From contig JAMCRV010000013.1 in assembly GCA_023381555.1 (NCBI GenBank), forward strand, positions 1 through 39,054: a DNA stretch of 39,054 nt, given 5' to 3'. This DNA is from Chloroflexota bacterium. GTDB taxonomy: Bacteria > Chloroflexota > UBA4733. Each line of letters opens with the position of its first letter. Position 1 is the stretch's first letter. Both the position numbers and the translations under genes were made by a program. Positions 1 to 39,054 of the stretch are shown in pieces. The notes beneath the pieces are model-generated. The model searched no databases and was not told where the DNA came from. It saw only the letters and a list, made by a program, of their open reading frames with translations.

Positions 1-1987
<1,987 letters not shown>

Positions 1988-2004
1988 CTTAGTCCACTCT
2001 CCTA

Positions 2005-3144
2005 CTATGACTGACCGGAGCGCAACCAGACACGCTCCTTGACACTGGTGACGAACTCCTGAAAAACTTCATCGGCATCGTGCGGACCAGGAGACGCCTC
2101 CGGATGGTACTGAACGCTCCATATAGGGCGGTCGAGCAGCCGGAAACCCTCTAGGGTTCCATCGTTGAGGTTGATCTCCGTGGGTATCGCAAACGAGGGC
2201 AAGGACTCCGGTACGACAGCGTAGTTGTGGTTCTGAGACGTGATTCGAACGCGGCCTGCCTCGACGTCCTTGACTGGCTGATTCGCGCCGTGATGGCCAA
2301 ATTTGAGCTTGTAGATACGACCTCCCAGAGCAAGACCGATAAGCTGGTGCCCGAGACATATTCCCAGCGTGCAGCTACCACGCTCGATGAGCGCAGCAAC
2401 AGTCTGCGCTGCGTAGGGAAGGCCCTCGGGGTCTCCCGGTCCATTTGACAAGAGATACCCGTCTGGACCGAGGCTGTCAGCTACGCTCAGAGGCGTCTTA
2501 GCCGGAACGACCAGAACGTCACACCCGAGTGAGTGCAAGCGTCGCAGGATGTTCTGCTTGACTCCATAGTCATACACGACTACTCGTGGCCGGTAGACGC
2601 CGTTAGCCCCTGCAAGTCCCCACTCTATTCGAGACGGCTCCCGCCACTGGTGCGTGTCTGTACACGTGACTTCTACCGCCAGATCTCTGCCGGCAAGGCC
2701 GCTCCAGGCACGCGCTCTGTCGACCAGGTCACGAGGCTGCGCCTCTGGAAGGGTAGAAAGCGCGCCGCGCAGAGCACCGTGCGTTCGCAAGTGTAAAGTG
2801 AGTGCCCTAGTGTTGAGGCCGGTGATTCCTGGAACATTGCCCCGCTTCAGGTAGGCGTCAAGGGCTTCCTGACTCCGCCAGTTAGAGGCAACTGGGCTTA
2901 GCTCACGCACGATGAATCCGGCAACATACGGGCGGCGTGACTCCTCGTCTTCGAAATTGACTCCTGTATTGCCCACCTGAGTCGCCGTCATGACCACCAT
3001 CTGGCCGTGGTATGACGGATCAGTTAGGACTTCTTGGTACCCAGAGAGGGCGGTATTGAAAACGACCTCGCCGACAGTTTCAGTGACGGCTCCGAAGGCA
3101 TGTCCGGTCCAAATAGTGCCATCCTCCAGGGCGAGTATGGCCAT
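2005..3144 (-). CDS. carA: Carbamoyl-phosphate synthase small (glutaminase) subunit
   Basis: Hydrolyses glutamine and channels the ammonia to CarB. The 379-residue product has the usual two-part build. An N-terminal small-subunit domain begins [14 protein letters not shown] and carries [18 protein letters not shown] class I glutamine amidotransferase domain follows, with the nucleophile motif GICLGHQL and the catalytic His in [11 protein letters not shown]. The start is set at the ATG at 3144: AGGAG lies five bases upstream and it removes five non-conserved residues of a longer frame that begins at 3159. Length is normal for the family. It is the first gene of a carAB pair and is divergent from the VOC gene at 3358. 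No other pyrimidine gene is adjacent, and I see no PyrR-type attenuator, only the weak elements noted in the upstream region. Confidence 0.97.
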
Positions 3145-3179
3145 CGAAGCTCCTCTCACGCAGCATCCGCTACCGTGTT

Positions 3180-3227
3180 GGCCTCAGAGTCTCGGTGAAA
3201 GCATCCTGGAGAGGCCTTCACACTATA
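3180..3227 (-). promoter_or_regulatory. Possible carA promoter -10 and 5' leader stem
   Basis: On the minus strand a TATAGT -10-like hexamer sits at 3227-3222, about 80 bases before the carA start. Just downstream, GGCCTC (3216-3211) can pair with GAGGCC (3185-3180) around a 25-base loop. The -35 at the expected spacing (around 3245-3250) is poor, so the promoter call is weak and rests on the -10 alone. The rest of the 213-base gap up to 3357 shows nothing else I can name. Confidence 0.27.
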
Positions 3228-3357
3228 CCGCCTAGGCAGAGGAAGGCGCACAGACATCCACGACGCCAAGTCATTATCGCTGCAGATCGTCTACACTTCA
3301 TGATGCTCTATAGGAACGGGCGTTCTCGATGCCAGGCTAAGGGAAAGGAATGGGCTC

Positions 3358-3729
3358 GTGTCTGAAAACCTGGGATTTCTTGACCATGCAACGATTGCGG
3401 TCAACGAGCTCGAAGCATCGCGCCACTTCTACGGTGAGCTGCTAGGGCTCGTCGAGATCCCGCGGCGGTTCTACATTTCCGCTCCGGGGACCTGGTTTCT
3501 GGCTGGTGACAGGGAGATCCATCTGCTCGTCCGCCCTAACGATGACAAGCTGACAGGAAGCTATCACATCGCCTTTCGCTGCAACGATGTGGCAAAGAAG
3601 GTTTCTGACCTCGAAAGCGCGGGGGTGAAGATTAGCGGATATCCATCTGTGCGCACAGACGGTACCATTCAAGCCTATATCGAGGATCCCAGTGGAAACC
3701 GTATCGAGTTGCAGCAGCGTCCATCCTAG
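3358..3729 (+). CDS. VOC-superfamily (glyoxalase/bleomycin-resistance fold) protein
   Basis: A single-domain 123-residue vicinal-oxygen-chelate protein. The two beta-alpha-beta-beta-beta modules are visible as DHATIAVNELEASRHFYGELLG and YHIAFRCNDV...YIEDPSGNRIELQQ. The usual metal-ligand positions are filled by H10, H55, H70 and E117, so metal-dependent catalysis is possible. The substrate cannot be read from sequence; the family includes lactoylglutathione lyases, dioxygenases and resistance proteins. Translation starts at the GTG at 3358, with GGGAAAGGA eight bases upstream; the ATG at 3350 is out of frame. The stop codon TAG shares the four bases CTAG (3726-3729) with the TAG of the convergent cupin gene. 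Confidence 0.85.
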   Translation: MSENLGFLDHATIAVNELEASRHFYGELLGLVEIPRRFYISAPGTWFLAGDREIHLLVRPNDDKLTGSYHIAFRCNDVAKKVSDLESAGVKISGYPSVRTDGTIQAYIEDPSGNRIELQQRPS

Positions 3730-4121
3730 CGGGCCGCTCCTTGCGTGAGGCGACGCGCGAACGGCGGCGCGATGACGCAGACAATGTTGAGGGTTTCGTG
3801 CCCTGTGCAAGTCTGGCCATGCGGCACATTACTAGGGATGTAGACGGCTATTCCAGGTTCGAGGTCGATACGTTCCTCACCCAGTGTCATGACACCACGC
3901 CCGTGACACACATAGTAGAGTTCTTCTTCAGGGTGCTGGTGAATCTTCACCGATTCACCAGGGTTTTGATAGACGACAGCGAGGGTGGCGTTCTCACAAC
4001 CACACGTCTGGGGATAGAGCACTCTCTTAACCAAGCCACCATTGTCTCGAAAATCGATACCGTCTTCGACCCTCCACACGTTCTTGAGAGATCGTTGACG
4101 AGACGGCGATTCTCTGGACAT
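3726..4121 (-). CDS. Small single-domain cupin protein
   Basis: 131 residues forming one cupin barrel. The first cupin motif is GESVKIHQHPEEELYYVCHG (residues 55-74), with metal ligands H61, H63 and E67. The second motif is PSNVPHG with H101. This points to a metal-binding beta-barrel, either an enzyme or a small-molecule sensor; no substrate can be assigned. The start at 4121 is chosen because GGAGG lies five to six bases upstream; a frame extending to 4178 adds only a basic, unconserved tail. The 3' end overlaps the VOC gene stop in a tail-to-tail arrangement. A Cys pair around residues 40-42 (CGC) is an unusual local feature that could bind metal or form a disulfide, but this is only a suggestion. 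Confidence 0.87.
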   Translation of the reverse strand: MSRESPSRQRSLKNVWRVEDGIDFRDNGGLVKRVLYPQTCGCENATLAVVYQNPGESVKIHQHPEEELYYVCHGRGVMTLGEERIDLEPGIAVYIPSNVPHGQTCTGHETLNIVCVIAPPFARRLTQGAAR

Positions 4122-4190
4122 AGAAGCCTCCTCACGGAACCGCGCACTCCGCTGACGAGACGCACCCGTCACGGACACGTGAGCGGAGCA

Positions 4191-4355
4191 TTACCCTTCC
4201 GAAGGCGCGGGGGCGGGTGCGGGAGATGAAGCCTGCTTCTCCGCAAGTTTCTGGTCGATATAGTCCCAGGCCATCAGGCCTGCCACTAGGAGAACGAGCA
4301 GAAGAACGAGGGACACGCACCCGATGAGGCTGGTCTTCAGCAACCCTTTGAGCAT
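4191..4355 (-). CDS. Small single-pass membrane protein, function unknown
   Basis: A 54-residue product with a short basic N-terminus (MLKGLLKT), one strong membrane span of about 22 residues (SLIGCVSLVLLLVLLVAGLMAW), and a charged then proline/alanine-rich tail ending PAPAPAPSEG. The ATG at 4355 has GGAG eight bases upstream; a GTG at 4388 would add 11 residues without a good ribosome site. It lies just upstream of, and in the same direction as, the cupin gene, with 69 bases between them, so they may share a transcript. I do not recognise the family. The ribosome site and the clean topology argue that it is real rather than a chance ORF. Confidence 0.6.
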   Translation of the reverse strand: MLKGLLKTSLIGCVSLVLLLVLLVAGLMAWDYIDQKLAEKQASSPAPAPAPSEG

Positions 4356-4499
4356 CTCACACTCCCCTATACAACTCAACGACTTCACAGCCTACCCCCC
4401 TACTCGACTCCGTGCAAGTTTCCAGCGCAGAAGAGCTAAGAGTATCTATAAAACGCGTGAAGACGTGTAGCATGCAACATCGCGGTTCGCGTGTGAGAG

Positions 4500-4994
4500 G
4501 TGAGAGAGCAGAACTTGGAAGTGAAGTTCACCCCCTGGCGCATGGCATATATACTGGGCCCACGAGAAGCAGGGTGTATCTTTTGCGAAGCGGTGGCGCG
4601 CCTGGACGACGACAAGACCTTCATCCTCCACCGGGGAAAGACCTGCTTTGCCATTCTCAATCTCTATCCATACAACAACGGCCACCTCATGATCGTTCCG
4701 TACGAGCACACGGCGAACCTGGCGGACTTATCTCCAGACACTGCCGTAGAACTCTGGGACCTGACGCGTACCGCCGTCCGTGCCCTCGAACGGGGAATGC
4801 GCCCCAACGGACTCAACATCGGTATGAATCTGGGTCACGTGGCCGGAGCAGGCGTCGACGATCACCTCCACATGCACGTCGTTCCGAGATGGGAAGGCGA
4901 CACCAGCTTCATGGGGATCACTGGGAATACTCGACTCATCCCTCAAGATCTCTCGGAGACGTGGAGACTGCTTCGCAGTGTGTGGGCCGCCTAG
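4500..4994 (+). CDS. HIT-family (histidine triad) nucleotide hydrolase/phosphorylase
   Basis: 164 residues. The histidine triad is HLHMH (H122, H124, H126) in DDHLHMHVVPRW, the active-site motif for nucleotidyl transfer through a His intermediate. The N-terminal PWRM (12-15) and CIFC (C26, C29) resemble the subgroup often annotated as Ap4A phosphorylase or AP-4-A hydrolase, with the Cys pair likely binding zinc. Likely substrates are dinucleoside polyphosphates or adenylated small molecules. The GTG at 4500 is the first start in the frame, but its ribosome site is weak; TTG 4515 or GTG 4521 are alternatives that keep PWRM. A TATAAA at 4447-4452 is a possible -10 without a clear -35. It leads a co-directional run with the UbiA gene 43 bases downstream. 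Confidence 0.88.
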   Translation: MREQNLEVKFTPWRMAYILGPREAGCIFCEAVARLDDDKTFILHRGKTCFAILNLYPYNNGHLMIVPYEHTANLADLSPDTAVELWDLTRTAVRALERGMRPNGLNIGMNLGHVAGAGVDDHLHMHVVPRWEGDTSFMGITGNTRLIPQDLSETWRLLRSVWAA

Positions 4995-5037
4995 GGCTCA
5001 GACGATCGCGAGGCCGTCATTCTCAGAAGGTATGCTC

Positions 5038-5988
5038 ATGGGCCGAGAGGGCGTAGCTTCGAGGAGTCAACGGTTGACCAAGATGCCAGCCGCCCCCCGC
5101 CAAGGGGTTCCTCTGGGTGCCTTGCTAATCAGTCTTCGTCCCCAGCAGTGGACGAAGAACCTCGTGATATTCGCAGGTGCGTTCGGGTCAGGTCAGCTGT
5201 TTCACGCGGCGAGCCTCGCCCGGTCAACTGCAGGGTTCCTCACCTTCTGTCTGCTCTCTGGCGTTGTCTATCTGGTCAACGACGTTACTGACGTGCAGCG
5301 AGATCGCGAACACCCCCGTAAGCGCCACCGTCCCATCGCTTCGGGAACGCTCCCCATACCGTGGGCTGTTGTGGGAGCGGTAGTTCTCCTGTGCGGCGCG
5401 GTAATCGCTGCGGTTATATTGAGCACGACATTCTTGCTATTTTCACTTGCCTATATCGTGCTCATGTTCAGCTACTCTTTCTGGCTCAAGCGCGAAGTGC
5501 TCCTGGACGTCCTTGCGATTGCCGCCGGATTCGTGATCCGTGCCGCGGCAGGCGCCGCTGTCGTAGATGCGTCGCTGTCCCCCTGGCTACTCGTATGCGC
5601 TGCCCTCTTGGCGCTGTTCCTCGGATTCTCTAAGCGCCGCCACGAGCTTCTGTTGCTCGGCGAAGGTGCTACACGCTACCGTCAGGTCCTCCGCCACTAT
5701 TCTCCTGAGCTACTTGATGAGCTCATCGCCGTAGTGACCTCATCGACGATCGTCGCCTACTCACTCTACACGTTCTTTGGCGAGACCGTCCCGGCGAATC
5801 ATTCGATGATGCTCACGATTCCCTTTGTGCTCTATGCGGTCTTCCGCTACATGTTCCTAATTCATACGCCCGATGGCGGCGGCAACCCCGATGAACTCTT
5901 ACTCCAGGATCGACCGCTCTTGATTGCCATCCTGTTCTGGGCTATTACCGCAGTGTCCGCTCTGTACCTCTTACCGGGCGGACATTGA
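5038..5988 (+). CDS. UbiA-family decaprenyl-phosphate phosphoribosyltransferase-like membrane enzyme
   Basis: A 316-residue polytopic prenyltransferase-fold protein with about eight or nine membrane spans. RPQQWTKN (34-41) and NDVTDVQRDREHP (81-93; N81, D82, D85, D89) followed by RPIASG are the motifs of the subgroup that moves 5-phosphoribose from PRPP to polyprenyl phosphate, the first step to decaprenyl-phospho-arabinose in mycobacteria. The second conserved region is YSPELLDELIAVVTSSTIVAY. The start at ATG 5038 has AGAAGG seven bases upstream; ATG 5032 is too close to that site. Chloroflexota genomes carry such genes, but the final sugar is unknown. Menaquinone or other UbiA functions are less likely given the RPQQWTKN motif. 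It may feed a surface-glycan pathway such as the one at 17650-24138, although the two are not adjacent. Confidence 0.85.
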   Translation: MGREGVASRSQRLTKMPAAPRQGVPLGALLISLRPQQWTKNLVIFAGAFGSGQLFHAASLARSTAGFLTFCLLSGVVYLVNDVTDVQRDREHPRKRHRPIASGTLPIPWAVVGAVVLLCGAVIAAVILSTTFLLFSLAYIVLMFSYSFWLKREVLLDVLAIAAGFVIRAAAGAAVVDASLSPWLLVCAALLALFLGFSKRRHELLLLGEGATRYRQVLRHYSPELLDELIAVVTSSTIVAYSLYTFFGETVPANHSMMLTIPFVLYAVFRYMFLIHTPDGGGNPDELLLQDRPLLIAILFWAITAVSALYLLPGGH

Positions 5989-6026
5989 GTGCTACGATAG
6001 GTCTTCGATTCCAGTAGTTCGCAGAT

Positions 6027-6977
6027 ATGATCTCTAGTCAGGACGCTGAAGACTTGAGAACGGTTCTTCTCGAGCCACTCGGACGTCAGGTGGGATCGGT
6101 GGGTTGGGGATTGGGGAGACTCCTCGGTAGATCAGCAAGACATCTTGATGATCTCCTGCCAATCCTCCACACGGCGATTGATCTCGGCATCAACTTCTGG
6201 GAAGTATCCCCCCGCTACGGGCAAGGGCTAGCCGAGCAGGTTGTTGGGGCGCTAATCAAGAAGCCAGGCCAGGAAGTCGTCCTCCTTTCCCACCTCAACG
6301 ATACCGACGGTGGCTTCGAAGGTGGGTTCGATGCCACTCTCTACTGTGTCGATGGAACGCTGCAGCGACTTGGCTGGGATCACCTTCCACTTCTCCACCT
6401 CGTCGTCCGCGATGACCCGCCACTCGATCGGCTTCTCCACCATAGAGGTGCATTGGGAGCGCTATCCCGGCTACGCTCCGAGGGAATCGTGGAGCACATC
6501 GGAGTAAGTGGCGCAGACGCTCTGCTCCTTCGCAGAGCGCTCGCAACCGGAGAGTTCGAAGCAGTGCTGAGCTTCGGACACACGCATCTACTCGATGACT
6601 CGGCGCTCGATCCGCTCTTTGCACAGGCAAAGAGGGCGCACATCCTCACCATCAACGGCGCACCTTTTGCTGGAGGCCGGCTCACACCGTCAGGAATTGA
6701 TGAGATCATCGATGCTCCCGACACTCCCGAGGACGTCTTGGAACGTGTAGATGAGCTCTTGGCGCTGTTGGATCAGCATGGACTCAACATTGAAGAGGCC
6801 GCGCTTGGATTCTCAACTAGCCAAGCGCTCGTCGATGTCACGCTTGTCGGAGCGAGCACGGCCAATGAACTCGAGCAGTGCCGGCTTATCCTGGAACGGG
6901 ACCCGACAGCACTCTTAGCTTTCGTGACGGAATGGACCCAGAGGTTGCATTCCACTCCCGAAAGCACCAGCGATTAG
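6027..6977 (+). CDS. Aldo/keto-reductase-like protein with altered catalytic tetrad
   Basis: 316 residues with the layout of an aldo/keto reductase TIM barrel. LGINFWEVSPRYGQGLAE (53-70) matches the INFFDTADVYGxGxSE region, TLQRLGWDHLPLLHLV (111-126) the second strand-helix, and SEGIVEHIGVSG the GKIRxIGVSN region. Of the Asp-Tyr-Lys-His tetrad only Tyr64 is kept. The Asp position is Glu59, the Lys position is His89 (in VVLLSHLND), and the strand normally ending in the catalytic His reads LLHLVVRDD. It may therefore be a non-redox relative or use different chemistry. The ATG at 6027 begins 38 bases after the UbiA gene, and coaD follows after 14 bases, suggesting one transcript. Fold assignment is fairly secure; function is unknown. 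Confidence 0.72.
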   Translation: MISSQDAEDLRTVLLEPLGRQVGSVGWGLGRLLGRSARHLDDLLPILHTAIDLGINFWEVSPRYGQGLAEQVVGALIKKPGQEVVLLSHLNDTDGGFEGGFDATLYCVDGTLQRLGWDHLPLLHLVVRDDPPLDRLLHHRGALGALSRLRSEGIVEHIGVSGADALLLRRALATGEFEAVLSFGHTHLLDDSALDPLFAQAKRAHILTINGAPFAGGRLTPSGIDEIIDAPDTPEDVLERVDELLALLDQHGLNIEEAALGFSTSQALVDVTLVGASTANELEQCRLILERDPTALLAFVTEWTQRLHSTPESTSD

Positions 6978-6991
6978 AGAGGTCGAGTAGC

Positions 6992-7486
6992 ATGCGCCAA
7001 GCGTTTGCGGTCTATCCCGGAACATTCGATCCGGTGACCAATGGACATCTCGATATACTCGTACGTGCTCGCCGCCTCTTCGGGAGCATCGTGGTAGGTA
7101 TCGGGCGCAACCCAGGGAAGAAGCCAGTGTTCTCCATCGACCAACGTGTCATAATGCTACAAGAAGCCCTGGATCAGGTGGATATCGACAAGGTCGACAT
7201 CGTTCCATTTGACGGTCTGACGGCCGACTTTGCCCGTGAGATCGGCGCGCGGGCCATCGTTCGCGCCTTACGATCGATGACCGACTTCGAGTCAGAATTC
7301 GCATTGGACATCGCCAACGCGCGCTTAGCGCCAGAACTCGAGACAGTTCTGCTCATTGCTCGCCCCGAATACACTCATTTGAGCTCCACTCTGGTACGCG
7401 AGGCCGCTGAGCAGGGTCGGCGTATCATTCCCGGTTCAGTTCCACCGTGTGTAGAGCACCACCTGCGCGAACACTATGGCTTTTGA
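6992..7486 (+). CDS. coaD: Phosphopantetheine adenylyltransferase
   Basis: Joins ATP and 4'-phosphopantetheine to form dephospho-CoA, the fourth step of CoA synthesis from pantothenate. The 164-residue product has the nucleotidyltransferase motif TNGH (16-19; family TxGH) after AVYPGTFDP, the VVGIGRNPGKKP segment, and the C-terminal YTHLSSTLVRE signature (family ISSTxVRE). Length and motifs are typical. The start at ATG 6992 has AGAGAGG about nine bases upstream; a longer frame from 6878 overlaps the preceding gene and lacks conservation. It is co-directional with the reductase-like gene before it. Confidence 0.97.
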   Translation: MRQAFAVYPGTFDPVTNGHLDILVRARRLFGSIVVGIGRNPGKKPVFSIDQRVIMLQEALDQVDIDKVDIVPFDGLTADFAREIGARAIVRALRSMTDFESEFALDIANARLAPELETVLLIARPEYTHLSSTLVREAAEQGRRIIPGSVPPCVEHHLREHYGF

Positions 7487-7573
7487 CGCATCCAGGTACA
7501 AAGTATGCAGTCGGGTGTCTGGAGCCACGGACATACCCCATTGAGAGGCAACCTGTAAGGAAGGAGAGCAGTA

Positions 7574-7981
7574 GTGCCATCAAGCTTTCACGCTATCACG
7601 AACCCCGAGCATCATCACGTTGCGTTAAGGGTGAGGGACATGAGTCGCATGATGCACTTCTACGGTGAGGTGCTCGGGTTGCCCTACATTCGTCGCCTCG
7701 GAAATACAGATGCTCCCCGTGTTGTGTGGTATCAGGCCGTCCAGCTGGTGCAAGCCGATGGCAGCGAGCGGGTGAGCGGGACCACTATGGATCATCTCGC
7801 AGTCTCGGTGCTCAACATCGAGGAACTTGCCGAGCGGCTTATCGCAGCGGGTGTCACGCTGGAATCTCCGATCGCGCACCAGGATGTCTCGGAGATAGGT
7901 CTCCACCTCGACAACGTGTTCTTTCGTGACCCCGAAGGCAATCGAGTGGAGCTCGTCCAGTGGGTCCCACTAGCGCGATGA
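7574..7981 (+). CDS. VOC-superfamily (glyoxalase/dioxygenase fold) protein
   Basis: A 135-residue single-domain protein distinct from the VOC protein at 3358. Its two modules are HHVALRVRDMSRMMHFYGEVLG and MDHLAVSVLNIEEL...FFRDPEGNRVELVQW. Probable metal-site residues are a His of the H13-H15 run, H74 and E126, with Q57 at the second ligand position. The GTG at 7574 has AAGGAAGGAGAG close upstream. Its stop (TGA 7979-7981) overlaps the ATG of the next gene, so the two are translationally coupled and may act on related small molecules. Substrate is not predictable. Confidence 0.85.
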   Translation: MPSSFHAITNPEHHHVALRVRDMSRMMHFYGEVLGLPYIRRLGNTDAPRVVWYQAVQLVQADGSERVSGTTMDHLAVSVLNIEELAERLIAAGVTLESPIAHQDVSEIGLHLDNVFFRDPEGNRVELVQWVPLAR

Positions 7982-8556
7982 AGTCCAGCGCACCACAATG
8001 CTTCGATGGCCTCACCGCAGAGAAGGTGGTCCTCATCGTCGTTGACGTTCAGGATCGTCTCATGCCAGTGATTCACGCCGCCAGTGAGGTCATCGCAGGA
8101 TGTCGTCGAGCGATCCGTGGCTGCGGTGTTCTCCAGATTCCCATTGTACTGACCGAGCAGTATCCGGTCGGGCTCGGCCATACGGTCGAACCCGTGCGTG
8201 AGGTGCTGGGCGATATCTCTCCTATCGAGAAGCTCGACTTCGGATGTTTCACTTGCGACGACTTTCGAGACCAGCTTGAAGAGCTCAATCGACCTGTTGT
8301 GGCGATCTGTGGCGTTGAAGCGCACATCTGTGTCTATCAGACGGCCCTGCAAGCACAGCTGCTGGGCTACCAGGTGCTACTCCTCGAAGATGCTATTGGT
8401 GCGAGAACGCGCTCAGCTCGCGAAGTGGGATTGAGAGCTGCCTATGTCGACGGAGCGCGCCCATCGCACAGCGAGATGCTCTTGTATCAGCTTCAAGCCA
8501 GAGCTGGCACACGAGAATTCAGAGATCTCCTGAAGATTGTCAAAGAAGAGCAGTAG
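7978..8556 (+). CDS. Isochorismatase-family cysteine hydrolase
   Basis: 192 residues in the alpha/beta hydrolase-like fold shared by isochorismatases, nicotinamidases and N-carbamoyl amidases. The catalytic triad is visible: Asp23 in VVDVQDRL, Lys85 in IEKLDFGCF and Cys118 in GVEAHICVYQTA. The stretch EQYPVGLGHT is typical of the isochorismatase-domain hydrolases often found without pathway context. ATG 7978 forms an ATGA overlap with the preceding VOC gene; a GTG at 7960 would extend it inside that gene. No siderophore or NAD genes lie nearby, so the substrate stays open. Confidence 0.9.
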   Translation: MKSSAPQCFDGLTAEKVVLIVVDVQDRLMPVIHAASEVIAGCRRAIRGCGVLQIPIVLTEQYPVGLGHTVEPVREVLGDISPIEKLDFGCFTCDDFRDQLEELNRPVVAICGVEAHICVYQTALQAQLLGYQVLLLEDAIGARTRSAREVGLRAAYVDGARPSHSEMLLYQLQARAGTREFRDLLKIVKEEQ

Positions 8557-8580
8557 TACAGCGAAGCGCCGCCCCACACG

Positions 8581-9732
8581 TCAGTACAGCCGGTACGGCT
8601 TGACCAGCGGTCCGGCGATTGGCGCAATATAGCCCATGAACGCATCCGCTACGTCGTAGCGATCGCGTACGATGAAGTGATCATCGAGAGCCCGGGTTAC
8701 GTTGGCGATAGTATCGAGCGGCTGCAATCCGTAGTTGATGCTGTACGGTGCGGAAGATCGGCGCTGGAGCGTGACCATATACCCCGACTTGCCTGCCTGG
8801 GCGGCCGTCACGGCCTCTCGCCCCGCCTGGCGGGCCTCCGCAACGTCGATCGATGAGCGCGCGAATGATGCTGCTCGCTGAATGTACCCGAGAATGTCAC
8901 TGTTTGGGGTGCTAGAGAGCCCTAGGCGCTGTTGTGTGAACTCTGCCAGATGCCGTCCGATGCCACCCAGACGCACGTGTCCAAAGGCATCCACGATGCC
9001 CAGGTTCGCGCTCCCCTCAGGAAGCTCGAAGCCCTCGGCGACTGCCACGATGCAGTGGCCAAACAACTTCAGAGCGTGATCGACTCCTGAGATGAAGCGA
9101 TCCTCATCCCAATCATGTTCCGGGAGCATGATGAGATGAGGTGCTGCACCATCTTCGTCACGTGCCAGCCGGCTCGCCGCGGCGAGCCAGCCGGCGTGAC
9201 GGCCCATGATCTCCAGAAAGTAGACGCGCCGCATCGCCCGCGCATCCAAGCCTACGTCGCGAACGACCATGGCGACGTATCTTGCTGCACTGGGATATCC
9301 AGGGCAGTGGTCGGTAAACGGAAGATCATTGTCGATCGTCTTAGGCACCCCGAGAACTTGAAGCGGTAAGCCTCGCTGGACGGCTACTCGGGCGAGTTGA
9401 TCAGCAGTGTCCATGCTGTCATTACCACCAATGTAAATGAAGGTCTTGATCCCTCGCTCCTGGAAGGCGTAGACGATGCGATCGTATTCCGCCGGCTGGA
9501 CTTTGTAACGAATACTTCCCAAAGCCGCTGAAGCGGTATCAGCTAGTGCATCGGTGTCGACATTCGTGAGATCGATGACATCGTCGTTGAGCGCTCCTTG
9601 AATCCCGTAACGAAGTCCTAAGACCTGGCTACCAGCAGCACGCGCGGTCTCAATCACGCCCGCGAGGCTGGCATTGATGACGGCAGTGGGGCCACCAGAC
9701 TGCCCAACCGCAACGGTACCCAGATCAGACAT
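8581..9732 (-). CDS. 6-phosphofructokinase, PPi-type motifs
   Basis: Phosphorylates fructose 6-phosphate in glycolysis, or runs reversibly when PPi-dependent. The 383-residue protein shows the PfkA fold motifs AVGQSGGPTAVINASLAG (residues 6-23), the phosphate-donor loop GGNDSMDTA, the catalytic PKTIDNDL, and MGRHAGWLA. Lys in PKTIDND, where ATP-dependent bacterial enzymes have Gly (PGTIDND), is the hallmark of the PPi-dependent and related clades, so PPi is the likelier donor. The start at 9732 has AGGAGG seven bases upstream; a frame from 9822 adds 30 Cys- and Arg-rich residues that do not fit the family. The 73-base gap to the upstream ABC gene holds nothing notable. Confidence 0.93.
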   Translation of the reverse strand: MSDLGTVAVGQSGGPTAVINASLAGVIETARAAGSQVLGLRYGIQGALNDDVIDLTNVDTDALADTASAALGSIRYKVQPAEYDRIVYAFQERGIKTFIYIGGNDSMDTADQLARVAVQRGLPLQVLGVPKTIDNDLPFTDHCPGYPSAARYVAMVVRDVGLDARAMRRVYFLEIMGRHAGWLAAASRLARDEDGAAPHLIMLPEHDWDEDRFISGVDHALKLFGHCIVAVAEGFELPEGSANLGIVDAFGHVRLGGIGRHLAEFTQQRLGLSSTPNSDILGYIQRAASFARSSIDVAEARQAGREAVTAAQAGKSGYMVTLQRRSSAPYSINYGLQPLDTIANVTRALDDHFIVRDRYDVADAFMGYIAPIAGPLVKPYRLY

Positions 9733-9805
9733 GCTCGCCTCCTTGGTCTTATTGTTATCACAACAATAGCGCACACAGGGCGAGCGGTCCAGCCGTAAAC
9801 TGTCA

Positions 9806-10591
9806 CTACACGAGCTGCACAAGCCGTCCGTCTTGGATCTCGTAGGTGATGTGGGCTATCTCGTTGATGGTCGGATCGTGTGTCGCGACTATCACGGTGA
9901 CTCCGTGATCAACGACGATCTTGCGAAAGAGGCGTAAGATCTGGAGTCCGGTCACACTGTCAAGCTCGCCGGTCGGCTCGTCAGCCAAGATGATCAGTGG
10001 ATTGTTGGCAAGCGCACGAGCGATGGCAACACGCTGCTGCTGTCCACCGGAGAGCTCAAATGGACGGTGGTCGAGGCGGTGTCCTAAGCCAATGAGCTCC
10101 AATAGGTCGCGGCTCCTCCGATCACGGACAGCCGCCGGTAAACCAGCGATGCGCATGGCCAGATCGACGTTTTCTCGAGCCGAGAGCACCGGAAAGAGCG
10201 CATAAGACTGGAAGACAAAGGACATTTTCGATCGGCGTAGCAGAGTCGCTTCCCGATCAGTGAGTGAGCTGATGGTCTGTCCTTCGATACGGACTGATCC
10301 GGCCGTGGGTCGATCCAAGCCGCCGATGATGTTGAGCAACGTGGTCTTGCCAGAGCCTGATCGCCCACGTAGTGCGACCATTTGTCCGGCTTCAACACTC
10401 AGGGTGATCCCTGTGAGCGCTGGCACGTCATTCCCGTGAAACCGATAGATGCGTGTCACATCACGCACGTCAATGATGGGACCGTCATACGTGCTTCGCT
10501 CCAGCGGTGCCAGGATGTCTGCAATGTCTGTCGGAACCGACTGTGTCCGTGTTCCACTACGTCGCAGCTGAGGCAATCGCAGCCGGATCAC
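9806..10591 (-). CDS. ABC transporter ATPase, MacB/LolD type (second ATPase of exporter)
   Basis: A 261-residue nucleotide-binding subunit. Walker A is GRSGSGKTT (76-84), the signature LSGGQQQR (180-187), Walker B IILADEP (200-206) and the H-loop His is in ATHDP. The family pairs with FtsX-like permeases to drive mechanotransmission-type export rather than substrate passage through the permease. An N-terminal extension of about 38 residues, rich in Arg, precedes the usual ATPase start ([14 protein letters not shown]). The gene overlaps the upstream ATPase gene by ATGA (10588-10591). The two ATPases differ clearly, so a heterodimer with one site for each half of the permease is plausible. Confidence 0.92.
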
Positions 10592-11514
10592 TGAGGCCTC
10601 CGTTGTGGAGTCTTTCCACCTTCGTCGACGGGGCGGATCTCGATCTTGCCGTCAGTGACTTCGAGCTGAACCTTCCGGTGAATGTCGAGGCGCTCCATCA
10701 TCTCCCTTGGAAGCTGTAGTCGCCCCGCATTGTCAAGGACGACGAATTCCTCGTGTGTGCTCCCAAAGTCTAGTGGATCGTCAAGGTTGACGTCAGTGCG
10801 CCGGAGACTCTCTGTGCTCGTCTTGCCATCACGAATGGAAACCACCCGATCAACGCGCGACGTCACCGTCCGATCGTGAGTAACGATCATCACAGTAGTG
10901 GCATAGCTCTGAACCAGGCGGCGAAAGATCTCGAAGATGAGATGTGCCGCCGCCGTATCGACGGACCCAGTCGGCTCGTCCGCGAGGAGTAGGGGAGGGT
11001 TGTTGGCGAGCGCCACGGCGATGGCAACACGCTGCTGCTGACCTCCAGACATCTGCAAGGGCAGATGGTGCATCCTGTCCGCCAGTCCTACCTGCTCCAG
11101 GAGTTCTTGAGCCCAAGCACGGCGCTTCCGCGGTGACGCACCGTAAATGATCATCGGCACCTCGACGTTCTGTAATGCCGTCAGGTAGGGAATGAGATTC
11201 CGGGATGTCTGTTGCCACACAAAGCCGACAACCTCCCGCTTGTAGCGTACGAGAGTCCGCTCAGGAATCTTGAGGAGGTTGTAACCGGCGACCATCGCGC
11301 TTCCCGCAGATGGCCGATCAAGTCCACCAAGCACGTTCAGCAGGGTCGTCTTGCCCGAACCGGAGTTGCCGACAATGGCCATGAGCTCTCCTCGCTGGAC
11401 GGTCAGATCGAGCCCCTGCAAGGCCATGGCTTCGAGATCTTGCACCTTGTAGATCTTGACCAGGTTTTCGCACGTCACCAAAGGTTCATCGTTGGCGAGA
11501 TCGAGCCTGCTCAC
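10588..11514 (-). CDS. ABC transporter ATPase with C-terminal AbrB/SpoVT-like domain
   Basis: 308 residues. Residues 1-235 are a MacB/LolD-type ATPase: Walker A GNSGSGKTT (49-57), signature MSGGQQQR (155-162), Walker B LLLADEP (175-181), H-loop H213. After a linker (about 236-254), residues 256-296 match the AbrB/MazE/SpoVT swapped-hairpin domain, with FVVLDNAGRLQLPREMMERL followed by a short strand and KIEIRPV; compare the family pattern VDxxGRVxIPxxxRxxLGI...DGxIxIxPx. The tail is basic (TPQRRPQ). Such domains bind DNA as dimers or tetramers, so the protein may couple exporter state to gene control or use the domain only to oligomerise. It overlaps the permease gene upstream (11511-11514) and the next ATPase downstream by four bases each. 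Confidence 0.9.
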   Translation of the reverse strand: MSRLDLANDEPLVTCENLVKIYKVQDLEAMALQGLDLTVQRGELMAIVGNSGSGKTTLLNVLGGLDRPSAGSAMVAGYNLLKIPERTLVRYKREVVGFVWQQTSRNLIPYLTALQNVEVPMIIYGASPRKRRAWAQELLEQVGLADRMHHLPLQMSGGQQQRVAIAVALANNPPLLLADEPTGSVDTAAAHLIFEIFRRLVQSYATTVMIVTHDRTVTSRVDRVVSIRDGKTSTESLRRTDVNLDDPLDFGSTHEEFVVLDNAGRLQLPREMMERLDIHRKVQLEVTDGKIEIRPVDEGGKTPQRRPQ

Positions 11515-14456
11515 CCTTGCTCCTCCCCCAACTTGGTTGCTTCATAGATTCTCATTCGAAGCAGCATGCCAATCATCACAGGCAGCGCCAAAATGAGCAT
11601 GATTGCCAGAACCGTGTACAGCTTGAATACCTGATCCCACGGCGTATGCACCAGGAAAGGAGGAACGTTGGCGTGGCTGTCCAGATCGATGTGCAAGAAC
11701 GGGATGAACAAAGAGCTTGCATAGCGCCCGATAACCGTACCGAGACCCACGCCCAGGAATATGAGGAAGAGTTGCTCGAAGCCCAGCATAGCTACCAAGC
11801 CCCATACCGATAGACCGATTGCCCGCATGATGCCGAACTGCTGCATTCGCCGTTGATAACTCAGGAAAGAATAGAGTAAGAAGCCCATTACCGTAAGCAA
11901 CGTCGCCACCAGGAAGCCCACGGTCAGCGTTCCAAAGAGTCCAGTGGTCTCGGGAAGACTCCGCGCTTTGAAGATCTCCGACTGTGTATCCGTAACTTCA
12001 TAGATAGGATACTCTGGCAGGTTTGCAAGCTCATTGCGCACCATTGTCGGCGATGCACCTGGAGCGAGCTTGAGCAGCACCGTCCACGGCTGCTGACCCT
12101 CTATGCCCAGGACGTAGTCAATATTGACAAGGAAGAAGTCGCCATCTTGGGGGTAGACCGTAGGCCAGACGTTGACGGTCCCCTTCAGCACGAGAGGAAT
12201 AGTCGTGACCGGAGTAGTGTTTCCCCCGACGGTGACGAGGATCGTCTGTCCTGGACTCAGATGATTCTTACTCATGAAGGAGCTGCTTACGACGACAGCA
12301 TCATCTTCAGACCGGAGCATCGATAGGACGTCATTTTCGGTCTCGGGAGCATTAAGGCCATGCCGGTACCAACCATAGGAGGCGTACGTGTACGGGTCGA
12401 TCGCCACCAGCTTTACCGTGCCGCTCGAATGGCCAGCCGTAGTGACGACGGTTGCTTTGGAATCCACCAACATCCGTGTGGCTCCCAGGATCCCTTTCAG
12501 GCCCTGATAGCGCTGAATGGGCTCCATATTCCACACCTGATGCACCTGGTCATACTCCCCCCGCTCCAAGAACGTGAGGTCGGCGCCATTCTGGTAGTAG
12601 AGATGATCAGAGACGTTCTGATCCAGCGTCTGCGCCATAGAAGCGCTGAAAATACCCAGACTCATCGTTAGGGTGACCAGCAACACGAGACGCGTGTACT
12701 GGCTTGGCGTCCGGCTGATCTGGCGAAAAGCCAGGAGCATCCAGAGCGGAGCGACCCGGTGGCTCAGTCGGGCAACAGCCTCCGAGAGAATCGGAAACAC
12801 GCGCATACCAACAAGTGCAAGGGCAAACATGAAGAAGGCAGGTACCAGCAACAACACAGGATCCTGGACGGCGGTGCCGCTCTGGCTGATCGCTAGCAGC
12901 GACCCATTCTGTTGCAGCAGCTTGTAGCCATATATGGCCACACCAAGAACGGCAAAATCGAGGAAGTAGCGCTGCCAGAATGGCTTTCGCGAACTGCGCG
13001 CGACTTCAGCCTTGTAACTGATGATCGTATAGCGTGCCGCTGCTGCCGCAGGAAGCAACAGGGCAAAGAATGAGAGTCCGACAGCTGCGAGCACATAACG
13101 ATATGTGTCGGATGAAAGCCGGACGGGAAGTAGTCCCCTATTCACGAAGACGAGGAACGTGTAGGTGAATCCGATGAACTGCGCTACCAGACCACCTATT
13201 AGCGGCCCGAGAATAAGGGCGATGGCGCCAAAAAAACCTCCCTCCACAACGTAGATGCCGAGAACTTGAATGTTACTGGCGCCACGGCTCTTCAGTACCG
13301 CGATTTCGTTTCGCTGGCGGTCGACCAGCATCGTCGAAGCGAGCAGAATATAGTAGAGCACGATGGCGAGTGTGGGAACGGACAGCGCGAACAAGAGGAT
13401 CTTGAGGAAGTACGAATCTGTCTCGAATTGCTCGAGCACTTTGACTGGCGAGATATCGAGAGTAACCCCGCTCATCAACGAGGACGCCGTTGCGGTTAGC
13501 TGCTGTGAGCCGCTAATCACCTGAGCAGCATTAGTAGAATGAATATCGTGCTGGTTGAAGATAAAGAACCAGTAGTATTCATACTCGGCATTCGGGTTTA
13601 CTTTAAGGACACCATTGAAATAGTTCTGTTCTGGTACAAGAACGTAGTCATTAAATGTGTCTGGGCGGTAGAACCAGTAAGGCTCATTGGGATTCTTTGG
13701 TCGCCAGGTGCCGACAATACGAACCTTGATCGGGACCGCTTGGAAAGCGCCTTGATTCGCAAAGGTCACTACATCGCCCACATTGATCAAATACTTTTCG
13801 GCTCCAGCCTGAGTCATGAGCCCTTCAACGTTGTGCTGGCTATCGAATACGTGGTCAGGGAATTTGCCCTGGGTAATCACAATGTGTTGCTGCAGGTCGC
13901 TGAGGAAGCCGATAGCGAGATAGTTCTTGAACTGGTTGCCATTCGCTACTGTCCGTTGCCCGAGAGCATACACAGGGAGCTTGTCGGTTGCTCCGTAGCG
14001 CACCCCTTGTTGCAAGGGAAGATCCACGGTACTCGGGCCATTCTTCTCCAGGTAGTTGTTCGCTGCCCAGTATTGCGACACCGGCGGTGGAGGTGTCGCG
14101 TTGCTTGGCGTTGAATTGGGACTGTTTGAATTGAAAACCCAGTGAAAGAGCAGGCTTGCCGGTGGCTGAGCTTGATCAGTCTGACTCTGCAAGCTCTCAT
14201 GGAGCAGCTTCTCCGAGATGCCGTCAGCGTACAGTGGAATAGCGGACACGAGCGCTACACTGATCACGAGGCCTAGGGTGGTTGCTGCGACAAGACGAGC
14301 GTTCGCGCGGGCACGCTCAAGCACCATGACCAGTACGGAGGCAGCGTTACCGAAAATCCCCACGCCCAGCAACGCCAAGAGCCTACCGGCCGTGCGGATC
14401 CCCGTATGCAGGAGCGCTCCCGACCGTTGGGGGAAGGTGCCGCTACGGACTCCCAA
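11511..14456 (-). CDS. Large FtsX-family ABC permease (MacB-like, two-repeat)
   Basis: 981 residues. A hydrophobic N-terminal region (about 24-46 and 58-77) is followed by a long extracytoplasmic region, a first FtsX core with three spans at about 350-480 (FLKILLFALSVPTLAIVLYY onward, containing NEIAVLKSRGAS), further spans and a second extracytoplasmic region, then a second FtsX core at about 835-965 (containing FGIMRAIGLSVWGLVAMLG). This doubled FtsX plan resembles LolCE-type or DUF-containing permeases of Gram-positive and Chloroflexota exporters rather than the four-span MacB. The start is a TTG at 14456 with GGGAG six bases upstream; an in-frame TGA just before it rules out longer forms. 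It lies 101 bases after the adaptor gene and overlaps the ATPase gene. Substrate is unknown. Confidence 0.92.
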   Translation of the reverse strand: MGVRSGTFPQRSGALLHTGIRTAGRLLALLGVGIFGNAASVLVMVLERARANARLVAATTLGLVISVALVSAIPLYADGISEKLLHESLQSQTDQAQPPASLLFHWVFNSNSPNSTPSNATPPPPVSQYWAANNYLEKNGPSTVDLPLQQGVRYGATDKLPVYALGQRTVANGNQFKNYLAIGFLSDLQQHIVITQGKFPDHVFDSQHNVEGLMTQAGAEKYLINVGDVVTFANQGAFQAVPIKVRIVGTWRPKNPNEPYWFYRPDTFNDYVLVPEQNYFNGVLKVNPNAEYEYYWFFIFNQHDIHSTNAAQVISGSQQLTATASSLMSGVTLDISPVKVLEQFETDSYFLKILLFALSVPTLAIVLYYILLASTMLVDRQRNEIAVLKSRGASNIQVLGIYVVEGGFFGAIALILGPLIGGLVAQFIGFTYTFLVFVNRGLLPVRLSSDTYRYVLAAVGLSFFALLLPAAAAARYTIISYKAEVARSSRKPFWQRYFLDFAVLGVAIYGYKLLQQNGSLLAISQSGTAVQDPVLLLVPAFFMFALALVGMRVFPILSEAVARLSHRVAPLWMLLAFRQISRTPSQYTRLVLLVTLTMSLGIFSASMAQTLDQNVSDHLYYQNGADLTFLERGEYDQVHQVWNMEPIQRYQGLKGILGATRMLVDSKATVVTTAGHSSGTVKLVAIDPYTYASYGWYRHGLNAPETENDVLSMLRSEDDAVVVSSSFMSKNHLSPGQTILVTVGGNTTPVTTIPLVLKGTVNVWPTVYPQDGDFFLVNIDYVLGIEGQQPWTVLLKLAPGASPTMVRNELANLPEYPIYEVTDTQSEIFKARSLPETTGLFGTLTVGFLVATLLTVMGFLLYSFLSYQRRMQQFGIMRAIGLSVWGLVAMLGFEQLFLIFLGVGLGTVIGRYASSLFIPFLHIDLDSHANVPPFLVHTPWDQVFKLYTVLAIMLILALPVMIGMLLRMRIYEATKLGEEQG

Positions 14457-14557
14457 GCGGAGCTCCCGTCAGGAGAAGGACACCTACAGTGGCGAACAAC
14501 CGAAGAGACCGATCGCACAGCCAGCAAGCTGGGATGAGAATCGTACGGCAGGTCGCT

Positions 14558-16645
14558 CTAAATGTTGCGTGCAAAGACACGCTGCCCTTCTTTGAGACCG
14601 GAGACCACTTCCGTCTCTTGGTCATTTTGGACGCCGATCTGAATGTCCACCGGTTGCTGCCTGCCACCTTCATCGAGCAACACGAAGGTCCGGCCATTGA
14701 TGGTGTTGACAGCACCCGTCGGGATGAGCAGAACGTTGTCTTTTCGCTGAATAACGATCGTGACGCTGGCCAGCTGACCAATCTCAGCTCCTGGTCCCGG
14801 CCACTGCGGCATGATACGTGGTGATTGGTCTATAGCCGTTCCTGGAGGAGGCGTGGAACTCTGGCTCGATGAACCGGTCTGATCGGGCGAGCTTGACGAG
14901 CTTGTCGAGGCAGCGCTGACTGTGGGTAGAGCGGAGACTGCCCCTTCGAACTTCTTTCCGGGGAAGATACTCATCGTGATTGTAGCCTTCTGTCCGACCG
15001 CGACCTGAGTGAGCTGAGACTGCGGCACACTCACCGCCAGCTCGAGCTGAGTCGGATTCGCCACGGTGATCACTGCTGTATATGCCGCCACCTGATCACC
15101 CGGCTGACCCTGAGCCGCCACGACGATTCCATTGAACGGAGCGACGAGCTCCATCTGATCGAGTTCGTCGTTGTCTTGAGCGAGCTGTAACTGTGCTTGG
15201 TCGACCTTCTTCTGATAGATCTGCAGGCTAATGCTGTTCGTATTACCTTGGGCGACTTGTTGCTGTGCCTTCTCGAGCTGGGCCTGCGCGACCGTGATTC
15301 CCGCCGTTGCCTGGGCCACACTATCGTTCTGTTCCCGGACGACATTGGGGGAAGGATTGGTCAGGCTGTTATACGCAACCTGGGCCGACTCCAATCCAGC
15401 ACGGGCGCTGGCTACGGCCTGTTGAGCCTGAGCAATCTGGGCGGACGTAGGTGTGAGCGCCGCCTGACTGGCCCTTGCCTGCGCTAGCGCAGCTTGAGCT
15501 GCTTGGACGGCCGCCTGCGCCTGAGCAATATCAGTCGGGGTGGCCCTGGCCACTACCTGCTCATAGGTTACCTGCGCCGCTGTCAGTTGAGCCTGCGCCT
15601 CTTGGAACGTTGCGCTGGCTTGCTGGGCATCCGTCGGCAAGACCGTATTCAAGGTGGCGAGCGTCTGATTGGCCGCATCCAAATTTGTCTGGGCGGTATT
15701 GACCGCAGCATTCGCCGCCTTACAACTGGCAGCACTGGTGCTCTGTCCACACGCGGCGTCACGTTGTGTCTGAACGGCATAGAGCGCATTCTTGGCTTGC
15801 GTTACTGCAAGTTGAGCCTTTTGGACTTGAGCAGGGGTCGGGCCATTTTTGAAGGCCTGGTACTGTGCCTGCGCCGCATCGAAAGCAGCCTGGGCAGCCT
15901 GGAGCTTCGCCTTCGCAAGCGCTACATCCTGTGGCTGCGGTCCTGCTTCGAGCTGAGCCAGATGCTGTTGGGCTATTGTCAACCCAGCCTGAGCAGCTAT
16001 CACTGCCGCCTGTGCTCGCTGTGCGTCAGCAGGGTTTGGTCCCTGTTGGAGCTGTTGGAGCTGCAACGTTGCCGCGTTCAGCGTCGCCGTCGCTGCATCG
16101 ACTGCGGCCTTTGCCTTTGAGACATCGATGCTCGCTGGGTGCAGGAGACCATTGAGCTTGGCCCCGGCCGCATTGTAGCCAGCCTGAGCTGCGGCAAGAT
16201 TTGCCTCGGCCGCCTTGACATCGTCTTTGAGACCCAAGTTCGATGCTGAAAGGGCCGCCTGGGCCTGTTGGAGACTGAGTTTTGCAGCATCCGCAGCAGC
16301 CTGATCGCGCGCGATCTGCTTCCGGAGCGTCGACGTATCCAACGAGGACAGAACCTCGCCCTTTGTTACTTTGTCACCTACCTGCACGTTCATTGCCTGC
16401 AGGTTTCCTGGTACGCGGAAGTAGAGGTCTTGCTGTTGCACAGCGACGACGCGTCCCAGAGCCTTGATGCTGTCCACAATAGAGCCCCGCGTCACAGTGA
16501 AGGTAGGGCGAGGCGGGGGTATGGGTGTCGGTACAGGAGTTGGTGTGGGAGCGACACTCGCCACGATTGGATTCGCACATCCTGCCAGCAGAATGCTACC
16601 GGCGACTACGATCGCCGCTGCGCGCGCTATTCGGAGCCTCAACAC
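14558..16645 (-). CDS. HlyD/MacA-type lipoprotein adaptor with extended helical repeats
   Basis: 695 residues. A signal peptide ends in a lipobox LLAGC (Cys23), so the protein is probably a lipoprotein anchored outside the membrane. A Pro/Thr-rich linker (APTPTPVPTPIPPPRP) leads to a lipoyl-like half (RVPGNLQAMNVQVGDKVTKGEVLSSL). Then come about 400 residues of Ala/Gln-rich heptad helices, the second lipoyl half (LVAPFNGIVVAAQGQPGDQV), a beta-barrel domain (ATITMSIFPGKKFEGAV) and a membrane-proximal domain (VLLIPTGAV...VVSGLKEGQRV). Typical MacA proteins are near 370-400 residues, so the hairpin region is strongly expanded. GTG 16645 is the first start after an in-frame stop; its ribosome site is weak. 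It heads the exporter operon. Confidence 0.92.
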   Translation of the reverse strand: MLRLRIARAAAIVVAGSILLAGCANPIVASVAPTPTPVPTPIPPPRPTFTVTRGSIVDSIKALGRVVAVQQQDLYFRVPGNLQAMNVQVGDKVTKGEVLSSLDTSTLRKQIARDQAAADAAKLSLQQAQAALSASNLGLKDDVKAAEANLAAAQAGYNAAGAKLNGLLHPASIDVSKAKAAVDAATATLNAATLQLQQLQQGPNPADAQRAQAAVIAAQAGLTIAQQHLAQLEAGPQPQDVALAKAKLQAAQAAFDAAQAQYQAFKNGPTPAQVQKAQLAVTQAKNALYAVQTQRDAACGQSTSAASCKAANAAVNTAQTNLDAANQTLATLNTVLPTDAQQASATFQEAQAQLTAAQVTYEQVVARATPTDIAQAQAAVQAAQAALAQARASQAALTPTSAQIAQAQQAVASARAGLESAQVAYNSLTNPSPNVVREQNDSVAQATAGITVAQAQLEKAQQQVAQGNTNSISLQIYQKKVDQAQLQLAQDNDELDQMELVAPFNGIVVAAQGQPGDQVAAYTAVITVANPTQLELAVSVPQSQLTQVAVGQKATITMSIFPGKKFEGAVSALPTVSAASTSSSSSPDQTGSSSQSSTPPPGTAIDQSPRIMPQWPGPGAEIGQLASVTIVIQRKDNVLLIPTGAVNTINGRTFVLLDEGGRQQPVDIQIGVQNDQETEVVSGLKEGQRVFARNI
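15746..16141 (-). repeat. Four tandem 33-residue (99-base) repeats inside the adaptor coiled coil
   Basis: Residues 169-300 of the adaptor divide into four units of exactly 33 residues, starting HPASIDVSKAK (169), GPNPADAQRAQ (202), GPQPQDVALAK (235) and GPTPAQVQKAQ (268). Each opens with a Pro-containing turn and continues as an Ala/Gln-rich helix with heptad spacing. Two weaker copies follow later (ATPTDIAQAQ, LTPTSAQIAQAQ). The last unit ends near Cys299, which with Cys308 flanks a Ser/Thr-rich stretch. The repeat is seen at protein level; DNA identity between units is only partial. Confidence 0.85.
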
Positions 16646-16699
16646 AGCCTAATTACACTCTGGTTTCGATCTACAGACTCGACTTCAGCGAGCATACAA

Positions 16700-16715
16700 T
16701 TCGGAATATTCTGAA
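16700..16715. promoter_or_regulatory. Near-perfect 16-base palindrome upstream of exporter operon
   Basis: The plus-strand sequence TTCGGAATATTCTGAA is a palindrome with seven of eight base pairs matched (one G/T mismatch pair). It lies 55 to 70 bases before the adaptor start and just downstream of the alpha/beta hydrolase coding end. On the minus strand TATGCT at 16697-16692 could be a -10, without a good -35. The size and place fit a dimeric repressor operator. No regulator gene is adjacent, so the binding protein, if any, is unknown; the AbrB-like domain of the exporter ATPase is one speculative candidate. Confidence 0.4.
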
Positions 16716-16719
16716 GCTA

Positions 16720-17547
16720 TCACTCCAGAAAACTCCCGTCAATCCTTTCCGCTAGCGTCTTAACCAATCCTATACATGTCAGGAACGAACGTAGTGCCGC
16801 GCAGAACTGCTCCGGCGCCTCCAGATTGCTCAGGTGCCCAGCACGCTTGAGCTCGACCATCTTCCCCCGTGGAGAGATGCGCGCCATAGCCGCCACAACT
16901 GGTGGCGGCGTGACGGCATCATCGTGCCCGGCGATGAACAGACTTGGGTAATGCAACTGTGAAAGCACTTGCGTACGATCAGGTCGCTGTTCCATGCCAC
17001 GTAAGGCCCCAACCGCTCCAGACACAGAGGTATCGAGAATCATGTCGCGTACCCAGTGCTTCAGATCCTCTGCTGCTGAGGCAGAGACGAGTCGCGGCAG
17101 CTGTGCCGGCACGAGACCCGGCACGCCGTTTCTCAAGACAAGCTCACACTGAGCACGCCGTACCTCTCGCACCTCCTCTGAATCAGGCTCAGCTTTCGTG
17201 CTGGCCAGAACCAGCCCCTGAAGCCGCTGTGGCGCCAGCTCCGCCAGAGCCAGCGCTGCATATCCGCCCATCGACAGCCCCACCACGACCGCTCGCTGCA
17301 CGCCCACAGCGTCGAGCACTGCCAGCGCATCACCGGCCATCATCTCCATCGGATAGGGATCAGGCGCCGAATCCGACTCACCGAATCCACGCCAATCAAG
17401 GGTAAGACAGCGAGCAATACTTTTCAGATACTCTACCTGAGGGCGCCACATGTGCCGGTTCAAGGGAAAAGCGTGGAGGAAGAGCAGCACCGGGCCAGTG
17501 CCAACGTCGTCGCAGACTAACCGCGTCGCTCCCCGATGAACGATCAT
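16720..17547 (-). CDS. Alpha/beta-fold hydrolase
   Basis: 275 residues of a standard alpha/beta hydrolase. The oxyanion region is FLHAFPLNRHMW, followed by DWRGFGESD; the nucleophile elbow is GLSMGGYAA, the acid is in AGHDDAVTPP and the catalytic His in RAGHLSNLEAP. It resembles 3-oxoadipate enol-lactonase or non-heme peroxidase-like esterases, a group where sequence alone does not give the substrate. ATG 17547 has GGGAAG five bases upstream; a longer frame to 17619 lacks conserved residues. It lies 102 bases after the GT4 gene and 74 bases before the adaptor gene, so its operon membership is uncertain. Confidence 0.9.
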   Translation of the reverse strand: MIVHRGATRLVCDDVGTGPVLLFLHAFPLNRHMWRPQVEYLKSIARCLTLDWRGFGESDSAPDPYPMEMMAGDALAVLDAVGVQRAVVVGLSMGGYAALALAELAPQRLQGLVLASTKAEPDSEEVREVRRAQCELVLRNGVPGLVPAQLPRLVSASAAEDLKHWVRDMILDTSVSGAVGALRGMEQRPDRTQVLSQLHYPSLFIAGHDDAVTPPPVVAAMARISPRGKMVELKRAGHLSNLEAPEQFCAALRSFLTCIGLVKTLAERIDGSFLE

Positions 17548-17649
17548 CTCATCTTCCCTACTCTCCAACTCTGGGAGGGATAGAATCCCCCCGGAAAGAG
17601 CGCTACACCGTGTGCGCAATCAGTGGACATTGCGACAGAGCTCAAGAGC

Positions 17650-18795
17650 TCAAGCTTCTTGCAAAGCACGTTCATAAACTTCCTCGAGCCGGTCGATGAT
17701 GTGCGGCCACGTGAAGAGGCGGCTGATAGCCGCTGTCCCTCTCGCAGAGAGCAGTCCGGCCAGGCGCGAATCCCCTAACACTCTCCCAATCGCGTGTGCC
17801 AGCGCCGTCGCATCACCCGGCTTCACAAGCAAACCTCCACCTGTCGCCGCAACAACACTTCGCACTCCCGGAATGTCGCTAGCGACCACCGGCGTCCCAC
17901 TCGCGAGCGACTCCAACAGCACGACACCAAACGCTTCTCCGCGTGTCACCGACGGCAGAACCGTCACGTCAGCAGCTCGATAGAACACTGGGAGGTCCCT
18001 GTCCTCAACGCTATCTGCAAACGTCACACGCGCAGCGATATCAAGCTCCTGTGCCGCAGTGCGATACGCTGGCAGCAGGTTCCCTCGCCCGACGATGACG
18101 AGCCGGGTCTCGGGCTGTGCGAGAAGCCGGACCGCCTCCAAGAGCACCCGGACACCCTTGAAGAAATGAGCACAGTCGAGCGCCCCTACAAACAGAACGA
18201 TGCGCTCATAAGTGCTCCATCCGAGGGCGGCTCGCTGCTCGGCGCGGTCCCGCATGGGATGAAAGCGCTCGGTGTCGACTCCAAGTGGAAGAGGGATCAC
18301 ACGACTGCTCTGCCGCGATAGCATCGGTGCAAGCCGGCTAGATGCCGCGTAGTCTGCTGAGGTAGGCATGATAACTCTGGCTCTGTGGAGAATAGCTCGA
18401 CCCATGGTCGCGTGATGTGCCAGTACGATCACGTTGGTGATACCAGGCAAGGCAACGTCCTGGTGATAGGTGACGACGTACGGGATATGCCGCATCACTG
18501 CTCCCAACCAGGCACAATCCCCACCTCCGTAGAACGGGTAGTGAAGGTGGAGAAGGTCAGGCTTATCCATCCATAGCTGCTGGAGGATGAGTGCTGCATT
18601 CCCATAGACAAGCTGGGGGGCGAAGCGCACTACCCGCGGCGTCTCACACTCGATGACAGTATGACCAGAGTAAGCAACGGTGTAGACAGCGACGTCATGG
18701 CCACGATGCATGAGCACGGTAGCCTGCTCGCGACAAACCCTCCCAGTACCACCGTAGTAGGGCGGATATGTCGCCGTGACGTGCGCGATCTTCAA
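17650..18795 (-). CDS. GT4-type glycosyltransferase
   Basis: About 381 residues with the GT-B fold of family 4. The N-terminal acceptor domain has HVTATYPPYYGGTGR and an LLHLHYPFYGGGD stretch. The donor-nucleotide domain has IVLFVGALD, LVIVGRGNL and the EX7E motif EAFGVVLLESLASGTPVV. It is a retaining transferase, probably cytosolic and membrane-associated, adding a sugar to a lipid-linked or surface glycan. Start choice matters. ATG 18807 has no ribosome site, whereas TTG 18795 has GGAGG five bases upstream and overlaps the preceding stop as TTGA. The ribosome site itself lies in the ATG-initiated codons, so TTG is preferred. It is the last gene of the glycan operon. Confidence 0.91.
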   Translation of the reverse strand: MKIAHVTATYPPYYGGTGRVCREQATVLMHRGHDVAVYTVAYSGHTVIECETPRVVRFAPQLVYGNAALILQQLWMDKPDLLHLHYPFYGGGDCAWLGAVMRHIPYVVTYHQDVALPGITNVIVLAHHATMGRAILHRARVIMPTSADYAASSRLAPMLSRQSSRVIPLPLGVDTERFHPMRDRAEQRAALGWSTYERIVLFVGALDCAHFFKGVRVLLEAVRLLAQPETRLVIVGRGNLLPAYRTAAQELDIAARVTFADSVEDRDLPVFYRAADVTVLPSVTRGEAFGVVLLESLASGTPVVASDIPGVRSVVAATGGGLLVKPGDATALAHAIGRVLGDSRLAGLLSARGTAAISRLFTWPHIIDRLEEVYERALQEA

Positions 18796-19859
18796 GCTCG
18801 CCTCCATAGCGCCATCATCCGCGCCAGTACGTAGGGAATGGCAAAGAACGGTGTCAACATAACCTCGCCAGCAATACCGGCAGTCTTGCCCAGTTGCTGA
18901 CGCAGTAGCACGTGGGGAGAAAGAAGCCTGAGCAATGCCGCATCGCCCACAATTCGAGTGGCAGCAATCTGTGCCCTCTGTTCGAGCACGTGGTGCCGTA
19001 CTTGCCACACGTGCAGATAACTTCCAAGCTTGGCACGCAAGAATGTTGGACCCCGAAGAGCAGAATACACAAGAGCGCTAAGGTCTGCCAGTATCAAGCC
19101 GGGGAGTAGGGTGAACAGCAAACCCCGCGAATAGTGCTTGAAGAGCAGCTTCCAGCGGTTCGCTTCAAGCTCCCCCAGCTTGAAAGGGGTGAAATTCCAA
19201 CGATAGTCGTGCATCGCGATGGCATCCGCAACGCACCAGCACGTCCCACCTTGCTCAATAGCACGTAGTGAGAGATCGGTATCCTCAAGGTACATAAAGA
19301 AGCTCTTATCAAAGCCACCGAGTGCTTGGAAATCTGCTTTGCGGGCAGCAAAGGCGGCCCCTGATACTGCTGGGACGAGATGCCATCCAACGTCGCGTAA
19401 CGACCGGCCAAGCCCCCTGCAATAGGTCAAGAAGGCGTACGTCACGTGATTACCTTGGGTGTTGATGAGACCATTGGGCAAAAGGAGCGTTGGAGTCGCC
19501 AGTGAGAGAGGCGGCAGTGAGTCTAGAGCTCGTGCGAGCTTCTGCAGGCAGTCCGGCTGCACAACGACGTCAGGGTTGACAAAGAAGAGGAAATCTCCAG
19601 AGGCGCATTCGGCCCCCAGATTGTTCCCACCTCCGTAGCCCAGATTCTGACCTGATGACACCAGTTTGACCCGGGACCACTGGTTGGTGAGAGAAAGCAA
19701 GTCAAGATCGCCGCAATTGTCGACGACGATGATCTCGTCATCGCCGGTGAGTGCACGGTCCAGAGCCGCAAGGCACGCCTTAAGCTGTTCTAGGCTCCGC
19801 CAGAAGACAACAACAGCCGACCAGCGCCCTGTCACTCTCTCAGGGCTGACGAAGGTCAT
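18792..19859 (-). CDS. GT2 glycosyltransferase (rhamnosyltransferase-like)
   Basis: 355 residues. The GT-A domain starts SAVVVFWRSLEQLKACL, with the nucleotide-binding IIVVDNCGD, LGYGGGNNLG, the metal site FFVNPDVVVQPDC and the acceptor region GGFDKSFFMYLEDTDLSLR. These are marks of the WbbL/rhamnosyltransferase-like branch of GT2. The C-terminal 110 residues contain hydrophobic stretches (LLFTLLPGLILADLSALVY and VMLTPFFAIPYVLARMM) that probably anchor it to the membrane. It overlaps the upstream GT2 gene by 20 bases and the downstream GT4 gene by four. The exact sugar is not determinable. Confidence 0.9.
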   Translation of the reverse strand: MTFVSPERVTGRWSAVVVFWRSLEQLKACLAALDRALTGDDEIIVVDNCGDLDLLSLTNQWSRVKLVSSGQNLGYGGGNNLGAECASGDFLFFVNPDVVVQPDCLQKLARALDSLPPLSLATPTLLLPNGLINTQGNHVTYAFLTYCRGLGRSLRDVGWHLVPAVSGAAFAARKADFQALGGFDKSFFMYLEDTDLSLRAIEQGGTCWCVADAIAMHDYRWNFTPFKLGELEANRWKLLFKHYSRGLLFTLLPGLILADLSALVYSALRGPTFLRAKLGSYLHVWQVRHHVLEQRAQIAATRIVGDAALLRLLSPHVLLRQQLGKTAGIAGEVMLTPFFAIPYVLARMMALWRRA

Positions 19860-20784
19860 CGATCATCACCCTCAATGCGTGCAGAATGATGCCAACGAGG
19901 GCAAAGAATACCCCAACGATGATGAGCGCCATACTTAATATGGCAAAGCCAACCGCCAGCTGTTCGTTGAGTGCATAGGTGGCCGTGACCTTCACACCCA
20001 AGATCAAGCCGATGATGATGAGTGACGTACCGACCACGCCAAACAGGTAGAGCGGCCGGCGCCGCTCCAGTTGATCGAGGAGCGAGTGCACGATCTGAGT
20101 GCCGTGGCGCACCGGGCTCCGCTTCGCGGGTTCGGCATACACTACGTGAATGGGCACCTCAGTGACTCGTAGGCCCGCTTGATATGCAATGAACTGCATT
20201 TCAGACTCCACAGCGAAGTGTGTGCTCCGAAAGCGCATCTTCTTGATCGCCGCCCGCGAAAAGGCGCGGAAACCGCTCTGAGAGTCAGAAATGGCCACTC
20301 CCGAAGCGACATTGGTCAGCGTGGTGAGGGCATGCTGGCCGAACTGCCGATACGTAGGGATGCGACTCTGCACCCCAGAGAAACGAGTACCCACGACCAT
20401 GTCGGCTTCGTCCCGAAGCACAGGCCCGACGACCTGCGGAATGTCGGCTGGATTATGCTGGCCATCTCCGTCAATAAGTACTAAGCAATCGACTCCTGCT
20501 TCCTCCGCCCAGCGAAATGAGGTGGCGATGCCTGCAGCCTTTCCACGATTACGCTCATGGCGGATGACCGTCGCCCCTGCGGCTTCCGCCACTTCGGCCG
20601 TACGATCCCGAGAGCCATCATCCACAACGACCACGATGCCGGCCACTTTCTTAGCTTTCAGCACCACAGAGCCGATAAACCGATCCTCGTTGTACGAGGG
20701 AATCGCAACTGCCACCACGCCCCGTGGAGGCTCGCCTTCAGGTGACGAAGCGGCATCAGCAGATACAGACATTGTGTCGATCAC
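19840..20784 (-). CDS. GT2 polyprenyl-phosphate glycosyltransferase (dolichol-phosphate mannose synthase-like)
   Basis: 314 residues. The catalytic domain has VAIPSYNEDRFIG, VVVDDGSRDRT, LIDGDGQHNPADIP (metal-binding DxD region), VVGTRFSG and DSQSGFRAFSR, the set seen in dolichol/polyprenyl-phosphate mannose or glucose synthases. Two C-terminal membrane spans (about 240-262 and 275-300) place it at the membrane. It would charge a polyprenyl phosphate with one sugar, which a multi-span transferase such as the DUF2723 protein could then use outside. The GTG at 20784 has GGAGG five bases upstream and overlaps the DUF4012 stop as GTGA. Confidence 0.92.
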   Translation of the reverse strand: MIDTMSVSADAASSPEGEPPRGVVAVAIPSYNEDRFIGSVVLKAKKVAGIVVVVDDGSRDRTAEVAEAAGATVIRHERNRGKAAGIATSFRWAEEAGVDCLVLIDGDGQHNPADIPQVVGPVLRDEADMVVGTRFSGVQSRIPTYRQFGQHALTTLTNVASGVAISDSQSGFRAFSRAAIKKMRFRSTHFAVESEMQFIAYQAGLRVTEVPIHVVYAEPAKRSPVRHGTQIVHSLLDQLERRRPLYLFGVVGTSLIIIGLILGVKVTATYALNEQLAVGFAILSMALIIVGVFFALVGIILHALRVMIDDLRQP

Positions 20785-22784
20785 GAGTACCTCCAGTGCA
20801 ATGTCAGGTGCTCATCCGTGCGCAACCTAGTGTTCAATTGCCACACGCTTGGTGCAATTCGCTTCCAATCCGACGGGGGATTGACGAGGTGCAGCTGCGG
20901 TGCCAGATGCACGTCAACAGTGATAGGATTGGCAACAGTTCCAGGCTGCTTCTGAAGCGTGAGCGCATACTCATTGGTTGCAACCCTCGAAATGTCCGGC
21001 TGGTAGGCGAAGGTCAACGAGCGTGTCTGTCCGGGGTGGACGACGAGATAGGCAGTGAGCTGAGACTTGCCATCAGCGATAACGTAGCCAGGAGTGTCGT
21101 CACTGCCGGTGATCTGCTCCAGGTGAGTGTGTAGGGGAGTGAGCACCCGCACATACGTCGCGAAGATGCCTGTGCCGTTCTGCATGGTATTGGTGCGAAA
21201 GTTATACAACTCACTGTGGAGCTCCTTCCACACGCGTAGCGCACCGAGCTCATTGTAGAGGTTCTGATAGGTAATCGTCAGCGTGTCGCGGGTGACCTGG
21301 CCGTCGGGCCCAATTTCCACGGTGAGATGCTCGGATTCCTTCATCACCGCGGTCATCTTTCCGTATGACACCTGAGTATCCACTACCTCGACGCCATCTC
21401 CTGGTGACGACCATACTGAGCCATCCGCGTGGGCCGCTTTGGCAAAGGCTTCGAGTGATGGATTATTGAAATAGACTTGCAGGTGCTTTTCTTGAATCGA
21501 CGTGACCAAAGCAGCACCGAGCTTGGTGAGGTTAACATTGGCCGGTTGCTCGAGCTTGGCAACCACGGCCCGAACCAGCGCTGAGAGAAAGTCGGTCTTG
21601 TCCATCTCACGCTGCGACGTGATCGAGCCCGACGCGTTGATGTTCTTCCAAAGCTCTGCCAGCAGATTGTCAGCAGAGATCGTCTCAGCATACTGTGGCA
21701 CGTACACGGGGCCGATCGCTCGAAGCAGATCCTGAACGGCGTAGGTGTCCACTGCGATCACGCCGTTGACCTGGACGTGTTGATCTCGTTCAAAGAACTG
21801 TTCCTCGAGCTTGGCTGAGGTAGGAAAGTTTGGCGACCAGTTGGCATCACGGAGGTACCAGGCCGCGATCCCCATGTAGTGCTCGAGCGGGAAGGGCGGC
21901 GTAAGGTGCGGCTGACTCGGTGTCTCGAAGTCGAGAACCCCCCTATAATCGAGCTTGGTGATCTGAGCATTCGAGACATTTACCAGCCCCATACCACCAA
22001 CGAACCCGCCCGTCGCCCGCAGCTCGAACGGATCTTGCCCAAGAACTAGATAGCTCTGACTGTGGTCCATACCAAGTGCTGTCTGGGCGGCGTGAGGCAG
22101 TAGAAGTATCAACGATGTCGCCTGGTCGAGCTCGTTCAACACTGCGTCCTCCTTGGCAATCAGTACGTTCAGCCTTGAAGAGATCGCTGAAAGTTGAGGT
22201 GAGAATCGCTTGCGCTGAGCTACCGCACACGAAAACTGGTCTCGCGCTTGCTTGATCCGATTTTCCTCGTGTTGAAGCACGAACGCTGCATCGTGGAGTG
22301 TTTGCAGCGGTGGCTGACTCTTCGCGATTGCGGAGAGCGATGCGAATACATCAGATACATCAGCAGCACTCGCGGTCAGGCATGCTGTGCCCTGGAGCAA
22401 CGGAGAAGCGCTCTGGAATAGCGGACCCCAGTGAGGTAGGTGCCCCAGAGCGGCAAGGATCGGAGACCACAGTGGCAGCGGGACGACCGCTCGACTCAGG
22501 TCGCTCGTCGCGGATTGGAGCTGGCTGTCAAGGTCTTGCAGCTTTACGGGCTGTTGCAGCAGGAGAGTAGGACTGGCATCAGCAGCTACTCGTCGAAGTG
22601 CAGAAGTCCCACGCCACGTTTCGATTCCTAGGAATACACCAGAGAGCACGTACAGCAAGAGCAGAACGCCAACGCAAGAAGCGAGAACTCGTAGGATGCG
22701 GCGTCGAAGAGCACGCCGTGACACGCGTCGCTGGGCCGCTTCGACCTGCTGACGTAACTGTGCGCGCTGTTCCTCAGTGAGCAT
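20781..22784 (-). CDS. DUF4012 protein (exported, membrane-anchored, uncharacterised)
   Basis: 667 residues. A basic cytoplasmic start (QRRVSRRALRRRILR) precedes one membrane span at about 29-52, and the rest is predicted extracytoplasmic. The DUF4012 hallmark is SYLVLGQDPFELRATGGFVGG near residues 245-262. Other visible features are a mainly helical region at 75-240 and a C-terminal beta-rich part after about 450 (DTLTITYQNLYNEL). Proteins of this family usually lie with glycosyltransferases in Gram-positive and Chloroflexota genomes, as here, and have no established biochemical role to my knowledge. ATG 22784 has GAGG seven bases upstream and lies inside the DUF2723 coding end (11-base overlap). 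Confidence 0.88.
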   Translation of the reverse strand: MLTEEQRAQLRQQVEAAQRRVSRRALRRRILRVLASCVGVLLLLYVLSGVFLGIETWRGTSALRRVAADASPTLLLQQPVKLQDLDSQLQSATSDLSRAVVPLPLWSPILAALGHLPHWGPLFQSASPLLQGTACLTASAADVSDVFASLSAIAKSQPPLQTLHDAAFVLQHEENRIKQARDQFSCAVAQRKRFSPQLSAISSRLNVLIAKEDAVLNELDQATSLILLLPHAAQTALGMDHSQSYLVLGQDPFELRATGGFVGGMGLVNVSNAQITKLDYRGVLDFETPSQPHLTPPFPLEHYMGIAAWYLRDANWSPNFPTSAKLEEQFFERDQHVQVNGVIAVDTYAVQDLLRAIGPVYVPQYAETISADNLLAELWKNINASGSITSQREMDKTDFLSALVRAVVAKLEQPANVNLTKLGAALVTSIQEKHLQVYFNNPSLEAFAKAAHADGSVWSSPGDGVEVVDTQVSYGKMTAVMKESEHLTVEIGPDGQVTRDTLTITYQNLYNELGALRVWKELHSELYNFRTNTMQNGTGIFATYVRVLTPLHTHLEQITGSDDTPGYVIADGKSQLTAYLVVHPGQTRSLTFAYQPDISRVATNEYALTLQKQPGTVANPITVDVHLAPQLHLVNPPSDWKRIAPSVWQLNTRLRTDEHLTLHWRYS

Positions 22785-24138
22785 CGTAACGCCTCACTGC
22801 CAGTTCATAAGCCATAAGGGTCTTTTGGTACCAAGGAAATGCTTGCAGTCGAGTGTCTACGACACGCACGTCTGGGCGAAGCCCCAAGACGAGCTGAGCG
22901 TACCACAAGGCGAATGTCTCTTGGTCCGTTGACGACTGAATGATCGCTCCTGGAGGAGTAGCGGCAAGCAGCTGCCGCACCCATCTGACCTCCTCGGTGT
23001 CTCCGCGCAGCGAGCTGACGTGCACTCCGATCGCCAGACTCCCAACCAAACCAATAGCAATGGCACCACTCCAGATGAATGCCCTGACTCGCCCCCGCTC
23101 CAATCCAGCGACGAGTTGAGCTATCCCCAACCCTGCACAGAGGCTAAGAAACACGACCAAAGGTAATTGATAGTGCTCCACGCCGGCAGCAGCGTAGAAA
23201 GCGGGCAAGGCGATGTAGAGTGGAATGAGGGCAAACCAGGGGCGAAGACGCAAGTCCTTCCAGGTTCCGGCCAGTCCCACGAGCGCCAATGGCCAGCCCA
23301 ACCACGAGAACTGGATTACGAGGTCGTGAATGGAAGCGACAAGGCGCGACAGTGCTAGGGGAACGTCGGACACTAGCAGAAGGTAACGATATTGTGCTCC
23401 CGTCACCGTCCGCCACAGCGCTGAGAGAGTCTCGGGATCTCCCCAGTTCAGTGGTGGATGCGCCCGCGCCCGCAGAACCAAGACGGCGTAGAGCGCGGCA
23501 CCCGGAAGGACAAACGCGAGCGACGCCACCTGAGAGATCCGTGGAAGCTGGTTGCGCCACAACCCGATAAGTGCAGTCGGAATCCCGGTCACATGATTGG
23601 CCATAGTCAGCCCGAGAAGGAGTGTGCTCCAACCAGTGACCGCCTCGTTGATGGCAACAGTGACGACCAGAGACATGAGGAGGGTGTGGAGGGCATAGGT
23701 CTCGGTCACAACAGCAACATTCCACAGTCCTGTTGATGTTCCCAAGGTCAGTCCAGCAACCACCCCTCCGACGAGAGCGACTGTCTGCCCGCCGCTGGCG
23801 CGTAAGAATGCTGCTGTACCAAACGTGACCGTCCCACAGGAGAGAGCTGCTGCAAGGGCGGAAAGCAGCGCCAGGCGTCCTGCTGGATCTCCGACCAGTG
23901 GCAATCTCAGAAATCCCACTGCGAGGAGAAGCCAGAGAGGATACCCTGTGGGATGGGGAACACCAAAGACGAAAGCCGCAGCCGCGAGCTCGGCGCTATC
24001 CGTAGAGTCGTGCTGCCAGGTCACTGTGGGAGCGGCGGTCAAGGCATAGACAATAAAGAAGAGCAGCGTGACAACGGCGCTACTGGCGAGCGTCTGAGCC
24101 CGTGGAGATCGGAACATAAGCCTTGTCTGACTCACCAC
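22774..24138 (-). CDS. DUF2723 membrane protein (GT-C-like glycosyltransferase candidate)
   Basis: About 454 residues with roughly ten membrane spans. The first extracytoplasmic loop carries the family hallmark DSTDSAELAAAAFVFGVPHPTGYPLW, quoted here in parts: DSAELAAAAF and HPTGYPLW. Acidic residues in this loop are where GT-C enzymes, including protein O-mannosyltransferases, bind the lipid-phosphate sugar donor; DUF2723 is related to eukaryotic TMEM260. The role is therefore sugar transfer at the outer face, by inference. GTG 24138 is preferred because AAGG lies seven bases upstream; ATG 24168 has no ribosome site. It is the first gene of the five-gene glycan operon and is divergent from the Nudix gene. 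Confidence 0.88.
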   Translation of the reverse strand: MVSQTRLMFRSPRAQTLASSAVVTLLFFIVYALTAAPTVTWQHDSTDSAELAAAAFVFGVPHPTGYPLWLLLAVGFLRLPLVGDPAGRLALLSALAAALSCGTVTFGTAAFLRASGGQTVALVGGVVAGLTLGTSTGLWNVAVVTETYALHTLLMSLVVTVAINEAVTGWSTLLLGLTMANHVTGIPTALIGLWRNQLPRISQVASLAFVLPGAALYAVLVLRARAHPPLNWGDPETLSALWRTVTGAQYRYLLLVSDVPLALSRLVASIHDLVIQFSWLGWPLALVGLAGTWKDLRLRPWFALIPLYIALPAFYAAAGVEHYQLPLVVFLSLCAGLGIAQLVAGLERGRVRAFIWSGAIAIGLVGSLAIGVHVSSLRGDTEEVRWVRQLLAATPPGAIIQSSTDQETFALWYAQLVLGLRPDVRVVDTRLQAFPWYQKTLMAYELAVRRYDAH

Positions 24139-24196
24139 GTACTCACCTTCGCAGCTCCAAATCAGCATGGTACGTTAGCGTCGGAGCAAACGCTGT

Positions 24197-24772
24197 GTGC
24201 GAGAGACAGCAGCCAGTGAGGAACATGAGAACGTGACTCGCCGCACACCGTCAGATGTCCACGATCCAGGAAGGCCTTTCTTCTGCGCCAAATGCGCCTC
24301 GCCGCTCCGGATGATGAACAGGGGAGGTCGGGAGCGCCCCATCTGCCCGCTCTGTGGTTGGACCTACTATGCGAAGAATGCCACAGGTGCTGCAGTGGCT
24401 ATCACTGAGCAAGGAAGACTGCTTTTGGTGCAGCGCAAGTATCCGCCCTTCGCTGGTAGCTGGACGCTCCCTGCCGGTTACGTCGAATATGGCGACTCGG
24501 CCTGTGACACAGCGGTGCGGGAAGCGCGTGAAGAGTGCGGGCTCGAGGTTCAGCTCGATGGGTTAGCCGGCGTGTACTTTGGAGCCGACGACCCTAGGGA
24601 TGCTGCCCATCTCATCGTCTACGCGGCCCACATCGTCGGTGGCGGACTCCGCCCGGATGACGATGCCGCGCAAGTAGAGTTCTTCTCACCCAATGCTCTC
24701 CCGGAAGAAATCGCATTTGAGGGACAGCGCGCAGCAATCCGCGATTGGAAGCAGAATCACTCCACGTGCTGA
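24197..24772 (+). CDS. Nudix hydrolase with N-terminal zinc ribbon
   Basis: 191 residues. A zinc ribbon is formed by C30, C33, C50 and C53 (CAKC...CPLC), followed by the Nudix domain. The Nudix box begins at G94 and reads GYVEYGDSACDTAVREAREE and CGL; the first Glu is replaced by Asp100, while the REAREEC core that binds metal is intact. The architecture resembles the ADP-ribose/NADH pyrophosphatase group (NudC-like ribbon). Likely job: cleaning up nucleoside diphosphate derivatives. GTG 24197 has GGAG ten bases upstream; GTG 24233 is an alternative start that keeps the ribbon. It is a lone plus-strand gene between minus-strand operons. Confidence 0.92.
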   Translation: MRETAASEEHENVTRRTPSDVHDPGRPFFCAKCASPLRMMNRGGRERPICPLCGWTYYAKNATGAAVAITEQGRLLLVQRKYPPFAGSWTLPAGYVEYGDSACDTAVREAREECGLEVQLDGLAGVYFGADDPRDAAHLIVYAAHIVGGGLRPDDDAAQVEFFSPNALPEEIAFEGQRAAIRDWKQNHSTC

Positions 24773-24787
24773 GAAGAGGCGCACCGG

Positions 24788-25315
24788 CTACCCGCCCGTG
24801 GTCGAACCGGCAGCTGCGTCCATCTCCTCTGGAGCGGAGCCATCATCGGGAAACTGCCGGCGCAGCTCATCTTCTAGAGCACGCGGGACCTTGAGGAAGA
24901 GCGATTCGGCGCGCGCGTAGACAGTTCCCTGCTCGTCGGTAATGATCGCCCGCAGTTTCTTTGCGTGTCCGCGGTCTTCCACAAGCTCGGCGGTCGCGCG
25001 CAGTAGCCGGTGTATGGGCACAGGTCGATGGTATCTCACCTCGAGCTTACCGGTGACTGCAAAATCATCATGACCGTAGAGCTCCCAGGCCATGACTTCG
25101 TCAAGTACTGTCGCAACAAGCCCACCGTGGACGACTCCACCGAATCCCTGCCAAGACTCGTCTGCTTCAAAGTCGATGAACGTTTTCTCGTCTTGATGCT
25201 GGACGCGAAGCTGGAGGCCGCGAGGATTCACTGGCCCGCACGCGAAGCACGCATTGTTGCGAATTGTGCGCGGAGTCCGCCCTACCCACACCCGGTTCGC
25301 AGGAGACATGCTCAT
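24788..25315 (-). CDS. PaaI-like hotdog-fold thioesterase
   Basis: 175 residues with an N-terminal Cys pair (NNACFACGPVNPRGLQL), as in many actinobacterial and Chloroflexota hotdog proteins, and the central helix motif VVHGGLVATVLDEVMAW, which carries the HGG signature of PaaI thioesterases. VTGKLEVRYHRPVP completes the hotdog. It probably hydrolyses acyl-CoA or acyl-ACP. The gene overlaps fabG by ATGA (25312-25315), so it may act on the product of that reductase or on fatty-acyl intermediates. The last 35 residues are acidic, Pro/Ala/Gly-rich and probably disordered. Confidence 0.88.
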   Translation of the reverse strand: MSMSPANRVWVGRTPRTIRNNACFACGPVNPRGLQLRVQHQDEKTFIDFEADESWQGFGGVVHGGLVATVLDEVMAWELYGHDDFAVTGKLEVRYHRPVPIHRLLRATAELVEDRGHAKKLRAIITDEQGTVYARAESLFLKVPRALEDELRRQFPDDGSAPEEMDAAAGSTTGG

Positions 25316-26067
25316 CCCATCACCATTCCACCATCGACGCGCAGCACCTGTCCTGTGATGTACGAGGCCCGGCTGGAAGCCAAGAAGGCGACCGCCTCAG
25401 CCACATCTTCTACTGAGCCAAAGCGATTGAGGGGGATGAACTGGCGCAGATGCGCCACTTGCTCCTCCTTTAGTTGGGCAGTCATAGCAGTCGTAATGAA
25501 GCCGGGAGCCACAGCATTGACCGTAATGTTTCTACTTGCCAGCTCACGGGCGAGGGCCATCGTCAGACCGATCATGCCCGCCTTTGCTGCACTGTAGTTC
25601 GCCTGTCCAGCGTTCCCCATCACGCCACTCACCGAGGAGATGTTGATGATACGACCACCGGTGCGGAGCATCGGGCGGACAACGGCCTTTGAGCAGAGAA
25701 ATGCGCTCTTAAGGTTCGTGGTGAGGACCGCATCCCAAGAGGCATCATCCATTCTCATCACCAGGTTGTCTCTCGTGATTCCCGCATTGTTCACAAGCAC
25801 GTCAATGCGGTTGAACAGGGCTAACAGCTCTCGTACTAGCCTGTCCGCTACTCCAGGTGCACCAACGTCTCCTTGGAGCAGCACAGCCTTTCCACCCGCG
25901 GCCTCGATCGTGTGCACTGTCTCCTCAGCAGCCTTGGTGTTGGACAGATAGCTAACGCCGACCGTCGCGCCACCGCTTGCCAGCCGGACAGCGACAGCGC
26001 GCCCTATGCCTCGGGACGCGCCAGTGACCAAGGCAACGTAGCTGGCAAACTCGTTGTCGTTACTCAT
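25312..26067 (-). CDS. fabG: 3-oxoacyl-[ACP] reductase, short-chain dehydrogenase family
   Basis: Reduces 3-oxoacyl-ACP with NADPH in fatty-acid elongation. The 251-residue product has the Rossmann glycine motif GASRGIG (17-23), NNAG, the catalytic set in NISSVSGVMGNAGQANYSAAKAG (Ser, then Tyr-x-x-x-Lys; quoted in parts as ISSVSG and YSAAKAG), and a C-terminal TGQVLRVDGGMVMG typical of FabG. Other SDR substrates cannot be excluded since no other fab gene is nearby. The ATG at 26067 has GGGAGA upstream. It lies 28 bases after hisB and overlaps the thioesterase gene. Confidence 0.9.
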   Translation of the reverse strand: MSNDNEFASYVALVTGASRGIGRAVAVRLASGGATVGVSYLSNTKAAEETVHTIEAAGGKAVLLQGDVGAPGVADRLVRELLALFNRIDVLVNNAGITRDNLVMRMDDASWDAVLTTNLKSAFLCSKAVVRPMLRTGGRIINISSVSGVMGNAGQANYSAAKAGMIGLTMALARELASRNITVNAVAPGFITTAMTAQLKEEQVAHLRQFIPLNRFGSVEDVAEAVAFLASSRASYITGQVLRVDGGMVMG

Positions 26068-26095
26068 CTCTTCTCCCTGAAAATACGCGTCCGTG

Positions 26096-26704
26096 CTAAC
26101 GCAGTGTTCCTTTAGTGCTGGGAATCTGTCCAGCTATCCGGGCATCAATCGTACTGGCGGCGTCGAGTGCACGTCCCAAACCCTTGAACGTGGCTTCAAC
26201 GACGTGGTGAGCATTGACACCGCGCAGCACGCGCACGTGCAAATTGCAGCGTGCTTCTACTGCAAAGCTCTCGAGGAAATGCCGCGCGAGGTCGGCCTCC
26301 ATGTCGCCGACCGTCCCTGTGACGTGAGGGCCAAGATCGATGACGGGATAGGGCCGGCCAGACAGGTCGATAGCCACGCTGACGAGCGCCTCATCCATCG
26401 GCATGTCGCAGTGAGCCGCCCGCACGATGCCCCGGCCATCATCAAGGGCTGCGAAGAAGGCCCGGCCGAGGGTGATTGCAACATCCTCGACGGTGTGGTG
26501 CTTATCCATTGCCACGTCTCCACGGGCGGCAACGTCGAGGTCGAACAAGCCATGGCGAGCGATGTGGTGGAGCATGTGGTCAAGAAATAAGACGCCCGTG
26601 GAGACAGTATGTCGACCGGCGCCATCAAGAGCGATAGTAACGCGCACAGCCGTTTCACCCGTAGTACGCTCATAGGTTCCGCGACGCACGCCCTCTTGTT
26701 GCAT
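26096..26704 (-). CDS. hisB: Imidazoleglycerol-phosphate dehydratase
   Basis: Dehydrates imidazoleglycerol phosphate to imidazoleacetol phosphate in histidine synthesis. The 202-residue monofunctional enzyme begins RRGTYERTTGETAVRV and carries the two manganese-binding signatures DKHHTVEDVAI and GVNAHHVVEATFK, plus FLDHMLHHIARHG. The phosphatase domain found in enterobacterial HisB is absent, as expected. ATG 26704 follows the hisD stop by two bases; a GTG at 26719 sits too close to the GGAGG-like site to be favoured. Pairing hisD-hisB is common; the following fabG is not a histidine gene. Confidence 0.97.
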   Translation of the reverse strand: MQQEGVRRGTYERTTGETAVRVTIALDGAGRHTVSTGVLFLDHMLHHIARHGLFDLDVAARGDVAMDKHHTVEDVAITLGRAFFAALDDGRGIVRAAHCDMPMDEALVSVAIDLSGRPYPVIDLGPHVTGTVGDMEADLARHFLESFAVEARCNLHVRVLRGVNAHHVVEATFKGLGRALDAASTIDARIAGQIPSTKGTLR

Positions 26705-26706
26705 GA

Positions 26707-28059
26707 TTATCGCTCGCACTCCTCCCCCTTGAGATCAACGAGGCGCAGACGCATCGCCTGGGCATGAGCGTGAAGCCCCTCGGCGTCAGCGAGGGCGATG
26801 ACGCTTGGAGCGAGAGCTTGGAACTGTACCTCACCGAAGTGCAGAATGCTCACGCGGCGCGTGAAGTCATCCACCCCCAAGGCTGAGGCGAAGCGAGCCA
26901 TACGATAGACCGGCAGGATGTGATTCGTGCCTGCCGCGTAGTCACCGAGAGGTACCGGGGTGTAGTGGCCCGCGAAGACGGCGCCCGCGTTGCGGGCGTG
27001 AGGCAGCCACGTGGCAGCGTCGCGGATGCTCAACTGGAGGTGCTCCGGAGCAAATACGCTCGCCGCTTCAAACGCCTCCTCCAAGTTGCTCACAATCACT
27101 GCTCCGCCGCCAAAGGCAAAGTTCTGACGGATGACGTCACGTCGTGGAAGATGCTCAACCTGTCGCTCCATCTCGGCGTCGGTAGCGCGCACCAGCTCTT
27201 CAGAGGGGCTGGCGAGCACGGACACGCTATACGGCCCATGCTCAGTTTGGGTGAGCATGTCAGCCGCAACCCACGAGACCGGTGCGCTGTCATCGGCAAT
27301 GATGAAGGCCTCACTCGGACCAGGAAGGCCGCCTATTCCTACTTCCCCGTAGACGAGCCGCATCGCGAGTACTACGATAGCATTGCCAGGGCCGACAATC
27401 TTATCGACTGGGGCTATCGTCTCCGTACCGTAAGCCAGCGCAGCAATTGCCTGAGCCCCACCCACCTGGTAGACCTCGGTGATACCCGCCAGATAGGCGG
27501 CGGCGAGCATCAAAGCGCGCTCCTCGGGCTGTGGCCGCAATGGTGAAGCGAGGACGATACGACGGCAGCCCGCCACGTGGGCCGGTATCGCTGCCATCAG
27601 AAGCGACGACGGATACGCGCTAAGCCCGCCAGGAGCATAGACAGCAACATTGTCGATAGGCTGCACCATCTGTGAGAGCAATACGCCCGATTCGATGTCG
27701 ACGTACCCGCTCTTCTTCTGTTTCTCGTGATACGAGCGGATGCGCTCCGCAGCAATGCGAAGCGCACGCTGCAATTCGGGACCGAGTGTCTGGTAGGCGT
27801 GCTCCATCTCAGCTTCAGGGACCCGCCAGTGAGACGGGACTTCGTCTCCGAACGCCAAGCTAATTCTCCGGACGGCCTCATCCCCGCCTTCGCGAACGGC
27901 ACGCACGATGTGACCGGCGGCTTCACCGAGTGTGAGATCGCGACCAAAGAGGCTGCGGTAGACCTGCTGAATGCGTGGTGGAACAGGCGCATCTTCAAGA
28001 GGGGTTCGCCGCAAAATGGTCGCCTTGCCTTCGGCGAGGGAATGGCATATGGTGAGCAT
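26707..28059 (-). CDS. hisD: Histidinol dehydrogenase
   Basis: Catalyses the last two oxidations of histidine synthesis, histidinol to histidine with two NAD. The 450-residue product shows NVAVYAPGGLSAYPSSLLM, the QVGGAQAIAALAYGT stretch, KIVGPGN, GPSEAFIIAD, the TQTEHGPYS segment contributing zinc/substrate ligands, and PEHLQL. Length is typical. I take ATG 28059 (MLTICHSL) as the start; a frame to 28101 adds 14 basic residues, with an equally modest ribosome site, so the start is not certain. hisB follows directly. Other his genes are not in the window. Confidence 0.96.
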   Translation of the reverse strand: MLTICHSLAEGKATILRRTPLEDAPVPPRIQQVYRSLFGRDLTLGEAAGHIVRAVREGGDEAVRRISLAFGDEVPSHWRVPEAEMEHAYQTLGPELQRALRIAAERIRSYHEKQKKSGYVDIESGVLLSQMVQPIDNVAVYAPGGLSAYPSSLLMAAIPAHVAGCRRIVLASPLRPQPEERALMLAAAYLAGITEVYQVGGAQAIAALAYGTETIAPVDKIVGPGNAIVVLAMRLVYGEVGIGGLPGPSEAFIIADDSAPVSWVAADMLTQTEHGPYSVSVLASPSEELVRATDAEMERQVEHLPRRDVIRQNFAFGGGAVIVSNLEEAFEAASVFAPEHLQLSIRDAATWLPHARNAGAVFAGHYTPVPLGDYAAGTNHILPVYRMARFASALGVDDFTRRVSILHFGEVQFQALAPSVIALADAEGLHAHAQAMRLRLVDLKGEECER

Positions 28060-28138
28060 CGTGGCTTCTTTCCGGAGACGGCCTTTCAGATAGTACGCCA
28101 TGCCGGCTTCTGATGGCGGCCGGCGAGCCCCACCCTCC

Positions 28139-28200
28139 TTGCTTCATCATCAGGGTGTCCTATGTTAGGATACGGACAAGACGCTGGAGGATACAAAACG
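28139..28200 (+). promoter_or_regulatory. Possible promoter and SD site in front of or inside the YtxH-like gene
   Basis: TTGCTT (28139-28144) and TATGTT (28161-28166) are separated by 16 bases and resemble a -35/-10 pair. A clear GGAGG follows at 28186-28190. The only conventional start of the reading frame, ATG 28162, lies inside the putative -10 box and upstream of this SD site. Seven bases after GGAGG the in-frame codon is ACG (28198). The arrangement suggests either that the promoter is not used or that initiation is at an unusual codon. Confidence 0.35.
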
Positions 28201-28401
28201 AGCACTAGGAACACCGTTCTCTCCCGACTCTTACTGCTAGCCGTCGGCGCTTTTGTCGGCTTTTTTGCGGGCCTTCTCACGGCACCGCGAAGCGGAGCAG
28301 AGACGCTGTCGATCGCCGGGAAACGTCTTCGCGCGGCCCTGGATCGGTTGCATCAGAGTCGATCGCTGGGTGAGCCGCTCGCTGAAGACCTTACACGCTA
28401 G
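28162..28401 (+). CDS. YtxH-like small membrane protein
   Basis: 79 residues from ATG 28162. A membrane span LLLLAVGAFVGFFAGLLTA is followed by APRSGAETL, matching the YtxH pattern of a glycine-rich span and APxSGxExR, then a basic amphipathic helix. YtxH proteins are small stress-associated membrane proteins of unclear role. The first 12 residues are not typical, and the true start may be lower (see the regulatory entry). It is divergent from hisD and tail-to-tail with the unknown gene at 28418, with only 16 bases between. Confidence 0.66.
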   Translation: MLGYGQDAGGYKTSTRNTVLSRLLLLAVGAFVGFFAGLLTAPRSGAETLSIAGKRLRAALDRLHQSRSLGEPLAEDLTR

Positions 28402-28417
28402 TCACAAGGCCATCGTC

Positions 28418-28720
28418 TCACTTGTCCGTTGCGTCTTGCTGCAGATCGTCAGTATAGAACAGTAGCTCCCGGCCCTGGAACACGGTCAACTGGAGGTCCT
28501 CACGGGGGGTATCTGCAGAGAGAATAAGGTCATCATCGAGTTGAGAGATAAGCTGTAAAAGCTCCTGTTCGCGAGGCTCTTCGAGCAGAATAAGGGTGCC
28601 GCAGACCTCTGTGCCACCAAAATGGAGGTCAAGCCGGCCGAACGGCTTGCCATCACGCACGATGATATACGCCTCGCTCAAAGCAGTCCGAAACTGTCGT
28701 TGATATGTTATTCCTGTCAT
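28418..28720 (-). CDS. Hypothetical protein of about 100 residues
   Basis: I do not recognise this protein. From ATG 28720 it is 100 residues, acidic, with no membrane span. It has an N-terminal ITYQRQFRTALSEAYIIVRDGKPFGRLDLHF stretch (quoted in parts: YQRQFRTAL, AYIIVRDGKPFGRLDLHF) that suggests beta strands, and a C-terminal QLTVFQGRELLFYTDD. The codon usage and its position, exactly filling the gap between YtxH and the topA leader, support a real gene. A frame to 28756 starting at GTG is also possible. No ribosome site is strong for either start. Confidence 0.62.
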   Translation of the reverse strand: MTGITYQRQFRTALSEAYIIVRDGKPFGRLDLHFGGTEVCGTLILLEEPREQELLQLISQLDDDLILSADTPREDLQLTVFQGRELLFYTDDLQQDATDK

Positions 28721-28741
28721 AGTGCTGAAGTGTAGCAGAGC

Positions 28742-28893
28742 TACAATCGCTCGCACAGACGTAACCTAGGGTTGGACGGAGGGATGGGACATTGTGAGCA
28801 CTATCCTTCTACTCACAGACCGTTACTCTGTCTGAGCCAGAGGCAAGGTAGACCATTTCTGCGTTGTTGGCGCAGGATGGGATGGCCCTGCGC
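28742..28893 (+). promoter_or_regulatory. Possible topA leader with three hairpins
   Basis: The 226 bases before topA contain a TACAAT -10-like element (28742-28747, poor -35) and three possible RNA stems. TGTGAG/CTCACA is at 28793-28798 and 28812-28817. CTCA(CA)GAC/GTCTGAG is at 28812-28820 and 28830-28836. GCGCAGG/CCTGCGC is at 28870-28876 and 28887-28893. The first two share the same arm, so they exclude each other. No T-run follows any stem, so they are not simple terminators. A known riboswitch class is not recognisable to me. Confidence 0.35.
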
Positions 28894-28946
28894 TCAATCC
28901 GGATCGCACCGTATTCTGTTTGTTCTCCTCACCTGGGAGGGTTCTT

Positions 28947-31187
28947 GTGGCAAAGACATTGATTATCGTCGAATCGCCGACCAAGGCGAAGACGATTGGG
29001 GCTTACCTCGGACCCGAGTACGCGGTCAAGGCCAGCTTAGGCCACGTCCGCGACCTTCCGAAGAGTCAACTGGGCATTGATACTGAGACCTTCGAGCCAC
29101 ACTATGTGACCAGCGGACGCCCGCAAGCCCTGAAGGATCTGCGCGCTGCGGCTAGCTCCGCGGAGAGCATTCTCCTTGCAACCGACCCCGATCGCGAGGG
29201 TGAGGCAATCGCCTGGCACATCTCACAGGTACTCCACATCCCGGATCCGAAGCGGCTTGAGTTTCATGAGGTCACCAAGTCCGCTATTCAAGAGGCACTG
29301 AACCATCCCCAACCACTCAACGCCCATCTCATCGAGGCCCAACAAGCTCGCCGAGTGCTTGATCGTCTTGTTGGTTACACCCTATCTCCGTTGCTCTGGC
29401 GCAAGGTGCAGAGAGGAATCTCTGCTGGACGGGTTCAATCCGTGGCTCTCCGACTTGTCTGTGAGCGGGAGCGGGAGATTCGCAGCTTCCAGCCGGAGGA
29501 GTTCTGGACGCTCGACGTTCTTCTGCAGCGAATAGAGAGCGATGAGACGTTTTCTGCCCGGCTTGTACAGATAGACGGCGCCAAGCCCGAGATCCACGCC
29601 TTGGAGCAAGCGCAGGCGCTCGTCGAACGGCTGCAGAGATCCGCGTTTGCCGTTAGCTCAATCAAGAAAAATGTCATTCGCCGCCGGCCAGCTCCACCAT
29701 TTACCACCTCGACGCTCCAGCAGGCGGCCTCCAACCGTCTCGGCATGTCGACAAAGCGCACGATGTCCACAGCGCAGGAGCTCTACGAAGGCGTTGCACT
29801 GGGTGATGAAGGACAGCAGGGACTCATCACCTACATGCGTACAGACTCCGTTAATCTTGCCGAGTCAGCGGTCCAGGAGGCGCGGGGCTATCTAAAGCGG
29901 CATTTCGACGGTAAGTACGTTCCTGATAAGCCGCAGCGGTACGTCACGAAGACGCGCGGAGCACAGGAAGCGCACGAGGCAATCCGGCCCACTTCGGTGC
30001 ATCGAACCCCGGATACCGTTCGTCGCCATCTGTCAGACGACCAGTTTCGGCTCTACGAGCTCATCTGGCAGCGCTTTGTGGCCTCGCAGATGACACCAGC
30101 TGAATATGCGCGGACAACGGTCGAAGTGGATGCCACCGAGGGCCAGCAGCGCCACGCGACGCTCCGCGCCAGCGCGACCCAGCTCACGTTTCCTGGGTAC
30201 CTCGCTGTGTATGGTGTCAATGCAGAAGAGCAGGCAGCCGATCACAATGCGGGGGCCGAAGAGAGATCGAATTCCAAGCTTCCAGATCTTCGTGAGAGAG
30301 AAGCACTCAACCTCGTCGAGTGTATTCCAGAGCAGCACTTCACCGAACCGCCACCGCGCTACAACGAAGCATCACTGGTACGAAGGCTTGAGGAAGAGGG
30401 CATAGGTCGACCTTCCACCTATGCCCAAATACTCAGCACCATTCAGGAGCGCGGTTACACGGAGCGTCAGGGACGCGCGCTTGTCCCCACGCCTCTCGGA
30501 TTTGCCACCAACGACTTCCTCGTTGACCACTTTGACTCTATCGTAGACACGCATTTCACGGCACAGATGGAAGAACAGCTCGACGACGTCGCATCTGGCG
30601 AGCGGAGCTGGAAGGAGCTCCTTCGTGAGTTCTATTCACCGTTCTCCTTGAGGGTTGCAGACAAGCAGAACGTCCCGCACGTACGTGTCGAGAAGCCGCC
30701 GGCTGTGGAGATCGGTGAACAATGCCCGCAGTGCGGGCGACCGCTCGTCGAACGGAAGAGTCGCTTTGGAACTTTCGTCGGCTGCTCAGGGTACCCAGAG
30801 TGCCGCTACATCAAGAAGCCCGAGCGACCTACCGCCCCAGGAGAGCAAACGGACGTCACGTGCCCCCAGTGTGGCAAAGGGAAGCTGGTGAAACGGACAG
30901 CGACGCGAGGTCGCAACCAGGGAAACACTTTCTATGGCTGTTCTACCTATCCCAGGTGTCGGTACACTACCGCCTCTTTGGACTCTGTTCAGGATCGAGA
31001 AGTGCCACACGAAGAGCCGAAAGGTGCAGCGCAACCCGAGCAATCGCCGGAGACACCGGCAAAGAAGACCAGGCCAAAGCGCAGCACCCGCCGTGCCACC
31101 GCACTGGCCACAGCACCGACCATGCCCGACAAGGTCGCTGAGAAGCGCCAGAGCCTACGGCCACGGACCGGCGCCCGGGCGAGCTGA
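28947..31187 (+). CDS. topA: DNA topoisomerase I (type IA)
   Basis: Relaxes negative supercoils by cutting one strand through a 5'-phosphotyrosine. The 746-residue protein begins AKTLIIVESPTKAKTIGAYLG (start of the Toprim domain, Glu9) and has TDPDREGEAIAWH with the Toprim acidic residues. The catalytic Tyr296 lies in GLITYMRTDS, and EEGIGRPSTYAQI follows in the decatenation-gate core. Two C-terminal zinc ribbons start at C593 (CPQCGRP...CSGYPECRY) and C639 (CPQCGKG...CSTYPRCRY). A basic tail of about 55 residues, Lys/Arg/Pro/Ala-rich, follows and may bind nucleic acid. GTG 28947 has GGGAGGG about five bases upstream; the longer frame from 28920 is not needed. It converges on the Ldh gene. 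Confidence 0.97.
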   Translation: MAKTLIIVESPTKAKTIGAYLGPEYAVKASLGHVRDLPKSQLGIDTETFEPHYVTSGRPQALKDLRAAASSAESILLATDPDREGEAIAWHISQVLHIPDPKRLEFHEVTKSAIQEALNHPQPLNAHLIEAQQARRVLDRLVGYTLSPLLWRKVQRGISAGRVQSVALRLVCEREREIRSFQPEEFWTLDVLLQRIESDETFSARLVQIDGAKPEIHALEQAQALVERLQRSAFAVSSIKKNVIRRRPAPPFTTSTLQQAASNRLGMSTKRTMSTAQELYEGVALGDEGQQGLITYMRTDSVNLAESAVQEARGYLKRHFDGKYVPDKPQRYVTKTRGAQEAHEAIRPTSVHRTPDTVRRHLSDDQFRLYELIWQRFVASQMTPAEYARTTVEVDATEGQQRHATLRASATQLTFPGYLAVYGVNAEEQAADHNAGAEERSNSKLPDLREREALNLVECIPEQHFTEPPPRYNEASLVRRLEEEGIGRPSTYAQILSTIQERGYTERQGRALVPTPLGFATNDFLVDHFDSIVDTHFTAQMEEQLDDVASGERSWKELLREFYSPFSLRVADKQNVPHVRVEKPPAVEIGEQCPQCGRPLVERKSRFGTFVGCSGYPECRYIKKPERPTAPGEQTDVTCPQCGKGKLVKRTATRGRNQGNTFYGCSTYPRCRYTTASLDSVQDREVPHEEPKGAAQPEQSPETPAKKTRPKRSTRRATALATAPTMPDKVAEKRQSLRPRTGARAS

Positions 31188-31253
31188 GCTCCAGCAGGCA
31201 GATCAGTACCGGAGGGCGACTGGCAGGCGATGACTCGTTGGTGGTGGCGCTGC

Positions 31254-32333
31254 TCAGTGCGAGAGTGGCTCCGGAAACGGTACCCCTAGCTCAACGGCCA
31301 GGTCCTCAAACTCTTGGATCAAGGGTGCCGGTAATGGAATACCTGCCCGAGCACGCCGCTCGGTCTCGGTACGCTCGATGTCGCCGGGAATCAACACGCC
31401 GTGAGAACCCTCCGCCGGCGGACAATCACGAAGCTCTCGTAGCGCCTGATCCATGCGACGCTTGAATTCATCCAGGGGTACAAAACAGCCAGGGTTCAAT
31501 ACAGCGAAAACGTGACCCACATCCATTGGGTTGGTGAAGTCCTCGGCAAGCGGACCGTGAAAGTGCGTCCCGAATAATGACCCCGTCATGACGCCGGCAA
31601 GGATGTCGACTATCAGGGAGAGCCCATATCCTTTGTAGCCTCCCATCGGCAGCAGAGTGCCACGTAGCGCGGCATGGGCATCCGTTGTAGGGCGGCCTCG
31701 TTCGTCAAGAGCCCACCCTTCTGGAATCGGCAGACCCTGTTTTGCGTACAGCATGATCCGGCCCCGCGCCACTACGGTCGTCGCCATGTCAACGACGACC
31801 GGCGGCTGGTTTCCAGCCGGCACGGCGAAGGCGAGGGGGTTGGTGCTGAGCATCGGCGCGAGACCGCCTGAAGGAGCCACTGAAGCAATGCCATTCGTCA
31901 TGACGACGCCGATATAGTCGTGCTCCAAAGCCATCATGGCATAGTAGGCAGCGGTGCCGAAGTGGTTGGAATGCTGCGCCCCAACCCAGGCGCAGCCTGT
32001 CTGTCGCGCTTTTTCGATCGCGATCTTCATCGCCTGCGCCGCAACTACCTGACCTATGCTGTTACCACCATCGATCAGCGCTGTGCTCATCGTCTCTCGC
32101 ACAGTGCGAATGTTCGTGTGCGGGCTCGTTACACCAGCCTGTAAGCGCCGCACATAGGGCACCAGCACCCGCGTCACGCCGTGCGTATCGACACCTCTCA
32201 AATTGGCCACGATGAGAGAGTTCGCAGTCAGCTTTGCGTCGTTCTCTGTGACGCCGCAACGGATGAAGAGCTCATAAGCAAAGCGCTCTAGATCTTCCGC
32301 TTTGTACGGGATGCCATCTTCAACTCCCGGCAC
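31254..32333 (-). CDS. Malate/L-lactate (Ldh-family) NAD(P)-dependent oxidoreductase
   Basis: About 359 residues of the Ldh/MDH2 superfamily (malate, L-lactate, ureidoglycolate and related 2-hydroxyacid dehydrogenases), which has a non-Rossmann NAD fold. Visible signatures are NLRGVDTHGVTRVLVPYVRR, the catalytic-His region GAQHSNHFGTAAYYAM, SVAPSGGLAPMLSTNPLAF, GYKGYGLSLIVDILAGVMTG and HVFAVLNP. The start is ambiguous. GTG 32333 has AGAGG nine bases upstream, gives a normal length and overlaps the preceding small ORF by only 14 bases; ATG 32384 and TTG 32402 give longer forms with an unusual, low-complexity N-terminus. Substrate cannot be fixed. It ends the operon that begins at 38003. Confidence 0.9.
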   Translation of the reverse strand: MPGVEDGIPYKAEDLERFAYELFIRCGVTENDAKLTANSLIVANLRGVDTHGVTRVLVPYVRRLQAGVTSPHTNIRTVRETMSTALIDGGNSIGQVVAAQAMKIAIEKARQTGCAWVGAQHSNHFGTAAYYAMMALEHDYIGVVMTNGIASVAPSGGLAPMLSTNPLAFAVPAGNQPPVVVDMATTVVARGRIMLYAKQGLPIPEGWALDERGRPTTDAHAALRGTLLPMGGYKGYGLSLIVDILAGVMTGSLFGTHFHGPLAEDFTNPMDVGHVFAVLNPGCFVPLDEFKRRMDQALRELRDCPPAEGSHGVLIPGDIERTETERRARAGIPLPAPLIQEFEDLAVELGVPFPEPLSH

Positions 32334-32562
32334 CGGGCCGTTCCTCTCCAGAGTGCTCTCCGCCACCGTCGCGTCGCCAGGCATTCTTGAGGAGCGCACC
32401 AAATCTCACCGTCCCGATCCGCTTCCTCATCGCAGTGAGCTCAGTATCGAGCAGCGCGGTGATGTGTTGGAGAGAGGTCTCGTCAACGCGCTGCCCAGTA
32501 GTGAGCAGAATATGTAACGCGACAATCTCCCTATCGCTGAGAGACTGTTGTCCTTCGGTCAC
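32320..32562 (-). CDS. Small protein coupled to the response-regulator gene
   Basis: 80 residues, mainly helical in the first 55 (SLSDREIVALHILLTTGQRVD, LQHITALLDTELTAMRKRIG; quoted in parts), with a polar Gly/Arg-rich tail. No family is recognised. Its ATG overlaps the TGA of the upstream response-regulator gene as ATGA (32559-32562), a strong sign of translational coupling, and its end overlaps the start region of the Ldh gene. It could be a partner of the regulator or an adaptor; this is only inference from position. Confidence 0.55.
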   Translation of the reverse strand: MTEGQQSLSDREIVALHILLTTGQRVDETSLQHITALLDTELTAMRKRIGTVRFGALLKNAWRRDGGGEHSGEERPGAGS

Positions 32563-33953
32563 GAATCGGCTCCCCGCTGACCTTCGCTCATCACAGGGGT
32601 GCGAAGGCCGTAGACATCTAGCTTCTGTTGAAGATACGCCTCTGAGATGTTCAACAAGCGTGCCGCCTCCATCGTGCTCCCATTACTGAGAAACAGCGCT
32701 TCGGAGATCATCTTCCGCTCGAGAAGAGCCAGCGATTCCGGGAGCGCACGCGGGTGCGAGACGCGAGGTTGAGCTGATGCTGGGCTGAGTCGAAGATGCT
32801 CTGGCTGAATGACTCTCCCAGCAGATAACGTTACTGCTCTCTGGATGACATTCTCGAGCTCACGGACATTCCCCGGCCACTGATGCTCCAGCAACAGCGC
32901 GATCGCATCCTGACTCATCTGCGAAGGCGGCCCATCCGGCGTGAAGCGATGCCGATCAAGGAAATGCTCGACGAGGAGCGAGATGTCTTCTCGACGGTCG
33001 CGCAGTGGCGGCATATGGATGGCAATGACGTTGAGTCGATAGTACAGGTCCTCGCGAAAGCGGCTGGCTTCGATATCTTCTTCGAGCCGTCGGTTTGTCG
33101 CAGCGATGACGCGTACGTCGATAGTTCGCTCAACGCCCGAGCCCAGACGTTCGATGGTCTTGTCTTGGAGTACACGGAGCAGCTTCTTCTGTGTCGACAG
33201 GGTCATCTCTCCGATTTCGTCAAGGAAGATCGTGCCCTTGTCGGCCATTTCAAAGCGTCCTTTACGCACGGTGAGCGCACTCGTGAAAGCGCCCTTCTCG
33301 TGTCCAAAGAGCTCGCTCTCGAGGAGGGTCTCGGGTAGCGCGGCACAGGCCACCTGCACGTAGGGTCCCGAGCGGCGAGGTGAGTAGCTGTGAATTGCCC
33401 CCGCCACCAGACCTTTGCCAGTGCCGGTCTCACCCGTGATAAGTACCGTGACATCGTGCGAGGCCACTCTGCCGATCATCTTGAAGACTTCCACCATGCG
33501 TGGGCTCGATCCAATAATTCTGTTTCTCGGATCGCGCTCGATCTGCCCTGTGCCTTCTCCTACAGTACTGGTCACCCCTTGCACTGGGAGATGGCGACGG
33601 ACCGTATCGAGCAGCTTATCAAGGCTGTCGAATGGCTTCGCTACATAGTCCACAGCCCCGAGCTCGGTTCCGCGGATGACGAGGTGACTCGTGCCATAGG
33701 CAGTCATAAGCACAATCGTCGAGGTGATCTGGCGAAGCTTGAGCTGCTGTAACACATCGATACCGCTCAGCTCAGGAAGACGCACATCCATGAGCACAAT
33801 GTCAGGCTGTTCCTGAGTGATGGCCGTGAGCGCTTGGCGCCCAGTCTCGGCTTCGAGAACGGTGAATCCCTCATCCTCGAAAAGATCTCGGAGCACTATG
33901 CGCATCTGGGATTGATCATCTACAACGAGGATGCGCGGCCCTCGCTCTATCAC
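32559..33953 (-). CDS. NtrC-type response regulator with GAFTSA in place of GAFTGA
   Basis: 464 residues in three parts. Receiver (about 6-125): acidic pair D12-D13, phospho-acceptor Asp56 in IVLMDVRLP, and the conserved Lys in VAKPF. AAA+ domain (about 145-385): Walker A GETGTGKG (174-181), Walker B TIFLDEIGE, FREDLYYRLNV and WPGNVRELENV. C-terminal Fis-like helix-turn-helix: STMEAARLLNISEAYLQQKL. The sigma-54-contacting loop reads GAFTSA (221-226) instead of GAFTGA, so it may act on a changed sigma-54 or not on sigma-54 at all. The start is GTG 33953 with GGAGA six bases upstream; TTG 33983 is an alternative. No sensor kinase is adjacent. Confidence 0.93.
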   Translation of the reverse strand: MIERGPRILVVDDQSQMRIVLRDLFEDEGFTVLEAETGRQALTAITQEQPDIVLMDVRLPELSGIDVLQQLKLRQITSTIVLMTAYGTSHLVIRGTELGAVDYVAKPFDSLDKLLDTVRRHLPVQGVTSTVGEGTGQIERDPRNRIIGSSPRMVEVFKMIGRVASHDVTVLITGETGTGKGLVAGAIHSYSPRRSGPYVQVACAALPETLLESELFGHEKGAFTSALTVRKGRFEMADKGTIFLDEIGEMTLSTQKKLLRVLQDKTIERLGSGVERTIDVRVIAATNRRLEEDIEASRFREDLYYRLNVIAIHMPPLRDRREDISLLVEHFLDRHRFTPDGPPSQMSQDAIALLLEHQWPGNVRELENVIQRAVTLSAGRVIQPEHLRLSPASAQPRVSHPRALPESLALLERKMISEALFLSNGSTMEAARLLNISEAYLQQKLDVYGLRTPVMSEGQRGADS

Positions 33954-33988
33954 AGTGGTTCTCCGTAGCTCGTTTGCACCCAATGATT

Positions 33989-35566
33989 CTACTGTGGATC
34001 AGCAAACCGCGCCTGAAAGGAATGTTCAGAGATGGTCTCACGCACGTGCCGCAATGCCTGCGGAAGCGCCATAGCGATGTCATTGGGCGTGCCGCCCGCC
34101 CTTCCTATGTCGCGCTCGATGATCTTGCCAGCCATGCCATGTAACCACACCCCCGCCACTGCTGCATCCCACGGTGTGATGTCCTGAGCTACAAGTCCAC
34201 CGATGGCCCCCGCCAGCACGTCACCAGACCCAGCTACCGCCAGTGCCGGAGTCGCAATCGTTGAGACAAACCATCGCCGATCTGGGAGAGCGACCACGGT
34301 GTGGGCACCTTTGAGCACAACGATCTGCTGCCAGCGAGCCGCCATTTCGCGCGTCACACGAACGCGATCGTCCTGGATTGCAGCGACATCAACGCCGGTG
34401 AGGCGGGCCATCTCCCCGGGATGTGGTGTGAGCACGCACCACTGGGGCAGTTTTTTCCACCAATGGTCACTCCGGGAGAGAGCATTGAGTGCGTCCGCAT
34501 CGACCACGATGGAGAGCTTGCTCTGCAAAGCGCTGAGACGTTCCAGGATATCGAGCACCATCTTGGGGGCCTCACCACGCTGACTCAGCCCGGGTCCGAT
34601 GACAAAAGCACGTGTTCGCGTCAGTGTGCGCTCGATGCTCTCCACCGCATCACAGCAAATCGCGCCGTCTCCATCGCTGAGCGGTTCGAACACAGCCTCA
34701 TCGAGCTTGGCAGCGACGATGGAATAGATCGAGCGGGGCACTGCCAGCTTGACCAGACCTGCGCCTACACGCATCGCCGCTTTCGCAGTGAGGACCGGAG
34801 CACCAACGAACTGCTCAGAACCGCCGAGTATGACGATAGTGCCGAAGCTACCCTTGTTACTATCCGCGGACCGCTCCGGTAGCAGGCGAGTGACGAGGGC
34901 ATCATCGATCAGCCGCCCAACTGGGCGCACATCTTCGACAAGCCCAATATGGGCCACGGTAGTCTGCCCGGCGTGTTCTGCCGCTGGAAAGCATAGAGTG
35001 CCTGCTTTGATGGCTCCAAATGCCACGGTACGGTCAGCTCGAATCGCAACAGTCTCTACCTTCCCACTGTCTGCATCTGTGCCAGTGGGAAGGTCTGCAG
35101 CGATCACATACGGGTGATGGTTCCCGGTGCGGCACTGTTCCACGGTACGGATGAGCTCGGCGAGTACCCCGGCTGGCGGTCGAGATGCGCCAGTGCCAAG
35201 CAGCCCATCGACGATCGTTTTTGACTGGAGGCACCAGCGAAGAATCTCGTCTAGCGAGTCTTCCGACGCAATAATGTGTGCCACTCCTGGCGGAAGTCCG
35301 GGGAAGGATGTCTCATCCCGCCGCCACAGGACGATCCTGACGCTCTCTCCGGATTCAGCCAATCGATGCGCGCAGATGAGAGCATCGCCACCGTTGTTGC
35401 CAGGTCCCGCGAGTATGACCACAGGTGACTGGGCACGTGGATCGGTCAGTATCACGTCCGCTAAGGCCATGCCAGCACGCAGCATCAGCTGGCTGACCTC
35501 TGTCCCTCGCTCGATGGTGATGCGCTCCCACTCGCGCATCTCTTCCACGGTGCACACGCTGGTCAC
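33989..35566 (-). CDS. nnrDE: Bifunctional NAD(P)HX epimerase/dehydratase (YjeF-type)
   Basis: Repairs damaged NAD(P)H hydrates. The N-terminal epimerase half (about 1-215) has AGPGNNGGDALICAHRL, VDGLLGTGASRPP and AADLPTGTDADSG. The C-terminal dehydratase half (about 225-515), a ribokinase-like ADP/ATP-dependent enzyme, has KGSFGTIVILGGS, GAGLVKLAVP, VDADALNAL, LTPHPGEMARLTG, VVLKGAHTVV and the active-site loop VAGSGDVLAGAIGG. Length is normal for the fused enzyme. GTG 35566 has AGGAGG eight bases upstream; GTG 35575 overlaps that site and is unlikely. The gene follows FecR after 55 bases and precedes the response regulator after 35. Confidence 0.95.
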   Translation of the reverse strand: MTSVCTVEEMREWERITIERGTEVSQLMLRAGMALADVILTDPRAQSPVVILAGPGNNGGDALICAHRLAESGESVRIVLWRRDETSFPGLPPGVAHIIASEDSLDEILRWCLQSKTIVDGLLGTGASRPPAGVLAELIRTVEQCRTGNHHPYVIAADLPTGTDADSGKVETVAIRADRTVAFGAIKAGTLCFPAAEHAGQTTVAHIGLVEDVRPVGRLIDDALVTRLLPERSADSNKGSFGTIVILGGSEQFVGAPVLTAKAAMRVGAGLVKLAVPRSIYSIVAAKLDEAVFEPLSDGDGAICCDAVESIERTLTRTRAFVIGPGLSQRGEAPKMVLDILERLSALQSKLSIVVDADALNALSRSDHWWKKLPQWCVLTPHPGEMARLTGVDVAAIQDDRVRVTREMAARWQQIVVLKGAHTVVALPDRRWFVSTIATPALAVAGSGDVLAGAIGGLVAQDITPWDAAVAGVWLHGMAGKIIERDIGRAGGTPNDIAMALPQALRHVRETISEHSFQARFADPQ

Positions 35567-35621
35567 AGCAGTCACCTCCTCACGTTAGGGGGTTAGCTAC
35601 GGCGTCTCCCCTGCTACGGGC

Positions 35622-36950
35622 TCACTGCGCGACGAGCCTGACCTCGCGCACGTCGGTGCTGAAGTCCCAGCCCGAGGCAGAGAACTCTACCGAGTACACA
35701 AACACCGGGGGATCCGGGAGATCGCTCAAGACGAGATCCGTCTGGGGGGATGAAGCGGTGTACCACTTGCCGGCTACGACTTGTTGCGACTGGGGATCGG
35801 CGATGTAGGAACCTTTAGGCGGCAAGATGTAATAGCCGTGGAACCAGCGATGTTCCGCCCCATTGCTGTCTCGGTAGTCAACGGAGACACGGAACGGATA
35901 CTCCGACCCTGCGAGTCCACCCCCTGGTAGCGACTGGGCATTGATACGAAATGCGAGCTCGAGCTTTACGTTGAGGAAGTCTTGTACGTCACGGTTGATC
36001 TGCTGGGTGAACGACACGGCTCGATGTTGTGAGTTCGACCCAACCGAAAAGAGGTGAAGATACGGATTCGTCCCACTCGCATAACTGAGATGATTTCCAT
36101 ACTGACCCAGCGGCTGCGGAGGATCGAACCCAACGTGCCATCCCTCAGGCAAGCCATTCGTACCCGGCTGCAATGACCAATTCACCAGCAGGTCCCAACT
36201 GGCATGATCGGCAGTGATTGGCGCCCCGCCCATTGGGACAGTAGCACGCTGGTTACCATTGAGAACCGTTTCCCCTCCAGGCGCCGACACAACTGCCTGA
36301 CCATCCAGCGTAAGGACCTGAGTGCTGCAGCAACTTATCGTGAAGGGCGCCGATCGAGAGTTACCACCGGAGTCATTGACTGCGTGCGGCTGAGTGAGCC
36401 ACACGTCTGTCGTTCCATCGACCACCTGAACGGTGGTGCCGAGCGATGCGACACTGAATCTTGACTGCTGGGAGTCGAACTTCACTACTGAAGCCTCAAC
36501 CCGACCAGAATCAAGAGCAATTACCACGAGGCGACGCTCAGTGGAGAAAAGCCGGTACCGGTTAGAGCGGAGCCGGACGATAGTGATCTCGGTATGCGGC
36601 CCCACGTGCAGCGTGCTGCCTTCCCAGAACTGCACCGTCGCAAAGGACTGATTGTCCTGACCTGTCCATAGCCGGGCCCCGTCGCCAAGATGCTGATCAC
36701 GGCTTGCGGGAGCAGGGCGCGCCCACGTCGGCTTCTGCACCAGAACTGATCCAGAGATCGCACTGATGGTTGCTTGCCGGGGCTCCCAGGCGGTGGATAG
36801 GTAATGAATGACTGCGTACACACTCCCACTCACGATGAGCAGAAATATGCAGCAGCCCAGCCAGATCGCTATCCAGGCAACGCGCAGGATGTTTGTCGGG
36901 CGCGACCGTCGCGAAGACGGGAGTGAGGCCGGTTGGATAGGAGTGATCAC
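35622..36950 (-). CDS. FecR-domain membrane-anchored protein
   Basis: 442 residues. A short cytoplasmic start (SRRSRPTNILR) precedes one membrane span at about 22-47 (VAWIAIWLGCCIFLLIVSGSVYAV, quoted only in part: WIAIWLGCCIFLLIVSG). Outside lies a FecR-like beta domain at about 60-180: ATISAISGSVLVQKP, GDGARLWTGQDNQSFATVQF and SRFSVASLGTTVQVVDG. The remaining 250 residues resemble a beta-sandwich, carbohydrate-binding-type module (WSLQPGTNGLPEGWHV to the C-terminal YSVEFSASGWDFSTDVREVRLV). FecR proteins normally transmit signals to ECF sigma factors, but no sigma factor or receptor is adjacent, so a structural surface role is equally possible. GTG 36950 is the likely start. It is co-directional with the isomerase upstream and nnrDE downstream. 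Confidence 0.83.
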   Translation of the reverse strand: MITPIQPASLPSSRRSRPTNILRVAWIAIWLGCCIFLLIVSGSVYAVIHYLSTAWEPRQATISAISGSVLVQKPTWARPAPASRDQHLGDGARLWTGQDNQSFATVQFWEGSTLHVGPHTEITIVRLRSNRYRLFSTERRLVVIALDSGRVEASVVKFDSQQSRFSVASLGTTVQVVDGTTDVWLTQPHAVNDSGGNSRSAPFTISCCSTQVLTLDGQAVVSAPGGETVLNGNQRATVPMGGAPITADHASWDLLVNWSLQPGTNGLPEGWHVGFDPPQPLGQYGNHLSYASGTNPYLHLFSVGSNSQHRAVSFTQQINRDVQDFLNVKLELAFRINAQSLPGGGLAGSEYPFRVSVDYRDSNGAEHRWFHGYYILPPKGSYIADPQSQQVVAGKWYTASSPQTDLVLSDLPDPPVFVYSVEFSASGWDFSTDVREVRLVAQ

Positions 36951-36989
36951 GCGGTGAGTATACCCACTACGGACGGCTCTTTGAGTCGG

Positions 36990-38003
36990 TCATCTCCGTC
37001 CTCCTAGGCCGAGAGTCTTGCGAGCATACTGCACGCTTGCCTGGAAATGGGCGAGCTGCTGCTCGCGGAAGCGCTGCCGCGTCGTATCATCACCCTGGTT
37101 GCTCCAGTCAAGTGTGACTTGCTCGATCGGACCAGGCTTGCCGGTCTCAGCGAGACGGACGAAGTGAGCAAAGTCCTTTGCGAGCATCGTTGGATAGATA
37201 TTCCAGAACACGCTCGCATCGTCAAAGTACGCAAGAAGCTTCGGGGGGCGGCCCGTGATGATCTCCAAGTCGATCGGTATGTCTCGATGCTGCATCTCGA
37301 GCGTGCCGAGAATCTTCTCGAGATCGACGTTACCCCAGCCGAGCGGAGACCACTGCACCATAGCGCCCTGAGGAACACACCACACACGAGTGTCGCGAAA
37401 GTGACTCGTCACAACGTAGGGAGCGAGAAGCGAAGCCGATACCACGGGATCCTCTCCTCCGTAGGCAGGGTTTCCCGTATCGAGGCAGACTCCCACAGCG
37501 TCGAAGCCAACGGTCTCAACAATCTCTCTGAGCTCGCGCGCCAGTAGGTCAACACCGCCGTGATTCTCCACGGCGACTTTGACGCCGCAGTCCTTCGCCT
37601 TCGATGCGACGGCTCGCAAGGTCCGCACCGCCTCATCGATATGCTGAGACAATGGAACACTCCCGTGCCGGTCGACCTCCATTCCGAGAAAGCAGCGGAC
37701 GACGGGGGAGCCCACCACCACGGCTGCATCAAGCATGTCGCTCAGCTGCTGCTCTCCACTACCGAGCTCTGGCTTGAACGACTGCGCAAAGCGCTCGAAG
37801 CTTCCCATCCCCACCTCGATGGTGAGTCCCCGCTCTGCGGCGTAGTCACGAAGCTTCGTCAGATAGGATCGATCAAGAGAAGCAAAGTTGCCACGCTCAG
37901 AAAAGTGAACGTTATCCAGGTTGAGGGTAGCCGCATAATCGATGATCTGGAAAGCATCCCAGCCCTGCTCCCGGACGCTATAGCTATCGATGCCTAAACG
38001 CAC
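36990..38003 (-). CDS. Xylose isomerase-like TIM-barrel protein (sugar phosphate isomerase/epimerase family)
   Basis: 337 residues. The barrel starts VRLGIDSYSVREQGWDAF and the metal-site strands are visible: Glu in VKVAVENHGG, Asp in VGVCLDTGNPAYGG, His in VVTSHFRDTRV and Glu in PIDLEIITG, the Glu-Asp-His-Glu set of the AP endonuclease 2/xylose isomerase-like superfamily. Members isomerise or epimerise sugars, inositols and related polyols; the substrate is unknown here. GTG 38003 has AAGGAGG five bases upstream, which makes the longer ATG 38036 frame unlikely because the site lies inside it. It leads a run of minus-strand genes (FecR, nnrDE, regulator, Ldh). Confidence 0.9.
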   Translation of the reverse strand: MRLGIDSYSVREQGWDAFQIIDYAATLNLDNVHFSERGNFASLDRSYLTKLRDYAAERGLTIEVGMGSFERFAQSFKPELGSGEQQLSDMLDAAVVVGSPVVRCFLGMEVDRHGSVPLSQHIDEAVRTLRAVASKAKDCGVKVAVENHGGVDLLARELREIVETVGFDAVGVCLDTGNPAYGGEDPVVSASLLAPYVVTSHFRDTRVWCVPQGAMVQWSPLGWGNVDLEKILGTLEMQHRDIPIDLEIITGRPPKLLAYFDDASVFWNIYPTMLAKDFAHFVRLAETGKPGPIEQVTLDWSNQGDDTTRQRFREQQLAHFQASVQYARKTLGLGGRR

Positions 38004-38090
38004 CTGATCCTCCTTGTTCTGCAACTCTGTAGCCATCAGTGATTATCCCAAATTCGGCAGTCGCTCCTCCAACGTTGCTCGTAAGTACGG

Positions 38091-38519
38091 GTCGAGCGAG
38101 CCGACGGGCGCCCCAAGATCCTGCAAGTGTTGATGGCATCTGGCGCCTACGAGCCCTACGGTCAGCGACGCTATCCCCCGATCTATGAGGCAGCGGAGCG
38201 CAACGGTCTCCCCGTTGCTATCCACCCGGGCACCGAGGGTGCCAGTGTTGCCGGCCCTCCCACTGCGGCCGGGTTTCCGCACTTCTACCTTGAGTAGCAT
38301 ACTGACCTGTCGCAGAACTTCATGGCTCATCTGGTGAGTCTTGTGGCGGAAGGCATATTCGTCAAGTACCCTCGCCTTCGTTTCGTGCTTATCGAGGGAG
38401 GCGTCACGTGGCTTGCGCCACTGCCTCAAGACCTACGTGAGCACACTATGTATCGTAATGCGCTCATCAGTAAGATGAAACTCGCCGGGCCCTCGACACC
38501 GTCAGCGGAGCGTGCTTAG
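38091..38519 (+). pseudogene. Amidohydrolase-family gene remnant with in-frame stop
   Basis: Translating frame 3 from about 38094 gives ADGRPKILQVLMASGAYEPYGQRRY, then PPIYEAAERNGLPVAIHPG, then TAAGFPHFYLE, a TAG at 38295-38297 and HTDLSQNFMAHLVSLVAEG followed by RFVLIEGGVTWLAP. This is the middle and late part of an amidohydrolase-2 (TIM-barrel metal hydrolase) gene. The TAG replaces a Trp codon common at this point (LEWHT). Homology begins abruptly near 38094, with an in-frame TAA at 38082-38084, and after WLAPL the frame runs into an unrelated, shortened C-terminus. The gene is therefore truncated at the 5' end and decayed. It fills the 512-base gap between rpiA and the isomerase gene. Confidence 0.85.
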
Positions 38520-39054
38520 CGGCGGCGCACTTCAATCGTGCCATCGCGATGGGCGATGATTGCCTTAGCAACGAGATCGAGAAACAAGCCATGCTCCACT
38601 ACGCCGGTCATAAGCTTGAGAGCGCTGGCAACTTCGCCCGGACGCTCGAGAACTCCGAAGGCACAGTCGAGAATGAAATGTCCCTCATCCGTGGTGAAGG
38701 GCTCGTCGCCGGCCATTCGCAGCGTGGCCTGGCATCCGAGCTGCTCGACGCGACTTCGTGTCGATTCCCAGCCATAGCGCACGACTTCAACGGGAACCGG
38801 CATCTTCTCGCCGAGCCGGCTGACGACCTTGCTCTCATCGACGACGACAACGAAGGCGCGTGCCGCCAGCGCTACTAGCTTCTCACGTAGGAGAGCCCCA
38901 CCGTGACCTTTGATCGCGTTCAGCGAGGAGTCGAGCTCATCCGCTCCATCGATGTCGATGTCGAGCGCAGGAGTGTCGCCCAGCGTTGCCATGGTGAGAT
39001 GGAGAGATTCGGCGAGTTGCTGAGTCGCAACTGAGGTGGCAACGCCCACGAAGT
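38516..39054 (-). CDS. rpiA: Ribose-5-phosphate isomerase A (5' end cut by window edge)
   Basis: Interconverts ribose 5-phosphate and ribulose 5-phosphate in the pentose phosphate pathway. About 179 codons are visible. The frame runs off the right edge, and the N-terminal GLGSGSTxxxxI phosphate-binding loop is outside the window. Seen are VGVATSVATQQLAESLHL, the catalytic and substrate region IDGADELDSSLNAIKGHGGALLREKL, VVDESKVV and PVPVEVVRYGW, then GVVEHGLFLDLVAKAIIAH. The ATG-like start at 39049 is only the first Met-equivalent codon in view, not the true start. Its TAA stop overlaps the TAG end of the amidohydrolase relic. Confidence 0.96.
   Translation of the reverse strand, partial: FVGVATSVATQQLAESLHLTMATLGDTPALDIDIDGADELDSSLNAIKGHGGALLREKLVALAARAFVVVVDESKVVSRLGEKMPVPVEVVRYGWESTRSRVEQLGCQATLRMAGDEPFTTDEGHFILDCAFGVLERPGEVASALKLMTGVVEHGLFLDLVAKAIIAHRDGTIEVRRR

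Follow-up and report, generated by a model that had tools for sequence, protein, structure and literature searches.

In the 39,054-nucleotide window analyzed here (the whole stretch of Chloroflexota DNA), an HlyD/MacA-type adaptor probably forms a long, jointed hairpin with a disulfide-closed tip, carrying a MacB/FtsX-type exporter through a thick monoderm wall that lacks TolC. In homologues of this protein, helix-breaking joints follow each other in the same order of spacings up both arms of the hairpin. Such a mirrored ladder is a ruler of adaptor length that can be read from sequence, and it shows adaptor length evolving in paired quanta. It also makes the idea of wall spanning testable, species by species, by comparing predicted reach with envelope thickness, and it puts a modular design principle for coiled coils on offer.

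The adaptor (Table 1) scores above the cut-offs for HlyD_3 and HlyD_D23 (Pfam) and RND_mfp (NCBIfam; 112.5 versus 94.9). As is typical of the HlyD/MacA family, its lipoyl domain is split by an inserted helical hairpin, and MacA matches the sequence on either side of it. The best solved relative is MacA from Actinobacillus. The protein falls below the equivalog cut-offs for both MacA (49.5 versus 342; PRK11578) and YbhG (105.5 versus 393; PRK03598) and, judged by these NCBIfam models, is an equivalog of neither. Past the strand region of the beta-barrel comes a Ser-rich insert and then PPPG (residues about 578-605, window 14831-14914), which resembles in kind a Ser/Gly-rich stretch of Actinobacillus MacA. 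The source metagenome-assembled genome belongs to a small Chloroflexota class with three genomes represented here, and a scan of genome contigs recovered only three relatives.

Table 1. Features of the exporter genes and of the adaptor, in window coordinates
Feature	Position	Strand	Basis
Second ABC ATPase, MacB/LolD type	9806..10591	minus	Pfam, NCBIfam
ABC ATPase, LolD/MacB type	10588..11514	minus	Pfam, NCBIfam
Partner permease, 981 aa, two FtsX stretches and MacB_PCD	11511..14456	minus	Pfam
HlyD/MacA-type adaptor, 695 aa, GTG start	14558..16645	minus	ORF; Pfam; NCBIfam
Signal sequence with lipobox LLAGC (residues 19-23), Cys23 the predicted lipid anchor	16577..16645	minus	Sequence reading
N-terminal beta strand region and first lipoyl half, residues 48-104	16334..16504	minus	MacA 4dk0/5nik homology
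Rising arm of helical hairpin, residues 105-298	15752..16333	minus	AF2 helices; joints at heights 66, 99, 132, 165
Degenerate base joint, rising arm, SNLGLKDD, residues 134-142	16220..16246	minus	Indel site in L011 (VITPQD there)
Joint 1, rising arm, LLHPASID	16124..16147	minus	Unit start; AF2 break; height 66
Joint 2, rising arm, QGPNPAD	16025..16045	minus	PSSM score 19.7; height 99
Joint 3, rising arm, AGPQPQD	15926..15946	minus	PSSM score 22.2; height 132
Joint 4, rising arm, NGPTPAQ	15827..15847	minus	PSSM score 25.3; height 165
Hairpin tip, Cys299-Cys308 loop CGQSTSAASC	15722..15751	minus	Helical-domain midpoint; Cys pair conserved in homologues
Falling arm of helical hairpin, residues 309-499	15149..15721	minus	AF2 helices
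Joint 4', falling arm, NTVLPTDA, faces joint 4	15626..15649	minus	Weak PSSM score, 2.4; AF2 break; height 167 vs 165
Joint 3', falling arm, RATPTDI, faces joint 3	15530..15550	minus	PSSM score 21.2; height 134 vs 132
Joint 2', falling arm, ALTPTSA, faces joint 2	15440..15460	minus	PSSM score 9.6; height 103 vs 99
Joint 1', falling arm, TNPSPNV, faces joint 1	15341..15361	minus	AF2 break 428/432; height 70 vs 66
Base joint, falling arm, QGNTN	15236..15250	minus	NTN invariant in four relatives; AF2 break 465/468
Second lipoyl half, beta-barrel, Ser-rich insert, membrane-proximal domain	14561..15148	minus	Pfam, NCBIfam, MacA 4dk0 match 468-691

Downstream of the adaptor lie a permease gene and two ATPase genes, so that, as in MacAB-TolC systems, a MacB-like permease and ATPase are found in one operon with it. 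The gene content suggests a fused-permease, two-ATPase exporter, which may be heterodimeric. The two LolD/MacB-type ATPases (window 9806-11514) differ from each other and have one large two-FtsX permease alongside. At the homologous locus L016, ORFs of matching size follow the adaptor, and at L015 a permease-sized ORF does.

An earlier note on this DNA had described four exact 33-residue tandem repeats in the adaptor. The four units are present (starting at residues 169, with HP, and 202, 235 and 268, each with GP), their coordinates on the minus strand agree and their spacing is exactly 33, but the exactness is confined to the spacing, with pairwise identity among the units of 10-14 of 33 residues. 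The note also undercounted. Further breaks occur at about 334-337, 367-370, 398-399 and 431-433, and two weaker ones form a pair near 136-140 and 466-470. Pro-Gly breaks roughly 33 residues apart span the whole helical domain of ~398 residues (about 105-500). Self-similarity in this domain reaches z = 4.5-4.9 at lag 33 (99% shuffle maximum about 3.7) and z = 3.4-3.7 at lag 66. Lag 33 recurs in relatives at 76%, 61% and 47% identity (z 6.5, 4.1 and 3.2), the last value falling under its 99% shuffle maximum of 3.9, and for L014, which is a paralogue from the sister species, the highest value is at lag 26 (z 10.2). A check of Pro conservation found the Pro/Gly positions kept in relatives.

In Chloroflexota homologues the breaks carry the motif L..LxxG-P-x-P-x-D-[IV], which we scored with a joint PSSM built up from G-P-x-P-x-D-[ILV] seeds. 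The consensus unit begins G-P-T-P-E-D-I-A-x-A-Q-A-x-V-x-x-A-Q-A-x-L..., with I/L/V at each seventh residue and Ala three residues after, a pattern that fits close antiparallel packing. A Gly at a helix end acts as a helix stop, and where the following helix begins, T/N-P-x-D forms an N-terminal capping box. Joints are 26, 33 or 40 residues apart, that is, 7n+5; among spacings of up to 45 residues, 177 of 209 are exactly 7n+5 and 204 of 209 are within one. Repeat number, which the earlier note had proposed to compare among close relatives, does vary, and the units occur as facing pairs. In 16 homologues, subtracting both arms' units from the helical length leaves an almost constant remainder (126-137). 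Relatives encoded on plasmids in other phyla (Azospirillum, Deinococcus, Ruegeria, Arthrobacter, Priestia) show no joints. The largest ladder of the set, in L034 and L038 (G072 contig C296), has eight joints per arm in a 635-residue helical domain.

The relationship between the two arms was examined by counting joint heights from the lipoyl halves at both ends of the helical domain. The set comprised 43 non-redundant homologues drawn from many families of the Chloroflexota, of which the 40 with reliable anchors were used; three were left out for misplaced anchors, and two of these, when re-anchored, obey the mirror rule. Joints of the falling arm lie 5 residues higher than their counterparts in the rising arm: a rising height h is matched by a falling height h+5 for 109 of 150 joints, versus 0-4 at offsets of one or less and of ten or more. 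The mirror can be followed joint by joint in L094 (rising 28, 61, 87; falling 33, 66, 92), L041 with its corrected anchor (28, 68, 94; 33, 73, 99), L071 (28, 54, 80, 113, 138, 171, 204; 33, 59, 85, 118, 143, 176, 208, 240) and L034 (28, 53, 78, 104, 130, 163, 195, 227; 33, 59, 85, 111, 137, 170, 203, 235).

Because uniform ladders mirror trivially, the test was restricted to ladders of mixed spacing. The order of spacings from the base up is identical in both arms in all 15 of these, with 54 of 63 joints matched, a value reached by none of 20,000 shuffles of the falling-arm order (mean 37.9). Since homologues are related, each distinct ladder type was counted once, and the probability is then about 2e-6. 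L071 (26,26,33,25,33,33) and L094 (33,26) defy any simple gradient from base to tip. The mirrored ladders therefore place the arms in register, pairing rung by rung, and the reading that they would pair along their full length as one jointed hairpin is well supported. The ladder of the window protein itself is nearly uniform, and for this reason its own symmetry is weak evidence and the argument rests on the homologues; the antiparallel pair of arms expected of the family is found in their mirrored ladders, and only indirectly in the window protein.

The two Cys residues that the earlier note had singled out in a Cys-poor protein, Cys299 and Cys308, straddle the midpoint of the helical domain (302.5-303.5), and the sole other Cys is Cys23 of the lipobox. 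Helical-domain Cys occurs in 22 of 40 homologues, each of which has exactly two, placed on either side of the midpoint and centred on it to within a few residues (mean offset at most 8.5). The loops between them, 7-29 residues long, abound in Gly, Ser, Pro and Asn. Variable loop length with constant Cys is as expected for a disulfide-closed turn, and a VKOR-family protein is encoded in the same genome. That a disulfide closes the tip, as had been suggested, is thus very plausible, and from the conserved pair we infer a Cys299-Cys308 bond. The tip flanks, [RK]-D-x-x-C and C-x-x-A, are kept in many homologues. The tip motif is common to homologues with differing rung numbers, which favours a tip that would always be distal. 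In L034 and L038, a long Ser/Thr/Gly-rich insert stands in place of the Cys pair.

The adaptor hairpin probably works for the MacB/FtsX-type ABC exporter encoded next to it. It would consist of stacked rungs, each a rising-arm helix lying antiparallel against a falling-arm helix, with the Gly-Pro-x-Pro-x-Asp joints of both arms level with each other. A rung would be as high as a whole number of heptads plus the five-residue joint (26, 33 or 40), and with rung height quantised in this way a lineage could therefore alter its reach by gain, loss or resizing of a facing pair. With the tip shut by the disulfide, six copies might form a tube on the exporter, by analogy with MacA and Spr0693. This tube, about 30 nm long if straight, could take substrate from the membrane across a thick, TolC-less monoderm wall. 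The paired rungs may form an extended rod; mirror pairing alone does not establish that successive rungs are collinear, but collinear rungs are favoured by the unequal neighbouring rungs and by the tip motif being kept across rung numbers.

The alternative to an extended rod is a hairpin whose arms pair rung by rung and whose every joint reverses direction, with the rungs lying side by side in a compact bundle. We consider this unlikely, although it has a precedent in CusB, whose hairpin is doubled over once to give a four-helix bundle (PMC4446572). The helix stop and start signals at the consensus joints would suit such reversals, as would the uniform 33-residue units of the window protein, and the Ala-rich strip opposite the core could pack on the next rung. 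However, adjacent rungs can be unequal, as in L071 (26/33/26), L094 (33/26) and L041 (40/26), and folding back would put the tip alternately near and far, yet the tip motif is kept whatever the rung number.

Structure prediction bears on the same question. The full-length AF2 model (pLDDT 51.8, pTM 0.28), made with a four-sequence alignment, is too weak to read topology from. It places helices at 104-167, 171-199, 204-231, 237-265 and 270-299 in the rising arm and at 304-331, 338-366, 369-394, 400-428, 432-465 and 468-497 in the falling arm. The helix is thus stopped, at low confidence, at each Pro site, in agreement with the earlier suggestion that the breaks are true interruptions; at the degenerate base joint SNLGLKDD it is left unbroken. 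A Foldseek search with the AF2 tip segment (pLDDT 71.6, pTM 0.46) gave no match below E 0.001; most of its best matches (TM 0.43-0.49) are long coiled coils, chemoreceptor hairpins among them, a weak likeness that argues against the folded-back form. The best Foldseek match of the full model, the MukB elbow (E 1.4e-4), can be read only as a coiled coil.

It is improbable that the protein is an ordinary long MacA-like coiled-coil hairpin, its Pro and Gly residues mild kinks of no architectural role and its repeats low-complexity heptads. Changes of hairpin length by heptads, made in both helices, are already known in this family (PMC4446572), and lags 7 and 14 equal lag 33 in strength in the helical domain of the adaptor. 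Against this, the joints are strongly conserved, with over 200 different joints among the homologues against 10 chance hits in 22,269 shuffled residues at a threshold of 5, and the spacings cluster at 7n+5 rather than at multiples of 7. A low-complexity artefact as the source of the repeat was rejected on the rarity of the joint motif in shuffles. Slightly less probable still is the picture in the earlier note, a bundle or an independent zig-zag built of short helices, in which every unit (about 28 helical residues and a turn) packs on the next in the chain. It would account for the regular breaks and the lag-33 similarity but leaves unpredicted the matched-height order of unit lengths in the two halves of all 15 mixed ladders, and was rejected on that ground.

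The jointed hairpin may act without an outer-membrane channel. A TolC-type channel (PF02321), the remaining part of a MacAB-TolC system, was not detected in the source genome (67% complete) or in G002 of the same family, and a weak match in G001 contig C71 (L014) was rejected as the coiled coil of an adaptor. Omp85 was undetected in all 41 genomes searched, most of the others being > 90% complete, and controls were positive in known diderms; absence calls from the source genome are weak by themselves. Within the Chloroflexota, the genus Tepidiforma is reported to be monoderm and to have an S-layer and a periplasm of 40 nm, of which peptidoglycan takes up about 20 nm (PMC10284905).

If straight, the 199 residues of one arm would measure about 30 nm, and the arms of homologues would reach roughly 17-47 nm. 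The Spr0693 pump extends about 15 nm from the membrane with a hairpin of 5.6 nm (PMC5768738), and by analogy a similar assembly with the window hairpin would reach roughly 39 nm. Its closeness to the 40 nm periplasm of Tepidiforma is suggestive only, as the two belong to different classes. The earlier proposal that the adaptor may span a thick cell wall is reasonable. A bolder picture, possible but in our view rather less than probable, is that Chloroflexota build self-sufficient, bamboo-like export tubes from hexamers of jointed hairpins. The nodes would align as rings, rung number and height would be tuned to wall thickness, and the disulfide-locked tip would sit at the wall surface and replace an outer-membrane channel.

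Parts of this design are found in known systems. MacA and Spr0693 share with the window adaptor the lipoyl halves around a helical hairpin, the beta-barrel and the membrane-proximal domain, as well as an FtsX/MacB-type permease and a separate ATPase adjoining, and Spr0693 forms a hexameric tube in an organism without TolC (PMC5768738). They differ in that the window adaptor has a ~398-residue helical domain, four to five facing joint pairs and a tip Cys pair. YbhG of E. coli (HlyD_D23) has one joint per arm (GYRNEEI and GNREQDI), in effect a ladder of a single pair. Its helical domain, in contrast, is about 130 residues long and has no Cys pair, and it works with the transporter YbhFSR in a periplasm bounded by an outer membrane. 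The CusB hairpin is also bent in both arms at one level (PMC4446572), but there a single fold-back gives a short bundle, in an RND metal pump. EmrA and HlyD adaptors have a long antiparallel hairpin, and the window adaptor has sequence and fold matches to EmrA in the PDB, whereas the joint motif was not seen in the inspected alignments to solved relatives.

The very large hairpins of Gram-positive adaptors have been hard to rationalise if hairpins merely bridge to an outer-membrane channel (PMC4446572). We found no description of joints or of a mirrored ladder in the literature searched, a coverage outside which most subscription papers and preprints fall. As far as that literature goes, three features are new: the long ladder of conserved joints mirrored in the two arms, the spacing quantum of 7n+5 and the Cys pair at the midpoint.

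The exporter genes have neighbours on the same strand on both sides. Upstream, a surface-glycan type cluster (window 17650-24168) adjoins them, encoding a GT4-like and two GT2 glycosyltransferases, a DUF4012 protein and a TMEM260-like O-mannosyltransferase. After them comes a pyrophosphate-dependent phosphofructokinase gene (window 8581-9822), and L016 has an ORF (8423-9574, 383 aa) similar to it in size and place.
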